In this document: positions 1-64,000 of the stretch, in pieces
Position numbering within the stretch: position 1 is the stretch's first letter
Layout of the letters: each line of letters begins with the position of its first letter
NCBI RefSeq assembly: GCF_001263395.1
Contig: NZ_CP011786.1
Location: forward strand, 558,001 to 622,000
Direction of reading: 5' to 3'
DNA from: Bifidobacterium actinocoloniiforme DSM 22766
GTDB taxonomy: Bacteria > Actinomycetota > Actinomycetes > Actinomycetales > Bifidobacteriaceae
Length of the DNA: 64,000 nt
Notes under the pieces: generated by a model
The model's database searches: none
What the model was told of the DNA's origin: nothing
Seen by the model: only the letters and a program-made list of their open reading frames with translations
Position numbers and translations under genes: made by a program

Positions 1-42
1 GTCAGCGAGTACCGATCCATGTGCCGATCCTTGCTGGAGTGA
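1..42 (+). CDS. possible 3' end of an upstream plus-strand gene
   Basis: The first 42 bases read open in frame 1 and end in TGA at 40-42 (last residues SLLE). A strong hairpin follows 28 bases later, as expected after a gene end. Only 13 codons are visible, so no family can be named and the reading frame may be fortuitous. Confidence 0.25.
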   Translation, partial: VSEYRSMCRSLLE

Positions 43-70
43 GCCGCTCTGGAGCTCAAGCCCGCGGTTC

Positions 71-118
71 AAGTTGGGGCCCGGACCCTGCACCTGAGCA
101 GGGTCCGGGCCCCAACTT
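71..118. terminator. perfect 21-bp GC-rich hairpin between convergent genes
   Basis: Positions 71-91 and 98-118 are exact reverse complements with a 6-base loop (92-97). It lies between the possible plus-strand gene end at 42 and the end of minus-strand dnaJ at 157, where a bidirectional terminator is expected. Neither side has a U-run, so it is either a U-less terminator or an RNA end-protecting structure. Confidence 0.55.
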
Positions 119-156
119 CATTCACGCCGCTAATGCCGCGACCCCTGCAGGCAGCC

Positions 157-1290
157 TTAACTGAACATGTCCTTGAGCTTGCTGAACAGCCCCTTCCTCC
201 CTCCGCCCAAGATGGGCTTGGAGGACTGGGAAAGCTCCTGCTCCCCTGAGTCGTGGCTGTCGGCGAAACGCTCGATGAGTTCGGACTCGCGCTCGTTGAG
301 CTTGTCGGGGATGACCACCAGAACGTGGACGAGGATGTCGCCGCGCTCCTGGGACCCCATCTTGGTGACGCCTAAGCCTTTCACAGTGATTGTTTCGCCG
401 GGCTGGCAGCCGGCGGGCACCTCGACCTCGCGGGGGCCGTCGAAGGTCTCCAGGCCTGCCGTGTGGCCCAGGACCGCCCAGGTCATCGGCACGCTAATCC
501 AGCAGTGCAGGTCGTCGCCATCGCGGGTGTAGAGCTTATCAGGCCTGATGTTCACGTCGATGTAAAGATCCCCGGCGGCGCCGCCGCCTTCGCCCACTTC
601 GCCTTGGGATCCCAGACGCAAACGGGAACCGTCCTGGATGCCAGCGGGTATGGTCACTCCTACGTCACGGCGGACCCGGACGCGCCCGTGGCCCTGGCAC
701 TGCGGGCAGGGGTGCTCGATGATCGTGCCGTGTCCCTCGCAGCGCTCGCAGGGGGCGGTCGTCATCATCTGACCGAGAAGGGTGCGGGCCACCTTCTGCA
801 CGTATCCGCGCCCTTTGCACTCGGGGCAGGTGACCGGCTGGCTGCCGTCCTCAGCTCCTGAGCCGGAGCAGGTCTGGCAGAGGCCGAAAGTGTGAATCTG
901 AGCATGGGCCATGCCGCCGAAAACCGCGGTTTTCAAGTCGATCGAGACCTCGGCGAGGGCATCGCGGCCAGGTTGGGCGCGCGGAATCGGGCCCTGGGAG
1001 GAACTGTCGAAACCGGAGCCGAAGAACTGTCCGAAGAGGCCACCCATATCGAATCCGGCCGCGCCCGCCTGGGCGTTGGGGTCACTCGGGTCGACGCCAG
1101 CGTCATACATCCTGCGCTTGTCCGGGTCGGAAAGAACCTCGTAGGCGGAGTTGACTTCTTTGAACTTGTCTTCGAATTCAGGGCCGGCGATGTCGGGGTG
1201 ATATTTGCGGCTCATCTTGCGGTAAGCCTTTTTGATCTCCGCATCGCTCGCCTCACGGCTCACGCCCAATACCTCGTAGTAGTCTGCCAA
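157..1290 (-). CDS. dnaJ: chaperone protein DnaJ
   Basis: Hsp40 co-chaperone that stimulates DnaK ATPase and delivers unfolded clients in the cytoplasm. The 377 residues show a J domain with HPD at 31-33, a Gly/Phe-rich stretch at about 70-105, four CxxCxGxG zinc motifs at about 137-210 and the C-terminal substrate-binding region. The start is TTG, chosen because GAAGGA lies 7 bases upstream and the protein then begins [10 protein letters not shown], the normal N-terminus. It follows hrcA on the same strand and should be co-transcribed with it under the CIRCE-like operator at 2583. Neither dnaK nor grpE is nearby, so this is the hrcA-linked DnaJ copy. Confidence 0.95.
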
Positions 1291-1412
1291 CGATCGTTCC
1301 TTCTGTCCTTGGATGTCCTTGCCATTGTGCCATTAGGGTCGGTCAGGGCCCGATGCTCAGACCTGGCCCATGCGGCGTCCACAAGCCGGTCCACGCCGCG
1401 TTTTCACCGCCC

Positions 1413-2510
1413 TCAGCCGTCTTCACCCTCACCGGAGGTCAGGAATGAGGTCAAATAGGCGGCCACCGCGCGCACCGCGCTCATCGTGACCGTATAATCC
1501 ATGTGCGTGGGGCCAATCGAACCGACGAAAGCGATTGGGCCATCGCCCTGCCCGTTTGTCCCTTCATGCCATTGGTCGGTTCCTGTTGCGTGCCCGTAGC
1601 CACTGGTCACGATCGATGCGTGCAGCAAACCCGGCGTGCGGGTCTCCGACCCTATTGCCACCGATACGCCGCCGTGGGTGCGGGAGAGCTCGCTCTGAGC
1701 GCTCATCAGCCTCATCAGAACCACCTGCTCCTCCAAGGCGTCCAGGAGCGGCGCAAGTTCGGCGACGGTCAAGGTTTGGCGTCGCGTCAACTGGGAGCGA
1801 CCGGCCATGTAGAGCCCTGAGGACTCCTCCTCGTCCGCCATGCCTTCCAGGACTTGGGCCAGGCCTTCCAGGAGCCGCCTGCTCCCCGCCTCGTGCACCT
1901 GCTCGGACTGGGTCTCCAACCGTTCGGATGCCTTGGACAAGGTCATGCCGCGGCACTCCTTATTCAAGGACTCGGAGAACTTAGCCAACAGGTCCTCTCC
2001 GAGGTCCTGATCCTGGTGCAGGCTCAGCGTGTGCTGGGCGACGCGCCCGTTGTCGGTGATCACCACCACGAGCAGGGCGCGGCCGGAGATGCCGATCAGC
2101 TCGAGCCGACGCAGCCGTGATTTAGCAAGGGAGGGCGAAGCGACCACGGCTACCTGTCCGGTGATCTGCGCCAAGAGCCGGGCGGCCCGTTGAAGCGCGT
2201 CGTCCAAGCTGACCGAGCCGGACAGGAAGGTGTCGATGGCCTTGCGCTGGGCCCCGCTCAACGGCACCATCCTGGCCAAACGGTCCACGAAGTAGCGGTA
2301 ACCCTTCTGCGTCGGCACACGACCGGCCGAGGTGTGGGGCTGCACCAGGTAACCTTCATCCTCCAAGGCGGCCATGTCATTGCGGACCGTAGCGGAGCTG
2401 ACACCGAGCTTATGGTCACGAGCGACGGCGCCGGAGCCGACCGGTTCCTGGGAGCGGATGTAGTCCTCGACCACAGCCCGCAACACCAGCATCCGCCTGT
2501 TCGCCGCCAT
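1413..2510 (-). CDS. hrcA: heat-inducible transcription repressor HrcA
   Basis: DNA-binding repressor of heat-shock genes that recognises CIRCE operators. The 365 residues carry an N-terminal winged-helix region (about 1-75, including SSATVRNDMAALEDEGYL), then the GAF-like dimerisation core and the family's C-terminal part. GAGGAGAC precedes the ATG. It is the first gene of the hrcA-dnaJ pair, and a degenerate CIRCE element lies 73 bp upstream of its start, so autoregulation is expected. The divergent neighbour is tkt. Confidence 0.95.
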   Translation of the reverse strand: MAANRRMLVLRAVVEDYIRSQEPVGSGAVARDHKLGVSSATVRNDMAALEDEGYLVQPHTSAGRVPTQKGYRYFVDRLARMVPLSGAQRKAIDTFLSGSVSLDDALQRAARLLAQITGQVAVVASPSLAKSRLRRLELIGISGRALLVVVITDNGRVAQHTLSLHQDQDLGEDLLAKFSESLNKECRGMTLSKASERLETQSEQVHEAGSRRLLEGLAQVLEGMADEEESSGLYMAGRSQLTRRQTLTVAELAPLLDALEEQVVLMRLMSAQSELSRTHGGVSVAIGSETRTPGLLHASIVTSGYGHATGTDQWHEGTNGQGDGPIAFVGSIGPTHMDYTVTMSAVRAVAAYLTSFLTSGEGEDG

Positions 2511-2582
2511 GTCTCCTCCTCACCCATCCCGATTACTCGTGTCAGGCCAGGGCACCGGGAATGATGCTCGATTCCCATTGTA

Positions 2583-2609
2583 TTAGCACTCGCGACCCTT
2601 GACTGCCAA
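2583..2609. promoter_or_regulatory. CIRCE-like HrcA operator
   Basis: The left half TTAGCACTC (2583-2591) matches the CIRCE consensus exactly. A 9-base spacer follows, then GACTGCCAA (2601-2609), which matches 7 of 9 bases of the consensus GAGTGCTAA. It lies in the divergent hrcA/tkt intergenic region, 73 bp from the hrcA start and 164 bp from tkt. Confidence 0.8.
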
Positions 2610-2772
2610 GGCCTTCGTCCAGAGCTGAGAACGCTTGCATCTAGCGGAAGGAAGAAGGTCTTGGGTGTCGGCTCAGGAGGATACGATAAGAGAGAAATGC
2701 CACGGTAAACGAACATTTTCGGCACAAGTCGGAACATGTCGGCCTACCAATTGGAAGGAAAGTTGATCAGAT

Positions 2773-4875
2773 ATGACCGATTTCACATGGACTGATCTCG
2801 ACAAGCGCGCCGTCGACATGGCCAAGGCCCTGTCAGCCGATGCCGTGGAGAAGGCTGGATCGGGCCACCCCGGCTCCCCCATCTCCTTGGCGCCGATCGC
2901 CTACGCGATCTACCAGCGCTTCATGATCCACGACCCCAACGACCCCGAGTGGGCCGGTCGTGACCGATTCATCCTCTCTGGAGGCCACGCCTCGCTGACC
3001 CAGTACGTTCAGCTCTTCTTCTCCGGCTACGGGCTGACTCTGGACGATTTGAAGAAGTTCCGCACTGCAGGTACCCGAACCCCCGGTCACCCTGAGTACG
3101 GCCTGACACCAGGCATCGAAATGACCACTGGTCCCCTGGGCCAAGGCCTGGCTTCCGCCGTAGGTTTTGCATACGGCCAGCGCTTCGAGCGCGGCCTGCT
3201 GGACCCCGAGGCGCCTTCCGGGCAGTCCCCATTCGACCACAAGGTCTGGGTCATCTGCGGCGAGGGCGACCTGGAGGAGGGCGTCTCCTCCGAGGCTTCC
3301 TCCTTGGCGGGCGATCAGAAGCTGGGCAACCTGACTGTCATCTTCGACGCCAACCACATCCAGATTGAGGGCGATACCAAGATCTCCCTGGGCGAGGATG
3401 TGCTTAAACGCTACGAAGCCTACGGCTGGTACACCGATGAGTTCTCCTTCGTGCAGCCCGACGGCTCCTACAAGGAGGATGTCGAGGGCTTCGCGGCCGT
3501 GCTGGAGAAGGCCGAGCAGGTGACCGACCGACCCAAGTTCATCAAGGTCGACACTCTGATGGCCTGGCCCACCCCCAGCAAGACCAACGATCCGTCAGCC
3601 CACGGATCCGCCTTGGGCGCAGAAGCCGTCGCAGGCCTCAAGCATGCCCTGGGGTATGACCCGGACGAGTCCTTCCACATCGACGAAGAGGCCCTGGCCC
3701 ACGCCCGCGAGGTCGCCCAGCGCGGCCTGGCCGCCCATAAGGAATGGGACGAGCGTTTCGAGGCTTGGCGTAAGGCCAACCCCGACAAGGCTTCCCTCTA
3801 CGATCGCATCCACTCCGGTAAGCTGCCCGAGGACTTCGATCAGGCCATTGATCAAGCCGAAGCAGCCTTTGAGACCGGCTCCAAGCTGGCCACCCGTAAG
3901 GCTTCCGGCGCTGTCCTGAACGCGATCGCCAAGGTCATGCCCGAGCTCTGGGGCGGGTCCGCCGACCTGGGTGGCTCCAACAACACCAACATCGACGGCG
4001 CCGCGTCCTTCGACCCTGCCGACATGTCCACCAAGCAGTGGCCTGAGGCCAACCCCTACGGTCGCCAGCTCCACTTCGGCGTGCGCGAGTTCGCCATGGG
4101 CGCCATCACCAATGGCATCCTGCTGGGTTCGGACACCCGCCCCTTCAATGGCACCTTCTTCCAGTTCTCCGACTACGAGCGCCCGGCTGTGCGCTTGGCT
4201 GCCCTGATGGACATCCCCAACCTGTACGTCTGGACCCACGACTCCGTGGCGCTCGGCGAGGATGGCCCCACCCACCAGCCAATCGAGCACCTTGCCGCCA
4301 TGCGCGCCATCCCCCAGATGGAGGTTGTGCGCCCGGCCGATGCCTTCGAGACCGCTGAAGCCTACCGCGCCTTCTTCGAAAAGGACAACACGCACCCCAC
4401 GGCCATGATCCTGACCCGGCAGAGCGTCCCCACGCTCGCTGAGACCCAGGCCAAGGCCGCCCAGGGCGTGCGCAAGGGCGCTTACGTGCTAATCGACTGC
4501 GATGGACAGCCCGACGTGCTGCTCATGGCATCCGGTTCCGAGGTTCAGCACGCGGCCGCCGCCGCCAAGACCCTGGCCGGCGAGGGCGTCAGGGCACGCG
4601 TCATCTCCGTGCCCTCCCTGGATTGGTTCGAGGAGCAGGACGAGGAGTACAAGGAAGCGATCCTGCCCGCATCGGTCAAGGCCCGCGTCTCGGTTGAAGC
4701 CGGACTGGCCATGCCCTGGTACAAGTACCTCGGCTCCTATGGCAAGCCCGTCTCGATCGAGCAGTTCGGCCTGCAAGGCTCCGGCGACGAGAACATGCGC
4801 GACCTGGGCATCACGCCCGAGCACGTGGTTGAAGCCGCCCTGGCGTCCATCGAAGCGGTCAAGTCCGCCCACTGA
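2773..4875 (+). CDS. tkt: transketolase
   Basis: Thiamine-diphosphate enzyme that transfers two-carbon units between sugar phosphates; with transaldolase it feeds xylulose-5-phosphate to the bifid shunt. The 700 residues show the N-terminal pyrophosphate domain (GSGHPGSP near 28; GEGDLEEG and the following N of the metal-binding motif near 160-190), the pyrimidine domain with FFQFSDYERPA near 460, and the C-terminal domain. GGAAGGAAAG lies about 10 bases before the ATG. The tal gene follows 75 bp downstream with its own ribosome binding site, giving a tkt-tal operon. Codon use is strongly GC-ending, as in highly expressed genes. Confidence 0.97.
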   Translation: MTDFTWTDLDKRAVDMAKALSADAVEKAGSGHPGSPISLAPIAYAIYQRFMIHDPNDPEWAGRDRFILSGGHASLTQYVQLFFSGYGLTLDDLKKFRTAGTRTPGHPEYGLTPGIEMTTGPLGQGLASAVGFAYGQRFERGLLDPEAPSGQSPFDHKVWVICGEGDLEEGVSSEASSLAGDQKLGNLTVIFDANHIQIEGDTKISLGEDVLKRYEAYGWYTDEFSFVQPDGSYKEDVEGFAAVLEKAEQVTDRPKFIKVDTLMAWPTPSKTNDPSAHGSALGAEAVAGLKHALGYDPDESFHIDEEALAHAREVAQRGLAAHKEWDERFEAWRKANPDKASLYDRIHSGKLPEDFDQAIDQAEAAFETGSKLATRKASGAVLNAIAKVMPELWGGSADLGGSNNTNIDGAASFDPADMSTKQWPEANPYGRQLHFGVREFAMGAITNGILLGSDTRPFNGTFFQFSDYERPAVRLAALMDIPNLYVWTHDSVALGEDGPTHQPIEHLAAMRAIPQMEVVRPADAFETAEAYRAFFEKDNTHPTAMILTRQSVPTLAETQAKAAQGVRKGAYVLIDCDGQPDVLLMASGSEVQHAAAAAKTLAGEGVRARVISVPSLDWFEEQDEEYKEAILPASVKARVSVEAGLAMPWYKYLGSYGKPVSIEQFGLQGSGDENMRDLGITPEHVVEAALASIEAVKSAH

Positions 4876-4950
4876 TCCAGCGAAGGCCCAACAAATACAC
4901 CGTTCCCCCGCCGTCCTAATCGGCGGGGACCTAAAAGGAGAAACACAACA

Positions 4951-6060
4951 ATGGTAGAAAATGCAAACACCCAACGTACCTCCGACTCTGGAGTCTCGAT
5001 TTGGCTGGACGATCTGAGCCGCACTCGCATCGAGTCCGGCAACCTTCAGCAGCTGATCGCTGAGAAGAACGTCGTTGGCGTCACCACCAACCCCTCCATC
5101 TTCCAGAAGGCTCTCCACCAGGTCGGCCCTTACGACGCACAGCTCAAGGAGATGGGCCGCGTCAACGTGGAAGAGGCCGTGCAGGAGCTGACCACTACCG
5201 ACGTGCGCAACGCGACCGACATCTTCCACGATGTCGCCGAGAAGTCGGACTATGTGGACGGCCGCGTCTCGATTGAGGTGGACCCCCGTCTGGCCCACAA
5301 CACCGAGGAGACCGAAAAGCAGGCCGAAATCCTGTGGAAGAAGGTTAACCGCCCCAACGCGATGATTAAGATCCCGGCGACGCTGGAAGGCCTGCCGGCC
5401 ATCACCGCCACCCTGGCCAAGGGCATCTCGGTCAACGTCACGCTGATTTTCTCCCTGGAGCGTTACGAGCAGGTCATTGAGGCCTTCATCGAGGGCATGG
5501 TGCAAGCTGACCAGAATGGCCACGACCTCAAGCACATGGGCTCGGTCGCCTCCTTCTTCGTCTCCCGCGTTGACACCGCGGTCGACAAGCTCCTGGAAGC
5601 TAACGGCTCCGATGAAGCCAAGGCCCTGGAAGGCAAGGCCGCTGTCGCCAACGCCCGCCTGGCCTACGAGCTCTTCGAGCGTAAATTCGCCGCCGACCCC
5701 CGCTGGGCCGCCTTGGAGGCCAAGGGCGCCAAGAAGCAGCGTCCGCTCTGGGCTTCCACCGGCACCAAGAACGCCGCCTACTCCGACTGCAAGTACGTGG
5801 ACGAGCTGGTCGCCCCGCACGTGGTCAACACCATGCCGGAGAAGACACTGGACGCGTTGGCCGACCACGGCAATGGCGCGCCTTCAATCGAAGGCACCTA
5901 TGAGGAGAGCCACAAGGTCATGGATCAGCTATCCAACCTCGGCATCTCGATCAAGGATGTGACCGATAAGCTGGAGGCTGATGGCGTCGCTGCCTTCATC
6001 GATTCCTGGTCCTCGGTCCTGACCGATGTGCAGGCGGGTATCGACCGTGTCAACGGTTGA
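4951..6060 (+). CDS. tal: transaldolase
   Basis: Transfers a dihydroxyacetone unit between sugar phosphates and works directly with the upstream transketolase. The 369 residues fit the longer actinobacterial transaldolase type. The (beta-alpha)8 barrel shows GVTTNPSIF near 45 and the Schiff-base lysine in MIKIPATLEG near 140. AAAAGGAG lies ahead of the ATG. A strong hairpin terminator at 6123 ends the tkt-tal unit. Confidence 0.97.
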   Translation: MVENANTQRTSDSGVSIWLDDLSRTRIESGNLQQLIAEKNVVGVTTNPSIFQKALHQVGPYDAQLKEMGRVNVEEAVQELTTTDVRNATDIFHDVAEKSDYVDGRVSIEVDPRLAHNTEETEKQAEILWKKVNRPNAMIKIPATLEGLPAITATLAKGISVNVTLIFSLERYEQVIEAFIEGMVQADQNGHDLKHMGSVASFFVSRVDTAVDKLLEANGSDEAKALEGKAAVANARLAYELFERKFAADPRWAALEAKGAKKQRPLWASTGTKNAAYSDCKYVDELVAPHVVNTMPEKTLDALADHGNGAPSIEGTYEESHKVMDQLSNLGISIKDVTDKLEADGVAAFIDSWSSVLTDVQAGIDRVNG

Positions 6061-6122
6061 GGGCTGAGTGCTGTGATGGGGCTGTCGCGGATAATGCGCT
6101 GACAGCTCGACCCTCCTAATCA

Positions 6123-6167
6123 CTGAGGCCACTGGCGGATCATTGCGCCAGCGGCCTCAGCTTTATT
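6123..6167 (+). terminator. intrinsic terminator of tkt-tal
   Basis: A 15-bp stem with one mismatch (arms 6123-6137 and 6146-6160) is followed by CTTTATT. It sits 63 bp after the tal stop codon. Confidence 0.8.
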
Positions 6168-6535
6168 CCCAAACCGACAGAGGATCAAACCTTGAACAGC
6201 CCTTCTACGGATTCACATGACCGTGCCGCGAATCAGGATCGCCGCTAAAGCTGAATTCATTGGTTTGCAATGAGCGGTCGAAATCGCGAATCCATCGGGT
6301 GTGGCGACGCAGGCCGAAAGCGCCTGCCTGGTCAGAGCCTCCACACGGCTGCAGGAGGTGCCCACCTGGGATGTGACAACCCGCAGCGGGTGCGAAAGCA
6401 ACCCGGATTCGTCTTCGTCATCCGTGCTCGCCTAGGAACGGCTTGTTCATGGATGGGAGTGGCATTCAGGCGTGACAGGAGTAAGTCGCTGGACCAATGC
6501 CAGGCTTCTGCCACGATCGTTTGCGGACCGATATG
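6168..6535. other. gap without a recognised gene; several small hairpins
   Basis: About 370 bases between the tal and secG terminators. No open frame on either strand resembles a known protein. On the plus strand several short stems occur, including GCAGGC/GCCTGC enclosing C-GAAA-G near 6315-6335, ACCCGC/GCGGGT near 6380, CATTG/CAATG near 6258 and GCGGT-CGAA-ATCGC near 6274. This could be a non-coding RNA or a decayed gene. It does not show the hallmarks of tmRNA or RNase P RNA. Confidence 0.3.
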
Positions 6536-6571
6536 GAAACGCCCCTCCGTCCATCAAGGACAAAGGGGCGT
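6536..6571 (-). terminator. terminator of secG
   Basis: On the minus strand an 8-bp stem (arms 6564-6571 and 6539-6546, with an inner GTCC/GGAC pairing) is followed by TTTCC. It lies just past the secG stop codon at 6584. Confidence 0.65.
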
Positions 6572-6583
6572 GATAAGTATGAA

Positions 6584-6832
6584 TCAGCCAATGTGGTATT
6601 TAGCCATCAAGCCTAAGGCGATGATGATGGCCACCCAAATTAGGGCCACGATGATGGTCAGGCGGTTCAAGTTCTTCTCGGCCACTCCTGAGGTGCCTGC
6701 ATTGGAGCTGATGCCGCCGCCGAACATGTCGGACAGGCCGCCGCCCTTACCTTTGTGCATCAGGATAAGCAGAGTCAGCAAGATGCTGGCGATGACGACG
6801 ATTACTTTCAGGGCGATCTTGACAATGGTCAC
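6584..6832 (-). CDS. secG: preprotein translocase subunit SecG
   Basis: Small subunit of the SecYEG translocon in the cytoplasmic membrane. The 82 residues have two membrane segments (about 5-22 and 55-77) and the conserved loop LMHKGKGGGLSDMFGGG between them. The start is GTG with GGAGG 6 bases upstream. It lies 75 bp downstream of tpiA, the usual actinobacterial order pgk-tpiA-secG. Confidence 0.93.
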   Translation of the reverse strand: MTIVKIALKVIVVIASILLTLLILMHKGKGGGLSDMFGGGISSNAGTSGVAEKNLNRLTIIVALIWVAIIIALGLMAKYHIG

Positions 6833-6907
6833 AGGTTACCTCCACATGTGTGCTAATAATAGTCTAGCGCAAGGGCTGGAGAGCCCCGAACCAAACCGTT
6901 TCCCGGC

Positions 6908-7702
6908 TCAACGCTGGCGAGTGGCCTTCAGGGTCATCCGGGCGATTCGAGCGAACTCATCCACGTCCAAAGCCGCGCCACCGATGAGGAAGCCGTCCAC
7001 ATCCGGCTGGCCTATCAGTTCCTGGACGTTCTTGGACGTGACCGACCCCCCGTAGAGGATCCGCATGGCCTGCGCTGGCTGGGAGCCGAAGGCGGACTCC
7101 ACATGCGAGCGTATCGCCCTCGCCGCCTCCCGGGCCACGTCCGGGGTGGCGACCATGCCGGTGCCAACGGCCCAGACCGGCTCATAGGCCACGATCAACT
7201 TGGCGACATCGTCCTTGGACAGGTCGCGCGTCACATCTTGGACTTGGCCGACAGCGAACTCGAGTTCGATGCCCTGGCGGCGCTCCTCGTAGCTCTCGCC
7301 CACGCACAGGATTGGTTGCATGCCCGCTGCCAGGACGGCCCTCACCTGGTCGACGATGTTCGCATCATCCTCGGGGTGGTACTTGCGCCGCTCAGAGTGG
7401 CCGACAATCACATAGGAGCAGCCAAGCTGCGCTAACATGTCGGCGGAGACATCGCCGGTGAAGGCACCCTGCGAGGTGACGGATACGGTCTGAGCGCCGT
7501 AGTGAATCTTCAAATCGTCGGCCTCGACCAGGACTTGGACCGAACGCAAGGCGGTGAATGCGGGCATCAGAGCCAGTTCGCAGCGCCGGTAGTCGAACTT
7601 CGCGTCCCTGAGCAGCCAAGCCAGCTTCTGAAGGAAGTAGGTTGCCTCCAAGTGATCGAAATTCATCTTCCAGTTGCCGGCCACCAGCGGTATGCGCGCC
7701 AT
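6908..7702 (-). CDS. tpiA: triosephosphate isomerase
   Basis: Interconverts dihydroxyacetone phosphate and glyceraldehyde-3-phosphate. The 264 residues show GNWKMNF near the start, the catalytic histidine in VIVGHSERR, the catalytic glutamate in [12 protein letters not shown] and the phosphate-binding ILYGGSV. The ATG at 7702 (protein starting MARIPLV) is preferred over one five codons upstream because AGAGG lies 5 bases before it and the family begins there. It is downstream of pgk, from which a 12-bp hairpin separates it. Confidence 0.96.
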
Positions 7703-7737
7703 GACGCCCTCTCTCATGATTCAGGGGACTGAATGCG

Positions 7738-7776
7738 GTGAGTGCCGGGCGACGCTCACCGCCACCCGGCACTCAC
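7738..7776 (-). terminator. 12-bp perfect hairpin between pgk and tpiA
   Basis: Arms 7738-7749 and 7765-7776 are exact complements with a 15-base loop. No U-run follows on the minus strand. It may act as a partial terminator or as an RNA stabiliser that sets the pgk to tpiA ratio. Confidence 0.5.
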
Positions 7777-7798
7777 CGGAACAAGGAGTCCCTATAGA

Positions 7799-9004
7799 CT
7801 ACTCCAGGACCTTGAGACCCGGAAGCTCCTTGCCCTCCAGGAACTCCAGGGAGGCGCCTCCGCCAGTGGAGATGTGGGAGAAGCCGTCCTCGGGGAAGCC
7901 AAGGTTGCGCACGGCCGACGCTGAGTCGCCGCCGCCGACGATAGTGAAGGCTCCTGCCTTGGTGGCATCAATCATGCCCTGGGCCACGGCCCGGGTTCCC
8001 TCGGCGAATTGAGGGACCTCAAAGACGCCCATGGGGCCGTTCCAGACGACGGTCTTGGAATCGACGATCTTGTCGTGGAAGAGCTTGCAGGAATCAGGGC
8101 CGATGTCCAGGCCCATCATGTCGGAAGGAATCGCGTCAGCCGGAACGACCTGGGGGTCGATCGCCGCATCGCCGGCGGGGAAGGACTTGTTGACCACGAT
8201 GTCGGTGGGGAAGACCAGCTCCACGCCACGGCTCTTGGCCGTTTCGATGTATCCCTTGACCTTGTCGACCTGGTCCTCCTCCAGCAGGGAGGAGCCAACC
8301 TCGTAGCCCTGAGCCTTAAGGAAGGTGAAGACCATGCCGCCGCCGATAACCAGACGGTCGGCCTTGTTGAGCAGGTTCTCGATCACACCGAGCTTGTCGG
8401 AGACCTTGGAACCACCCAGCACGACCGTGTAAGGCCGCTCCGGGTTCTCGGTGCCCTTGGACAGGGCTTCCACTTCCTTTTGGACCAGCAGGCCGGCAGC
8501 GGAGGGCAGGTCAGCCGCCACATCGTAGTCGGAGCCCTGGGCCCTGTGGACCACGCCGAAGCCGTCGGAGACGAAGACATCGCCCAAGGCGGCGATCTTC
8601 TTGGCATAGGCGGCGCGCTCGGCGTCGTCCTTGCTGGTTTCCTCCGGGTTGAAACGCACGTTCTCCAAAAGGATGACATCGCCGTCGTTCATGGCAGTGA
8701 CCTTGGCCTGGGCGTCCTCGCCATAGGTGTCCTTTGCCAGAGGGACCTCAATGCCCAGGAGTTCACCCAGGCGCTTGGCCACAGGAGCAAGGGAGAGCTC
8801 AGGGACGACCTTGCCCTTGGGCCGGCCCAAGTGGGCCATAACGATGACCTTGGCGCCTTGGTCCTTCAGATTTTTGATTGTAGGCAAGGCGGCGCGGATA
8901 CGACCGTCGTCAGTGATCGTCGTGCCGTTCAGAGGTACGTTGAAATCAGCGCGGACCAGGACGCGCTTGCCTTTAAGATTACCGAGGTCTTGCAGGGTCT
9001 TCAT
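7799..9004 (-). CDS. pgk: phosphoglycerate kinase
   Basis: Makes ATP and 3-phosphoglycerate from 1,3-bisphosphoglycerate. The 401 residues match the family length. The N-terminal domain has VRADFNVPL near 17-25 and MAHLGRPKG near 57-65. The nucleotide-binding domain has [10 protein letters not shown] near 196, GPMGVFE near 319 and the C-terminal [15 protein letters not shown] precedes the ATG by 6 bases. It lies upstream of tpiA on the same strand and downstream of whiA. Confidence 0.97.
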
Positions 9005-9139
9005 GGATTTCCTTTCCTGGCCGCCATCACGCCGCGCACTCCTCGGCGCCGTAAACGGCCTATGCTGTCACAATGTGACTCCACTTGCTCATGATAGTGC
9101 AGCGAACGGATAAGCGTTAGGGACTGCCCCGACCAGCGT

Positions 9140-10087
9140 TCAAGCCTGCTCTTCGCGCTGTTTGCGTACTTTTTGGGCCAGCTGGAGCAAGCGGCGAATT
9201 CGCCCGGCGATCGCATCCTTTGTGACTGGAGGATCGGCCAAACGGCCCAATTCCTCGAGGCTGGCGTCCCGGTGGTCCAGACGCAGCTGACCGGCGGCGC
9301 GCAGGTTTTCAGGGATATCGTCGCCTAGGATCTTGAAGGCTTCAGTGACTTTGGCGGAAGCCTCCACCGCGGCCTTCGCCGACCGACGCATATTCGCGTC
9401 GTCGAAGTTGGCCAAGCGGTTGGCCTTGCCTCTGGATTCGCCATCCGAGCGTTTGCCGGTCCATTCGCGGGCCGCCTTGGGAGCGCCGATGAGAATGAGC
9501 ATCCGCTCAATCGCGTCAGGGTCGCGCAAGGTGACGCGCTCAGAGGAGCGGACCTGGCGAGCCTTGGCCTTGATCCCCAAGCGTCGGGCGACCTGGACCA
9601 GGGCCAGGGCAGCTTCGGAACCCGGGCAGACAATCTCCAGGTATGAGGCTTTACCTGGGTCCGAAAGCTCTCCGTGAGCCATGAAGGCGCCGCGCCAGGC
9701 CGCTTTGATTTGGGAGATGTTGCCCAAGACGATGTCCTCGGGCAAGCCGCGCACCGGACGCTTGCGCCGGTCCAGGAGGCCGGTTTGAAGAGCCAGGGCG
9801 CCGCCGGCCTTGAGGACCCGCACCGAGTACCGCAGAGCCTGGCCTGAGGGGGTCTGCCGAGCGACTTCAATCAGGTCCGAATCATGACCGTACACGTCTT
9901 TGATCATGTTCTGGAGCCAGCGGGCGGCGGGCAGGGAGTCGAATTGCGCCTCAACAACGATATGGCGTTGGATGATATGCAAGCCACCGGCGAAACGAAT
10001 CATCGCTGCGGACTGGGCTTTCTTGGCTTGGGGTAGCTCGTTGTCTATGCTAGCGAGCTCGCTTTTGACGTCATCCAGTAGGGCCAA
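9140..10087 (-). CDS. whiA: DNA-binding protein WhiA
   Basis: Actinobacterial and Gram-positive regulator linked to cell division and, in Streptomyces, sporulation; it joins a LAGLIDADG homing-endonuclease-like fold to a C-terminal helix-turn-helix. The open frame continues upstream to 10261, but the family begins at [17 protein letters not shown] at 10087 gives exactly that start and has AGGAGG 7 bases upstream, so it is chosen (315 residues). The C-terminal part contains [10 protein letters not shown]-like HTH sequence ([19 protein letters not shown]). It lies downstream of rapZ, the common rapZ-whiA pairing. Confidence 0.93.
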
Positions 10088-10267
10088 GACCCGTCCTCCT
10101 ACGATTCTATGCGATTGTTCTGGGCCCGCCCGAACCGGAACGAACGAGGCCACAGGACTACTGTGATACCGAATATCTTGGACAAGTACCACTGATGTCC
10201 AAGGCCCGGGGCCTGTCCCGAAGCAAGCCCAAGGGTACCCGCGGTACGGGACCATAAGCAAGAATTA

Positions 10268-10283
10268 AGGCCGGAATCGGCCT
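10268..10283 (-). terminator. weak hairpin at the rapZ stop codon
   Basis: A 6-bp GC-rich stem (AGGCCG/CGGCCT, 4-base loop) overlaps the rapZ stop codon and is followed on the minus strand by TTAATTCTT. It may attenuate transcription between rapZ and whiA. Confidence 0.4.
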
Positions 10284-11214
10284 AAAGCTTGTTCTTACGA
10301 GGTAACTCCCTGGCGGAGACCGTCACGTCCAGGCCCTGGGAGCGCAGGCGGGCAGCTAGCTCTTCGCTGATCGCCACCGACCGATGCTGGCCGCCTGTGC
10401 AGCCTATCGCGATGTTGACGAAATGCTTGTCCTCCCTGGCATAACCGCGAATCGCGGTCATGATCGCCTTGGTATAGGCGTCCAGGAAGTCCTTAGCCCC
10501 CTGGCTGTCCATCACATAGTCGCGCACCGGCCGGTCGTGTCCGGTAAGCTCGCGCAGCTCCGGCACCCAGAAGGGGTTGGGCAGGAAACGCACATCGGCC
10601 ACGAAGTCCGCGTCGATCGGAATGCCGTATTTAAAGCCGAAACTGAAGATGTGAACGGCAACCGTAGCGGGGCCCTGGCCGAGCAAGGAATCGTAGAGCT
10701 TAGTGGAGAGCTGGTGGATGGTCAGGCTGGAGGTATCGATCACGACATCTGCCCGCTCCTTAAGCCCCTCCATCAACCGACGCTCCTTACGCACCCCATC
10801 GATCAGGCGGCCGTTGCCCTGGAGCGGGTGGGGGCGGCGGACCGACTCGTAGCGCTTGATCAGGACCTGGTAGGAGGCGTCAAGGAAGAGGATGCGGCAC
10901 CTGACCCCTAAGTCGTCCAAGTGCCCCAGCACCGCGTTCAGATCGTCGAAGTATGAACGGGAACGCACGTCAATGACCGCTGCCAGGCGGTGGACCTTGC
11001 TGCCCGCCGAGGTCATCAGATCGACCATGGGGACCAATAGCTTGGGTGGCAGGTTATCAACCACGTACCAACCCATATCCTCCAGGCTGTCGGCGGCCCG
11101 GGACCGACCTGCACCAGACATGCCGGTGATGAGCATGACTTCGAAGTCCTCCAAGGGCGGCCGCGCTGAGTCATCCTGGGAACGCCCGCCCGCGGACTGT
11201 CTGACCTCGTTCAT
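10282..11214 (-). CDS. rapZ: RNase adapter protein RapZ (P-loop nucleotide-binding protein)
   Basis: GTP/ATP-binding protein of the RapZ/YvcJ family. In E. coli it delivers the small RNA GlmZ to RNase E and so sets GlmS levels; the role in Actinobacteria is not established. The 310 residues show a Walker A motif GMSGAGRS at 31-38 and the C-terminal signature IGCTGGQHRSV. It sits between uvrC and whiA. The first 20 residues are variable, so a start slightly downstream is possible. Confidence 0.92.
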   Translation of the reverse strand: MNEVRQSAGGRSQDDSARPPLEDFEVMLITGMSGAGRSRAADSLEDMGWYVVDNLPPKLLVPMVDLMTSAGSKVHRLAAVIDVRSRSYFDDLNAVLGHLDDLGVRCRILFLDASYQVLIKRYESVRRPHPLQGNGRLIDGVRKERRLMEGLKERADVVIDTSSLTIHQLSTKLYDSLLGQGPATVAVHIFSFGFKYGIPIDADFVADVRFLPNPFWVPELRELTGHDRPVRDYVMDSQGAKDFLDAYTKAIMTAIRGYAREDKHFVNIAIGCTGGQHRSVAISEELAARLRSQGLDVTVSARELPRKNKL

Positions 11215-11337
11215 CCCATGACCCCTTCCTTGGTCCCGCCAGCGCTCCTGACGACGCGAGTCGGCGGACAGGGCGTGGCCGACGCGGCGGCTCGGGCGAC
11301 CCGCGACGCGGCGTCCCTTCCACGATCAAGGCTACCC

Positions 11338-13698
11338 CTACCCCGCCTGGGCACCAAGCCCTGGACCGTGGGTGACCTCCCCATGCTCTGGTTTCTCAGC
11401 GGGCGAGGAAACACCTGCTTCCGCGCTCCCAGCGGATTCTTGGTCTGTGTGGAGGGCCTGGTAAATGGTCTCGGCCTTCTTGCGCCCGATTCCCTTGACC
11501 CCCTCCAGCTCCTCCACCGTGGCTTGCCGCATCCGCCGGACCGAACCAAAAGCCTTGAGCAGGCGCTTTTGGTAGGCCTCCCCAACGCCTGGGATGTCAT
11601 CCAGGGCTGAGCGCAAGGAACCTTTTCGCCGGGTCTGCCGGTGGTAGGTGATAGCGAAACGGTGAGATTCGTCACGAACCCGCTGGAGCAGGTACATGCC
11701 CTGGGACTGTCGCTTGAGGATGATGGGGTAGTCATCGTCAGCCACCCAGACCTCCTCCAGACGCTTGGCTAAGCCGCACAGGGCCACGTCGTCCACGCCG
11801 CAGTCGGCCAAGGCGCGAGCCGCCGCCTGCACCTGAGGCTTACCGCCGTCGACGACGATCAGGTTGGGCTTGTAAGCGAAGTGACGAGGTTGGGCGTTCT
11901 GCTGGACGACTTCAGCGGACGCGACCGTGTCTTTCCTGTCCGGAGCCGTTTGCCGGCCTTGGGCCGCCTGCTCGGCCTGGCGCTCATTCTCAATGGTCTC
12001 ACCAGTGTCGCCGGCTATGTTGCCGTGCCTGAAGCGTCGTGTCAAGGTCTCGTAGATAGCGCTGGTATCGTCCAAGGCCCCCTTGCCGTCATCGCCACGG
12101 ATGGCGAACCTGCGGTATTCGGACTTCTTCGCCACGGCGTCCTCGAAGACCACCATCGACGCCACCTGGAAGGCGCCACCAACCGTGTTCGAGATGTCGT
12201 AGCATTCGATTCTCAAAGGGGCCTGCTTGAGTCCAAGAGCCTTGGCGACGTCGTTCATGGCCGCCGTCCGGTCGCCCAGATCGGAAATGCGACTCATCTT
12301 GGAACGCTGGAGGGATTGCTGGGCGTTGGCCCCGGCCCGGTCCATCAGGGCTTTTTTCTCGCCCCGGCTTGCCACACGAATGGTCACGGCCCCACCGCGA
12401 AGGTTGGAAAGCCAGGACTCCAGGTCGTCGACCCGGGCGGGTTTGACCGGCACGACCACTTCCCTGGGGACAGGCGCGATAGGCTCCAGCAGGTCGGCCC
12501 GGCCGGTGATCTCCTGCCGTTCATGCCTTGCCTTAGTGGCCTTAGCCCGATCTGCCACCGCTAGAGCCGTCACGCGTTGGGTGGAGCCCAAGGCATCGCG
12601 GCTCTGACTGACCTCAATCGAATTGTCTTCGCCCTCGGGCAGGACCAGGACGGGCAGGGAGGGGTCTTCCTCCTGCCGGTGCTCGGAAACCAGGTCGGAG
12701 TATACCTGGATGATCAAATCGCTCATCAGCTCCCCGTCGCTGACATCCTCCACCCGCTCCACGGACCACGATCGTTCGCCGCGGATGGCGCCAGCGCGCA
12801 CGAAGAAAGCATGGACCGAGGCTTCAAGTTCATCCGAGGCTATGCCGAACACATCGGCATCCACATCGGAGTTGAAGACCACGGAATTCTGCTCGATCAC
12901 AGTGTCCAGCATGGCGATTTGGTCGCGGATCCGGGCGGCTTTCTCGAAGTCGAGCTCATCGCTGGCCTGGGTCATCCGTCGTTTGAGCCCGGCCTTGTAG
13001 GATTTGCCCAGACGCCCGGTCATCACGCCCACGAGTTCAGCCACCAGCGCGCGATGGTCCTCGGGGCTGATCCGCCCCACGCATGGGGCTGAGCACTTGC
13101 CTATCGATGCCAGGAGGCAAGGCCTGCCGGTCATCTGGGCCCGGCGGAAGACACCCGACGAGCAGGTGCGCACCGGGTAGGTCTTCAATAAGGCATCCAA
13201 GGTGTGCCGCACGTCCCAGACTTTGGCATAGGGGCCGAAGTAGCGGGTGTCCCTCCGCTTGCGTATCCGCGTCATCCAGACCCGTGGCACCTCCTCGCCC
13301 ACGGATACGGCCAGGTAGGGGTAGGTCTTATCGTCGCGGAAGACCACGTTGAACCGGGGATCGAACTCCTTGATCCACGTGTACTCAAGCGTCAGTGATT
13401 CCAGCTCAGTGCCCACAACGGTCCACTCCAGGCTCCTCGCCGTCAGGACCATGGTTTGGGTGCGAGGGTGAAGGTTGACCAGGGGTTGGAAGTAGTTGCT
13501 CAGTCTGTTGCGCAGGTTCTTGGCCTTGCCCACGTAGATGACCCGGCCGTCGCCGTCGCGCCACTTGTAAACGCCGGGCTGGGCGGGGATGTCACCCGCC
13601 TTGGGGCGGAAGAGGTCCCTGCTGTCGCCCAGCAAGGGCGCGCCGTTCTTGTTGAGGCCTTCTCGCGCAGGGTCGGAGCCGGTCAGCGATGATTCCAT
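11338..13698 (-). CDS. uvrC: UvrABC excinuclease subunit C
   Basis: Makes the dual incisions around DNA lesions marked by UvrA and UvrB. Domains seen are the GIY-YIG nuclease (PGVYKWRDGDGRVIYVGKAKNLRNR, about 40-70), the Cys-rich stretch, a UVR motif (FEKAARIRDQI), the RNase H-like nuclease (RIECYDIS and VVDGGKPQ) and the C-terminal double helix-hairpin-helix. The frame is open to 13761, abutting the uvrA stop; the ATG at 13698 gives a more usual N-terminus. At about 786 residues it is longer than many UvrC proteins because of charged low-complexity segments at about 340-415 and 560-606. Confidence 0.95.
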   Translation of the reverse strand: MESSLTGSDPAREGLNKNGAPLLGDSRDLFRPKAGDIPAQPGVYKWRDGDGRVIYVGKAKNLRNRLSNYFQPLVNLHPRTQTMVLTARSLEWTVVGTELESLTLEYTWIKEFDPRFNVVFRDDKTYPYLAVSVGEEVPRVWMTRIRKRRDTRYFGPYAKVWDVRHTLDALLKTYPVRTCSSGVFRRAQMTGRPCLLASIGKCSAPCVGRISPEDHRALVAELVGVMTGRLGKSYKAGLKRRMTQASDELDFEKAARIRDQIAMLDTVIEQNSVVFNSDVDADVFGIASDELEASVHAFFVRAGAIRGERSWSVERVEDVSDGELMSDLIIQVYSDLVSEHRQEEDPSLPVLVLPEGEDNSIEVSQSRDALGSTQRVTALAVADRAKATKARHERQEITGRADLLEPIAPVPREVVVPVKPARVDDLESWLSNLRGGAVTIRVASRGEKKALMDRAGANAQQSLQRSKMSRISDLGDRTAAMNDVAKALGLKQAPLRIECYDISNTVGGAFQVASMVVFEDAVAKKSEYRRFAIRGDDGKGALDDTSAIYETLTRRFRHGNIAGDTGETIENERQAEQAAQGRQTAPDRKDTVASAEVVQQNAQPRHFAYKPNLIVVDGGKPQVQAAARALADCGVDDVALCGLAKRLEEVWVADDDYPIILKRQSQGMYLLQRVRDESHRFAITYHRQTRRKGSLRSALDDIPGVGEAYQKRLLKAFGSVRRMRQATVEELEGVKGIGRKKAETIYQALHTDQESAGSAEAGVSSPAEKPEHGEVTHGPGLGAQAG

Positions 13699-13761
13699 CA
13701 AGGTCTGGGCGGTCTTACGCCAAACCCCTGGCGCATGGCGTTCAAAACAGCTTCTGGACAT

Positions 13762-16700
13762 TCAGGCCTTCGCTTTACCTTTTGCGTTCCGCGCGGACCC
13801 GCCGGCCCTGCCTTTGACGGCTGCCCTGGCTGCGTTGGCCGTGTGTTTCTTGGCTTTGGCCTGCCGCTCGGCCTTAGCCACCTTGGCTGGGTCCAGCATG
13901 GGTTTCAGGAACCTTCCCGTCCAGCTGGCCGGGTTGGCTGCCACTTGCTCTGGGGTGCCTTCTGCCACAACCCGTCCGCCACCGTCGCCACCCTCAGGAC
14001 CAAGGTCGATGATCCAGTCGGCGGTCTTGATCACATCGAGGTTGTGCTCGATCACGATGACCGTATTACCCTTGTCAACCAGACCCTGCAGCACGCCCAA
14101 GAGCTTACGGACGTCCTCGAAGTGCAGGCCTGTGGTCGGTTCGTCCAGGATGTATATGGTGCGGCCGTCCGAGCGCTTCTGGAGTTCAGTGGCCAGCTTG
14201 ACCCTCTGGGACTCGCCGCCCGAGAGGGTGGGCGCCGGCTGCCCCAGGCGGATGTAGCCTAGGCCAACGTCGACCAGGGTCCTCAGATAGCGCGAAATGG
14301 AGGGGTAGGCTGCGAAGAAGTCGGCGGCTTCCTCAATGGGCATGTCGAGGACGTCCGAGACGGTCTTGCCCTTGTAGGTGACCTCCAGTGTCTCCCTGTT
14401 GTATCGCTTGCCATGGCAGGTCTCGCACTGCACATACACATCGGGGAGGAAGTTCATCTCGATTTTTATGGTGCCGTCGCCGTGGCAGGCCTCGCAGCGC
14501 CCGCCTTTGACGTTGAAGGAGAATCGGCCAGGCCCGTAGCCGCGCACCTGGGCCTCGGGCGTCTCGGCGAAGAGCTGACGAATCTTATCCCAGACCCCCG
14601 TATAGGTGGCTGGATTGGAGCGAGGGGTGCGGCCGATTGGGTTCTGATCCACGTGGATGACCTTGCGCAGATGGTCCACGCCCTCCACCCGCGTATGCTT
14701 GCCTGGCACGATGCGGGCGTTATTGAGCTTGTCGGCCAAGACCGGGTAGAGGATTGAGTTGACCAAAGTGGACTTGCCCGAACCGGAGACTCCCGTCACC
14801 AGGGTCATGACGCCGAGCGGGAACCTGACGGTGAGGTCCTTCAAATTGTTCTCCCGGGCGCCTACGACGGTCAGGCGCTTGGTACGGTCAATCTTCCTCC
14901 GGCGAGGGGGAAGCTCGATCTTACGGCGGCCGGCGATATAGTCGCCGGTGATCGAGCGCCTGGCCTGGGTCAGACCGTTGGACGGCCCTGAGTAGATGAC
15001 CTCTCCCCCGTGCTCGCCAGCCCCCGGGCCGATGTCCACCAACCAGTCCGCTTCCCGGATCGTGTCCTCGTCGTGCTCAACCACAATCAAGGTGTTGCCC
15101 AGATCGCGCAGGTGCTTGAGGGTGGCGATCAGACGCTCGTTATCCCTCTGGTGAAGACCGATTGAAGGCTCGTCGAGCACGTACATCACGCCCACCAGGC
15201 CTGAACCTATTTGCGTGGCCAGGCGGATGCGCTGGGCCTCGCCTCCGGAGAGGGTGGCGGCCGCGCGCGACAGGGTCAGATAGTTGAGCCCCACATCGTT
15301 CAGGAAGCGCAGGCGGGCTCGAATCTCCTTCAGGACTTCACCGGCGATCTTAGCCTGGGCCCCGTCCATGTGCAGCCCCTCAACCCACTCGCAGGATTGG
15401 GAGATGGGCATGTCGCACACCTGGGCTATCGAGAGCCCATCGACAGTGACCGCCAAGACCTCGGGCTTGAGCCGCTTGCCCAGGCAAACCGGGCAAGGCA
15501 CCTCCCGCATGTAGGATTCGTAGTACTGTTTCATCGAATCGGAGTCCGTCTCATCGCGACGACGCATCAGGGTTCGCACCACGCCCTCGAAGCCGGTCGT
15601 GTACTCGCGCAAGCGCCCCCAGCGGTTGCGGTAGGAGACCTTCACCTTGAAGTCGCGCCCGTACAGGACCGCCTGCCGCACATCCTCCGGAAGGTCCTTC
15701 CAAGCGGTGGATGTGGAAAAGCCCATCTCCTCAGCCAGGCCGTCAAGCATGTGACCATAGAAGCGCTGTTGGGTCTTGGTGCTCGACCAAGGTTCCACGG
15801 CCCCGTCCTTCAAGGACTTATCGGGGTCCGGCACCACCAGATCGGGGTCAATCTCCAGTTTGAACCCGAGGCCCGTGCAGGCCGGGCAGGCTCCGTAGGG
15901 TGCGTTGAATGAGAAGGTGCGGGGCTCGATCTCATCCAGCTCCAGCTCATGCCCGTTGGGGCAAGACCGGTTCTCGGAGAAGGGCTGTCGCCGGTCCTTG
16001 TCTTTGGGGTCCAAATCCACGAAATCGACGACGATACGACCCTTGGCGAGTTTCAAGGCGGTCTCCACCGAGTCGGTCAGACGCTGACGGACCGAACTCT
16101 TGACCACCAGGCGGTCCACGACCACCTCAATCGTGTGCTTCTTCTGCTTGGCCAGCTTGATGTCGTCCGAGAGCTGGTGCACTTGGCCGTCGATGATGGC
16201 TCGGGCGTAGCCGTCAGAGCGTAAAAGGCCCAGGGTCTCGACGAACTCGCCCTTGCGCCCACGTGCGATGGGCGCAAGAATCTGGAAGCGGGTCCCCTCC
16301 GGCTTGGCCATCAGCGCGTCCACGATCTGCTGGGGCGTCTGGGCGCGAACCTCTGCCCCGCAGACTGGGCAGTGGGGTATGCCAGTGCGGGCGAAGAGCA
16401 GACGGAAGTAATCGTAGACTTCGGTAATCGTGCCCACGGTCGAGCGTGGGTTACGATTGGTGGTCTTCTGGTCAATGGAGACGGCGGGGCTCAGTCCTTC
16501 GATGAAGTCCACGTCCGGCTTGTCCATCTGCCCCAGGAATTGACGGGCGTATGACGACAGGGACTCCACATAGCGCCGCTGCCCCTCGGCGAAGAGCGTG
16601 TCGAAAGCCAGGGAGGACTTGCCGGAACCGGACAAACCGGTGAAAACCACCATCTTGTTGCGAGGAATGGTCAAGTTGACGTTCTTCAGATTGTGGGCCC

Positions 16701-16842
16701 GGGCCCCTTGCACGACGATCTTGCGGTCGTTGGGCAAATCCGTGAGGTCCGCGATCAGGCTGCCGTCCCCGGGGATCATCCTCGGTCCTCCGGCTGCTTG
16801 GGATTGGCCCTCGGTCACGTTCGGCTGCTGCACTTGCTTCAT
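13762..16842 (-). CDS. uvrA: UvrABC excinuclease subunit A
   Basis: Damage-recognition ATPase of nucleotide excision repair. The 1026 residues contain two ABC modules: the first Walker A is GLSGSGKSS near 70, the second GVSGSGKST near 680, with ABC signatures LSGGEAQRI and [11 protein letters not shown], and zinc-binding CxxC motifs (CPVC, CEAC/CETC). GAAGGAACGGG precedes the ATG. uvrC begins within or just after its stop, so the two are co-transcribed. A LexA box lies 60 bp upstream. Confidence 0.97.
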
Positions 16843-16901
16843 CCCGTTCCTTCAATCCGACTGCTCCAGAGATTACATCGTACCGCATCTGCTCCGATAT
16901 T

Positions 16902-16917
16902 TCGAACAAGCGTTCGA
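16902..16917. promoter_or_regulatory. LexA-binding SOS box upstream of uvrA
   Basis: The 16-base palindrome TCGAACAAGCGTTCGA fits the Gram-positive/actinobacterial LexA operator TCGAAC-N4-GTTCGA exactly. It lies 60 bp before the uvrA start, so DNA-damage induction of uvrA-uvrC is expected. It is 125 bp from the divergent TspO-like gene. Confidence 0.85.
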
Positions 16918-17042
16918 TTATAGCGAAGGGGTGGCCGGCGGGCGCTTGGCTGCCTCCGGACGGCAAGGGGCCAGCCCCCGCTAGGATGGTATGAGGGAAG
17001 TAGTGCAGGGGCTGAGGGGCAGCCCCGGTGGAAGGAGCAGAC

Positions 17043-17984
17043 ATGGGTACGTATGGTCCATCGGAGCAAAAAGAAGCATCCACGACGCCCAAGGCGGGGT
17101 CGGGGCAGGGCGTTCGCGCTCAAGAGTCCAGGACCCCATCCGCCCTGGAATCCGAACGCCAGGCCGAGGGCTCGGTCGCTCGGGCCGACGACGCGCACGC
17201 CAAGCACCGTAGGCTGATCGAGAGCATCGTCCTATGGGCCGCCTGGTTGATCATGGTTGCCTTCAACGGCTATGCCGAGATTTTCCACCTCAACGGCGTC
17301 AACGTCGGACAGGTCGCCCACGAAGGCAACGTCTGGTTCATGCCCGCTGGCTGGGCCTTCGCCATCTGGGGGCTCATCTACATAGTCCTTGCCCTCTGGC
17401 TGATTCGTTTTTGCTTGGCAGGCCCATCCCGAAAAGCCCTGGGCCCCCTGCCCTTCAGCTTGTCTGGCCTGCTGTTCGTAGCCACTTGCGCCCTCAACAT
17501 CGCCTGGTTGGCCTGCTGGCATTTCCGGGCCTTCACGGCCAGCCTCCTGATCATCGTGGTCCTGACCGCCCTGACATGGGTCCTCTACGGAATCGTCCGC
17601 CGGGATCAGCATGAGGAAGACACGGCCAAGGCGGCCCGCATCTTGGACTGGACGCCCCTGTCCTTGTACGCCTCCTGGTTGACGATAGCCACGCTGCTGA
17701 ACGCCTGCTACACAGTGCAGGTGCTCTCCGGAGGAGTATCGGATATCATACAAATCTTCACTGTAGTCATTCTGCTGGTGCTCCTCCTCATCGCCGTCTT
17801 CCTGATGCAGCAGAAGGCGGGTGACTGGGTTTGCGGCCTGGTGCTCCTATGGTCGGGACTGGCCATCGGCATCAACATCCTTTCGCGCAGCGTGGCCGTG
17901 GGCGTTCTGGTCATCGCCCTGACCGCTCTGGGCGAAGCGCTGGCCTACTTCCCTTGGAGCACCTTCAAGCTTGTTCGCCGCTGA
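17043..17984 (+). CDS. TspO/MBR-like tryptophan-rich multi-pass membrane protein
   Basis: Predicted integral membrane protein. After a hydrophilic N-terminal stretch of about 55 residues come several hydrophobic segments. The segment WFMPAGWAFAIWGLIY resembles the first Trp-rich helix of TspO/MBR proteins, which bind tetrapyrroles or lipids, but 313 residues is about twice the size of a minimal TspO and the relationship is distant. The ATG at 17043 has AAGGAG 5 bases upstream and is preferred over one at 17028. It is divergent from uvrA; an ABC-F gene follows. Function is not known. Confidence 0.65.
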   Translation: MGTYGPSEQKEASTTPKAGSGQGVRAQESRTPSALESERQAEGSVARADDAHAKHRRLIESIVLWAAWLIMVAFNGYAEIFHLNGVNVGQVAHEGNVWFMPAGWAFAIWGLIYIVLALWLIRFCLAGPSRKALGPLPFSLSGLLFVATCALNIAWLACWHFRAFTASLLIIVVLTALTWVLYGIVRRDQHEEDTAKAARILDWTPLSLYASWLTIATLLNACYTVQVLSGGVSDIIQIFTVVILLVLLLIAVFLMQQKAGDWVCGLVLLWSGLAIGINILSRSVAVGVLVIALTALGEALAYFPWSTFKLVRR

Positions 17985-18102
17985 GCACAAGGTCATATCA
18001 GCCCCTTCGCTATGATGGTCGGCGGGGATTGGGACCGCGTTGCCTAGCTGGGACGCGCGGACCGACCCGCACATCCACTTCAGAGAAAGCGTCGGGCAAG
18101 GC

Positions 18103-19704
18103 ATGGCTATAGAGGCACAGGGACTTGAGATTCGCATAGGAGCCCGCCTCCTGCTCGAAGCCACCGACTTCCACGTGTCCAAAGGGGACCGCATCGGCCT
18201 GGTGGGGCGCAACGGCGCCGGTAAGACCACGCTGACCCGGGTGATTACCGGCGATATGCTGCCATCGGCAGGGTCCGTGCGGGTGAGCGGGCAGCTGGGC
18301 TACCTGCCGCAGGACACGCACGCTGGCGACCCAGAGCAGACCGCCCTGGACCGGGTCATGTCCGCCCGCGAGATCGCCTCGATCATCAAGCGTTTGCGCA
18401 AGGCCGAGGCCGAGATGACCAGCCCCGATCTCAAGGTCATGGAGAAGGCCATGCGGCGCTACGACAAAGCCCAGCAAGATTTTGACGCAGCCGGGGGCTA
18501 CGCAGCCCAGTCGGAGGCCATCGTGATGGGTGAGAGCCTGGGGCTGAGCCAGGACACCTTGCATCAGAGACTGGGGACGCTCTCCGGCGGTCAGCGGCGC
18601 CGGGTGGAGCTGGCCCGCATCCTCTTCTCCGGTGCCGACACGCTGATCCTGGACGAACCCACCAACCACTTGGACGCCGATTCGATCGAATGGCTCAAGG
18701 ACTACCTGAGGAAATTCGATGGCGGCTTCCTGGTCATCTCCCACTCCACCGAGCTCCTGGACGAGACCGTCAACAAAGTCTGGCACTTGGACGCCCAGCG
18801 CTCCCGCATCGACATGTATTCGATGAGCTGGAAAGCTTACCTGAAGCAGCGGGTGGTTGACGAAGAGCGCCGGCGGCGGGAGCGCGAGGTGGCCGAAAAG
18901 AAGGCCGACCGCCTGATGAAACAAGGCATCCGCCTGCACGCCAAGGCGACCAAGGCCGTGGCCGCCCAGAACATGATGCGCCGGGCCGAGCGCCTCTTGG
19001 AAGGCACCCAGGAGGCCGAGCGGGGCGAGAAAGTGGCTGACCTGCGCTTCCCCGAGCCCGCGCCCTGCGGGCGAACGCCGATCATGGCCAAAGAGATCTC
19101 CAAGGCCTACGGTTCCAATATCGTCTTCGCCGGCATCAACCTGGCCATCGACAAGGGCTCACGCGTGGTCATCCTGGGTTACAACGGCGCCGGCAAGACC
19201 ACGACCCTGCGCATCCTCGCCGGCATCGAGACGCCGGATACCGGAGAGGTCGAACTGGGGCACGGGGCCAAGATCGGCTACTTCGCCCAGGAGCACGACA
19301 CCCTGGAAGAGGATCTGAGCGTTCTGGAGAACCTCCAGCACGTGGCCCCGGACCTGGACGACACCCAAGCCAGGACCATCCTAGGCTCCTTCCTCTTTTC
19401 CGGCGACGACGCGATGAAGCCGGCTTCGGTGCTCTCCGGCGGCGAAAAGACCCGCCTGGCCCTGGCCACCCTGGTGACATCGCGGGCCAACGTCCTCCTC
19501 CTGGACGAGCCCACCAACAACTTGGACCCAGCCTCACGCGAGGAGATTCTCAAGGCCATCGCCAAGTATGAGGGCGCTATCGTCCTGGTGACCCATGACG
19601 AGGGGGCCGTCCAGGCCCTGAACCCGGAGCGGGTCCTGCTGATGCCCGACGGGGATGAGGACCTGTGGAACGACAGCTACCTGGACCTCGTGGCCGAAGA
19701 ATAG
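18103..19704 (+). CDS. ABC-F family ATP-binding protein
   Basis: Soluble twin-ABC protein of the ABC-F family, which acts on ribosomes (translation factors of the EttA/Uup type or antibiotic-protection factors). Two ATPase domains are visible: Walker A GRNGAGKTT and signature LSGGQRRRVEL in the first, GYNGAGKTT and LSGGEKTRLAL in the second, each with LDEPTN. They are joined by an Arg/Lys/Glu-rich linker. There is no membrane domain. The ATG at 18103 (MAIEAQGLEI) is chosen because ABC-F proteins begin at this point; the frame is open from 18040. Which ABC-F subgroup it belongs to cannot be decided by eye. Confidence 0.9.
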   Translation: MAIEAQGLEIRIGARLLLEATDFHVSKGDRIGLVGRNGAGKTTLTRVITGDMLPSAGSVRVSGQLGYLPQDTHAGDPEQTALDRVMSAREIASIIKRLRKAEAEMTSPDLKVMEKAMRRYDKAQQDFDAAGGYAAQSEAIVMGESLGLSQDTLHQRLGTLSGGQRRRVELARILFSGADTLILDEPTNHLDADSIEWLKDYLRKFDGGFLVISHSTELLDETVNKVWHLDAQRSRIDMYSMSWKAYLKQRVVDEERRRREREVAEKKADRLMKQGIRLHAKATKAVAAQNMMRRAERLLEGTQEAERGEKVADLRFPEPAPCGRTPIMAKEISKAYGSNIVFAGINLAIDKGSRVVILGYNGAGKTTTLRILAGIETPDTGEVELGHGAKIGYFAQEHDTLEEDLSVLENLQHVAPDLDDTQARTILGSFLFSGDDAMKPASVLSGGEKTRLALATLVTSRANVLLLDEPTNNLDPASREEILKAIAKYEGAIVLVTHDEGAVQALNPERVLLMPDGDEDLWNDSYLDLVAEE

Positions 19705-20183
19705 GCGGCGGTTTACCCCAGCGCCCCGCCTGTCGCGCAAGGCCTGATCGGCGACAGGGAACATAACCAGCGTCGGGAGGAAGCCGGTGTGGCGGCGGCC
19801 GCAATCGGAAGCGCCACCATGCCGTCCCGCAGGAGGCCCCCACGGTCGAATCATCCGTGAGCGCAGGCCAGACGGCGCATCTGGGCCGAAGGATACGGCG
19901 TCGGAGCTTCACAAGCCTAGCCCGGAGCCGCGTAGGCCGTGATGCGCAAAGGGCCCCAGGACGGTGCGACCACTCAATCAACCCAGCACAGGGAGGGCAC
20001 GGTCACAGCCAAGGCGACTCGCTAGGCGACCACCGGTATCTCATTGTCCCTTTCCACGGAGCTCGCGGCATGATGACGACTGACACGGGCCAGCGCGTGC
20101 CGCGGGCCAGCAAGCCGGATAGAGTGGTGGTAGGGGTGGAATGAGCCGCCCTGGAAGTCATCAGCAAGGGGAAGGACGCACGG
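19705..20183. other. 479-base gap without a recognised gene
   Basis: GC-rich stretch between the ABC-F gene and nnr. Open frames of 90-135 codons exist on both strands, but none has a recognisable family, a good ribosome binding site or typical codon use. No tRNA, tmRNA or RNase P hallmark was found. The last 25 bases contain the nnr ribosome binding site (GGGGAAGGA). Confidence 0.35.
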
Positions 20184-22160
20184 ATGTCGAACGAGGAGAG
20201 CTGGGTGTTGGACAAACTGACGACGACGGCCTATCAGTCAAGCACGGTGCGCTCCCTGGAGCGACCCCTGCTGGACGATGGCGTGCCGCTGATGAGGATG
20301 GCCGCGAAAGCCGTCGCTCTTAATGCACGACTGCTGCTGGCCATGTCCGGCATGGAGCTGGACCAGGCCCGGGTCGTCCTCCTGGCAGGCGGAGGGGACA
20401 ACGGCGGCGACGGACTTTACGCGGGCGCCCTGCTTGCTTCAGCAGGTTCAGACGTGACCGCCGTGGCCACGAGTAACGACCTGCACGATCAGGGGCTGAC
20501 GGCTTTCCTTCAAGCCGGTGGGGTTGTCCTCGCCCTGAGCCAGGATTCCGACATCCCCGGCTCGGACGCCCCTGCGTCCGCGGATGAGGCGGCGGAAAGA
20601 CTGGAGCAGGCGGTAAGTCTGGCTCGGAGCGCCGACCTGGTGATCGACGCCATGACCGGTATCGGCCTGAATGGGGCCCTGCACGGGGTGGCTGACGCCC
20701 TGGCCTGCGAGCTTGGGCAGGCGGACGGCGGCCTGGCCCCAGACGTCGGCATCCCCCAGGACGGCAAAAGCAAACGGCCGCTGGTCCTGGCGGTGGACTT
20801 GCCTTCAGGCATAGGCGTGGACGATGGGAGCCTGCCTGGCTCCTATATACCAGCTGATGTGACGGTAACATTCGGCGCTTTGAAACCCTGCTGCCTCCTG
20901 CCTCCCGCCGCGTACACCTGCGGCAGGACGGTCTTGGTCGACTTCGGCTTCGACCTGGACTCGATCCGCCCCGACGTTGAGGCCATGACGGCTCAAGGCG
21001 CCGCCGACGTGATACGCGCCCCCCGCATCGACGACAGCAAGTACACGCGCGGGGTGGTCGGCCTGGTCACTGGTTCGGAGCGCTACCCTGGCGCCGCGAT
21101 CCTTTCGACCCGCGCTGCGGCCGCGGCTGGCGCGGGCATGGTGCGCTATATGGGCCCTAGCAGACCCACTGACGCGGTGCTAGCGGCCTTGCCCGAAGCG
21201 GTGAGCGGCCCTGGCCGGGTCCAATCCCTGGTCCTGGGCTCAGGCGTGCCCACCGAGCAAGCAGCCAACGACGAGGAACCCCAACGCGAGACCATCGGAG
21301 GCATCCTGCGGACCCGTTTCGCGGCCAGACCATCAGATGAGGACTCCGAGGGCGATACCGAGATTCCGGCTGTGGCCGACGCGGGCGCCCTGGACCTCCT
21401 GCCTGGGGGGAAGACGCCCCCTACCCTGGTGCTCACCCCCCACTTTGGCGAGCTGGCCAAGCTTCTCAACTCTTGCGGCGAGAGTCTCAGCGCCTCGGAC
21501 ATCGCCGCCGAACCCCTGAATTGGGCCATCAAAGCCTGGGAGTTGACCGGAGCTACGGTCCTGTTGAAAGGGGCCGTCAGCATAATAGTCGGCGAGGATC
21601 AGGAGGGGCGGATGCGGGTCATGACCACCGGCTTCGGCCCCGTCTGGCTCTCCACCGCGGGTTCAGGGGATGTCTTAGCCGGCGTTCTTGGCGCGACGCT
21701 GGCCGGCGCCGCTGACCGCTTGGAGGAGGAGCCCTGGCAGACCGTCCCAATCGCGGCTTCCGGCGCTTTCCTGCACGGCTTGGCGGGCTCGCTGGCTTCC
21801 GGTGGGCTTCAGCGCGGTTGGCGGCAGCCCCTTGTCTACGACCCCGAGAACCCATCCGACTTCCTGGAAAGGGCCCAGGATGGCTGGAAGGCTGAGTCCA
21901 AGGGGGCTGGACCCTGGAGTCCCCTGGGCCACCCCATCCACGCCACCGATATCGTGTCGCATCTGGAGGAGGCGCAAGGCCTCCTGCTGGCCCTGCCGTA
22001 CACGAGCCAGGGGGAGGACGACGCGGACGATGACGCAGATGCCCCTGACGGGATACCCGCGGATGGCCCGGCGGACTGGGCACTGTTGCAAGCTGGCTGG
22101 GCAGGGCCTGCGGAATTCGGCCAGGCCGCCTCGGCTGGCATTGATTCGTTGTGGTTCTAG
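20184..22160 (+). CDS. nnr: bifunctional NAD(P)H-hydrate epimerase / ADP-dependent dehydratase
   Basis: Metabolite-repair enzyme that epimerises damaged NAD(P)H hydrates and dehydrates them back to NAD(P)H. The N-terminal YjeF_N half has AGGGDNGGDGLYAG near 70. The C-terminal dehydratase half has LTPHFGELAKLL and STAGSGDVLAG. At 658 residues it is longer than typical fusions because of acidic, Asp/Glu/Pro-rich inserts (for example GEDDADDDADAPDG near the C-terminus and EDSEGDTEIP near 390). It begins 479 bp after the ABC-F gene and is followed 45 bp later by a phosphoglycerate mutase gene. Confidence 0.9.
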   Translation: MSNEESWVLDKLTTTAYQSSTVRSLERPLLDDGVPLMRMAAKAVALNARLLLAMSGMELDQARVVLLAGGGDNGGDGLYAGALLASAGSDVTAVATSNDLHDQGLTAFLQAGGVVLALSQDSDIPGSDAPASADEAAERLEQAVSLARSADLVIDAMTGIGLNGALHGVADALACELGQADGGLAPDVGIPQDGKSKRPLVLAVDLPSGIGVDDGSLPGSYIPADVTVTFGALKPCCLLPPAAYTCGRTVLVDFGFDLDSIRPDVEAMTAQGAADVIRAPRIDDSKYTRGVVGLVTGSERYPGAAILSTRAAAAAGAGMVRYMGPSRPTDAVLAALPEAVSGPGRVQSLVLGSGVPTEQAANDEEPQRETIGGILRTRFAARPSDEDSEGDTEIPAVADAGALDLLPGGKTPPTLVLTPHFGELAKLLNSCGESLSASDIAAEPLNWAIKAWELTGATVLLKGAVSIIVGEDQEGRMRVMTTGFGPVWLSTAGSGDVLAGVLGATLAGAADRLEEEPWQTVPIAASGAFLHGLAGSLASGGLQRGWRQPLVYDPENPSDFLERAQDGWKAESKGAGPWSPLGHPIHATDIVSHLEEAQGLLLALPYTSQGEDDADDDADAPDGIPADGPADWALLQAGWAGPAEFGQAASAGIDSLWF

Positions 22161-22205
22161 GGAATTTCTAGGGAAAAGCCTTAGAGGAAGGTAAAAGGAG
22201 GAAAC

Positions 22206-22991
22206 ATGCGTGGGCGCTTGATTATCATGCGGCACGGGCAGAGCGAGTGGACCCTGCCCCAGGTGAACCGGTTCGCCGGCTGGGTGGACGTTCCTCTGAG
22301 CGAGCAGGGGCGACGGCAGGCGGAACGAGCAGGCCAGCTGATCAAGGAGTATGGTCTGGAGCCGGAGGTGGTTTTCACTTCCCTCCTCGGTCGCTCGATC
22401 ATCACAGCCAACCTGCTATTGGACCAAATCGACCGGCTCTGGATACCGGTCCAGCGCACCTGGCGGCTCAACGAGCGCCACTATGGCGCCTTCCAAGGGC
22501 AGACCCGTCCTGACATGCTGTCCAAGTACGGCGAAAAGCGTTTCGCCACCTACCGCCGCTCCTACGATGTGGCGCCTCCAGCCCTTGACCCCTCATCGCC
22601 TTACTGGCAGGGCCAGGACCCTCGCTACGGCAAACCGTGGGCCGACGGTCTGGATGACTTGGACCCGGCGTCGATTGCCTCGGAGTCCCTGAAGGATCTA
22701 GGCCAGCGGCTGGAGCCTTACTGGCGTGCGCGAATCGTGCCCTTGCTGGCCCAGGGCAGGACGGTGCTGGTCGTCACCCACGGCTCCGTCGTACGGTCGG
22801 TCGTCAAGGGGCTGGAAGCGGTCTCCGACCAGGACATCCGCTCCATCAACGTACCCACCGGAGTGCCGATGGTTTATGAATTCGAGACGGATCAGAGCAG
22901 GGAACCGGAGCCAGTCGGGTCTGGCCGCTACCTGGACCCGGATGCGGCTCGAAAGGGCATGGCGCAGGTAGAAGCGCTGGGCAAGGCTTGA
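22206..22991 (+). CDS. gpmA: 2,3-bisphosphoglycerate-dependent phosphoglycerate mutase
   Basis: Interconverts 3- and 2-phosphoglycerate through a phosphohistidine. The 261 residues show the catalytic RHG near the N-terminus (MRHGQSEW), NRFAGWVD, the glutamate motif LNERHYGAFQG and the second histidine in THGSVVR. Two details are unusual: the first loop reads SEWTLPQVNRF where SEWN..NLF is common, and the second motif is HGS rather than HGN. AAAAGGAGG precedes the ATG. It follows nnr closely and may be co-transcribed with it. Confidence 0.88.
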   Translation: MRGRLIIMRHGQSEWTLPQVNRFAGWVDVPLSEQGRRQAERAGQLIKEYGLEPEVVFTSLLGRSIITANLLLDQIDRLWIPVQRTWRLNERHYGAFQGQTRPDMLSKYGEKRFATYRRSYDVAPPALDPSSPYWQGQDPRYGKPWADGLDDLDPASIASESLKDLGQRLEPYWRARIVPLLAQGRTVLVVTHGSVVRSVVKGLEAVSDQDIRSINVPTGVPMVYEFETDQSREPEPVGSGRYLDPDAARKGMAQVEALGKA

Positions 22992-23046
22992 TCCGGAGGA
23001 TCGCAGACGGCGCAGGCAGGCCCTCCCCCGCCGTTATACTGGGCCC

Positions 23047-23970
23047 ATGACCCTCCTCCAGCTCAAGTACATCATCAAAATCGTCGAGTGCGGTTCGATG
23101 AACGAAGCCTCCCACGAGCTCTTCATCTCCCAGCCTGCCCTCTCTTCCTCGGTCAAAGAGCTGGAGGGCGAGCTGGGCGTCGAAATCTTCACCCGCCACT
23201 CCCAGGGAATCGCGCTGACCGTGGACGGCGCCGAATTCCTGACCTACGCCCGCCAGGTCCTGGACCAGGTGGGCCTCTTGGAGCAACGGTACCAGCAGAC
23301 AAAGCCTCGCAAGCAACTGTGCCGTGTTTCCACCCAGCATTACATGTTCGCGGTCGAAGCGTTCGTGGAGATGATCAATTCGATTGAGGCCGATGAGTAC
23401 GAGTTCACCATCAGGGAGACCCGTACCCGGGATATCATCGACCAGGTGGCCTCCTTGCGTTCGGAGATCGGCATCATCTACCAGTCCGGCTTCAATAAGC
23501 GGGTCATCACCAAGCTCCTGAGGGAGAAGCACCTGGTCTTCCACCCGCTCTTCCGCTGCAGGCCCCACGTCTTCATTTCGCGCCGGAACCCGCTGGCGGG
23601 CCGCTCCCGACTGACCATGGAGAACTTGGAGCCATACCCCTTCCTCCAATACGAGCAGGGCGACGAAGGATCCTTCTATTTCGCCGAGGAGCCGGTTTGG
23701 CCCGACTATTCCCCCCAGCAAATAACGGTGTCGGACCGCGCGACCATGCTCAACTTCATCGTCGGGCTCAACGCTTACACGGTGTGCACCGGCATCGACA
23801 ACGAGGACCTGAACACCGAGAAGATCACGACCATCCCGCTGGAATCGGATGAGACCATGCTCCTGGGGTGGATCAACAACGAGCGAACCAAACCACCCGA
23901 AGCGGCACAACTCTATTTGGACAAGCTGGGCGAGGTCATCACCCACCACGGTTTCGAATTGATTGGTTGA
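23047..23970 (+). CDS. LysR-family transcriptional regulator
   Basis: DNA-binding regulator with an N-terminal LysR helix-turn-helix (about 1-60: MNEASHELFISQPALSSSVK, then LEGELGVEIFTRHSQGIALT) and a two-lobed effector domain. The 307 residues match the family. Motif T-N11-A type operators are expected for such proteins. A TTATACT -10-like element lies just before the start. The effector is unknown; a role in sulfur or methionine control is possible but is only suggested by the LysR-type palindrome before metE in this window. It is convergent with the DsbA-like gene. Confidence 0.88.
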   Translation: MTLLQLKYIIKIVECGSMNEASHELFISQPALSSSVKELEGELGVEIFTRHSQGIALTVDGAEFLTYARQVLDQVGLLEQRYQQTKPRKQLCRVSTQHYMFAVEAFVEMINSIEADEYEFTIRETRTRDIIDQVASLRSEIGIIYQSGFNKRVITKLLREKHLVFHPLFRCRPHVFISRRNPLAGRSRLTMENLEPYPFLQYEQGDEGSFYFAEEPVWPDYSPQQITVSDRATMLNFIVGLNAYTVCTGIDNEDLNTEKITTIPLESDETMLLGWINNERTKPPEAAQLYLDKLGEVITHHGFELIG

Positions 23971-23974
23971 AGGC

Positions 23975-23983
23975 GGGGGGGGG
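23975..23983. repeat. homopolymer tract G9
   Basis: Nine consecutive G on the plus strand in the 39-bp gap between the convergent LysR and DsbA-like genes. Confidence 0.9.
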
Positions 23984-24009
23984 AAAGCCGTCAGCCGCGA
24001 GGAAACGAA

Positions 24010-24954
24010 TCACATCTGATGCGGTCGGCCCGTACCACCAATCGAAGGCAAGGAACCGGCTCGGCCCACTTGGTTCTCATCCAAACCCAGGGCCTGGCAC
24101 AAGGCCTTGCGGGCTTCGTCATCACCTGGCTTGATATGGCTGATTTGCATGAAGACGCCATTGATGATCACCGTGGGTGTGGAAAGCCTGCCTTTGCTTT
24201 CGCCCTCAGGGTTCTCCAGTTCATGTCGGGTGATCGTGTAGTCATTGAGCTGGTGGACCCATTCGCGGTATTCGCCGCTGGCGGCCTTACGGGCGACAGC
24301 CTCAGGCACGCCTACGCTCATTATCCGCTTGGCGATCTGGTCGTCGCTCACGTCGGCGCCGCCCTGCTCGCTGGGTTGGAAGTCTTGCTTGTAGAAGGAG
24401 GCCACCACGTCCAAGAAACGCTCCGGGTCCTCCTGGGCCACGCTCGCGGCGGCGGAAGCGGCCCTGGTGGAGTACTGGTCGGAGCGTTGCTGGTCCAGGA
24501 AGTCCAGGAAGTGGATGCCCAGGTTAATCTGGCCCGCCTTGACCATAGCGATCAGCGTGGGGTCCAAGGAGCGGTGGAGGCGGCCGCAGGGCGGGCAGAG
24601 GAAGTCCATGTAGATGTCAACGGTCGGGACCGCGCTGATGGGCTTGCCCACGCCCTCCTTGCTGACCAGGATGCCCCCTAGGTCGTCGGCTTTGGAGGGT
24701 TTGACCCTGACTGCGGCTAGGGCCTGGTAAGCGTCGTTCTTGGTCGGGGCGCCGGTGGTCGTAGCGGCGGGCTCGGCTCCGCCCCCGTGACCGGACCGGT
24801 GAACGACGAACGCGCCGACCGCGACCAGGGCCGCCAGGACCAGGACAGCCGCCAGTACAGTCAAGAGCCGCCGATGAGATGAGCTCACGCTCCCTCCGTC
24901 GTCCCCGCTTTCACTGCGATCAGGTTGTTTGTCGACGTTGGGCTCTTGTACCAT
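24010..24954 (-). CDS. membrane-anchored DsbA-like thiol-disulfide oxidoreductase
   Basis: Extracytoplasmic thioredoxin-fold protein. Residues 1-28 are hydrophilic and cytoplasmic, 29-51 form a single membrane anchor, and the rest is outside the cell. The active site is CPPC at 120-123 after VDIYMDFL, and a cis-proline motif STPTVIING lies near 270. The length of 314 residues fits actinobacterial DsbA-like proteins that form disulfides in exported proteins. It lies about 100 bp downstream of pyrE on the same strand and may be read from the pyr operon or from its own promoter. Confidence 0.88.
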   Translation of the reverse strand: MVQEPNVDKQPDRSESGDDGGSVSSSHRRLLTVLAAVLVLAALVAVGAFVVHRSGHGGGAEPAATTTGAPTKNDAYQALAAVRVKPSKADDLGGILVSKEGVGKPISAVPTVDIYMDFLCPPCGRLHRSLDPTLIAMVKAGQINLGIHFLDFLDQQRSDQYSTRAASAAASVAQEDPERFLDVVASFYKQDFQPSEQGGADVSDDQIAKRIMSVGVPEAVARKAASGEYREWVHQLNDYTITRHELENPEGESKGRLSTPTVIINGVFMQISHIKPGDDEARKALCQALGLDENQVGRAGSLPSIGGTGRPHQM

Positions 24955-25053
24955 CGTAGGTCCTGTCTCCTTGCGTCATGAGCTCCTGATTCCCTGCCAT
25001 GATGATACCTGAGCACCTTGGCAAGTCGCTCGCGGTTCCCGCCCCAGCTTGAA

Positions 25054-25791
25054 TCAGACCCCGTAACGCTCCAGGTAGGCCTGGGCACGCTCGTAGAGTC
25101 GCTCATTCATCACAGGCCTTCCTTGTTCATCCTGCATGCCCCGGGCGGCTTGGAAGACCTGGCCCACGTTAGCAATCGAAAGGACGGGGAAGCCCAGCTC
25201 ATCCATGACCGCTTCGACGGCCGAGCGCCCCGAGTCGTCGGCCACCTCCATCCTGTCGACGCTGATGACCAGGCCCACCACCTGCACGTTCGCGGCGGCC
25301 TTGAGCTTGGGAACGCACTCGCGCACCGCAGTGCCGGCGGTCATCACATCGTCCACCAGCAGCACCCGCATCCCGTCTTCGAGCGGGGCGCCGACGAAGG
25401 AGCCGCCGTCCCCGTGGTCCTTCTTCTCCTTGCGGTCGAAGGTGTACCCGACCGTGCGGCCGTGCGCCGAACTCAGGGCGATGGCGGTCGAAACGGCCAG
25501 GGGTATCCCCTTGTAGGCCGGGCCGAAGATTGTGCCGAAGTCGCCGGGAAGCTGGCCATCGCGCACGCCTTTAAGGATGCGACGGGCGTAGAACTCGCCT
25601 AGGAGCGCAATCTTGGCGCCATCGTTGAAAGCTCCCGCATTGATGAAATACGGCGAGCGCCGACCGGACTTCAGCGTGAAGTCGCCGAAACGCAGGGCCC
25701 CGCTGCTCAACAGGAAACGGGTAAAGGCCTGGGACAGCCCCTCTTCCCCCTCGTCGCCCTTGCTTGCCTGTCCGTTCACGCTTACTTCCAT
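25054..25791 (-). CDS. pyrE: orotate phosphoribosyltransferase
   Basis: Joins orotate and PRPP to give OMP. The 245 residues show [16 protein letters not shown] near the N-terminus and the PRPP-binding motif [13 protein letters not shown]. The open frame runs further upstream, but the ATG at 25791 has GAAGGGA ahead of it and gives the family length. It overlaps the end of pyrD by about 10 bases. It is the last gene of the pyr operon. Confidence 0.95.
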
Positions 25792-26726
25792 GATGATCCC
25801 TTCTCTAAGGTTTCGGCCAGCTCGGGTCGCTGGTCGAGCAGTTCGTCCAATTGCCGCGCTATGCGCACCGGCGCCACAGGATCCACCAGGGCGGCCGCAC
25901 CCACCTCGACCGCGTTGGCCCCCGCGTAGAGGAATTCGAGCGCGTCCGAGCCGCTGGCGATGCCGCCCATGCCGATGATGGGCATCTCGGGCAGGGCCTG
26001 GCGCACCTTCCATACGCAGGCCAATGCGATCGGCAGGATTGCGGGGCCTGAAACCCCTCCGGTGACGTTGTCGATGATGGGCCGGCCCGTGGTCGTGTCC
26101 AGTCTCATACCAACCAGGGTGTTGATTAGGCTCAAGGCGTCCGCTCCCCCATTCGCGGCGGCGCGCGCGACCGCGGCGATGTCCGTCACATTCGGCGTGA
26201 GTTTGACCACCATCGGTTTGTCGGTCATGGCCCTGAGCCGGCTGATGAGACGTTCCAGACCGACTGGATCGGTGCCGGCCGACATGCCTCCGTGCGTGAC
26301 GTTAGGGCAGGAGACGTTGATCTCCAGCATGTCGGCCGGCGAGTCGGCCAGTTTAGCCACCACTTGCGCGTAGTCGTCGTCGCTGTGCCCGGCCACGTTG
26401 GTCACCACCAAGGCTCCCAGGTCCTTCAACCTGGGCAGTTCGTCGACCAGGTAGTCGTCCACCCCGGGATTCTGCAAGCCCACCGCGTTAACCATGCCAG
26501 ATGGCGACTCTGCGGTACGCGGGGTGGGATTACCCTCCCAGGCTACAGGCGAGACGCCCTTCGTGGATATGGCTCCCAGCTGGCTGACATCGTAGAAGTC
26601 TTGGCAGGCATCGAGCTTGAAGGTGCCGGAAGCCGCGCCGACCGGGTTCTTCCAGACGACCCCAGCCACCTGTGTGGGATGACGGTAAGTGTATGGCTCC
26701 AGGGGGTCGAATCCATCCATGCTCAT
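25782..26726 (-). CDS. pyrD: dihydroorotate dehydrogenase, class 1B catalytic subunit
   Basis: Oxidises dihydroorotate to orotate with FMN and passes electrons to PyrK. Motifs seen are [10 protein letters not shown] near the N-terminus, [34 protein letters not shown] and the FMN-phosphate motif GMGGI. The ATG at 26726 overlaps the pyrK stop as ATGA, which decides the start (314 residues). The presence of pyrK next door identifies the NAD-linked class 1B enzyme. Confidence 0.95.
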
Positions 26727-27553
26727 GCGTTCGTCCATCCTAACTGCTCTCCGGTGAAGACCGGTCCGTCCGCGCAGACCTTGAGTCTGCCGTCCACTGT
26801 GTCCACAGCACAGGCCACACAAGCTCCGTACCCGCAGCCCATCCGCTCCTCCAAACTGAACTGTGCGGGGATCGAACGGGCAGCCGCCCAGGCCGCCACC
26901 GCTTTCATCATCGCTGTCGGCCCGCAGGAGATGATCGCGGATCTGGCTGGGTCGAGCTGGGGCTCGAAACGGTCCAAGAGCGTGATGACATCGCCCTCCG
27001 GCTCACTGATCGACAGGGTTCGGTCAGCGCTGGCTGCCACCAGAGGGTCCGCGAATCGCTCATTCTGGTAGCCGAAGACGGCTATGGCCCGAGCGTCAGC
27101 CCGCTGGCTCAGCGCTTGGGCAGCCGCGATCAGCGGAGGAACGCCCAAACCGCCACCGACCAGCAAGTAGTCGCCTGGTCGGCTCAGGTCGTACGGCCTG
27201 CCAAGAGGCCCCAGCAGGTCAACTTCATCGCCCGGCTTCAGGCGGGCGAGCGCGGCGGTCCCCCGACCGATTACCTGATAGACCAAGTCCAGCTCGTCGC
27301 CGTCAGTCCTCGCGACGCCGAAGGGGCGGGGCAGCATGGCCGAGGGATCGGGAGCATAGAGATTGACGAATTGGCCCGCCGAAGCGGTCCTGGCCGCGTA
27401 AGGGTCGCGGACGGTCAATAGCCGGGCCGCGCCGCCCTCCAGGCTGAGCGCCGCGCTGACCTTAGCGGTGCGCCTGCCTGGGCGTTTGCCTTCCGCCTGG
27501 GCTTGGGCGACCACCTGTTCGGTAGGTCTGAACTGAGTCGTTTGAATACTCAC
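26723..27553 (-). CDS. pyrK: dihydroorotate dehydrogenase electron-transfer subunit
   Basis: FAD and [2Fe-2S] protein that links PyrD to NAD. It shows the FAD-binding RPFGVAR region, the nucleotide-binding GGGLGVPPLIAAA, and near the C-terminus four cysteines in GCGYGACVAC...VC for the iron-sulfur cluster. The open frame extends far upstream inside pyrF, but GTG at 27553 overlaps the pyrF stop as GTGA and gives 276 residues, the expected size. Confidence 0.94.
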   Translation of the reverse strand: MSIQTTQFRPTEQVVAQAQAEGKRPGRRTAKVSAALSLEGGAARLLTVRDPYAARTASAGQFVNLYAPDPSAMLPRPFGVARTDGDELDLVYQVIGRGTAALARLKPGDEVDLLGPLGRPYDLSRPGDYLLVGGGLGVPPLIAAAQALSQRADARAIAVFGYQNERFADPLVAASADRTLSISEPEGDVITLLDRFEPQLDPARSAIISCGPTAMMKAVAAWAAARSIPAQFSLEERMGCGYGACVACAVDTVDGRLKVCADGPVFTGEQLGWTNA

Positions 27554-28641
27554 TTGGTCTCCTTCACGGCTTGGGTCAGTTCTGTTTTCATCGTCACAGC
27601 GGCCTTCCGAGCCTCGGAGGAGACCAGTCCCAAGGCCACCTCCAGGCTGAGCGAGGGGCTCCAGGATCCGCTGCGTTTCCAGGCGCCTATGATGCCCCGG
27701 GAGGAGTTGACTATCGCGCCGGACCCGTCCGGCCCGAACATGGCCGCTGCATCCTTTGCCGTTCCGCCTTGGGCCCCATAGCCCGGCAACAGGAAGAAGG
27801 TGTGCGGCATAGCTTGGCGCAAGAGCGCTCCCACCTGTGGCTGAGTTGCGCCCACGACCGCACCGATACGGGAATAGCCGCAGGAACCGACGCTGGAGGC
27901 CCCCCACTCCTCCACTAGCTCGCCGACCCGCTGGCACAGGTTGCGCCCCTCTTGCCCATCCGCGAGGGGGAGTTCCTGGATTTGGCTGGAGGATGGGTTC
28001 GAGGTGCGCACTAAAACGAAGATGTCCTTGTCGTGGGCCTGCGCAGCCTGCACGAAAGGTTCGATGCCGTCGGAACCCAGGTAGGGGTTGACGGTGATCG
28101 CGTCCTCCTGCCAGGGAGAGGGGGCGGGGGCCTCCCGATGGGCCGGGTCCGTCCCTGCCTCCACTTGGAGACAGGCCTGGCCCCAAGTCAGGGGAAGACC
28201 GGACAGGTGGCAGGCGTAGGCGGACGCAGTTGATCCGATGTCGCCTCGCTTCACATCGCCGATCACGTAGAGCCCCCGTTCCCGAGCGGCCCGGCAGGTG
28301 GACAGGTAAGCCTCGATGCCGGGAGCCCCTAGGGCCTCGTACATGGCGATCTGGGGTTTGACGGCTGGCACCAGGTCGGCCACCGCGTCCAGGACCGACA
28401 GATTGAAACGTACGTAGGCCTGGGCCAGTTCATAGGCCCAGGATTCGTCAAGGCGCCTGCGATCGTCGGGCTCCAGGTCGTCAACGCCGGCGGGGGTCAA
28501 GTCAGGGATTCCCGACTTGGCGCGGGTGGTTTCCACGGCCTGGCGTATGAGCTGGTCGGGCAGGAGGGCGGGCCGTGGGTCCAAGCCCACTAAGCTGGGG
28601 TTGCCTTCCTTACCGGCTATGGCTGCGGCTAAGCGGTCCAT
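27550..28641 (-). CDS. pyrF: orotidine 5'-phosphate decarboxylase (type 2)
   Basis: Decarboxylates OMP to UMP, the final step of the pathway. The 363 residues from the ATG at 28641 (MDRLAAAIAGKEGNPSLVGL) fit the longer actinobacterial type 2 family, with VGLDPRP near 20 and the catalytic Asp-Lys-Asp motif in GDVKRGDIGSTA. It overlaps the 3' end of pyrC by about 13 bases and the start of pyrK by 4. The inserts around residue 165 and 200 are Pro/Ser-rich. Confidence 0.94.
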   Translation of the reverse strand: MDRLAAAIAGKEGNPSLVGLDPRPALLPDQLIRQAVETTRAKSGIPDLTPAGVDDLEPDDRRRLDESWAYELAQAYVRFNLSVLDAVADLVPAVKPQIAMYEALGAPGIEAYLSTCRAARERGLYVIGDVKRGDIGSTASAYACHLSGLPLTWGQACLQVEAGTDPAHREAPAPSPWQEDAITVNPYLGSDGIEPFVQAAQAHDKDIFVLVRTSNPSSSQIQELPLADGQEGRNLCQRVGELVEEWGASSVGSCGYSRIGAVVGATQPQVGALLRQAMPHTFFLLPGYGAQGGTAKDAAAMFGPDGSGAIVNSSRGIIGAWKRSGSWSPSLSLEVALGLVSSEARKAAVTMKTELTQAVKETK

Positions 28642-30155
28642 GATTGCCTTCCTTCCGGGTTCTTCCTCGGGGCCTGGGCAACGACTGCCTTGAACGCCTT
28701 CGGGTTGATGACTGAGTGCGTCGGTCGCCCTCCGACGATCGTCATGAGCGGCCTGCCGCTCACCGTCATCCCCTCGAAGGGGGTGTTGCGGGCTTTGGAC
28801 AGGAAACGGTTGGCCTCTACCGTCCACGACTCTTCCGGGGCCAGGACGACTAGATCCGCCTGGGCTGCCTGGGCATCGGCCGTGAGGTCAAGCACAGGCG
28901 CTGAGGCCCCCTCCTGGCTCCTCTGGCCGTTAACCTTGTGCATGATGGCTCCGATGTCGGTGGATGCCATGCCCATTAATCGCGCGGGGGCCAGGCTCAT
29001 CAGCTCGATGAGCCTGGCCTCGTCGATCCACCCTCCGTCCACCAAAACGCTGTGGCAGACCCCGTAAGCGCTCTCCAGACCTATGACCCCGTTGGGCGCT
29101 GACTCCAGGCCCCGCTCTTTCTCCGCCCTGGTATGGGGGGCGTGGTCGGTGGCGATCATGTCGACGGTCCCGTCGGCCATCGCCTCCAGGCTGGCCTGCC
29201 TGTCCGCCTCGGAGCGCAAGGGAGGGTTCATTTTTCCCATGGCTCCCAGGCGTGGCACGTCCTCGTCGGACAGGGCCAGGTAGTGGGGCGCGGTCTCGCA
29301 GCTGACCGGTAACCCTTGCCGTTTGGCTTCGCGTATGGCCTGGAAGGCGCCAGCGGTGGACACGTGCTGGAGGTGGATGCGCGCGCCAGTGGTCCGGGCC
29401 AGCTTGATGTCCCGGTTGACGATGGCGAGCTCGGTGGAGGCCGGAACCCCCTCCAGACCCAGTCTGCGCGAGACCGGCCCCTGGTTGATGAATCCCGTGC
29501 GGTGGCGCTCGCAGTGGTCCAGGAGGGGAATGCCCGCGGCCCGCGCGGAGAGGGCGACCTGCTCGGCGATGCCATCAGTCACGGCGGCACCGTCGTCGCT
29601 CAGGGCCACTACCGGGTGCAGGGCCGCGTTCGGATCGCTCTGGGACACGGGACCGCCCGGCAGATAGTCGGCCCAAGCGGAGGGCGGGTTCGGCACCAAC
29701 CCCTCTCGGTCCCGCGAGGCCGCCGCGCACAAACGGTAGCCTACGGGCAGGCGGCGGCCACGCTCCGACTCGTACCCCTGGAGGTAACCGATGACCTCGG
29801 GCCCGTCCATAGCCGGCTGGGTGTTGGGCATGATCAGGACCGAACTATAACCGCCGGCCGCGGCCGCCGAGCAGCCAGTGATCATATCCTCCTTGTCGGT
29901 GCCGCCGGGATCGCGGAAGTGGACATGGGGGTCGACCAGCCCCGGGGCCAAGAGAGCCCCGGTCAGATCGACCGCAAGGGTCCGGCCCTGCGCGCGCTCG
30001 CCCAGCCTCCGCCAAGCTTGGACCTCGTCCGCACCTGCGGCGAAACGCTCCACATCAGGCCAAGGCAGGAGGAGGTCCAAGCCTTGGCCGGTATCCCAGG
30101 CTTTGAGGCCGCGAAGCAGCAGGTTGGGGGCGTCCGACCCCTGGTCCGCGCGCAC
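28629..30155 (-). CDS. pyrC: dihydroorotase
   Basis: Zinc amidohydrolase that closes carbamoyl-aspartate to dihydroorotate. The 508 residues show the metal-binding DPHVHFRDPGGTDKED near 75, HLQHVSTAG, ATDHAPHT with the catalytic aspartate and the C-terminal composite-barrel part. The start is GTG at 30155, directly after the pyrI stop with no spacer. It is somewhat longer than usual, with an extra Ala/Glu-rich segment near 430 (SQEGASAPVLDLTADAQAAQ). Confidence 0.95.
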   Translation of the reverse strand: MRADQGSDAPNLLLRGLKAWDTGQGLDLLLPWPDVERFAAGADEVQAWRRLGERAQGRTLAVDLTGALLAPGLVDPHVHFRDPGGTDKEDMITGCSAAAAGGYSSVLIMPNTQPAMDGPEVIGYLQGYESERGRRLPVGYRLCAAASRDREGLVPNPPSAWADYLPGGPVSQSDPNAALHPVVALSDDGAAVTDGIAEQVALSARAAGIPLLDHCERHRTGFINQGPVSRRLGLEGVPASTELAIVNRDIKLARTTGARIHLQHVSTAGAFQAIREAKRQGLPVSCETAPHYLALSDEDVPRLGAMGKMNPPLRSEADRQASLEAMADGTVDMIATDHAPHTRAEKERGLESAPNGVIGLESAYGVCHSVLVDGGWIDEARLIELMSLAPARLMGMASTDIGAIMHKVNGQRSQEGASAPVLDLTADAQAAQADLVVLAPEESWTVEANRFLSKARNTPFEGMTVSGRPLMTIVGGRPTHSVINPKAFKAVVAQAPRKNPEGRQSWTA

Positions 30156-30575
30156 TTAAAGCTCCGCCTTCTCATCGCAGTAATCGCAGCGGTAGACTCC
30201 ACCGCCAACGCTGTCCAGGTGGAAGGACTGGATCAGACCGGTCTCGACGGTGGTGACGCAGCGCGGGTTGATGCAGCGGATCACGCCAGTCAGGTGCTCC
30301 GGCCGTTCAGGGCTGCACTTATCGACAATCCGCCCGTCCTCCACACGGTTGACAGTGGCTTGAGGGGCGACGAAGCCCAGGACCGTCAGATTCAGCTCGG
30401 AGCCACCTTCGATTTTGATGATGTCCTTGGAGCCGAAGCGCTCGCTCGGGGCGTTCATGATCAGCGCCAGGCGTGTTCTGGTGGGGTCCAAACCCAGGTA
30501 ATGCAAGACTTTAAGCGCCCTGCCGGCAGGCACATGGTCGATGATTACGCCTCGGTTGATGCTGGTGACTTCCAT
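30156..30575 (-). CDS. pyrI: aspartate carbamoyltransferase regulatory subunit
   Basis: Regulatory chain of aspartate transcarbamoylase, which binds CTP/ATP and holds a structural zinc. The 139 residues end with the four-cysteine zinc domain (CINPRC ... YRCDYCDEKAEL). The ATG at 30575 overlaps the pyrB stop by one base (TGATG), indicating translational coupling. Its presence points to allosteric feedback on PyrB. Confidence 0.94.
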   Translation of the reverse strand: MEVTSINRGVIIDHVPAGRALKVLHYLGLDPTRTRLALIMNAPSERFGSKDIIKIEGGSELNLTVLGFVAPQATVNRVEDGRIVDKCSPERPEHLTGVIRCINPRCVTTVETGLIQSFHLDSVGGGVYRCDYCDEKAEL

Positions 30576-31675
30576 CAGGCCTCCACTTCCTTCCACGCCT
30601 GGTATCCAGGCAGCTCATCACCCAACAGGGCCGCTTCCAGGGCCATTCGCACCAGCATCCCTTCCTTTACCTGCTGGAAGTACGCCGCTCGCGGATCCTG
30701 GTCCACCTCCTGGGCGATCTCGTTGACCCGGGGCAGCGGGTGGAGGACCGCCATGCTTGGCTTGGCGTGTGCGAGCTTGTCCTTGTCGAGGATGTAGGTG
30801 TCGCACAGGCGCAGGTAATCGTCCTCGTTGAAGAAGCGCTCCTTCTGGACGCGGGTCATGTAGAGCACGTCCAGGTCTCCAATCACGCTGAGCAGGTCAC
30901 TGGTCTGCTCATACTCGCAGCTTGGCGAGGCGTCGATCCGGTCGAGCACGTACTTAGGGCAGCGCAACTCGTCAGGGCTGATCAGCACGAAGCGGACGCC
31001 CCCGAAGCGGCTGAGCGTCTCGACAAGGGAGTGCACGGTGCGGCCAAAGGTCAAATCGCCGCACAAGCCGACGGTCAAACCGGTCAGCTTGCCGAATCGG
31101 GCTTGGATGGTAGCCAGATCCGCCAGCGTCTGCGTGGGGTGCATATGCCCACCGTCGCCTGCGTTGATGACCGGCACGCTGGCCGCCCTGGCCGCCACCA
31201 GCGCCGCACCCTCCTTGGGGTGGCGGATAGCCACCAGATCGGCGTAGTTAGACACGACTTTCAGGGTGTCGGAAATGGTCTCACCCTTGGAGGCGGAGGA
31301 CACTTGGGCTCCGGCGAAACCGATCACCTGGCCGCCCAGCCTCAGCATGGCTGTCTCGAAGCTCAGGCGCGTGCGCGTGGACGGCTCATAAAAAAGAGTG
31401 GCTAAGACCTTTCCTTCACAGGTCTTAGCCACTTGCCGACGATGGCCGTCGATGTAGGCGGCCCGGCTGATCAAATCCCGGATTTGATCAAGCCCCATAT
31501 CGTCCAAGGTCACCAAACTGGTGCCCGACAGGGACTCGATCGATCGCGTCGATCCAGCTCGCTGATGTTTGGAATGCGGAGAGAACTTATCCTGCCCAAC
31601 CTTGGGGCCTACCCGTCGTTCAGACAACGGCGCACCTTTCCCGAAAAGGTGGCCACCTTGTGTGACCTGTACCAC
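30575..31675 (-). CDS. pyrB: aspartate carbamoyltransferase catalytic subunit
   Basis: Makes carbamoyl-aspartate, the committed step. Motifs: the carbamoyl-phosphate loop FYEPSTRTRLSFE, ETISDTLKVVSNY, IRHPKEGAA, HPTQTLADL and HPLPRVNEI. Family similarity begins only at SLVTLDDMGLDQIR, so the true start is uncertain. The coordinates use the GTG at 31675, which has GGAG 4 bases upstream and gives a 50-residue leader; a TTG near 31510 would give about 310 residues. An intrinsic terminator structure lies inside the coding sequence at 31390-31433, and two alternative hairpins lie at 31633-31659. It is the first gene of the pyr operon, 60 bp after glnE. Confidence 0.93.
   Translation of the reverse strand: MVQVTQGGHLFGKGAPLSERRVGPKVGQDKFSPHSKHQRAGSTRSIESLSGTSLVTLDDMGLDQIRDLISRAAYIDGHRRQVAKTCEGKVLATLFYEPSTRTRLSFETAMLRLGGQVIGFAGAQVSSASKGETISDTLKVVSNYADLVAIRHPKEGAALVAARAASVPVINAGDGGHMHPTQTLADLATIQARFGKLTGLTVGLCGDLTFGRTVHSLVETLSRFGGVRFVLISPDELRCPKYVLDRIDASPSCEYEQTSDLLSVIGDLDVLYMTRVQKERFFNEDDYLRLCDTYILDKDKLAHAKPSMAVLHPLPRVNEIAQEVDQDPRAAYFQQVKEGMLVRMALEAALLGDELPGYQAWKEVEA
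31390..31433 (-). terminator. intrinsic terminator inside the pyrB coding sequence
   Basis: On the pyrB strand, 31433-31420 and 31410-31397 form a perfect 14-bp stem with a 9-base loop, followed by C and six U (31395-31390). It encodes the conserved residues VAKTCEGKVLATLF in frame. Stem and U-run use AT-rich codons (TTA, ACT, CTT, TTT, TAT) unlike the rest of the gene. It should stop transcription unless a translating ribosome covers it. Confidence 0.7.
31633..31659 (-). promoter_or_regulatory. two mutually exclusive hairpins in the pyr leader
   Basis: On the minus strand the palindrome AAGGTGGCCACCTT (31659-31646) overlaps a second stem CACCTTT/AAAGGTG (31651-31633, loop TCGGG), so only one can form. 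A third stem (CCGTTGT/ACGACGG) follows at about 31629-31612. They lie at the 5' end of pyrB; no PyrR-type binding motif was recognised. Confidence 0.45.
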
Positions 31676-31735
31676 AGTACTCCATGAGGCCGACCAAGCC
31701 GGCGAGGCGTAGGATAAGCCGCTTCCCTCGGCGAG

Positions 31736-34700
31736 TCATTGGCCGTAGAAAAGACGGACCATCACTTCGCGCGAGCGGCGCATGGCCGCCAGGAGCTGGT
31801 TGACGAAGTCGGCTCCGCGGTGGGCGGGATAGCCTTGGTAAACGGCCATGGCTCCCAGGGTGTAAGTGTCGTCGGGCAGAATGTCGGCCTGGCTGGCCCG
31901 CCCTGACCACAGATAGGAGCCGTTCCTGGCGCCGGTGCACAGACGCCAGCCTTCCCGAAGGGTCTTGGCGTCCTTCGACGCGATGAGCCCCAGTTCCTTC
32001 AACTCGTCGAGGGCTTCAAGCGTGGATGTGGTCCTCAGGCCCGGGCACTGGCCGGCGTATTCGAGTTGGTAGAGCTGGACGGTCCATTCCACGTCCGAGA
32101 GCCCTCCGGCGCCCAGTTTCAGGTGGCGATCGCGACGGACACCACGCGGCAAGCGTTCAGCTTCCATGCGGGCTTTGAGCTTGCGGATCTCGGCCACTTG
32201 CTCCACGGATGGGGGCGAAGCCGGATAACGCAGGGGATCGGCCACCTCGAAGAGGAAGCGATCGGCCAAATTCTCGTCTCCCGCGGCTCGACGGGCTCGC
32301 AGGAGGGCCTGATGCTCCCAAACCGCCGACCACTGCTGGTAGTAGCGCCGGCAGGATTCCAAGGAACGCACAATAGGCCCAATCTTCCCTTCGGGCCGCA
32401 AATCCAGATCCAAGTCCACCTTGGGCTCAAGGCTCAGGGTCATTGAACCCAAAATGGCCCGCAAGTCATCCGAAACGGCCCGGGCGAAGGCACCGGCCTG
32501 AGCATCGTCAGCCTCCGCCGCAGGTTCGTAAATCAGCATGGCGTCAGCATCGGAGTTGAAGTTCACTTCCCTGCCGCCGTAGCGCCCCAGAGCGATCACG
32601 CAGATTCGGGCGGGCGCGTGGTCCAGACCCTGCTGCCGCTTCTGGTTTTGCAGGGCCCAGTCCAGGGATGATTGCATCATCGCGTCGTGGACGTCGCTCA
32701 TCCCCTCCAGACAGGCGCTTTCGTCGTTCACCCGGCTCAACCAGCCCAGGCCGATTCGCTCAATCTCCCGCCGGCGCATGGCGCGAACAGCGTCAGCGAA
32801 ACCGGCCATATCGTCGGCGTGCCGCTGAAGGTAAGCGTCGCACGAGATGGTCAGCGAGTCCAAGCCTCTGGGTTCCAGCAGGTGGTCATCCCCCAGCCAG
32901 GTGACCGATTCCACAGACTTGCACAGGGCGCCTGACAGGTAGCGGGAGTTGGCCAGCACGTGGCAGAGTCGGCGGGCGGCCGAGGAGGAGTCGCGCAGGA
33001 AACCTAGGTAAGTGCTTTTGTTGCCGAAGCGTTCCTCCAGGGTGCGCCAACCCAGCAGTCCCATGTCCGGATCCTGCCCCGCTCCCAGCCAGGCGAATAC
33101 AGCGGGCAGGAGGATGCGGTTGATCTTAGCCGACCGGGTCAGCCCCCGAGTCAGGGCCTGGACGTGGCGGAGGGCGGCATCCGGGTCGGCGAAGCCAATC
33201 GACGCGAAACGCTCCTTGGCGGCCTCGGGCTTCAAACTCACCTCGTCATCGTCTAGCTGGGCCTCGATTGGAAGCATGGGACGGAAGTAGATGGCCAGGT
33301 GGAGCCGACGGACCTCACGGCGGGTGCGGTCGTAGCGGTCGACCAGCTCGTCCGGGTGCAGGTCGAAAGCCCGGCTCAGCCGGCTCAGCTCCTCATTGCT
33401 CTCCAAATCCTTCAGGGTGAGCTTGCGCCGCGATTTGAGGCCGCCCTGGTTATGGGAACCCAGGTCCGGGAAGAGGTGGGTGCGCTTGAGCAGCCACATC
33501 TGCTGACGATGCTCCAAGACACGCTCGAATCGGTAATCAGCGGCCAGGCGGCGAGCGTGGTGGGAGGAGATGTACCCGCCAGCCGCCAGGGCGTCCAAGG
33601 CGTCCAGCGTGGACCTGACGCGCAAACTGGAATCGGTACGGCCATGGACCAGCTGGAGCATCTGCACGGTGAACTCGACATCACGCAGGCCCCCAGCGCC
33701 CAGCTTGATCTCCCTGTCCTTGAGCTTGGCTGGGATCAGCGTCTCCACCCGCGAGCGCATTTCCTGACAGTCGTATACGAAATTGGGACGCTGCGAGGCG
33801 GACCAGACCAGCTCGTCGCACATGGCCTGGTAGCGCTCGCCCAGGTCCGCGTCCCCAGCCACGGGACGGGCCTTGAGCAGGGCCTGGAACTCCCAGTTAT
33901 CCGCCCATGACCCGTAGTATTCGCGGTGGGAGTCGAGGGTGCGCACCAAGGGACCGTCCTTGCCTTCCGGTCGCAGGGCGGTGTCCACCTTCCACAGGGG
34001 CGGCTCGACGACACCGGGAATGACCGATTGGCAGATTCGTTGGAGAGCCATGGCTATGGCGCTGCCGGTCTCCACCAGGTCGTGCGCGCTGGAACCGGTT
34101 TCCGGCCCCGCTGGCTCGACCAGGTAAATCAGGTCAACGTCCGACACGTAGTTGAGCTCCTGGGCGCCGAGCTTTCCCATGCCGATCACCGCGAAACGGC
34201 AGGAGTCCGCCCCTGGCACCTTACGGCGGGCAATCGCCAAGGCCGCGTCCAAGGTTTCGCCGGCCAGGTCCGACAGGGCGCGGCTGACCTGGGGCTGGGC
34301 GGCGACCGGGTCCCGGGCCCTCAAATCATCCGCCATGATCGCCGCCAGCCGCCGATAGTAACCTGCTCTGAGCGCACTGACGGCTGGGGCGTAGTTAATC
34401 CTCTTGCCTGCGCCGGCGGCATGCGCCACCTCCTGACGCAAGCTAGCCCCGCCCAATTGCCCATGGGCCGCTGCCGCCACCAGGGCGGGCCGGTGTTGCA
34501 TCAGCCTCCCCATAGCCTGCGAGGCTCCGAGCACCAACACCAGGCGATTCAAGGCCTCCGGCCTCCGAGCCAAGTGACTCATGCTCAGTTCCGAGCCATA
34601 TTCGTTGGCCTCCGCGCCCACAACGGAAGTCCCAACCCCTTGCATCCCAGGCTCGTAAATGCCGCTGCCGGGCCAGGCGGGCGCGGGGGCGACGCCAGGG

Positions 34701-35125
34701 AGCGAAGGAGCTGGCGCAATGGCGCCGCCCAGGTGCGAGGAGTTGGGGGATTTAAGTGGAGTAGCGCCAGCCGGGGATGATGGACCAACCGCGAGCGCAC
34801 TGTTTACGCCCGAGGGCTCAAGAGGCGTGGTTCCGCCGCCGTGTTCCTGCAAGGCCTGCGCTTCACTCCCGTCGAGGGCCCAACCAGTCACCGCCCCGGG
34901 GCCTGCGCTTTCCTCCCCTATGTGCGTCAGGGCTTCCAGCGCCTTGTCAGGGTCGCAGGCATGGCCCAAGTACTCTAACAGTAAATCGACGCCCTGGGAG
35001 CCCAGCCCTAAACGCGCGAGCTTGTCCAATTCCCGCCGGGCCCGCCCCACATTGCGCAGCCCCGCGCGAATAAGCTTGACCGAATTCAGATCGCCCGCCG
35101 CTCCATCCTCTCCCGTCGCCACCAT
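31736..35125 (-). CDS. glnE: bifunctional glutamine synthetase adenylyltransferase/deadenylase
   Basis: Adds and removes AMP on glutamine synthetase in response to nitrogen state. Two nucleotidyltransferase domains are visible: MGKLGAQELNYVSDVDLIYL in the N-terminal half and LGRYGGREVNFNSDADAM in the C-terminal half, each followed by a GlnE helical domain. The ATG at 35125 has GGGAGG 9 bases upstream and is preferred to one at 35221, giving 1129 residues. Residues about 71-178 are a Pro/Gly/Ser/Ala-rich insertion absent from the family core. pyrB follows 60 bp downstream. Confidence 0.95.
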   Translation of the reverse strand: MVATGEDGAAGDLNSVKLIRAGLRNVGRARRELDKLARLGLGSQGVDLLLEYLGHACDPDKALEALTHIGEESAGPGAVTGWALDGSEAQALQEHGGGTTPLEPSGVNSALAVGPSSPAGATPLKSPNSSHLGGAIAPAPSLPGVAPAPAWPGSGIYEPGMQGVGTSVVGAEANEYGSELSMSHLARRPEALNRLVLVLGASQAMGRLMQHRPALVAAAAHGQLGGASLRQEVAHAAGAGKRINYAPAVSALRAGYYRRLAAIMADDLRARDPVAAQPQVSRALSDLAGETLDAALAIARRKVPGADSCRFAVIGMGKLGAQELNYVSDVDLIYLVEPAGPETGSSAHDLVETGSAIAMALQRICQSVIPGVVEPPLWKVDTALRPEGKDGPLVRTLDSHREYYGSWADNWEFQALLKARPVAGDADLGERYQAMCDELVWSASQRPNFVYDCQEMRSRVETLIPAKLKDREIKLGAGGLRDVEFTVQMLQLVHGRTDSSLRVRSTLDALDALAAGGYISSHHARRLAADYRFERVLEHRQQMWLLKRTHLFPDLGSHNQGGLKSRRKLTLKDLESNEELSRLSRAFDLHPDELVDRYDRTRREVRRLHLAIYFRPMLPIEAQLDDDEVSLKPEAAKERFASIGFADPDAALRHVQALTRGLTRSAKINRILLPAVFAWLGAGQDPDMGLLGWRTLEERFGNKSTYLGFLRDSSSAARRLCHVLANSRYLSGALCKSVESVTWLGDDHLLEPRGLDSLTISCDAYLQRHADDMAGFADAVRAMRRREIERIGLGWLSRVNDESACLEGMSDVHDAMMQSSLDWALQNQKRQQGLDHAPARICVIALGRYGGREVNFNSDADAMLIYEPAAEADDAQAGAFARAVSDDLRAILGSMTLSLEPKVDLDLDLRPEGKIGPIVRSLESCRRYYQQWSAVWEHQALLRARRAAGDENLADRFLFEVADPLRYPASPPSVEQVAEIRKLKARMEAERLPRGVRRDRHLKLGAGGLSDVEWTVQLYQLEYAGQCPGLRTTSTLEALDELKELGLIASKDAKTLREGWRLCTGARNGSYLWSGRASQADILPDDTYTLGAMAVYQGYPAHRGADFVNQLLAAMRRSREVMVRLFYGQ

Positions 35126-35320
35126 CGTCAGCCGCCTCCCACTCTCGAACCGGTCGCGCGGTTCATCCCGTTGCCCCGCCTCTACCGAATACTCACCAAT
35201 ATATCCGTCTCCCCCACCCAATCAATCCAACCCCAGCCCGACAACTCATCGTCCATCATCCCCTCCCACACCAATCCCCTCCCCAACCCGCCCGAACCCT
35301 TCCAAAGCCCCGTCCGATAA

Positions 35321-35384
35321 TTTTGGGCAGGTCCTCACGTTTTCTTATGGATTTCGAAGGAAAAACGTGAGGACCTGCCCAAAA
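35321..35384. repeat. 64-bp inverted-repeat element, copy 1
   Basis: Perfect 23-bp arms (35321-35343 and 35362-35384) flank an 18-base centre. Each arm carries the shared half-site TTTTGGGCAGGTCCTCACG. This is the most symmetrical of nine copies. Confidence 0.9.
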
Positions 35385-35620
35385 TGCATTCCGAATCATC
35401 ACCGGGCATTGCCGCCGCTCTTTTCGACGCGACAGGCTCAGGGCATAACAACCAACGGGCATCAAGCCCGTTTGCTGGTAAGGCGCGTCCTTAAAGCTGG
35501 GTCTGTTCGATAAATCCACTAAGCATGCCCTCAAGTATCTGCTGTGCCAAAGCACGCATCCTGCCTTCGAGGCCCCCTTCCCTGGCTAACCTCCACCCTG
35601 AGCCGCGAACCCAATAATTA

Positions 35621-35684
35621 TTTTGGGCAAATCCTCACGGAATCAAGCCTGATGTCGCTGATTTACGTGCGAACTTGCCCAAAA
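35621..35684. repeat. 64-bp inverted-repeat element, copy 2
   Basis: Left half-site TTTTGGGCAAATCCTCACG; the right half-site read on the other strand is TTTTGGGCAAGTTCGCACG. Same total length as copy 1, different centre. Confidence 0.9.
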
Positions 35685-35807
35685 TGAATTTAGGGATGGC
35701 ACGGGCGGAGGAATTTGGCGAATTTCAGCGTTGTGGGTGCTCAACCGCCTGGAGGCGCTAACGACGACGCGCAGATAGCGGTTGAGTAGGTTCGAGGCGC
35801 AGAGCGG

Positions 35808-36692
35808 TCAGGACTTGCCCAACTCCAGCTGGTCGCAGGGCACCTTGGCGAAGAGGGCACGGACGTTGCGCCAGATGCGCCGGGTGACTACAGGCTGGTT
35901 CATCGAGTAAAGGTGGATTCCGTCCGCGCCTTGGGCGACTAAATCACTGATTTGCTGGGAGGCGTAAGCTATGCCGGCCTCCTGCAACGCCTCGGTGTCT
36001 CCGCCCCACTTATCCAGCAAGCGCTCCGCGGCGGGAGGTATCCGGAATCCGCAGGTCGAGCTCATGCGACGCACCTGGGCGGCTTTGGTAATCGGCATGA
36101 TGCCCGCCTCGATCGGGACACAGACGCCAGCCTCCCGTGCCCGATCCAAGAAGCGCATGAAGTCTTCATTATCGTAGAAGAGCTGGGAGATCAGATGATC
36201 CGCACCAGCATCGACTTTCTCCTTCAAATGCCGAATGTCCTCAGCTGGGGAGACGGCCTCAGGATGCGTTTCAGGATAGCAGGCAGCCGAAATCCGCAGA
36301 TTCGGCTTAGTTCGGCGCACGTAGGCGATTAAATCACAGGCGTGGGTGAACACCCCAGCAGGTTTCCGCCCTTGGACGCAGTCCCCTCGCAGGAGCAGGA
36401 CAGCTGAGACACCAGCCTGTTCGAACATATCCAAAGCCTCGCGGACAACGCCCTCATCCGAGTACTGGGCCGTCAAATGAGCAACGGCTGATATGCCATA
36501 CCCCTGGCGGATGGTCCGGCAAATGCGCGCGGTTGCGGTACGATCCGACTGCCTGCCGGTGCCGTAAGTCACTGAGATGAAGTCCGGCTCGAGTTCCTCA
36601 AGGCCGTCCAAAGTGTCGTAAATCGTCCCCACAGCGGCGTCGCGCTTAGGGGGGAAGACCTCCAATGAAAAAATCGGTTGATGCATATTCAT
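35808..36692 (-). CDS. metF: methylenetetrahydrofolate reductase
   Basis: Reduces 5,10-methylene-THF to 5-methyl-THF with FAD, supplying the methyl group used by MetE. The 294 residues show SLEVFPPK near the N-terminus, the catalytic glutamate region FISVTYGTG, LLRGDC and QLFYDNEDFMRF. AGGAGAGG precedes two closely spaced ATGs (36692 and 36686); either may be used. It lies 129 bp downstream of metE on the same strand, so the two form a methionine operon. Confidence 0.95.
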   Translation of the reverse strand: MNMHQPIFSLEVFPPKRDAAVGTIYDTLDGLEELEPDFISVTYGTGRQSDRTATARICRTIRQGYGISAVAHLTAQYSDEGVVREALDMFEQAGVSAVLLLRGDCVQGRKPAGVFTHACDLIAYVRRTKPNLRISAACYPETHPEAVSPAEDIRHLKEKVDAGADHLISQLFYDNEDFMRFLDRAREAGVCVPIEAGIMPITKAAQVRRMSSTCGFRIPPAAERLLDKWGGDTEALQEAGIAYASQQISDLVAQGADGIHLYSMNQPVVTRRIWRNVRALFAKVPCDQLELGKS

Positions 36693-36821
36693 ACCTCTCC
36701 TGCATACGAGCGGAACGGGCCCGAAAAGCCCTACGCGCCGCCGCGCGCCTTCACCCTCACAGCAGGCCGGGGCGAGTGACGCCTCCTGCGCGCCACCCTT
36801 CCCCGACCGAAAAGCGCCGAA

Positions 36822-39140
36822 TCAGCGCTCCACCGCCAGTCTCGCCCGCACAGCCTTGGCGGCGGCCACCATATGCTCCAAGCTGGGCCAAGTCTCAGCC
36901 TCGCCTCGGGTCTTGAGCCCGCAGTCCGGGTTGATCCACACCTTACCGGCATCCATCTTCCCCAGAATGAGATTGATTCGCTCCTCAATCTCCCCTTGGG
37001 AGGGGATGCGCGGCGAGTGAATATCGTAGACGCCAGGACCAGCCTCGGTCTCGAAGTGGGCCGCCTGAATCGCGTCCAAGACAGTCAAGTCGGAGCGGGA
37101 AGCCTCGAACGAGATCACATCAGCGTCCATCGCATCAATGTCCTCAATGATGTCATTGAATTCCGAATAGCACATGTGCGTGTGAATCTGCGTGGTCGGG
37201 TCAACGCCGGAATGGACCAGGCGGAAAGCGGGGATCGCCCAATCCAGATAGGACGAATGCCAGTCGGACCGCCGCAGGGGCAGCTTCTCTCGCAGGGCGG
37301 CCTCGTCAATCTGGATGACCTTGACGCCGCTCGCTTGCAAATCCAGCACCTCGTCGCGTATGGCCAGGGCCAGCTGTTGGGTCTGGAGTTCGTGGCTGAC
37401 ATCCTCCCTTGGCCAAGACCAGTTGAGCATCGTCACCGGACCGGTCAGCATCCCCTTGACCACATGATCGGTGCGGGACTGAGCGTACGCCGACCAACGC
37501 ACCGTGATGGGTCGAGCCCGCGAGACATCCCCCCACACGATAGGCGGCTTGACGCACCGGGTGCCATAGGATTGAACCCAAGCATTACGAGTAAAGAGGA
37601 AACCGTTAAGATTCTGTCCGAAGTATTCAACCATATCGTTGCGTTCAAACTCGCCATGGACGAGCACATCCAAGCCGATTTGCTCCTGTTTGGCGATGAC
37701 GCGGTCGATTTCCCCAGCGATGAAAGCGTCGTACTCCTCCTGACCAATCTCGCCCTTGCGCAGGCGCGCCCGTTCAGCACGGACCTGGGCGGTTTGCGGG
37801 AAGGAGCCGATTGTCGTGGTCGGCAGCATGGGCAGACCTAACGCGCTTCTCTGCAGGCGCTGGCGCTCGGCGCGGGCTGGTTGGCGGGTGAAATCCTGCG
37901 GTTGCAGGGCTGCGATCCGCTCCGCTACGACGGGGTCGGCCTGCACGCGGGATCCGTCGAAGAGGACCTGGTTGCCCGCCAATGCCGGGGACGCCCGTCG
38001 GCCCGCATCGTCCATATCCGCCAGATCGGAGACTTCCTTAAGCTCGCCGAGCTTCTCAACGGCGAAAGCGAAATGCCGCCGAACGGGTTCATCCAGACCG
38101 TCCTCGCCATCCAGGCTGAAGGGTACGTGGAGGAGGGAGGAAGCGGTGGAGACCGCCAGGTGGTCAGTCACCCGCCCTACCGCGTCTAGCAGCCCCAGGG
38201 ATCGGGCGTAATCATTGCGCCAAATATTGCGACCGCCAATCACTCCGGCGAAGATCGTGGTCCCCTGCGAGACCCCGCAGCGCTCCAGAGCGGCGAGATT
38301 GCCTTCCCGCCCTTCGACCAGGTCCAGTCCGATTCCGTCGAATCCCATGCTCTGCAGCACCTCGTAGCAGTCGTCCACATGCCCGAAGTAGGTTTGCAGG
38401 AGGAGTTTCACGGCCCCGCTGCCATTGTGTCGCGCGGGCATGATTCGGTCGTAGAGCGACTTGAATAGGCTTATGTCGCCGTCCTGCTTGTCCAGGACCA
38501 GGTAGGGCTCGTCCAGTTGCACCCATTCGGCGCCCAGATCGATGAATCGCGTCAGCACCTCGGCGTAGACCGCAGCAACCGAATCAATCAATTCGTGACG
38601 ATAATCCAGGCGCTGACCTTGCGGGCCCCGTGCCAGTTTCAAGAAGGTGTAGGGACCAACCAGCACCGGTTTGGTGATACGCCCCAGCTCCTTGGCTTCC
38701 TTGAACTCGTCAAAAGGCTTAGTCGAGCTCAGCTGAATCCGGGTGGAATCCTCGATCTCGGGCACCAGGTAGTGGTAGTTGGTCGTGAACCATTTTTTCA
38801 TCGGCAGCGCGGTCACATCGCCCTGAGGCCCCTGGTAGCCGCGCCCCATCGCGAACAGGGTGTCCTCCTCTGCAAGCCCCAGCCGCCGATACCGGGTGGG
38901 CACGGCGCCAAGAAGGATAGCGGTGTCCAGCATCTGGTCATAGTAGGAGAAGTCGTTGCTGGGAATCAGATCGACGCCCTGATCTGACTGTATCCGCCAA
39001 TGCGAAGCCCGTAAGGCCCTGCCCGTGGAGCGGACTTCATCCAGATCCGTGCGGCCTTTCCAGTAGCCTTCTATGGCTTTCTTCAGCTCCCTATGCGCGC
39101 CGATACGTGGGAACCCAACGACGGATGTAATCAAAGACAT
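36822..39140 (-). CDS. metE: cobalamin-independent methionine synthase
   Basis: Transfers the methyl group from 5-methyltetrahydropteroyltri-glutamate to homocysteine. The 772 residues match the family: an N-terminal barrel ([16 protein letters not shown]) and a C-terminal zinc-binding catalytic barrel ([33 protein letters not shown] with zinc ligands, and NPDCGLKTR). GGAGGGTCT precedes the ATG. A LysR-type palindrome lies 74-90 bp upstream. metF follows. Confidence 0.97.
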
Positions 39141-39213
39141 AGACCCTCCAAGTCTGCGCTAGTGGCTAGGAGTCAGCCTAGCAGCGGCGCGGCTGGGCCT
39201 GTAATTAGGAGAA

Positions 39214-39230
39214 TTATGATGTCGTCATAA
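39214..39230. promoter_or_regulatory. LysR-type palindrome upstream of metE
   Basis: TTATGA-N5-TCATAA, a perfect 6-base inverted repeat that also satisfies the T-N11-A pattern of LysR-family operators. It is 74 bp before the metE start, in an AT-rich patch, and 27 bp from a G9 tract. The LysR-type gene at 23047 is one possible partner, by inference only. Confidence 0.5.
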
Positions 39231-39256
39231 GCCGGCCCTATACCCCCAGCACTTCA

Positions 39257-39265
39257 GGGGGGGGG
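39257..39265. repeat. homopolymer tract G9
   Basis: Nine consecutive G on the plus strand between the SixA-like gene end (39272) and the metE promoter region. Confidence 0.9.
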
Positions 39266-39271
39266 TAGGAG

Positions 39272-39841
39272 TCACACAGGGTACTTGCGCAGGTCGTTGG
39301 GCCCGACTGTCCCAAGCAAATCAGCCGTGGACGGGCTCCAGTCCCGCAGGGGCTGAGCCGCTGCAAGAACAGCCGCACAGGCAGGCGGCATGCCCAGACC
39401 AAGAAGCCCTAGAGCGCCCTGGTCGCTTGCCGGATCGGCAAAGAGTTGGGCGCAATAGGAGACGGAGGGCTCATGAGTGACGATCAGCAGGAAGCGCTCC
39501 TCCTGCTTCGAGGCCACGAGCTCGTCCAAGAGGCCCTGGGTGCCGCCCGTATAGAGACTCTCCCGGTAGTCCACCGAAGGCCCATCGCCGAAGGAACTAA
39601 GCATGAGGTCGAGGGTCTGCCTGGCTCGCAATGCGCCGGAGCACGCGATCCGATCAGGGATGAGACCCAATGCAGACAGGCTGCGTCCTACTGTTTCCGC
39701 TTGCTTCCGCCCCTGCAGGCTCAAGGGCCTGGAGCGGTCCCCTCCTGCGCCGCACGGCTCGGCTTGAGCATGACGCATGATGAGCAACAAGTGACCGGAG
39801 CTCTTCGCTTGGTCCGCAAGCGCCTGCGGGTCCACCTTCAT
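39272..39841 (-). CDS. SixA-like phosphohistidine phosphatase
   Basis: Small histidine-phosphatase-superfamily enzyme. The catalytic RHG-type motif reads LLIMRHAQAEP near residue 20, followed by SRPLSLQGRKQAE, SGALRARQT and the second histidine in VTHEPSVSYCA. Such proteins can dephosphorylate phosphohistidines; the substrate here is unknown. The ATG overlaps the trmI stop (ATGA), so it is translated in coupling with the tRNA methyltransferase. Confidence 0.85.
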   Translation of the reverse strand: MKVDPQALADQAKSSGHLLLIMRHAQAEPCGAGGDRSRPLSLQGRKQAETVGRSLSALGLIPDRIACSGALRARQTLDLMLSSFGDGPSVDYRESLYTGGTQGLLDELVASKQEERFLLIVTHEPSVSYCAQLFADPASDQGALGLLGLGMPPACAAVLAAAQPLRDWSPSTADLLGTVGPNDLRKYPV

Positions 39842-40965
39842 GGCTCCTCCTGTCTGCGTGCGGCGGCCTCGACTTGGGCCTCCTGCCGCTCCAAGTCGCG
39901 TAGGACCTTACGCAGTTTGCGGTCGGAAATGTCGCGCAGGCTCAAATCGGACCAGCCTCCATCGGCACCTGCGCCCGCGCTTGCCTGGATATTCGGCTGC
40001 TCCGGGATGGTTTGATCGATGTCTGCGTGCACATTTTTGTTGCCGCGCTCCCGCTTGTGCAACGCTTGGAAACCTGCCGCCATCGCCCTGGTCACCACCA
40101 GGAATCCGCTGTGCCCGATCATCTGGTGCTGCGGACGTACGGCGAGCCCGTCCGCCTTCCACCCGCGTTCCAGGGTCTCGCTTATCTCCGGTTCTGTCCA
40201 GGAGCCGCTGGCGCGCAAGGCTTCGGACAGGCGGCCCAGCTGGGTGGCCGTCGTCACGTAAGCGGTCAGCACGCCCCCGGGGGCCAGGGCCCGCCAGGCT
40301 GCATCCAAACGGTTCCAAGGGTCCAACATATCCAAGACGATTCGGTCGTATGCGCCTGCGGGCAGGAGGGGCGCCACTTGGTCAAAGTCGCCGACGCGCA
40401 GGTCCCAGCAGTCGGGTTTACCGCCAAAGTAGACGGTGGCGTTGCCGACAGCCACGCGGGCGAATTCGGCGCGCAGTTCGATGGTGGTCAGCCCGCCTTG
40501 CGAGCCCACGGCATCCAGTAGTGCGATGCTCATGGCCCCTGACCCGGCTCCAGATTCCAGGACCCTCATACCTGAGCGAATATCGCCAGCCAGAAGGACT
40601 TGGGCTATGTCTTTGGGGTACATGATCTGAGCGCCCCGGGGCATGGAGAGCAGGAAGTCTGACAGCCTGGGCCGCATCATGGTGTAGACCCATCCGCCAA
40701 CCGCTCGCGCTGATTTCCACGGCTTGCGCGGATCGTTCCCTGCTTCGCCGGCAGGATCGCTATTGCCGCATGCCTTGAGTTCCTGGGCGGAAATCGTTGA
40801 TACGAGCGAGCCTTCGCTCAGTCCGATCAACCTGTCGTGCGCCAAGAAGCCGCGGTCGGTTTGGGTCACCGCGCCTCGTTCCAACAGCAGGGTGAGCATC
40901 TTGCCTTTGCGATCGGTCAGCTGGACTTTCTCACCCGCCCGTACAGGTCCGCGGCGTACTGCCAT
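39838..40965 (-). CDS. trmI: tRNA (adenine-58-N1)-methyltransferase
   Basis: S-adenosylmethionine-dependent enzyme that makes m1A58 in the T-loop of tRNA. An N-terminal beta domain (GEKVQLTDRKGKMLTLLLERG) precedes the Rossmann domain with YPKDIAQVLLAGDI and the SAM-binding RVLESGAGSGAMSIALL; YDRIVLDMLDPWN follows. The 375 residues include a C-terminal extension of about 80 residues rich in Gln and Arg. GGAGGAGA lies ahead of the ATG, inside the end of the small upstream frame. Confidence 0.9.
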   Translation of the reverse strand: MAVRRGPVRAGEKVQLTDRKGKMLTLLLERGAVTQTDRGFLAHDRLIGLSEGSLVSTISAQELKACGNSDPAGEAGNDPRKPWKSARAVGGWVYTMMRPRLSDFLLSMPRGAQIMYPKDIAQVLLAGDIRSGMRVLESGAGSGAMSIALLDAVGSQGGLTTIELRAEFARVAVGNATVYFGGKPDCWDLRVGDFDQVAPLLPAGAYDRIVLDMLDPWNRLDAAWRALAPGGVLTAYVTTATQLGRLSEALRASGSWTEPEISETLERGWKADGLAVRPQHQMIGHSGFLVVTRAMAAGFQALHKRERGNKNVHADIDQTIPEQPNIQASAGAGADGGWSDLSLRDISDRKLRKVLRDLERQEAQVEAAARRQEEP

Positions 40966-41300
40966 CAGTTCTCTCCTCCGTTCATGAACCGCGCATTGCC
41001 ACGCCAGGCGGGCAAGCCTTCCACCTGCGCAAACCGTTCACGGGGAGCCTGCCAGCTGCCCGCCTCGCGTCTGCTGGAAACTCCGCCATAGAACCCATTG
41101 AAACACAGCGGAGGGTCAACCAAACGACGAGCCCAACCATCCAGCACGCACCCTATAAAGGGCAGCAGCCAAAGCCGTCGCACCCGCAACACCGGATCAT
41201 CTGCCAACTTCTTGAACACCACCGTCGCTTTCCTTACCCCGCCCGGACGAATCCGCACACCCAGCGGAGGGGATGCCGCGTAAGAAACTATGACCAGCAT
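40965..41300 (-). CDS. possible small protein coupled to trmI
   Basis: Open frame of 111 codons whose TGA overlaps the trmI ATG (TGATG), with GGAG 9 bases before its ATG. The protein is basic, has no membrane segment or known motif, and ends in NGGEN, encoding the trmI ribosome binding site. The coupling and coding-like composition argue for a real gene; the absence of any recognisable family argues against. No function is proposed. Confidence 0.4.
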   Translation of the reverse strand: MLVIVSYAASPPLGVRIRPGGVRKATVVFKKLADDPVLRVRRLWLLPFIGCVLDGWARRLVDPPLCFNGFYGGVSSRREAGSWQAPRERFAQVEGLPAWRGNARFMNGGEN

Positions 41301-41375
41301 ACCCCTGAGCTCCACCCACCCCATCCTCATTTGCTCGCCAAATCCCTCCCCACATCCCCACACCATCTTTTCCTA

Positions 41376-41439
41376 TTTTGGGCATCCCCTCACGCAGAAA
41401 GGCACATTCAGCCCGATAAATGTGATGAGCTGCCCAAAA
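41376..41439. repeat. 64-bp inverted-repeat element, copy 3
   Basis: Left half-site TTTTGGGCATCCCCTCACG; right half-site TTTTGGGCAGCTCATCACA on the other strand. The centre contains GCCCGA 10 bases before the right arm. Confidence 0.9.
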
Positions 41440-41558
41440 TAAGACATCATGAAAACCGAGCCAAGACCCAAGGTGATATGCCCGCGCGATGTTGGAGCCG
41501 ACTCAATCCGTGCGCACCATAAGCCCAATCAGCGAGCCCCGCATCGGCAATATTCCAT

Positions 41559-41623
41559 TTTTGGGCAGCCCCCTCACGATTTTCCTGTGAATAATGCCTG
41601 ATTCCGTGAGGAGTTGCCCAAAA
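41559..41623. repeat. 65-bp inverted-repeat element, copy 4
   Basis: The left half-site has one extra C (TTTTGGGCAGCCCCCTCACG); the right half-site is TTTTGGGCAACTCCTCACGG. An additional T/A pair extends both ends. GCCTGA precedes the right arm. Confidence 0.9.
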
Positions 41624-41801
41624 AGAAACACGAGGAGGGAGCTCCGGCCAGACCGCGTCGGAAGCAGAGTCGCATAGGCGACTTTCGGAGCCCCGGGCGG
41701 AGATCGAGCGAGATGTACCGGGCGACGTTTACGGAGAAGAAAAAGGGCCGCGACACCGCTAGTGCGGTTCGCGGCCCGAGCAAGTCCAAGCCGACTGGCT
41801 G

Positions 41802-42260
41802 TCAGACGGCAGTGCCGTACGAATCCAAGCGCGGGTTCTCCTTATACGAACCACCAACGAAGAACAGGCTGATGACACCGACAGTGAACACCGCGCAAAT
41901 CGTGATAATGGCCCACATCGGCATATTCGGAACCCACATCGCAACCAGGAAGGCGATAATCGAAAGCACGATCAAGCACCAGCTGAGCAGGCGGAACCAA
42001 TGCCGAACCGAACGCGGCTTCTCGACCAGTTTCGGATCGCGCAGACTAGGATCAACTTGCTCCGCCACCGGGGCCAAATCATTACGACCACTGGGTTTCC
42101 ACTCCCCGTTATCGCCCGCGGCCAGTCTGCGAGCCTTCTCCTGCAACGCCTGCTCGTCCAACATGCCCCGGCGGCTCTTCATCGCCCCACGCGTGTATTG
42201 GTCCCCATCTCCCCTGCGAGCGCTCTTCGCACGTGCCCGCCGTTCAGCACGGTTCGACAT
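41802..42260 (-). CDS. small membrane protein of unknown function
   Basis: 152 residues. The first 85 are hydrophilic and very basic (SNRAERRARAKSARRG), followed by two membrane segments (about 88-108 and 114-134) and a short polar tail. This looks like a conserved actinobacterial membrane protein with a DUF-type architecture, but no function is known to me. The ATG at 42260 has GGAGG 7 bases upstream. Confidence 0.7.
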   Translation of the reverse strand: MSNRAERRARAKSARRGDGDQYTRGAMKSRRGMLDEQALQEKARRLAAGDNGEWKPSGRNDLAPVAEQVDPSLRDPKLVEKPRSVRHWFRLLSWCLIVLSIIAFLVAMWVPNMPMWAIITICAVFTVGVISLFFVGGSYKENPRLDSYGTAV

Positions 42261-42470
42261 CAAATCGCCTCCACGTTTAGTAAGCTCTTCCCCGGTATTG
42301 CCTAGCAGACCTTGGCCCCGACGAGCAGACGGGGAAGGCCTCGCGTAAGCATAATATTAGACCAGACCCCAAACCGCGAGACAAGGGTAAATCCCCGACG
42401 GCGCCCAAACCGGACCTCACAGCGGAGGCCATGCTTTACCCTGCAAGAAACCGGCAGCGGACCCGCGCCC

Positions 42471-43877
42471 TTAAGCGCCAACCGCTTCTAGCACGTCAGC
42501 GATCAAATCGTCATTGAGCAAGCGGCCGCGGCGTGTTGGTACGATTCGCCCACCACGCGCCTGCGCCAGCCCGCCATGTAAAGCAGGCGCGAGCCGGCGT
42601 AAGTCCAAGCGCCCGCCCGCTAAGCGCTCCAGCTTTTCCAGTGACAGTCCTTCACGAATCCGTAATCCCAGCATCACGCCCTCTTCGAGTCGTTCGCGGG
42701 GTCCAATCACTTCGCCGCCAGACCAGGGCTGGCGCTCCTGATTCACCGCTCTCGCCCAGGCCCTCGGATGCCGAATATCCCAAACGCGGACGGACTCCCC
42801 AGCAACTTTGCTGCAGTCCGCGGCGGGTGAAGGACCAGCGAAGCGAAACGCCTGCGGACCTTCGCCTGAACCGTCGTCCCCTCTTTGCCCGGTTTTGCGC
42901 CAGGCACCTTCCTCGCTCCTCCCGCCAGCACTGCCGCCAGTCTCTGAAATCTCTGAAACCGGATCCAGCTCGATCCAGTTATAGTGCGAATGGGCTCCAG
43001 GTCCGATTCCGGCCCAATCCACGTTGCGCCAGTAGCCTAAATTATGACGCGACTCATGGCCAGGCCGCGCCCAGTTGGAGACTTCGTACCATTGCAGCCC
43101 CGCCGCTTGGAACAAGTCATCCGCCAGCTCGTACTTGTCGGCTTCGTCATCGTCATCAGGATGGGCCAGTTGACCTGCCGCGACCTGCCGGCCCATTTTC
43201 GTCGTTGGTTCCAGGGTGAGCGCATATGCCGAAATATGGTTGACACCCAAGGAGAGCGCCTCCTGCACGCTTTGTTCCCACTCGTCGATGCTCTCGCCCG
43301 GGGCTCCGTAAATCAGGTCAACGCTGCACTCCAATCCCAAACGGCGTGCGGCTGCAACCCCCGCGGTCACATTAGCTGGGGTGTGCGTGCGTTCCAGGAT
43401 GCGCAGGACGCGTGGCACAGCCGATTGCATACCGAAAGAGACACGGGTGAAACCGCCTTGGGCGAGTTGGGCGAGGTAGCGCTCGTCGACGGTGTCTGGA
43501 TTGGCCTCCGTCGTGATCTCCGCGTCCGGCTGCAAACCCCAGAGGGACCGTGCCGCATGGAGCATACGCACCAAATCCTCCGCCGGCAGAACCGTAGGCG
43601 TTCCACCCCCGAAGAACACGCTCGACAGTGCGGGTTCCACGAGCCCGTGCTCTTCTTGCCAATCGCGGATCAGTCGCATCTCCCGGATCGCCACACTCGC
43701 ATAACCACCTCGGCTGGCTCCTTCACCCAAGTCGACTGCGGTATACGTGTTGAAATCGCAGTACCCGCACCGCCGCAGGCAGAAAGGCACATGAATATAC
43801 AATTCGAATGGCTTCGCCGCCTGTCTCGCCGTAGCGTCTTGCTGTCGCTTCATCTTCACCATCTTCCATTCATCCAC
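42471..43877 (-). CDS. hemW: HemW-type radical SAM protein (heme chaperone family)
   Basis: Radical SAM protein once annotated as oxygen-independent coproporphyrinogen oxidase; HemW proteins bind and insert heme. The [4Fe-4S] motif is CxxxCxxC at 33, 37 and 40 in PFCLRRCGYCDF, followed by FFGGGTPT and the barrel motifs VSFGMQS and DLIYGAPGE. Residues about 301-360 are a Gly/Ser/Glu-rich insertion before the C-terminal HemN domain. Three in-frame starts (GTG 43877, ATG 43862, ATG 43853) are possible. Confidence 0.92.
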   Translation of the reverse strand: MDEWKMVKMKRQQDATARQAAKPFELYIHVPFCLRRCGYCDFNTYTAVDLGEGASRGGYASVAIREMRLIRDWQEEHGLVEPALSSVFFGGGTPTVLPAEDLVRMLHAARSLWGLQPDAEITTEANPDTVDERYLAQLAQGGFTRVSFGMQSAVPRVLRILERTHTPANVTAGVAAARRLGLECSVDLIYGAPGESIDEWEQSVQEALSLGVNHISAYALTLEPTTKMGRQVAAGQLAHPDDDDEADKYELADDLFQAAGLQWYEVSNWARPGHESRHNLGYWRNVDWAGIGPGAHSHYNWIELDPVSEISETGGSAGGRSEEGAWRKTGQRGDDGSGEGPQAFRFAGPSPAADCSKVAGESVRVWDIRHPRAWARAVNQERQPWSGGEVIGPRERLEEGVMLGLRIREGLSLEKLERLAGGRLDLRRLAPALHGGLAQARGGRIVPTRRGRLLNDDLIADVLEAVGA

Positions 43878-44236
43878 GTCCAGCCCCTCATATCCGCCTC
43901 ACCCATTGTCATCTTCCCCTCCCTCTTCCTCCGCCGATCCCCACGTGCCTGCTTCTTTCCCATTTTGGGCGGTTCATCACGAAAATACGCGTTTTCGGTC
44001 TCAGGAACGTGTGGACTTGCCCAAATATTGCAGTTGAGAGGTTTACCGTCAAATACGGCAGCATGCACCGAGCGACGGGGGAGGGGGGGTAGAGCGCAGG
44101 CGGCGGGACAGCCAACCTCAACCGATTGCATATTAATCCAACAAGGCAAACCAAGGCAATCACAGCCTTCGCATCAACCACAACGAGCTCGAGGCGTCCT
44201 GATTGCACCATGACCGTAACCGCCCCAGAGGGTTGG
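43878..44236. other. gap between lepA and hemW with one inverted-repeat element
   Basis: About 360 bases. Contains repeat copy 5 and a G5-A-G7 run (44077-44089). No gene was recognised. lepA ends at its right edge and hemW starts at its left edge, both on the minus strand. Confidence 0.45.
43963..44026. repeat. 64-bp inverted-repeat element, copy 5
   Basis: Left half-site TTTTGGGCGGTTCATCACG; right half-site ATTTGGGCAAGTCCACACG. This is a more diverged copy, with differences in both arms that do not compensate each other. Confidence 0.85.
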
Positions 44237-46111
44237 TCACTGGTCCTTCTGCGCCGCTCGAATCTTGTCCTTGCTGTCCCGGTCCTCCGCCTCGCCGGTG
44301 CTCAAAGCCGCGATGAAAGCCTCTTGTGGCACCTCCACATGACCGAGGAGCTTCATCCGCTTCTTACCCGCTTTCTGCTTTTCCAGCAGCTTCCTCTTTC
44401 GAGTGATGTCGCCGCCGTAGCATTTCGCCAGCACATCCTTACGGAGCGCCCGAATGGTCTCTCGGGCGATGATGCGCGAACCTATCGCGGCCTGAATCGG
44501 AATCTCGAACTGCTGGCGTGGAATCAACTCGCGCAACTTCTTGGTCATCATAACGCCGTACGTATAAGCCTTATCCCGGTGGACTATTGAGGAGAATGCG
44601 TCGATCTTCTCCCCTTGAATCAGGATGTCCACCTTAACCAGGTCGGCGGCTTGCTCGCCATCCTCGTGGTAATCCAGGCTCGCGTAGCCTTTGGTGCGGC
44701 TTTTGAGTTGATCGAAGAAATCGAAAACAATCTCCGCCAACGGCATCCGGTAGTGCATTTCAACCCGTTCCGGGCTCAAATACTCCATGGTCCCCATCTG
44801 CCCACGATGGTCCTGGCAGAGATCCATGACCGCGCCGATGAACTCTTTGGGAGTGATGATATCCGCAGCGGCGACAGGTTCGACGATACGTTTGACCTTG
44901 CCTTCCGGGAACTCGTTGGGATTCTTCACCATGTGCTCCGAACCGTCCTCCATCGTCACCTGGTAAGTCACGTTCGGAGCGGTGGAAATGAGGTCGAGTC
45001 CGAATTCCCGGCTCAAGCGTTCGGAAACGATCTCCATGTGGAGCAAACCCAGGAATCCGCAGCGGAAGCCGAAGCCCAGGGCGACAGACGTCTCAGGCTC
45101 GTAGACCAGGGCCGCATCGTTGAGTTTGAGCTTGTCGAGCGCCTCGCGCAACTCAGGGAATTGCGCGTTATCGATTGGGAAGAGCCCCGAGTAGACCATC
45201 GGCTGCGGGTCCCGGTAGCCCGGCAACGGCTCATCCGCCTGCCGGGATTCGAGGGTGATCGTGTCTCCCACCTTGGATTGGGCCACGTCCTTGACGCCGG
45301 TGATGACGTAACCAACTTCGCCGGCGCCCAAGGCTTTGGTGGCTATCATGTCCGGACTGATGACACCCAACTCCACGGGGTCGTGCACGGTGCCCAGGCT
45401 CATCATCCTAATCCGCTGCCTGGCTTTAAGCTCCCCGTCCACCATTCGGATGTAGGTGACGATGCCGCGATAAGAGTCGTATACCGAATCGAAGATCAAA
45501 GCCCGCGCCGGCGCGGCGGGGTCGCCTTTTGGCGCCGGGACTTCCGTAACGATACGGTCGAGGAGCTCGCGGACCCCCTCGCCGGTCTTCCCGGAGACGC
45601 GCATCACCTCGCTGGTATCGCAACCGAGGAGATTCGCTATTTCCTCGGCATGCCGGTCGGGCTCCGCTGACGGCAGGTCGATTTTATTGAGAACAGGGAT
45701 GATGGTCAGATCGTGGTCGATCGCCATGTAGAGGTTCGACAAGGTCTGCGCTTCGATGCCTTGCGTGGCGTCCACCAGCAGGACGGCCCCCTCGCATGCC
45801 TCCAGCGCGCGCGACACTTCGTAGGTAAAGTCCACGTGGCCCGGCGTGTCAATCATGCCCAAAGTGTACTCGACGCCGTCTTTCACCCACGGGACCCGCA
45901 CGGCCTGAGATTTAATCGTGATACCACGCTCTTGCTCGATGTCCATGCGATCGAGGAAGCGATCATGCATCTCCCGCTGCGATACCACTCCGCTCAGTTG
46001 GAGGATTCGGTCGGCAACCGTCGATTTGCCGTGGTCGATGTGCGCGATGATGCAAAAGTTGCGAATCAGCGCCTGATTAGTGAATCCTGGCTGGTTGGTA
46101 AAGGTAACCAC
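44237..46111 (-). CDS. lepA: translation elongation factor 4 (LepA)
   Basis: Ribosome-bound GTPase that back-translocates or remodels stalled ribosomes. G-domain motifs are [17 protein letters not shown] and NKIDLPSA, followed by EF-G-like domains and the LepA-specific C-terminal domain ([22 protein letters not shown]). The frame is open to 46141, but GTG at 46111 has AGGAG 4 bases upstream and gives 624 residues, close to family length. Confidence 0.96.
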
Positions 46112-46258
46112 CGGGCTCCTCTCCTCGCAATGCTCGAACAACTCATCCTATCCCGAGCCCTAGGCTTTTCCCTTAGTCCAATGCTTTTCTTCCCTAAACG
46201 ACGACTAAGTGCGGCACTCCTTTCATCCTCTCAAAAACCCGACTCTCCCTTACCCCTT

Positions 46259-46280
46259 CCCCCCCCCCCCCAAAAAAAAA
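46259..46280. repeat. double homopolymer tract C13 then A9
   Basis: Thirteen C (46259-46271) directly followed by nine A (46272-46280) on the plus strand, 148 bp upstream of the lepA start. It reads T9-G13 on the lepA strand. Confidence 0.9.
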
Positions 46281-46294
46281 TGACTCTGTTTACA

Positions 46295-46359
46295 TTTTGG
46301 GCAGCTCCTCACTAGTTAATCGTTTCATTTGCCTGTGTACCGTGACGAATTGCCCAAAA
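46295..46359. repeat. 65-bp inverted-repeat element, copy 6
   Basis: Left half-site TTTTGGGCAGCTCCTCACT; right half-site TTTTGGGCAATTCGTCACG. It lies 15 bases from the C13-A9 tract. Confidence 0.9.
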
Positions 46360-46565
46360 TACCAGTTGCGCGGTCATACTCGGTTGGCTGAGCGACAGAT
46401 GACCTGATTGGGCAGAGAAGAGAAGCCTTATCCGATTGAGATCTAAGCGCGGCACTCCCCTGGTTTGAAATAAAGCAAGCCGCATCACGGATTTAGTTAG
46501 TCGAGATTCGGCTCGCATGGCTTTGCTCTGGCATAGAATAATCGTGTCCCGCAAAGGAGAAAAGA

Positions 46566-47156
46566 ATGAGACTGAGGCCCTACCGCAAGCATGAAGACGA
46601 TGCTCGTCTACTCGAGTTAGCTGAACTGATAGCCGTGCGCGGGAATCCGCTAGGTCTCAGCATGCTCGACTACAAGCTTTTTGAACGTCAGCTCCTCGCT
46701 GAACAACTTATGGACGAGCGCAAACAGGACGATGACTCCATCATTGTCGCCGTTGCGGATTCAGCCGAGGAATTGCAGCGAATAGTCCCCCCTCAATCCT
46801 CTCCCGAGCCAGCAGGCAGCGCCAACCCACCCAGGACTAAGCCAAATCCGTCGCGAGTCCAAGGCCAGAGCAGTAGGATCATTGGCTTCATCAACCTTTC
46901 AGTCCGCCCGGACCCCACCAGCGGCCGTCCATGCGGCTATATCAGCCAGCTGTGTGTGGATCAGCGCTTCCAAGGCGAGGGCATCGGAAAATCATTGCTC
47001 ACCGAGGCGAAGCAGTGGGCTAACCGCAACGGCTTATTCAAGCTCACCGTCAATCTTTCCGCAGCGAACGAGAGCGCCATCTCCTTCTGCGAGAAGCTAG
47101 GCCTTCGCCTCAGTGCGGTCAGTATGGAGGTGTCTTGCGCCCAACCTGATTGCTGA
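46566..47156 (+). CDS. GNAT-family N-acetyltransferase
   Basis: Acetyl-CoA-dependent acetyltransferase. Motif A reads QLCVDQRFQGEGIGKSLL (about 135-152) and the downstream ANESAISFCEKLGL fits motif B. A Pro/Ser/Asn-rich segment at about 78-105 interrupts the N-terminal half. 196 residues. The acetylated substrate cannot be told. It lies 83 bp upstream of rpsT on the same strand. Confidence 0.85.
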   Translation: MRLRPYRKHEDDARLLELAELIAVRGNPLGLSMLDYKLFERQLLAEQLMDERKQDDDSIIVAVADSAEELQRIVPPQSSPEPAGSANPPRTKPNPSRVQGQSSRIIGFINLSVRPDPTSGRPCGYISQLCVDQRFQGEGIGKSLLTEAKQWANRNGLFKLTVNLSAANESAISFCEKLGLRLSAVSMEVSCAQPDC

Positions 47157-47239
47157 TCGCTATCGTTCCCTGGTTTTCCAGGCCGCATGGTAGTATTATT
47201 TTTCGTCTGTATCGGTAGCACATGTCGTTTGGAGCAACA

Positions 47240-47500
47240 TTGGCAAACATTAAATCGCAGAAGAAGCGGATTCGCACTAACGAGAAAGCGCATCTGCGCA
47301 ACAAGGAAGTCAAGAGCGCCATCAAGACCTCCATCCGCAGCGTCCGCAAGGCCATTGACGAAGGCGACAAGGCGGGCGCGCAGTCCGCTTTCTCGGTCGC
47401 AGCTCGGCGCCTGGACAAGGCGGCTGGCAAGGGTGTCATCCACCGCAACCAGGCGGCCAATCGCAAGTCCGGCCTCGCGACCGCTATCAACGCTATGTGA
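47240..47500 (+). CDS. rpsT: 30S ribosomal protein S20
   Basis: Primary 16S rRNA-binding protein of the small subunit. Lys/Arg-rich helices with [20 protein letters not shown] at the N-terminus. The frame is open from an ATG at 47222, but the family begins at [12 protein letters not shown] at 47240 with GGAG 5 bases upstream fits, giving 86 residues. E. coli rpsT also uses UUG, where it is part of autogenous control. TATTAT near 47197 could be the -10 element. A strong terminator follows at 47518. Confidence 0.95.
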
Positions 47501-47517
47501 TTGCTGCAGTCTTCCAG

Positions 47518-47555
47518 CAAAGGCGTCCACTCCTCGTACGGGGTGGGCGCCTTTG
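47518..47555 (+). terminator. terminator of rpsT
   Basis: A 16-bp stem with two G-U pairs (47518-47533 with 47540-47555, 6-base loop) lies 17 bases after the rpsT stop codon. It lacks a proper U-run (TCGTACC follows). Confidence 0.7.
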
Positions 47556-47942
47556 TCGTACCACCAATGGCTATGGCGCTCGAGCTTATGTCTGGAAGGC
47601 CACATATGAGAGCCAACTCTGCTCATATGCTCACTATTACAGATTCGAATTCACGATAATGGTACCTACAAGGCATGCACCGCTTACTTATCAGCAAATC
47701 GAGAACAAGCGAAACATGAGTCACAAAGCCGGTTCAGCGCCCATGAATGCCCCAACGAACTAGTAGCCGTTGTCCAAGAGCAAGCGCAATTCTCCTTACG
47801 CTGCCCTTGCGGGCAATTGATAACGCTTGCTAAACCGTGGTCTCCAACAAGGCACGTTACCATTCGCCGAAGAAATCGCCTCGGATTCGCCGCGCAGTCA
47901 ATCCAATAACGCTAATCCTCTGTAACCCTCTCTTCGCGACTA

Positions 47943-48007
47943 TTTTGGTCGGTTCCTCACAAGTGAAACGTTACAGCCTGAGCTATCACGTGACGATCCG
48001 CCCAAAA
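47943..48007. repeat. 65-bp inverted-repeat element, copy 7
   Basis: Left half-site TTTTGGTCGGTTCCTCACA; right half-site TTTTGGGCGGATCGTCACG. The left arm carries the only change inside the GGGC core of a left half. Confidence 0.85.
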
Positions 48008-48223
48008 TGCTAAAAAAGACCACCCCCTAAACATCCGTTCTCGGGATAGTCCAACAATGCACAGGGAGTTCGGCGCAGAGTACCCGCATATATCGGTTGC
48101 CTAAGAAAAGGTAGTGAGCGGGAAACGTGGCTTGAATGCCCGAATGGGTGGACTTATCCACATTCGACCACATTGGTCAGGACGATTTGGAACTCTCTTC
48201 GAACCACCCATAGACTCAAACCC

Positions 48224-49400
48224 ATGAATACGAACCAAGCATCCGTCGAACAGCTCGGACTCTTGTCCAAGAGCAGAAGATGCTGCCTTGTGCCTGCATC
48301 GAACCGCGAGCGCATGCGCCTGCTTCGTGCCGTTAAACGAGGCAGCGTTAAGCGGCCCAAACCACATCTGTATGCGCCAACGCCCTATTGGGTTTCGTTG
48401 ACACGGTATGAGCAAGCCCTCCACCTGATCCGCGCCACAGCTCGCCGCCGGCCAGAGTGGACATTCTGCTACCTATCCGCAGCGCTTGTCTGGGGACTGA
48501 CGGAAACAGTTTTCCTGCATGCGCAAATGCATGTCGCAGCTAAGAACCACACTCATGTCCGCGTCGGCGGCAGCATAAAATCTCACTTCTGCCTGGTCCC
48601 GAAACCCAAGAAACGCAATGGCGTATCAGTAACGCCGCTCGTGCAGACAGTCTATGACTGCGCTCGACGGCTGGATTACGGCAATGCTCTGGCCATCTGT
48701 GAAACGGCCATGAGGTTGTACGGGGTGAAACGCCGCCAACTGGAAGCCTACGCCAACGCACGGCCCCACACCTGGGGCAGGGATCGTGCGCTCTATGTCT
48801 TCGCGCAAGCAGGGCCTCTTAGCGAAAACGGCGGCGAGTCCATAGCCCGAGCCCGCTTCGATGGCTGGGGGTATGCGGCTCCCAAACAACAAGTCTCGGT
48901 CGAGCGCCCCTTCCAAGCAGGCAAGAGGCTCCGGCTCGACTTCCTGTGGACCACCAGGAATGGCCGATTGGTCGCCGGTGAACTGGATGGCCGGGAGAAG
49001 TACATCAATCCAGCCATGACAGGTGGCGGTTCCGTGGCTGATGTGATTTTGAAGGAGAAAAGACAGGGAGACGGAATTATCACTGTTGGGTTATGTGATT
49101 GTTCGCTTCTCCTACAAGCACATACAAGAAAGGCATGGGATTCTAGTGCAACGAAAACTGGATGCGGCGGGAGTACCGCGATTGGACGATCAACTGATCT
49201 CAGAGAAAACGGAGAACCAGGAGGTCCACCGTTTATTCGGCAGCTGCTGGGATCAGACCCACACCTGTTGGGCCGGCATGACTAGCCAATACCGTCAACT
49301 CAGGCAAGCACGCAGCCATGACAGCCGACGGCCGCCAAACCGTCCGAACTTTAGGGCACGGCGCAAACCCCCGGAAATGGAAACCATACGTTCCTTCTGA
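48224..49400 (+). pseudogene. frameshifted AbiEi / DUF559-like protein gene
   Basis: The first frame (ATG 48224, ending 49285) shows an N-terminal region like AbiEi-type antitoxins and a C-terminal nuclease-like fold (RLRLDFLW ... VAGELDG.EKY ... ILKEKRQ). Similarity leaves this frame near 49083 and resumes in the +1 frame as GYVIVRFSYKHIQERHG...AGVPRL, which runs to 49400. A one-base insertion at about 49080-49090, or a sequencing error, explains this. Members occur near abortive-infection systems or as orphans; no AbiEii partner is visible here. Base composition is lower in GC than its neighbours. Confidence 0.7.
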
Positions 49401-49594
49401 ATTTCTGCCCGGAGCGGGCAGTCTAATTGGAACGACTGCCTGACCGGCCCCTGCTGTTCCCACACTCCTGTTCTGGAGTTTTGTCAAGCGGCGCAAAAAT
49501 AGCAGGGTACGGCAGAAGCGCATCTGCGAAAAAGGTGGGGCGCCAAGCCGGCAGCGCGTGCCAACGCTTAGCCCCCACCCTGAATACGGCGGAA

Positions 49595-50722
49595 TCAGCA
49601 GACGCGCCACATCCAATTATGGGGATCTTCCCCCTCACCTAGTTGAATGCCAAGGAGCTCGTCGCGCAGATGCATGGTCAAGGGCCCCGAGCCCCCATCC
49701 GCAACGGTTTCATCAAAGTTCTCAGACTTGAACCGTCCTATGGGGGTGATGATTGCGGCCGTACCGCAAGCGAATACTTCAGTCACTTCCCCGCTACGAA
49801 TGTCATCGAGCAAGTCGGTCAACCCAATCATAGTTTCAGTCACCGCATGCCCCTCATCTTGGGCGAGCTGAATCACAGAGCGACGCGTCACGCCCGGTAG
49901 AATCGTTCCCGTTAGGCTTGGCGTCTCTAAGTGTCCGTCCTTATGGACGGTGAACATGTTCATCCCGCCGAGCTCCTCCAAGTAGGTGCCGGACGCCGCG
50001 TCAACGAAGCAAACCTGTTCGCAACCATGTTGAGCCCCACGATTCTCCCCAACCAGTGAAGCCGCATAATTACCGCCGCACTTAGCAAATCCCGTGCCAC
50101 CCGGACCCGTGCGGAACCACCTGTCCTCCACCCAGATGCTGACCGGTTTCACACCGCCCGGGAAGTAAGGTCCCGATGGTGAGGCGATGGCGCAGTAATC
50201 CACCTGATGCGGTGCCCTGACGCCGAGATAGCACTCGGATGCGTACATGAACGGGCGCAAGTAAAGCGTGTACTCACGCCTTGTTGGCACCCAGGCCGCA
50301 TCCTGCTTCACAAGCGCGGCGACCGAACCCAGGAAGTCCTCTGTGCTCAAGGCCGGCAGAGCGAGGCGCTTCGATGAGTTTTGAAAGCGCTCAGCGTTGG
50401 CATCCGGCCTGAACAACCAGATAGAACCGTCGGCATGATGATAGGCCTTCAGCCCCTCGAACACTTCCTGCGCATAGTGCAAGACCGTTGCAGCAGGATC
50501 CAATTTCAACGGGCCATAGGCTTCTACTTTCCTATCCGACCAGCCTCCATCTTGTTTCCATGTCATACGTACCATACTGTCGGAGAACAGCTGTCCGAAA
50601 GCGGGTTTGTCAATCATTGCCTCGCGCTGTTCATCGGAGGCTGGGTGCTCGTTAGGCACGACCTCAAACGTTGACGCGAGTCCGCTCAAATATTCTGGAT
50701 CATGATGTGATTGGCTAGTCAT
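49595..50722 (-). CDS. ilvE: branched-chain amino acid aminotransferase
   Basis: PLP enzyme of fold class IV that makes Leu, Ile and Val from their keto acids. Motifs: LHYAQEVFEGLKAY, the arginine-containing LYLRPFMYASE, the PLP lysine in GFAKCGGNYAASL and EELGGMNMF. 375 residues, the usual class IV length in Actinobacteria. The ribosome binding site is weak (GAAGAAG). Two inverted repeats lie upstream at 50970 and 51109. Confidence 0.95.
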   Translation of the reverse strand: MTSQSHHDPEYLSGLASTFEVVPNEHPASDEQREAMIDKPAFGQLFSDSMVRMTWKQDGGWSDRKVEAYGPLKLDPAATVLHYAQEVFEGLKAYHHADGSIWLFRPDANAERFQNSSKRLALPALSTEDFLGSVAALVKQDAAWVPTRREYTLYLRPFMYASECYLGVRAPHQVDYCAIASPSGPYFPGGVKPVSIWVEDRWFRTGPGGTGFAKCGGNYAASLVGENRGAQHGCEQVCFVDAASGTYLEELGGMNMFTVHKDGHLETPSLTGTILPGVTRRSVIQLAQDEGHAVTETMIGLTDLLDDIRSGEVTEVFACGTAAIITPIGRFKSENFDETVADGGSGPLTMHLRDELLGIQLGEGEDPHNWMWRVC

Positions 50723-50969
50723 GTGACACTTCTTCTCAGCAAATAGGAAGTTGCAGATACAGACCTGGCCCTACGCTTGTGGCGATTCGCCGGTATAAGG
50801 TGCATCTTAGGCGTCAGCCTGGAAGAGCACATCGGAATAGTCCACATGTTGACCATAACCGTCTCATACTCAAAACGTAAAGTCTCATTAAGTCCGTTCC
50901 TCAACTTCCAACTCCGCTTGCCCGCCTCACCCCGTCATTACGTTCACCCCAGCGAGCCTTCTGATTGCA

Positions 50970-51033
50970 TTTTGGGCAATTCTTCACGAAAACAGGAGGA
51001 CAATCATGAGTTTTCATGAGCATCTGCCCAAAA
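50970..51033. repeat. 64-bp inverted-repeat element, copy 8
   Basis: Left half-site TTTTGGGCAATTCTTCACG; right half-site TTTTGGGCAGATGCTCATG. It lies 248 bp upstream of the ilvE start. Confidence 0.9.
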
Positions 51034-51108
51034 TGCCGGTTTTGGAATGGGCGTGCCCTCGCGCGGCTCCCTTACGAGGGCTCGAAGCCGACAGCCGGCA
51101 TTCTGCGT

Positions 51109-51172
51109 TTTTGGGTAATTCCTCACGAAAATAGTCATGAATCCACTGAATTCAGTGAAGACCTGCCCAAAA
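51109..51172. repeat. 64-bp inverted-repeat element, copy 9
   Basis: Left half-site TTTTGGGTAATTCCTCACG; right half-site TTTTGGGCAGGTCTTCACT. The centre contains the small palindrome CACTGAATTCAGTG. Confidence 0.9.
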
Positions 51173-51295
51173 TGATAAGGAAGGTTGCAGTTGTTAGTCG
51201 CGACAGTTGCGTGGGGCGTGAGGCTAGCGAGGACTGTGGGGATTTGCGCATTGAAGGGGCTAGGGGCGTGGGTGCGTATGGGGTTGGGGCAGGGA

Positions 51296-51305
51296 GGGGG
51301 GGGGG
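51296..51305. repeat. homopolymer tract G10
   Basis: Ten consecutive G on the plus strand within a G-rich stretch downstream of rplY. Confidence 0.9.
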
Positions 51306-51335
51306 TACAGGGGTGTATGAGGGGGGTGGAATGCG

Positions 51336-51371
51336 CTCGGGGGCCGCGCTTGTCGTTGTGCGGCCCCCGAG
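51336..51371 (-). terminator. 12-bp perfect hairpin after rplY
   Basis: CTCGGGGGCCGC (51336-51347) pairs exactly with 51360-51371 across a 12-base loop. It lies 70 bp past the rplY stop codon on the minus strand. No U-run follows, as with other hairpins in this window. Confidence 0.65.
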
Positions 51372-51440
51372 GATTGAGAGCGATGACGGGTCTATGTGAA
51401 CGGCGGTTGTTAGGATGCCTCGGTGACCCGCATGTTTCGG

Positions 51441-52082
51441 CTACTCGGCCTTGTCGCTCGAGTCAGCGCCGTCGGCCGTGGCATTCTCCGCGGCGGCATC
51501 GCCCTCGGCGGCGGCAGCCTCCGGCGTTTCTACAGACTCTTCCTTCGGGACCTCAACGGTTACGACGGAATCCTCAGGATCATCGATAACCAGCTCAGCG
51601 CCTTCGGGCAGCTTCAGATCCTTGGCGAGAATCTTGTCGCCATCGGCGAGGCCTTCCACGCTGACGTCAATGCGCTCAGGCAGGTTGGCCACATCGGCGC
51701 GAATCTGGAGGTTCTGCATGTCGATGAAAGCAACAGCAGCGCCCTTGGTCTCACCGCTGATGAAGACCGGAACTTCCACAACGACCTTCTCGCCCGCACG
51801 GACCTCATAGAAGTCGATGTGCTCCACCTGACGCTTGACAGGGTTACGCTGCACGTCTTTGACGACAGCCATCTTGGTCTCGTCGCCGAACTTAATCGTA
51901 AACAGGGCGTTGGCGCGACGCAACGCCAGCGTGGTCTCCCGCATCGGCAGCTTCACGAAGGAAGGCTCGGCACCGCCTGCATAAATAGTAGCGGGAATCT
52001 GCTGGGCAACGCGCATTCGGCGAGCGGCCCCCTTACCGAACTCGGTACGCTCTTCACCCTCGAGGGTAATCGTATTAGCCAT
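51441..52082 (-). CDS. rplY: 50S ribosomal protein L25/general stress protein Ctc
   Basis: 5S rRNA-binding protein of the large subunit, of the long CTC type. The N-terminal L25 domain (TEFGKGAARRMRVAQQIPATIYAG; HIDFYEV) is followed by the TL5 C-terminal domain and an Ala/Glu/Asp-rich tail. The ATG at 52082 has AAAAGGAG upstream; the longer frame is not used. 213 residues. A hairpin terminator follows at 51336. Confidence 0.95.
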   Translation of the reverse strand: MANTITLEGEERTEFGKGAARRMRVAQQIPATIYAGGAEPSFVKLPMRETTLALRRANALFTIKFGDETKMAVVKDVQRNPVKRQVEHIDFYEVRAGEKVVVEVPVFISGETKGAAVAFIDMQNLQIRADVANLPERIDVSVEGLADGDKILAKDLKLPEGAELVIDDPEDSVVTVEVPKEESVETPEAAAAEGDAAAENATADGADSSDKAE

Positions 52083-52433
52083 GTCGTCTCCTTTTATCAG
52101 TACAGCCAACGGTCTGACGCATCGACGCGCCGTATCCCGTCGCCAGCCAAAAGGAGCTTGCGAACAACGCCGAGTCGATAACGGATGAACGCGAGTGCGT
52201 CGCATCCCTCGCCAAAGCAACTACTGAACTATAGCATAGCGCCCAGACCTGGAACACCCAATAATCATTGTCAGTAGGTCAATCAAGAGCAACAATCAGC
52301 GAATCGACCTGCGTTGGAACAAGCACCGGTCAACAGATAGGGCTCGAGCGGGGGGGGGGGATCCTCATCCCTGCTGGCAAGCCACGCGTCAACCTGCGCG
52401 TCCATTCATGCCTATGTCGCGCGTCGCCGCCCC
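52083..52433. other. gap upstream of rplY with a G11 tract
   Basis: About 350 bases between the membrane-protein gene end and the rplY start, both on the minus strand. It should hold the rplY promoter. G11 is at 52350-52360. No gene was seen. Confidence 0.4.
52350..52360. repeat. homopolymer tract G11
   Basis: Eleven consecutive G on the plus strand, about 270 bp upstream of the rplY start. Confidence 0.9.
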
Positions 52434-53465
52434 TCACTTCTCGTCGGACGTAACCTTGGCCGCATTGCCACTCTGACTGGGCGTCGGCGTCACTTGCGGC
52501 GTGGAAGACGGCTTGTCGCTCGGGCTGGGCGTTTGGCTGGGCTGCTGCGAAGGCTGCGCTGTCTGGCTGGGGCGAGGAGACGCGCCGTTGCCGTTGCCTT
52601 CACCACCCATCGTCGGCGAGGACGAGGGAGAGGGGGCGCCGCTGGGGGTTTCCTGGGGTTGAGTGGTTTCAGTGGAAGGCGAAGAACCGTTACCGTACTG
52701 ATCGGGCGCTGTTGAGCTTGGCGCAGGCGTTTGGACGGTTTGGTTGGGGCGGACAATATCGCGGACCACGTGGTCGGTGCCCTCCCCCTTGGTCAGCGCA
52801 TTGATGATTAGAGCGGAAATGAGTACCGCAATCAGAGCGCTGACGACCGACACGATGATGACCATCCGCTTCTTGCGCTGAACCTGGGAATTCTGCAACA
52901 GATGGCTTGCAGGCCTGTTCCTGGCAGCACCACCGGAACCCGCGAGGCCAGCCGGACCGGACTGAGCCGAGCGGGCTGTGCGCGCGCCACCGGTTTTCGC
53001 ACTCGAAGCGGTACGTCCCGCGCCAACGGCAGGCATGACCGTCGTCTTATCGCTGCCATCGATCACTGGCAGGACAGTTGTCTCCCCAGATGCGCCCGTA
53101 TCGGCGCCTGTCTTGCCGGTCGCCGCCCGCGCGTCTCCTAGCGTGCCTGCCCGCCCGCGGGCAGGAGGCAGCACCGTGGTAGCGCTCGCATCATCATGGG
53201 CTCCGTCCTTTCCTGCATCCACCGCATCGGACCCGGCGTCTTCTTCTCCATCCGCGCCAATCACAGTGGTTTGGAGCTTATGCGTGGAGGCATCCAGCAC
53301 GTTCTTGTAAATCTGGGAGGCAACAGCGGAAACCACGGAACCGACCGCTACGCCGATGGCAGAACCAGCGATGCCAATCTTCGCTGATAGGAAAAAGGAA
53401 GTGACCGCCGCCAGTGCTCCAGCGAACACTTGCGCCCAAGATAGATCGTGAAAGAACCTCTTCAC
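52434..53465 (-). CDS. membrane protein with Pro/Ser/Thr-rich outer tail
   Basis: 343 residues, family not recognised. A Gly/Ala-rich hydrophobic N-terminal region (about 10-55) resembles a hairpin membrane segment. A cytoplasmic-looking linker rich in Thr/Ala/Gly contains two TTVLP/TTVMP repeats (TTVLPPARG, TTVLPVIDG, TTVMPAVGAG). A second membrane segment lies near 212-234, and the last about 100 residues are Pro/Ser/Thr/Gln-rich, as in cell-wall-spanning or glycosylated tails. GTG at 53465 with AAAGGAG upstream is preferred to the longer frame. No LPXTG sorting signal is present. Confidence 0.75.
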   Translation of the reverse strand: MKRFFHDLSWAQVFAGALAAVTSFFLSAKIGIAGSAIGVAVGSVVSAVASQIYKNVLDASTHKLQTTVIGADGEEDAGSDAVDAGKDGAHDDASATTVLPPARGRAGTLGDARAATGKTGADTGASGETTVLPVIDGSDKTTVMPAVGAGRTASSAKTGGARTARSAQSGPAGLAGSGGAARNRPASHLLQNSQVQRKKRMVIIVSVVSALIAVLISALIINALTKGEGTDHVVRDIVRPNQTVQTPAPSSTAPDQYGNGSSPSTETTQPQETPSGAPSPSSSPTMGGEGNGNGASPRPSQTAQPSQQPSQTPSPSDKPSSTPQVTPTPSQSGNAAKVTSDEK

Positions 53466-53949
53466 TCTCACTCCTTTCCTCACAGCCACAAAGACCCGTG
53501 CGAATATGCCCAAACACGACCGCTACCAAGTGCTCATGAGCGAGCCGACTACGGTAGGCCAGCTTGACCTGCACCGCTGGCCCATCATAGCCCACCGGTA
53601 TTATCCGTAGCTAGTCCGAAACTGACCAGGGCTGGGAGAAGCCTGCTTCCCCCTATTCATCGCATCCACGACCCTGTGAGCCACGATGCAATAAACCGCC
53701 GCTTTCTCAGCCTCTTCGCATCCCACGCGCTCAACGGCAGGTACCTCGAAGAAGTATCTGACAACGGAAATAATCTGAATCGCCGCTGATGAAACGGCTG
53801 CGGAACAAGCCTGGGCGCCAGAAAGTCAAGGGCGGGAAAGCTGATGCTTGTTCCAAGAAAACTTGTGCAAGCGCTAGGCGACCCCCTGCAAGGACAATCC
53901 AGGAAGCCAACCCCCGCGATACCTCAGCAAGACCCTGGGCGAAAGCCAG
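53466..53949. other. 484-base gap without a recognised gene
   Basis: Lies between the membrane-protein gene and the histidine phosphatase gene, both on the minus strand. It contains a small hairpin GGGaGAAG/CTTCcCCC near 53635 and the promoter of the membrane-protein gene. No coding or RNA gene was recognised. Confidence 0.35.
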
Positions 53950-54687
53950 TTAGTCCAAGCTCACGGCGTCGTTCGGATCACTCCAGTCGACCTGGCGCGC
54001 GATGACCGGCCCGCGGTTGTAGTCCAGCAGACTCCAGCGCAAGTGGCCATCCTCCAACGCCCTCGGCACGAACCTGGCCCAGTGGGCGTTGCGCATGGAT
54101 CCCAGGCTCGCGAAGTCCGGGCGGACCTGGCTGATGCCCATCAGGGTCTGAATGGTCTGCGCGATCCATGAGCCGTGAGTGAAGACGAACAGGTCGGTGT
54201 CCTCACCGGCGCTACCAATCCAGTCCTCCAAGGCTTCCAGGCCACGTTGCCCCACAGCGCTCTTGGGCTCGGCACCATGCTTGAGTTCGCCGCCGCCGGA
54301 TAGCATCCAGGAGTGAAAATCCTCAGGCCACCGCTCGCGCACGTCTTCCGCAGTCTCGCCCTCCCAGGAGCCAAAACTACGCTCCCTGAGCCGCTGATCC
54401 GCGTGAATCGTCAGTCCCAGGGGCTCAGCGAAAGCCTGGGCGGTCGCGTAGGCGCGAGCCAGGTCGGAGGCGATGACCAGCTGTTTGCGGTCCGGCTTGT
54501 TTTCTACGTAGTCCTGCCTGAGCGCCTCACCGGCTTGCTTGGCTTGCCAAAGCCCGACCGAATTCAAGGGGATGTCGATCTGCCCCTGCATACGGTGGAC
54601 GGCATTGTAGTCTGTTTGCCCATGACGAACTAAAGTGATGCTACCTACGTGCCTGCCTGCCGCCGACGCTTCGCTCACCTCATTCAC
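53950..54687 (-). CDS. histidine phosphatase family protein (phosphoglycerate-mutase-like)
   Basis: 245 residues of the histidine phosphatase superfamily. The catalytic motif is LVRHGQTDYN, followed by QGQIDIPLNSVGLWQA, SDLARAYATAQ, the glutamate motif LRERSFGSWEG and the second histidine in FTHGSWI. This is the cobC/PhoE-like branch rather than a glycolytic mutase; the substrate is unknown. GTG at 54687 overlaps the rsfS stop (GTGA), so it is translated after rsfS. Confidence 0.87.
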   Translation of the reverse strand: MNEVSEASAAGRHVGSITLVRHGQTDYNAVHRMQGQIDIPLNSVGLWQAKQAGEALRQDYVENKPDRKQLVIASDLARAYATAQAFAEPLGLTIHADQRLRERSFGSWEGETAEDVRERWPEDFHSWMLSGGGELKHGAEPKSAVGQRGLEALEDWIGSAGEDTDLFVFTHGSWIAQTIQTLMGISQVRPDFASLGSMRNAHWARFVPRALEDGHLRWSLLDYNRGPVIARQVDWSDPNDAVSLD

Positions 54688-55091
54688 GCCCGGCTCGCCT
54701 TCTGGTCAAAGTCACCGGTGGAAAGGGGGTGCTCCAGGTCCAAAGGCACCGGCGGGCAGTCACTCCACAAGCGTTCCAAATCGTAGAACTTGCGTGCCTG
54801 CCTATGCATGATGTGGATGACGAAGTCCGAGTAATCCAGCAGAATCCACTTAGCCTCGTCCAAACCCTCCCTGGCCTGGGGAGTCAGACCCAGCTCATCG
54901 TGCAAATGGCGCTCGATAGTGTCAGCGACCGCAAGCACATGGCGCTCATTATCGCCCGAAGCGACCATGAAAATGTCAGTGATTGCCAAAGGCTGCGACA
55001 CATCGAAAGCGATGATGTCCATAGCCTTTCCATCGTTAGCGGCCTTAGCAGCCACTCGAACGGCGTCTATTGATTCCTGCAGAGCCGGCAC
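54684..55091 (-). CDS. rsfS: ribosomal silencing factor RsfS
   Basis: Binds ribosomal protein L14 and blocks subunit joining when nutrients run low. The 135 residues show the family core [26 protein letters not shown]-like segment ([21 protein letters not shown]) and an N-terminal region with [17 protein letters not shown]-type sequence. It starts with GTG. It lies between glmU and the histidine phosphatase gene, with which it overlaps. Confidence 0.93.
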   Translation of the reverse strand: [135 protein letters not shown]

Positions 55092-55159
55092 AGGCCCACC
55101 TTTCAGTAAGAGCGGGACCGATCATCCCGCTGGTTTTTATCCTATCGCGTCCACTCCCC

Positions 55160-56581
55160 TCATTCGGAGTCCGCTCCGCTGCCGGCACCTCGCTCCCATG
55201 CTGGTTTCCAGTTTTCCACAACATGTTGGGAATTTTCGGAGTACACCATCGCCCCGTCCGGCACCGTATGTCGGATTACCGCGCCGGCGCCTGTGGTGAC
55301 GCCGTCGCCCACGTGGACCGGAGCGACGAGCATATTGCCCGCCCCCACGTGGACTCCAGCGCCGATTTCGGTGCGGTTCTTATGGACACCATCGTAGTTG
55401 GCGGTGATCGTGCCACCGCCAACATTGCTTCCCTCGCCTATATGCGCATCGCCCACGTAGCTCAAGTGCGGCACCTTGGTGCCTTTGTCGATGCTGGCCT
55501 TCTTCATCTCCACGAAAGCGCCGACCTTGGTTCCCTCGGCCAGCTCATTGCCGGGCCGCAAGTAAGTCCAAGGGCCTATGGTCGCCTTCGGGCCAATCAC
55601 ACTGCCCTGCACACGGGAGCGCTCCACCGTGGCCCCTTGTCCCACTTCAGCGTCGATCAGCGTAGTGTAGGGGCCGATGACCGCCTCATCAGCGATCCTG
55701 GTTCCCCCTTGCAGGAAGCAGCCGGGCAGGATCGTCGCGTCGCGCCCAATGCGCGCCTCATCGTCGATCCATGTGGTCTCTGGGTCCAGAATCGTGACCC
55801 CTTCGCGCATCCACCGCTCGCATACGCGGCGATTGTGAGCCTTTGCCAAGTGGGCCAGCTGGACGCGATCGTTAACCCCCTCCACGCTCAGCGGGTCAGG
55901 CGCCGGGTAAGCTCCCACACGCCCCAGGCGACGGGCGGCCTCCAAGGCATCGGTGAGGTAGAACTCGCCTTGCTCGTTGCGGTTGTTCAATCCGGCAATC
56001 GCCTGAGTCAACACGTCCAACTCGAAAACGTAGACCGAGGTGTTCACTTCAGTGACCGCCAGCTCGGTGCCGGTGGCGTCTTTCTGCTCGACGATGCGTA
56101 GGACCTGCCCGTCCTGGTCACGGATGATGCGCCCATAGCCCGTAGGGTCGTCCAAGCGGGTCGTGAGAATCGTGGCCCCATCCCCCAGCCTGACATGCTG
56201 GTCCACCAGGTCTCGCAAGGTGCCCGCGTCAAGCAAGGGCATGTCGGAGGCGACGATCAGCACCCTGCCTTTCGGATCCACGTGACCCTCCAGCGCGTTC
56301 AAGGCGCACTGTACGGCGCGGCCGGTACCTGGTATCTCGTCCTGCTGGATGACGCTCACAGCAGGGTCGTAGGAACGGGCCGCCTGAGCCACCCTCTCGC
56401 CCTGGTAGCGCACGACCAGGCCCATGATGCCAGGCTCGAGCTGGCGCACTGAATCCATGACCCGGTTCAGGAAAGTCTTGCCAGCCAGCTCATGCAGGAC
56501 CTTGGGCTTGGAGGAACGCATACGGGTGCCCTCACCCGCAGCGAGGATAATGGCCGCTGACAGGGCTTGCGAAGCGCTCAA
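55160..56581 (-). CDS. glmU: bifunctional UDP-GlcNAc pyrophosphorylase / GlcN-1-P acetyltransferase
   Basis: Makes UDP-GlcNAc for cell wall synthesis. The N-terminal uridyltransferase has LAAGEGTRMRSSKPKVLHELAGK near 14-36; the C-terminal left-handed beta-helix shows hexapeptide repeats (IGPKATIGPWTYLRPG, VGGGTITANYDG). 473 residues. The start TTG overlaps the end of the upstream HAD phosphatase gene. rsfS follows after 68 bp. Confidence 0.95.
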   Translation of the reverse strand: MSASQALSAAIILAAGEGTRMRSSKPKVLHELAGKTFLNRVMDSVRQLEPGIMGLVVRYQGERVAQAARSYDPAVSVIQQDEIPGTGRAVQCALNALEGHVDPKGRVLIVASDMPLLDAGTLRDLVDQHVRLGDGATILTTRLDDPTGYGRIIRDQDGQVLRIVEQKDATGTELAVTEVNTSVYVFELDVLTQAIAGLNNRNEQGEFYLTDALEAARRLGRVGAYPAPDPLSVEGVNDRVQLAHLAKAHNRRVCERWMREGVTILDPETTWIDDEARIGRDATILPGCFLQGGTRIADEAVIGPYTTLIDAEVGQGATVERSRVQGSVIGPKATIGPWTYLRPGNELAEGTKVGAFVEMKKASIDKGTKVPHLSYVGDAHIGEGSNVGGGTITANYDGVHKNRTEIGAGVHVGAGNMLVAPVHVGDGVTTGAGAVIRHTVPDGAMVYSENSQHVVENWKPAWERGAGSGADSE

Positions 56582-57375
56582 AGCTCCACTTCCCCGCTCT
56601 GAGCAATCGGAATCAGGTCTTGAATGGAATCAACCACGCGATCAGGGCGGAAGGGGAAGGTTTCCACCTCCTTGCGGTGGGTGATGCCTGTCAGGACCAG
56701 GAAGGTGTTCAAACCTGCTTCGACGCCAGCCACCACGTCGGTATCCATTCGGTCGCCGATCATCGCGGTGGTCTCCGAGTGGCCGCCCACCCGGTTCAGG
56801 GCGGTGCGGAACATGATCGGGTTGGGCTTGCCTACGAAATAGGGCTCACGGTTGGTGGCTCGGGTCACCAGGGCCGCCACTGAACCCGCGGCGGGCAAGA
56901 TGCCCGAATCGCTGGGGCCGGTCGCGTCGGGATTGGTGCAGATGAAGCGGGCGCCGCCCAGAATCAGCCGGATGGCTGTGGTAATCGACTCGAAGGAGTA
57001 CGTGCGGGTCTCTCCCAGGATCACGTAGTCCGGGTCCTGGTCGGATAGAATGTAGCCGGCCTCGTGCAGGGCGGTGGTCAAACCCGCCTCGCCGATCACG
57101 TAAGCGGAACCGCCGGGGATGGTGCGCGCGCAGAAGTCGGCGGTCGCCAAGGCGGAGGTCCAGATGTTCTCCTCGGGCACGTCAATGCCGGAGCGCCCCA
57201 AACGGGCGGAGAGGTCGCGGGGCGTGTAGATGGGGTTGTTGGTCAACACCAGGAAACGCCGGTCGTTCTGCTTGAGGGTCTCTATGAATTCCGCCGCTCC
57301 CGGCAGAGCTGTGTTCTCGTGGACGAGCACGCCGTCCATGTCTGTGAGCCAAGTCTCAATTTGTTTGACTGCCAA
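56578..57375 (-). CDS. HAD-IIA (NagD-like) sugar phosphatase
   Basis: Haloacid-dehalogenase-superfamily phosphatase. The catalytic DxD is TDMDGVL near residue 10, followed by LTNNPIYTPRDLSARL, the cap domain and MIGDRMDTDVVAGVEAG. TTG at 57375 is chosen because GAAAGGA lies 6 bases upstream and the protein then starts directly before the catalytic motif (265 residues). NagD-type enzymes hydrolyse small sugar or nucleoside phosphates; the substrate is unknown. Overlap with glmU suggests co-translation. Confidence 0.88.
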   Translation of the reverse strand: MAVKQIETWLTDMDGVLVHENTALPGAAEFIETLKQNDRRFLVLTNNPIYTPRDLSARLGRSGIDVPEENIWTSALATADFCARTIPGGSAYVIGEAGLTTALHEAGYILSDQDPDYVILGETRTYSFESITTAIRLILGGARFICTNPDATGPSDSGILPAAGSVAALVTRATNREPYFVGKPNPIMFRTALNRVGGHSETTAMIGDRMDTDVVAGVEAGLNTFLVLTGITHRKEVETFPFRPDRVVDSIQDLIPIAQSGEVEL

Positions 57376-57442
57376 ACCGTGTCCTTTCAGTCGGCCGCCG
57401 TCCTGCCCGGGGCCTGCCCCGAAGGGATCGGCGAGCTGCAAG

Positions 57443-57513
57443 CTCCCCCACCTGGATTCGAACCAAGACTAAGGGTTCCAAAGACCCGTGTGCTGCCATT
57501 ACACCATGGGGGA
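57443..57513 (-). tRNA. tRNA-Gln (anticodon TTG)
   Basis: On the minus strand the acceptor arms TCCCCCA and TGGGGGA pair, the D-arm has TGGTGTAATGGCAG, the anticodon loop is CTTTGGA (TTG) and the T-arm is TGGTTCGAATCCAG. The discriminator is G and no CCA is encoded. It lies between prs and the NagD-like gene. Confidence 0.93.
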
Positions 57514-57553
57514 AGGACAGGTTTCCCTGCCGTACATCATTATGTCATACCCC

Positions 57554-57595
57554 CTGGATTCGCCACGCGGGCGGCGACACGAGCGCCGAATCCAG
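57554..57595 (-). terminator. hairpin after prs
   Basis: CTGGATTCG (57554-57562) pairs exactly with 57587-57595 around a GC-rich inner stem-loop, 10 bases past the prs stop codon on the minus strand. There is no U-run. Confidence 0.6.
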
Positions 57596-57604
57596 AGGCT
57601 GGTC

Positions 57605-58621
57605 TCAGGCGAATAGGAATCCCTGCCCGTGGTGGGCCGGGTAAGTGTCGAACAAGCGGGCCACCGAGCCATCCTCGAAGACCGCTTTAATGGCTGAGGC
57701 CAGCAGGGGTGCGATTGAGAGGACGGTCAACCCGTCCCAACGCTTCTCCTCGGGAATCGGCACGGTGTCGGTCAGGACCACCTCGCGGGCGTCGCAGGCC
57801 TTGAGCCTGTCCACGGCGGGGCCGGACATGACCCCGTGCGTGGCGACGACCGTGATGGACTTGGCGCCCGCCTCGCGCAGAACCGAGCAAGCCTGGGCGA
57901 TTGTACCGCCGGTATCGATTAAATCATCAACCAGGACGCAATCCAGGCCCCTGACGTCACCGACCACCCGATTGGCGACCGCCTTGTTGGGCTGGGTGAT
58001 GTCACGGGTCTTGTGAATGAAGGCCAGGGGGACCCCACCCAGTCGCTGGGCCCACTGCTCGGCCACACGGATGCGCCCGGCGTCCGGGGAGACGACCGCC
58101 GCGTTGCCTAGGTCAAGCCTGTCGCGAACATAGTCCACCAGGACCGGCATGGCGATCAAGTGGTCCACAGGGCCATCGAAGAAGCCCTGGGATTGGGCTG
58201 CGTGCAGGTCCACGGACATGATGCGGTCGGCGCCGGCTGCCTTGAAGAGGTCAAACATCAACCGGCAGGAGATGGGCTCTCGACCGAGGTGCTTCTTGTC
58301 TTGGCGAGAATAGCCCAGCAGGGGGCAGACCGCGGTAATGGAACGGGCTGATGCGCGCTTGAGAGCGTCAATCATGATCAGCTGCTCCATGATCGACTTG
58401 TTAATCGGGTCGGCGTGGCTCTGCAGGACGAATACGTCCGCCCCGCGCACCGACTCCGTGTACCGCACATACATCTCACCGTTGGCGAAGTCGTACGCTG
58501 TGGTCTCCAGGACCTCGATGCCCAGCTGGTCGGCTACATCGGTGGCCAGCTTACGGTGGGTCCTGCCTGTCACCAGGATGAGGTTCTTGCCGGGCCTGCC
58601 TTTGAGGATTGTGCTCACCAT
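57605..58621 (-). CDS. prs: ribose-phosphate pyrophosphokinase
   Basis: Makes PRPP from ribose-5-phosphate and ATP, used by PyrE and NAD, purine and His synthesis. 338 residues with ANGEMYVRYTESVRG, the cation-binding SVDLHAAQSQGFF and the PRPP motif CVLVDDLIDTGGT. Its product feeds pyrE and nadD-linked pathways also encoded in the window. tRNA-Gln lies just downstream. Confidence 0.96.
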   Translation of the reverse strand: MVSTILKGRPGKNLILVTGRTHRKLATDVADQLGIEVLETTAYDFANGEMYVRYTESVRGADVFVLQSHADPINKSIMEQLIMIDALKRASARSITAVCPLLGYSRQDKKHLGREPISCRLMFDLFKAAGADRIMSVDLHAAQSQGFFDGPVDHLIAMPVLVDYVRDRLDLGNAAVVSPDAGRIRVAEQWAQRLGGVPLAFIHKTRDITQPNKAVANRVVGDVRGLDCVLVDDLIDTGGTIAQACSVLREAGAKSITVVATHGVMSGPAVDRLKACDAREVVLTDTVPIPEEKRWDGLTVLSIAPLLASAIKAVFEDGSVARLFDTYPAHHGQGFLFA

Positions 58622-58695
58622 ATCTCCAAACGTTGGTGTCGTTGAAGCAACGACTCCATGGTAGCCAGCGACGGTGACAGATCGGCGCGGCCGTG

Positions 58696-59466
58696 TCAGC
58701 TTTGCCCGCTTCCTCTCGAGCGTCGCGGCTTACCCCGATAGAGCCCATGCTTGTTGATGTACTGGACCACGCCGTCGGGCACCAGGTACCAAACCGGCAT
58801 GTCGCGGGCGGCCCGCTTGCGTACGTCAGTCGAGGAGATCGCCAGAGCCGGGATCTCAATCATGTCGACGGTGTGGGCCGGTAGTTCCAAGCCTTTGAGC
58901 GATGAGGAGTAACCGGGTCTGGAGACGGCCACGAAGCGGGCCAGGGACCACATTTGGTTGGCTTCCTTCCAGCGCATGATCTCGGCCACGGCGTCGGCGC
59001 CTGTGATGAAGTAGAGTTCACAATCAGGTCGCATGGCGTGAATGTCACGCAGGGTGTCAATGGTATACGTCACACCCGGACGGTCGATGTCAACCCGGGA
59101 AACCGTGAATTTGGGATTGGACGCTGTGGCGATTACAGTCATCAGGTAGCGGTCTTCCGCGCTGGTCACCTCCCGGTCCAGCTTGAAAACGGGCCTGCCG
59201 GTGGGCACGAAAACCACTTCGTCCAGGTCGTAGACCCAAGCCACCTCGGAGGCCGCGACCAAGTGCCCGTTATGTATCGGATCGAAGGTGCCTCCCATGA
59301 TGCCCACCCGCCTGCGTCGACGGCAGCGCTTGGAGTGGGCTGGCCGCGCCGACGCCAGGCCAGCCCCTTGGTCGGTTGCGCTCTCCTGCGGGTTCAGCTG
59401 GGCCATCCGGCGCTCGATGGGAGGCGCCGCCGGACGACGGTTGGCCTTGGAAGCTTCCACGCTCAC
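58696..59466 (-). CDS. nadD: nicotinate-nucleotide adenylyltransferase
   Basis: Adenylates nicotinate mononucleotide in NAD synthesis. The nucleotidyltransferase motif is [15 protein letters not shown] near residue 54; SSTDVRKRA (ISSTxxR-type motif) lies near the C-terminus. The first about 50 residues are a basic, poorly conserved extension, so translation could start later, but GTG at 59466 overlaps the stop of the preceding gene (GTGA) and is kept. 256 residues. Confidence 0.93.
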
Positions 59467-60119
59467 CGTTCCCCCGCGTGACCCGCGACGGCGCCATCAG
59501 GCCCTTCCGCCCGGTCTGTGGCGGCGACGTCCCCATCAGACCTCGCCCCGTCCTGGTCTGATTGCCCCTGAGCCAGCCCCGTGCCTACGTGGCTGTTGGT
59601 CTCCTCCTGCTCCGGGTGCTCCTGCATCTGCTTGACCTCCTGGGGCGAGGTGACCTGATCCGGGTCGATGCGGCTCATATCCTCATTCCACTCCTGCTGC
59701 ACCACCTGATGAATCTCCCGGTAAGTGGGCAAGGGGAAGTCGGGCTGGAAGTGGCGGCGCACCTGGGCCACGCACTCAGTGATCGTGACCAGGGAACGGG
59801 AGAGATCATCAATCCTCCCCTCACGCTCAAGCCTACGGAAGCCTGGAATCTTCCCCTCCATTTCGGCGATGATCTCACGCACCTGATCCAGCTCCCCATC
59901 AGCCAGATCCACCACCTGGTCGGCGTCCTCATCGGGCCAGCCGATCAGGACAGCGTCCGCGTATTCCAAGCAAGAGCGTTGGTTCGCGCTAGGAATGCCG
60001 TCCTCGATCTGCACCAGGTAGACGTATCGTAGCTGACTGAGCCGTTCGGAGGCAACCCTCAGCCAGATCTTCGGATTGCCCGCCTCCTTGGCCTTGAGCT
60101 GTTCAATGGTTCCGTTCAC
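59463..60119 (-). CDS. conserved actinobacterial protein of unknown function
   Basis: 218 residues, mostly helical, acidic. Residues 1-165 are ordered ([28 protein letters not shown] start; [19 protein letters not shown] late), and the last about 50 are Gln/Glu/Asp-rich and probably disordered. GTG at 60119 overlaps the proA stop (GTGA), and its end overlaps nadD, giving a tight proA-gene-nadD unit. No motif reveals a function. Confidence 0.75.
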
Positions 60120-61450
60120 GCGCGCACCTGCCCTGTCCCGTAGCCTATCCATTTGGTCGTTGTCAACTCATCCAGCCCCATCGGTCCGCGGGCGTGGAGC
60201 TTTTGGGTGGAAATGCCCAGCTCGGCCCCCATACCGAATTCGCCTCCATCAGTGAAGCGGGTGGAGGCGTTGACCATGACCACCGCCGAATCCACCTGGC
60301 TGGAAAAATGCTCGATCGCCGCGTAATCCTGGGCCAGGATGGCATCCGTATGGCCGGTGGAGTGCGCATTGATGTGGGCGATGGCCTCCTCGATCGAATC
60401 GACCACCTTGACACCCATGCGCAAGGCCAGGTACTCCTGGTCCCAATCCTCGGAATTCGCCCGCCTAACCAGCTCGTCCGGCAGGTCGCCCCCATCAGCG
60501 GCGAGCAAATCCATGCTGATCGCGTCCAACCGGAGCTCCACATGGGCACCTGTCAGGGCCTGCGCGATACGCGGCAGGAAGCGGGCCGCGACATCGCGGT
60601 GGATAATCAGCTTCTCGGCGGCGTTGCAGACCCCGACGCGCTGTACCTTGGCGTTCATGATGATGGGGATAGCCTGATCCAAATCCGCAGAACGGTCCAC
60701 GTATATGTGCACGTTGCCGGCCCCGGTCTCGATCGTCGGCACCTTTGAGTGCCCGACCACGCTGGCGATCAGCGCCCTGCCGCCCCTGGGCACCAGCAGG
60801 TCGATATGTCCGCGCGCCTCCATCAGGGCCCGAGCGCCCGCCCGGCCGTACTGGTCCACGCTGGCCACCAGGTCCGGTCTCTGGCCTTGGTCCGCCAGGG
60901 CCTGGCGCAAGACATCCACAATCGCTTGGTTGGTGCGCTTGGCGGCATGGCCTCCTCGAAGAAGGACGGCATTGCCGGATTTGAGGCAGAGGGCCACCAC
61001 GTCCGTGGTTACATTGGGCCGGGCCTCATAAACCATAGCAACCACGCCTAGGGGTACGCGTACTTGCTCCAAGCGTAAACCGTTGGGCATCCGGTGGCCG
61101 CGCACGACCCGTCCTAGGGGGTCCGGCTGGTCGGCCACCTGACGCATGGCATGGGCCGAGGCGGCTACGCGCTCGCGGTCGTAGCGCAAACGATCCAGAA
61201 GACCTTGATCCATGCCCGAAGCGAAGGCCTCATCCATGTCCTCTTGATTGGCCTGGGTTATGGCATCGGCTCCGGCGAGCAAGGCGTCGGCCAGGACACC
61301 GAGCAACTCCCGCCTGGCCTCCCCGTCGGTTTGAGCCAACCCCGCTTGGGCTTGAGCCGCCCGATCAGCCAAAGCGCACACGCGGTCCATGACCTCCTGG
61401 TCATGAGCCAGGCCGGACCCGTCGTCCCCGTAATCCGCATGAGATTCCAT
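60116..61450 (-). CDS. proA: glutamate-5-semialdehyde dehydrogenase
   Basis: NADPH-dependent reduction of glutamyl-5-phosphate in proline synthesis. 444 residues with the cofactor region [16 protein letters not shown], the catalytic cysteine in [13 protein letters not shown] and [18 protein letters not shown]. The ATG at 61450 is preferred; AAGGAGG lies 12 bases ahead. proB is not in the window. It is downstream of glyA on the same strand. Confidence 0.95.
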
Positions 61451-61536
61451 GACTTCCGTGGGCCTCCTTAGCTTCGCCGCACGCGCTACGCTCCGGTTTG
61501 TCTCTGATTGTATCCCTGCCAGCGCCCCGCCTTGCC

Positions 61537-62838
61537 TCACCCGACCTGATCCAGGCCTTCGTACAAGGGAAAGTCCTGAGCGAGCGCGTCCACTTGGGCT
61601 TTAAGGCCCTCCACGTCAGCGTCCCGTCCAGCAACCAGGGCTTGGGCGATGATCTCGGCGACGCGCTCGAACTGAACAGGGCCGAAACCGCGCGTAGCCA
61701 GGGCGGCCGTGCCGATGCGCAAGCCCGAGGAGACCGATGCCGGCCGTGGGTCGAAGGGGACCGTGTTTCTGTTGACTGCGATTCCCACGCGGGCCAAGAG
61801 GTCCTCGGCCTCCTTGCCGCTGAGCTCGCTGGCTCGCAAGTCCACCATGACCAGGTGGACGTCGGTGCCTCCGGTCAGCACGCTCACGCCGCGTTCGGCC
61901 AGGTCTCGCCCGTTCAGGCGGTCGGCGATGATCCGCGCGCCCTCCAAGGTCCGCGACATCCGCTCTCGGAAAGCCCTCGTCCCCGCCAATTTGAAGGCCA
62001 CAGCCTTGGCTGCGATTACGTGCATGAGCGGACCGCCCTGCTGACCTGGGAAAACGGCTGAATCCAAGACCTTGCCATAGGCGCTCCGGGCCAGTATGAA
62101 GCCGGAGCGCGGCCCTCCCAAAGTCTTGTGGGCCGTGGAGGAGACGACGTCCGCCCAAGGCACCGGCGAGGGGTGGAGGCCAGCGGCCACCAGTCCGGCG
62201 AAGTGCGCCATGTCCACCCACAGCTTGGCCCCCACCTGATCGGCCACCTGCCTCAGAGCTTGGAAGTCCTCGATCCTGGGGTAGGCGGACCAACCGGCGA
62301 TAATCACGGAGGGATGCGTCTGCAAGGCGCGTTCAAGCACGATCTGCGGGTCGATCAGGTAGGTGTCCGGATTCACCGTGTAGGTCTCGGCCTTGTAGAA
62401 ACGGCCGGAGAAGTTCATCCTGGTCCCGTGCGTCAGGTGCCCGCCGTGGTCCAGGGCCAAGCCCAGCACTGTGTCGCCGGGCTTGGCCAGCGCCTGGTAT
62501 ACCGCAGCGTTGGCTTGGGCGCCTGAATGAGGCTGAACATTGGCGTACTCAGCCCCGAAGAGCTCACACGCGCGGCTGCGCGCCAGCTCCTCCACCTGAT
62601 CCAGGAACTCGCATCCCCCGTAGTAGCGCCTACCGGGATAGCCCTCCGCGTACTTGTTCGTCAGCACGCTGCCCTGGGCCTGCAGCACGGCCTTAGGCAC
62701 GAAGTTCTCGGAGGCGATCATCTCGAGCCCCCCGCGCTGCCGCTTCAGTTCAGCCTCCAGCAGAGCGGCTATCTGGGGATCGGCCTGTCCGATCCCCATG
62801 GTGAACGCCTCAGTCGCCTGCTCCCTACTGTCTGTCAT
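61537..62838 (-). CDS. glyA: serine hydroxymethyltransferase
   Basis: PLP enzyme that interconverts serine and glycine and charges tetrahydrofolate with C1 units used by metF and metE. 433 residues with [10 protein letters not shown] near 40, the PLP lysine in [16 protein letters not shown] and the family C-terminus. AAGGAG lies ahead of the ATG. It is divergent from an ABC exporter gene; a glycine or ZTP riboswitch was sought in the intergenic region and not found. Confidence 0.96.
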
Positions 62839-63111
62839 TCCTGCGTCTCCTTACATATCGCTTACGACGCTGGTATCCAGGGCCGAAACCTGGCCCGCGC
62901 TGTCTGCCGAATCCATATACTGTTACTTATTGCTTGCATTGATTACGGCGCGAAATTCGCACAGTGATCGAAAGAGCCGTTCTCCAGTCCTTGCGCAGGT
63001 CCTAAGGCTCCTCTGCACCCGAACTGGCTACCGCCCTAGGGGCGTACCCTCGCGCTGGAGGCGTTCGGCTGTGGCGATTGTATACAAAGCGGGAGCAAAA
63101 GAGGAGGGGTT

Positions 63112-64000
63112 GTGAGCGAAGCCACAGAAAAAGGGGCCGTAATCACGGACGTGCAGGAGCGGCCGAAGCATTTGGTGCGCACGTTGCTGCGCTCCCTGCG
63201 TGAGTATCGGAAGGCCAGTTGGCTCGCTCCAGCATACGTCTTCGTCGAGAGCGTCCTGGAAATCGTAATCCCGACGGTCATGGCCGGCCTGATTGACTAC
63301 GGCGTCTCCGCCCGCTCCATGCCGAACATCGCCAAATTCGGGCTTATTCTTGTTTGCTGTTCGCTGGTCTCGCTCTTCTCGGGCTTCATGTCGGGCAAGT
63401 ATGCGGCCATCGCCTCGGCCGGCTTCGCCAAGAACCTGCGCCATGACCTTTTCGACAAGGTGCAGTCCTTCTCATTTACCAACATCGACCGCTTCTCCAC
63501 AGGCTCGATTATCACCCGTCTGACCACGGACGTGACCAACCTGCAATACGCTTACCAGATGATCATCCGCGTCGGGGTGCGTGCGCCGGTCATGGTGATC
63601 GTCGCCTGGTTCTTCTCCTTCCGCATCTCCCACTCGATCTCGATGATCTTCCTGGCTGCCATCCCGATTCTGGGCATCGGGCTCATCGGCCTGTCCGTAT
63701 GGGTCCACCCGATTTTCGAGCGGGTCTTCCATAGGTACGACCGGCTCAACGGCGTGGTCGAGGAGAATCTGCAAGGCATCCGCGTGGTCAAGTCCTACAA
63801 CCGCGAGGACCACGAGGAGCGCAAGTTCAGCCGCATCTCCATGGCCATCTACCGGGCTTACTGCAGGGCCGAGCACATCATGAGCTTCACGGTCCCCCTG
63901 CTCAACTTCTGCATTTACACGGCCCTAATCCTGATCTCATGGCTGGGCGCCCAGCAAATCGTCGCCTCTGGCAACAACGCGGCGCACGGCCTGACCACCG
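63112..64000 (+). CDS. ABC transporter, fused permease/ATP-binding protein (partial)
   Basis: Reading frame open from GTG at 63112 (GGAGGGG just upstream) to the end of the window, 296 codons. The visible part is the type I exporter membrane domain: several hydrophobic helices, LRHDLFDKVQSFSFTNIDRFSTGSIITRLTTDVTNL (the conserved coupling region) and GIRVVKSYNRE (intracellular loop). The ATPase domain lies beyond the window. Such half-transporters act as dimers, often encoded as a pair; substrate unknown. Confidence 0.9.
   Translation, partial: MSEATEKGAVITDVQERPKHLVRTLLRSLREYRKASWLAPAYVFVESVLEIVIPTVMAGLIDYGVSARSMPNIAKFGLILVCCSLVSLFSGFMSGKYAAIASAGFAKNLRHDLFDKVQSFSFTNIDRFSTGSIITRLTTDVTNLQYAYQMIIRVGVRAPVMVIVAWFFSFRISHSISMIFLAAIPILGIGLIGLSVWVHPIFERVFHRYDRLNGVVEENLQGIRVVKSYNREDHEERKFSRISMAIYRAYCRAEHIMSFTVPLLNFCIYTALILISWLGAQQIVASGNNAAHGLTT

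Follow-up and report, generated by a model that had tools for sequence, protein, structure and literature searches.

In Bacillus and Mycobacterium, Gram-positive pyr operons are controlled by the protein PyrR, which brings about attenuation or translational repression via mRNA structure. In Escherichia coli, translation of pyrC and pyrD is controlled by a hairpin at the 5′ end of the mRNA that sequesters the Shine-Dalgarno (SD) sequence, and the pyrimidine signal is the choice of the transcription start site at a pyrimidine nucleotide. The pyrBI operon of E. coli is preceded by a UTP-sensitive attenuator that makes use of the leader peptide PyrL; its terminator lies within a 135-bp leader ORF (PMC4824070) and is suppressed by a ribosome moving close behind the polymerase (PMC5021804). 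Intrinsic terminators internal to coding sequences have also been predicted in E. coli, for example in rsxC and narY, and they are likewise suppressed by a close ribosome (PMC5021804).

The pyrB mRNA of Bifidobacterium actinocoloniiforme appears to combine a leader that masks the SD with an intrinsic terminator inside the gene, and we propose that both form a two-part cis-acting attenuator, a reading to which we assign a probability of roughly 0.6. As in the E. coli pyrBI attenuator, the operon is pyrBI, the terminator is of the intrinsic type, and its use would depend on the closeness between the ribosome and the RNA polymerase (RNAP). However, the bifidobacterial terminator is located inside pyrB (codons 65-80, in the conserved core) and not upstream of the first gene; there is no separate leader peptide, since it is pyrB that the terminator overlaps; and the terminator is preceded by a distinct leader that sequesters the SD, with no clear U-rich pause stretch. 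By analogy, the device would work like the E. coli pyrBI attenuator, but without two of its defining features. The likeness to pyrC and pyrD resides in a short SD-hiding hairpin close to the 5′ end of the transcript, although the predicted transcription start is here an A or a G and an in-gene terminator follows the leader. Unlike the organisms with PyrR systems, the Bifidobacteriaceae lack PyrR in 188 of 189 genomes, and their leader has no Rfam match. With respect to the E. coli terminators of the rsxC and narY type, which are single-genome predictions, the pyrB terminator differs in being kept family-wide by compensatory change and in being paired with a leader for translation control. No description of a bifidobacterial pyrB attenuator was found in the open-access literature, a scope outside which most subscription papers fall.

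The window, which is the whole 64-kb stretch of DNA analyzed, corresponds to G000:C1:558001-622000, G000 being a complete genome of 1.83 Mb. The genes of interest are as follows:

30575-31627, minus strand: pyrB, catalytic subunit of aspartate carbamoyltransferase (ATCase), 350 aa from TTG (TIGR00670, 326.8 bits, cut-off 236.95)
31625-31627, minus strand: pyrB start codon TTG, in frame, 5 nt past the conserved SD
31434-31624, minus strand: translated stretch from the start codon to the terminator (codons 2-65), comprising the variable N-terminal extension and the start of the ATCase fold
30156-30596, minus strand: pyrI, ATCase regulatory subunit, the next gene downstream (NF002063, 177.9 bits, cut-off 171)
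25782-30155, minus strand: pyrC, pyrF, a pyrK-like gene (electron transfer subunit) and pyrD, downstream of the terminator

The NCBIfam models TIGR00857, TIGR02127 and NF005574 scored over their cut-offs, and those for the electron transfer subunit scored below. Since pyrI, pyrC, pyrF, pyrK-like and pyrD all lie downstream, termination in pyrB would silence the whole operon. The start of pyrB was placed at the TTG on the basis of the conserved SD and the frame, and the arrangement in which ATG, GTG or TTG follows the SD is common to 129 species. This start, which did not appear in the preliminary description of the locus, yields the ORF of 350 aa, with the stem beginning at nt 195 and the U tract in codons 78-80. 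Native bifidobacterial PyrB proteins hold, upstream of the usual ATCase start, an N-terminal extension whose sequence is not conserved; in the family, 52-93 codons separate the start from the Phe codon of the FYEP motif. These proteins share 57-64% identity with those of Clostridia and Spirochaetes and 38-43% with the best matches in the other families of their own order, and this higher identity to distant groups suggests an old horizontal origin of bifidobacterial pyrBI.

The predicted terminator consists of the following elements:

31397-31433, minus strand: terminator hairpin, 14-bp stem (arms 31420-31433 and 31397-31410) with a loop of 9 nt
31390-31395, minus strand: U6 tract, codons 78-80 CTT TTT TAT (Leu-Phe-Tyr)

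These are exactly the stem, loop and U6 coordinates that had been proposed from the first inspection of the sequence. The two arms, of 14 nt each and 9 nt apart, are 100% complementary, and the hairpin reads in order AGUGGCUAAGACCU, loop GUGAAGGAA, AGGUCUUAGCCACU, a single C between stem and tract, and UUUUUU, occupying approximately nt 195-240 of the pyrB ORF. The minus-strand RNA folds with -28.2 kcal/mol (z -5.2), a value that none of 200 dinucleotide shuffles equalled. When both strands of the window were scanned under a strict definition (perfect stem of at least 10 bp, loop of 3-12 nt, and at least 5 T in 8 nt), this hairpin was the sole match, and with a loop limit of 8 it is missed, because its loop has 9 nt. 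A stable stem-loop is followed here by C and U6, and across the family the T-rich tail tracks the strength of the stem; the hairpin is accordingly predicted to be an intrinsic terminator, which would act as such in cells. An antisense terminator was rejected, as the stem on the plus strand has no T run after it in the window, and so was frameshifting, because the U run makes no in-frame slippery heptamer and the hairpin is upstream of it.

Other paired sequences are found elsewhere in the window. At 71-118, an inverted repeat is perfect over 21 bp around a loop of 6 nt, and the strict scan detected no T run after it. Between 35321 and 51172, eight or nine intergenic-looking paired elements of ~65 bp share the pattern ATTTTGGGCAn(5)TCAC ... 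GTGAn(5)TGCCCAAAAT, in which 46-47 nt separate the two inverted boxes in every case; box matches in the window amount to 19 for 0.3 expected, and 14 of the 15 matches in the genome fall within these 16 kb.

The AT-rich codons TTA, CTT, TTT and TAT had been described as atypical for the gene, and they are indeed rare in pyrB, pyrI, pyrC and glnE: TTA represents 2.4% and CTT 6.9% of Leu codons, TTT 4.8% of Phe codons (2 of 42), and TAT 21% of Tyr codons. When the pyrB gene of the window was compared on its own with synonymous recoding, p was 0.014 for the tail and a modest 0.045 for the stem. The strong evidence for the terminator is comparative and does not come from this single gene. The modest value would also suit a coincidence of protein and codons, in which the codons available for the conserved peptide VAxTCxG(R/K)VLATLFY would form a near palindrome by chance; the fixed codons of VA...VLAT do supply part of the pairing in every species.

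A search of 189 genomes of the family provided 152 native orthologous pyrB genes, one per species, and all of them encode the peptide context V-A-x-T-C-x-x-[RK]-x-L-A-T-L-F-[YF], with minor variants. A U-rich tail, defined as at least 6 T in 9 nt at the Leu-Phe-Tyr codons, is present at the homologous codons in 85 of the 152, mostly as CTT TTT TAT or as TTG/TTA TTT TAT, even where third-position GC is ~0.9. Stem energy was evaluated against a null in which the protein and the codon usage of each gene were held, and this null is still exceeded: the mean z is -2.4 in genes with the tail (n=85) and -0.5 to -0.7 in those without it, with a correlation of -0.62 between stem z and T count. In 40 tail-bearing genes, the segment containing the hairpin shows the lowest mean z of the 150 scanned along pyrB (-2.28, for a mean of -0.37 and an sd of 0.41). 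Stem and tail occur together in B. leontopitheci, B. boum, B. catenulatum subsp. kashiwanohense, Alloscardovia omnicolens and Gardnerella, among other species.

The register of the stem in the window, in which the codon wobble positions of the 5′ arm pair with those of the 3′ arm, is ideal for a covariation test. In 61 distinct tail-bearing sequences, each of the five wobble-wobble pairs covaries above shuffled columns (p ≤0.001), whereas none of the five reached p <0.05 in column shuffles of 58 distinct tail-less sequences. Column shuffles ignore relatedness, which is kept in a control that slides the five-pair pattern along the gene; the hairpin register ranks first of 258 in the tail group (excess 0.92, z 6.5) and 112th of 258 in the tail-less group. 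Amino acids change as well: substitutions at the ‘x’ position that extend the stem (Lys, Asn, Gly, Arg or Asp for His) are almost confined to the tail group, and VAKTC, VANTC, VAGTC and VADSC...RLLAT each occur with a matching 3′ arm. In the last of these (locus L190), a change of Thr to Ser is compensated by one of Val to Leu.

Selection on the terminator RNA is well supported by these comparisons, in agreement with the earlier suggestion that the structure was selected rather than accidental, given that tail and stem co-occur, the stem covaries and near relatives keep it. A mere coincidence of protein and codons is consequently very unlikely, as it fails to explain why the null is exceeded, why wobble covariation is found only in tail-bearing genes, or why the stem-extending substitutions are almost restricted to them. 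Even less credible is that the repeat acts at the DNA level, for instance as a repressor operator: a 14-bp inverted repeat would be a plausible protein site, but its sequence varies between species without loss of pairing, and only on one strand is it linked to a T run.

On the pyrB tree, the gene of the window groups with its nearest relatives (G018 and G006), both of which retain the stem and U6; the stem of G006 is perfect over 15 bp and differs in sequence from that of the window. The structure has been retained in these closest relatives with compensatory changes, some of which alter amino acids. The sister clade, formed by 16 members of the bee-associated B. asteroides group, has lost both stem and tail. 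The expectation that pairing would persist in close relatives therefore holds for the nearest ones and fails for the asteroides clade. The state of the tail has changed at least 22 times on the tree, and a sign test of the association between tail and stem on independent pairs, few of which are supported, was not significant (median p ~0.6-1). About 45% of the species lack the tail and keep the leader, which indicates that the terminator is dispensable. Outside the family, the Spirochaetales pyrB genes L082 and L097 present a stem-loop at the homologous site that runs into ACA CTT TTT TTT GAG, so that a similar terminator may exist outside the Bifidobacteriaceae. Inspection by eye of the RNA upstream of the stem revealed no shared alternative pairing that could act as an antiterminator; a candidate in a structured segment 17 codons upstream, strong in the window and in locus L009, was rejected because it is not conserved.

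A second part, which the preliminary description had not included, is a family-wide leader that precedes pyrB:

31674-31679, minus strand: -10 promoter element TACTGT, with the predicted transcription start at 31667 (or 31668)
31662-31667, minus strand: 5′ arm of leader stem P1, GGTCAC, predicted mRNA 5′ end
31651-31656, minus strand: 3′ arm of P1, GTGGCC, whose GGCC can alternatively pair with GCC past the SD (P2 extension)
31646-31650, minus strand: anti-SD ACCTT, 5′ arm of the P2 core, which covaries with the SD
31633-31638, minus strand: SD AAGGTG, 3′ arm of the P2 core (P2 pairing, covariance-model match)

In the family, a -10 TANNNT is followed after 6 nt by GGTC[AG]C; a short loop that varies leads to GTGGCC (or its equivalent), ACCTT comes directly after it, and a linker, likewise variable, joins this to AAAGGTG(A)GCC, ahead of the start codon. 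In all 88 distinct upstream sequences of the family, the distance from TANNNT to GGTC is exactly 6 nt, and this fixed spacing implies that the RNA should begin at or beside GGTC, with an A or a G at a fixed distance from the -10. Among the cells tabulated for 51 distinct leaders, pairing reaches 97.7% for P1 (GGUCAC and GUGGCC) and 94.1% for the P2 core (ACCUU and AAGGU), with a double-sided change at pair 6-19 of P1; both together are 96% paired, compared with 31-54% in slid registers, and double-changed cells number 12 versus 2.6 in shuffles. As in known SD-sequestering pyr leaders, the SD is paired, here with a covarying partner: the combinations of anti-SD and SD are ACCT/AAGGTG (113), GCCT/AAGGCG (12) and GCCT/AAGGTG (4). 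P2 can be extended via GGC/GCC in competition with the outer part of P1, and in predicted folds the leader of the window alone adopts the extended P2, while others fold as P1 plus the P2 core. Since P1 and the P2 core can coexist and the SD is paired in both folds, the leader does not have to switch between two states.

A covariance model matches the window at 31625-31668 (E 4e-18) and detects the leader at pyrB in 151 of the 189 genomes, with one strong site per genome, always at this gene. A leader regulon was rejected for this reason; in G000 no second copy was found at other pyr genes, the weaker matches examined not being at pyr genes. No leader site was detected in 56 non-bifidobacterial relatives of pyrB, and the matches in the other families of the order are weak; the strongest of them, the one whose location was checked against pyrB, lies ~145 kb from it on the same contig. 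The leader is restricted to native bifidobacterial pyrB. A known riboswitch or Rfam leader was also rejected, as no Rfam 15 family matched 31380-31760 up to E 5.

The leader is wider in distribution (151/189 genomes) than the terminator (85/152 pyrB genes), as would be expected if it alone regulated translation and the in-gene hairpin had another RNA role, such as giving rise to a short 5′ RNA of high stability, slowing the ribosomes or shielding the mRNA. We find this improbable: selection on the stem is seen only where the U tail is also present, which points to termination and not to the hairpin as such.

Control by PyrR was rejected, because this protein is missing in 188 of the 189 genomes. 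Neither of the traits of a PyrR-regulated leader, an encoded PyrR and an Rfam match, was found: the PyrR model NF003549 scored over its cut-off in G022 and not in G000. In G022, a species of the same genus, PyrR is encoded beside a divergent pyrB with 34% identity to the query (L233, G022:C15:41905-42429, and G022:C15:40770-41678), and the native pyrB and its leader have been lost. This association of PyrR with a foreign pyrB devoid of leader indicates that the leader travels with native pyrB, not with PyrR. The stretch of the divergent pyrB that was matched includes a TAA.

The best reading of these parts is a translation-coupled intragenic attenuator with pyrBI-type logic, in which the N-terminus of PyrB would play the role of leader peptide; the conserved SD-sequestering leader just upstream and the absence of PyrR strengthen it. 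P1 and the pairing of anti-SD with SD would make initiation at pyrB slow or conditional, and the terminator would be built into codons 65-80. A timely ribosome would trail RNAP closely and cover the stem, so that the whole pyrBICFKD operon would be transcribed; with a late or absent ribosome, the 14-bp stem would form and the polymerase would stop on the U tract, leaving a useless transcript of ~80 codons. The race between the polymerase and the first ribosome would decide whether the operon is transcribed. The input is likely the pyrimidine supply, which is a natural one given that UTP and CTP set polymerase speed: with ample UTP and CTP, the polymerase would outrun the first ribosome, and when they are low it would slow down and the ribosome would catch up. 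Species with only the leader would regulate translation alone. The existence of these parts, the way they are conserved and covary, and their confinement to native bifidobacterial pyrB are shown by the sequences themselves, and termination in cells, its suppression by ribosomes and the pyrimidine signal are what we infer from the arrangement of the locus.

In E. coli, the first ribosome has caught up with RNAP by ~100-200 nt; terminators located within the initial 100 bp of an ORF are out of its reach, and those farther on depend on coupling (PMC4824070). With its stem starting at nt 195, the pyrB terminator sits at a distance at which a ribosome that initiates normally should suppress it and one that initiates late should not. 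The stretch from the start to the terminator is not U-rich (T fraction 0.17-0.27; excess over the rest of the gene of 0.05 with the tail and 0.04 without it), which provides no clear UTP-dependent pause.

This anatomy would also work without a sensor, and the terminator occurs in only part of the family, with no second leader copy at other pyr genes in the genome of the window. Such features would also be consistent with a constitutive polarity device, that is, a real in-gene terminator which, without pyrimidine regulation, would cut untranslated pyrB transcripts (owing to mRNA damage, transcription running on from glnE or a shortage of ribosomes) as a stand-in for Rho polarity. We consider this unlikely, as it leaves unexplained both why a covarying anti-SD sequesters the SD and why the device is located in the pyr operon when the family lacks PyrR.

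Taking the attenuator reading further, we suggest tentatively that the Bifidobacteriaceae possess an undescribed two-part RNA that may sense pyrimidine supply without any protein, by the timing of polymerase and ribosome, and may replace PyrR in the control of the whole pyr operon. If this is true, it would explain by what means pyrimidine synthesis is controlled in a large family devoid of PyrR. The conserved catalytic core of an essential enzyme would then also contain an attenuator, kept by compensatory change even at the amino-acid level. It would span many species, including human gut bifidobacteria and Gardnerella. To our knowledge, transcription-translation coupling has been little studied in Actinobacteria, and the sister clades with and without the terminator would constitute a natural series for testing it in this group.

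Follow-up and report, generated by a model that had tools for sequence, protein, structure and literature searches.

Fixed-length intergenic palindromes near an AbiEi/Vsr-like gene of Bifidobacterium actinocoloniiforme: a probable REP/RAYT-style unit

Introduction

Why should nine short inverted repeats of constant length and variable centre lie between the genes of a single 16-kb stretch of chromosome? The stretch belongs to Bifidobacterium actinocoloniiforme DSM 22766 (genome of 1,830,060 bp, G000 in our numbering) and falls within a window of 64,000 nucleotides (C1:558001-622000), the whole stretch of DNA analysed; positions without prefix refer to this window. An initial annotation offered three readings, namely paired protein sites, a stem-loop RNA or a small mobile unit. 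The standard example of bacterial palindromes linked to a nuclease gene is the REP/RAYT system. The present analysis adds to that annotation a candidate partner gene, the position of the copies relative to the terminus and their relatives in other bifidobacteria.

A palindrome family of fixed length

Checking the window and aligning the copies recovered all nine repeats where the annotation had placed them and bore out their fixed length, which from one end to the other is 64 or 65 bp in every copy. They are listed here without strand:

35321..35384, palindrome copy 1, 64 bp, glnE/metF gap; arms perfect at 23/24 nt
35621..35684, palindrome copy 2, 64 bp, glnE/metF gap
41376..41439, palindrome copy 3, 64 bp, gap adjoining the TrmI-like gene
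41559..41623, palindrome copy 4, 65 bp, same TrmI-like gap as copy 3
43963..44026, palindrome copy 5, 64 bp, hemN/lepA gap
46295..46359, palindrome copy 6, 65 bp, lepA/GNAT gap
47943..48007, palindrome copy 7, 65 bp, rpsT/nuclease-like gene gap, on the upstream side of the nuclease-like gene
50970..51033, palindrome copy 8, 64 bp, ilvE/rplY gap
51109..51172, palindrome copy 9, 64 bp, ilvE/rplY gap

The pattern TTTTGGGC-N44..56-GCCCAAAA matches six of the nine exactly. The end pattern had 0 matches in 100 dinucleotide-preserving shuffles of the window, and the chance expectation for nine palindromes of 64-65 bp is 0. The copies are intergenic as described, none of the nine overlapping a recognisable conserved gene; an ORF with its start at 51016, within the copy at 50970, has no family match. 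Their confinement to 16 kb holds inside the window but not genome-wide: a search of the genome with a 35-site covariance model added two copies and no more, a weaker match at C1:441335 (L146) and one at C1:625059-625123 (L148), 3 kb beyond the window end. The latter keeps the TTTTGGGCA tips, and the inner part of both its arms reads AAGCGAAC, not TCCTCAC.

All copies end in TTTTGGGCA / TGCCCAAAA. The TTTTGGGCA tip and an inner CAC are common to the palindromes of this genome and its relatives, and the six-base spacer between them is of one type per species (nnTCCT in this genome, CTTTCT in G001, CTTTCG in G021). The two arms of a copy agree at 7.1 of 11 positions, vs 7.2 for arms taken from different copies (the 625059 copy left out); across all four species the likeness within copies gives p=0.013 (stratified permutation). 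Since arms are scarcely more alike within a copy than across copies, sequence-specific double-stranded half-sites appear to fit better than a conserved hairpin. Paired protein sites are thus the best supported of the three readings, given the conserved arms, free centre, fixed length, weak within-copy covariation and a candidate binder gene inside the cluster, and this genome offers little support for a stem-loop RNA.

Three known identities were considered and set aside. Intrinsic terminators have the opposite arrangement to the TTTT...AAAA ends found here, and 0 terminators were predicted on the copies; an Rfam search of the window returned tRNA only; and no integrase gene, as would accompany integron attC sites, was noticed nearby.

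Conservation and relatives of the element

Among 27 genomes of the genus, the wider search found the same element in G001, G021 and G026. Gene order is conserved between these and G000, and the gaps occupied in common are glnE/metF, TrmI-like/next, hemN/lepA, lepA/GNAT, rpsT/next and ilvE/rplY, with further shared gaps across dif. At seven orthologous gaps, G001 and G021 are identical at 0.82 of arm positions, vs 0.34 in the centres and 0.32 in the flanks. Such arm-only identity at orthologous positions indicates that the copies are old and that constraint acts on the arms alone, and because three relatives hold the element in identical intergenic gaps it appears to be vertically inherited in this clade, not newly inserted. 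These orthologous positions in four species speak against a recent mobile unit; past mobility is nevertheless likely, since other bifidobacteria have related palindromes that are scattered and that border the partner gene described below.

A core, GCA-N6-CACG-N26/27-CGTG-N6-TGC, is found within the genus in G000, G001, G015, G021, G024 and G026. The palindrome of G015 and G024 has a core of 52/53 bp (64/65 bp when measured to its AACTGTGCA tips), and the core-sharing copies of these two are scattered across the whole genome. A third palindrome type occurs in G096, a member of another genus. The gap upstream of lepA is filled in all six core-bearing genomes and in G096, and the lepA/GNAT gap that holds copy 6 is occupied in the same set. 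The only match in G023, to the loose pattern and with a spacing that departs from the core, was taken to be due to chance. When the exact-end pattern was run against all GTDB species, those in unrelated phyla among the matches listed were single and apparently due to chance.

Other long palindromes came to light. Matches of model R1 in G016 were rejected as the same element and belong to a different 98-bp repeat, which is dispersed (L203-L205) and has the ends TTTTGGGCACTTGCAGAAGTA; no partner-gene homologue was found in G016. A 97-bp palindrome of G005 (L206), with AGTTTTGCGGCAATTGCGCAGTA, is similar to the G016 type. A CTGTGCA palindrome family in G015 (e.g. L207, L209, L212) has 18 exact copies, and no matching partner gene was found for it; the sole partner-gene homologue of G015 is flanked by another palindrome, ACTAAAAGGACAGC.

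Position relative to dif

The terminus was located by dnaA and a dif-like site, CGATAATGTACGTTATGTC, at C1:509195-509213 (-) in G000. This site is single, is present in 27/27 genomes of the genus and is exact in 26. All 11 copies in B. actinocoloniiforme lie 68-116 kb from it, and the closed genomes G000, G001 and G021 have copies on either side of dif, at most 116 kb away, and none elsewhere. Every closed genome has a few copies across dif, 44-68 kb off (C1:441335 (L146), L149, L150, L155 and L163); nearness to the partner gene does not account for these. For the copies in general, being near the terminus is confounded with being near the gene.

Such an arrangement would be expected of terminus-organising sites, at which, as with MatP at matS, a bound protein would fold the terminus or set its position; the nuclease-like gene would then encode the terminus-binding protein itself or be a bystander. 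Palindromic sites restricted to the dif region in the clade of G000, G001 and G021 recall matS, and the retention of orthologous positions, the arm-only conservation and the presence of copies in convergent, divergent and tandem gaps alike agree with this explanation. However, the element spans 64 bp, vs 13 bp for matS (PMC3330122), dif is present but such palindromes are absent in most species of the genus, and the association with the gene is seen also where the terminus plays no part. The genome-wide scatter of same-core copies in G015 and G024 would further argue against a general terminus function, and we regard a terminus-organising role as unlikely. A polar fork trap (Tus-Ter, RTP) was rejected, the sites being symmetric inverted repeats, not asymmetric, oriented ones.

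A candidate partner protein

Nine of the 11 palindromes of this genome fall in the 16 kb around one nuclease-like gene:

48173..49285, + strand, candidate partner gene; AbiEi antitoxin-like N-terminal half and Vsr/EDxHD-like nuclease fold, assigned from homologues, alignment and model

Comparison with homologues favours the ATG at 48224 as its start. The product has no Pfam match, and a PDB sequence search with it gave no match. In an AlphaFold model (mean pLDDT 78.8), residues 6-197 align with the AbiEi antitoxin [PDB-id: 6y8q, Z 9.2, 175 residues, rmsd 6.2] and residues 202-318 with the catalytic domain of I-Bth0305I [PDB-id: 3r3p, Z 10.6, rmsd 2.4, 94 residues]; the C-terminal domain also aligns with Vsr [PDB-id: 1cw0, Z 9.5]. 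AbiEi was the top-ranked Foldseek match (E 1e-3), and 8/9 homologues gave weak matches to the PADLOC AbiEi profile. E205, D239, E253, D255 and K259 are invariant in nine homologues; no invariant His is present, nor is the His-Asp portion of a canonical EDxHD motif apparent.

The DNA bound by AbiEi consists of two 23-bp inverted repeats with 3 bp between them, and in the pairs bound by Rv2827c the repeats are 13 bp apart (PMC7319586). I-Bth0305I forms a dimer on a target that is nearly 60 bp long (PMC3943268). Two half-sites of ~19 bp across 64 bp would, by analogy, fit such a dimer. The predicted AbiEi fold, with its DNA-binding winged helix, and the binding of paired inverted repeats by AbiEi (PMC7319586) are points of likeness to AbiE type IV toxin-antitoxin systems. 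Unlike these, the partner protein has an additional C-terminal nuclease-like domain, its gene adjoins rpsT and ilvE with no adjacent AbiEii/DUF1814 gene, and the sites occur at many loci beyond its own promoter. The predicted Vsr-like fold of the C-terminal domain likewise links the protein to EDxHD homing endonucleases, but the gene lies outside any intron, the putative target is a multi-copy intergenic palindrome, and the five conserved residues come without a clear His-Asp pair.

AbiEi and Rv2827c regulate their own genes through inverted repeats in their promoters (PMC7319586), and the copies could in the same way be operators of a small regulon, with an AbiEi-like repressor controlling its own and neighbouring genes and a nuclease fold that is inactive or unrelated. 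A copy upstream of the gene in G000, G001, G021 and G024, and several copies upstream of other genes, are what such control predicts. Copies also lie downstream of the gene, however, as well as in convergent gaps that have no promoter (G001 919939-920331 and its equivalents), the adjacent genes are an unrelated set of housekeeping genes, and the putative metal-site residues are invariant in the nine homologues. We consider a regulon improbable.

Association of gene and palindromes

Within the genus the partner gene is limited to G000, G001, G012, G015, G021, G024 and G026. It is thus present in 6/6 core-bearing genomes vs 1/21 others (Fisher 2.4e-5), the exception being G012, in which palindromes were not detected. 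Family-wide, the gene alignment A3 has 1-12 matches per genome in 111 of 161 good genomes. By one fixed procedure applied to all loci, similar palindromes were found on both sides at 11/30 gene loci, vs 0/22 lepA loci and 1/109 random bacterial loci; a pair was not detected at the other 19/30 gene loci. The flanking rule was found post hoc, although nine of the 11 loci that follow it come from genomes outside the discovery set; three of those nine (G129, G131 and G132) are close relatives, which leaves about seven lineages.

In B. actinocoloniiforme, copies lie upstream of the gene and, past ilvE, downstream. Relatives of the gene sit between palindromes in G024 and G096, where, as in G000, the copies are also concentrated about the gene. 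Paralogues have differing palindromes, as with ACTAAAAGGACAGC in G015 and a second type in G024, and a second gene of G096 is surrounded by a CGTCGTTTC-GTAGCAC palindrome. Related proteins can also have related tips, G096 and its tree neighbour G082 sharing CACAATGTGC. In a tree label test (the G056 row left out owing to a wrong-frame translation), the core-sharing proteins needed three changes, because their supported clade includes proteins whose palindromes are of other types. Against the partnership speak two families for which no matching partner gene was found, the CTGTGCA palindromes of G015 and the 98-bp ones of G016.

Ordinary MITE- or REP-like repeats, or transcribed hairpins, that happen to lie close to a nuclease-like gene would account for the near-perfect palindromes of G096, as for hairpins, and for the within-copy covariation at variable positions in G015 and G024 (0.44-0.76 vs 0.25-0.40). 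Covariation is scant in this genome, however, and no copy has an Rfam match or a predicted terminator. The flanks read showed neither the target-site duplication of a MITE nor direct repeats, and coincidence would have to produce both the orthologous positions in four species and the association with the gene. We hold it to be very improbable.

Origin and decay of the gene locus

The rpsT/ilvE gap has had other contents: in G012 rpsT adjoins ilvE directly, and in G096 and in G019, the member of its group that was inspected, another gene, by eye for a UPF0126-type membrane protein, lies between them. The nuclease-like gene therefore appears to be a lineage-specific occupant of this gap. In B. 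actinocoloniiforme it is damaged:

49054..49057, + strand, A-run, one A longer than in intact homologues; the resulting frameshift costs the product its conserved C-terminal part

The G026 gene lacks one A in the same run (L233 about 2374-2380) and differs at conserved motif residues; the genes of G001 and G021 are intact. Because the corrections are opposite (+1 in G000, -1 in G026), independent mutations fit better than a programmed frameshift, which was rejected; phase variation or sequencing error may still account for the A-run changes in both genomes.

Arm conservation is lowest in the two genomes with a frameshifted gene. The arms hold 24.2 and 22.8 bits of information in G000 and G026, vs 29.5 and 30.7 in G001 and G021, and deviate more from the consensus in the frameshifted genomes (site-level p=3.5e-5, with sites in one genome not fully independent and four genomes compared). 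REPs are likewise known to decay following RAYT loss (PMC3686654).

Comparison with REP/RAYT

We consider the gene and palindromes most probably to be a REP/RAYT-style unit, in which an AbiEi/Vsr-like dimer on paired half-sites maintains, and perhaps spreads, the palindromes (probability roughly 0.68). Each palindrome would consist of two inverted half-sites of ~19 bp, 64-65 bp end to end; we infer that a dimer of the protein encoded at 48173-49285 binds both arms and that its nuclease domain acts, perhaps by cleavage, at or near the site. By analogy with REP/RAYT, this domain has probably spread or maintained the sites, mostly near the gene. Related proteins with related tips, copies beside or around the gene and looser arms at a damaged gene suggest that gene and palindromes form a co-evolving unit.

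REP/RAYT shares with this system intergenic palindromes in multiple copies, a nuclease gene with cognate palindromes on both flanks (here at 11/30 homologue loci), multiple gene/palindrome pairs in one genome and the loosening of palindromes once the gene is damaged (PMC3686654). The unit would thus work like REP/RAYT but is not a member, since it has neither the tag nor the transposase family. Its palindromes measure 52-70 bp or more at fixed spacing, vs 20-40 bp for REPs, have no GTAG/GG or CGTC tag (PMC3733652) and share no tag outside the arms; they number about 10-20 copies vs hundreds; and the partner is an AbiEi-like and Vsr/EDxHD-like protein, not an HUH tyrosine transposase, for which the neighbouring genes gave no Pfam match. 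We found no description of an AbiEi-Vsr/palindrome partnership in the open-access literature.

A broader version, to which we give a little less than an even chance, is that every AbiEi-Vsr fusion throughout bifidobacteria has a long palindrome of its own, which it recognises, cuts and propagates. This would be a counterpart of REP/RAYT built from an antitoxin-like binder and a homing-endonuclease fold. If so, a second, unrelated enzyme family would have the REP/RAYT layout, which would mean that such a layout has evolved more than once, and the many bifidobacterial AbiEi-like/nuclease proteins that lack annotation would gain a first function. Since a readable palindrome adjoins many paralogues, their DNA specificity would be predictable and directly testable.

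In G024, a 978-bp segment is present at two loci with 98% identity (L270 4538-5515 and L271 5610-6587); one end of the duplicate, the other lying away from any palindrome, coincides exactly with the outer end of a palindrome.
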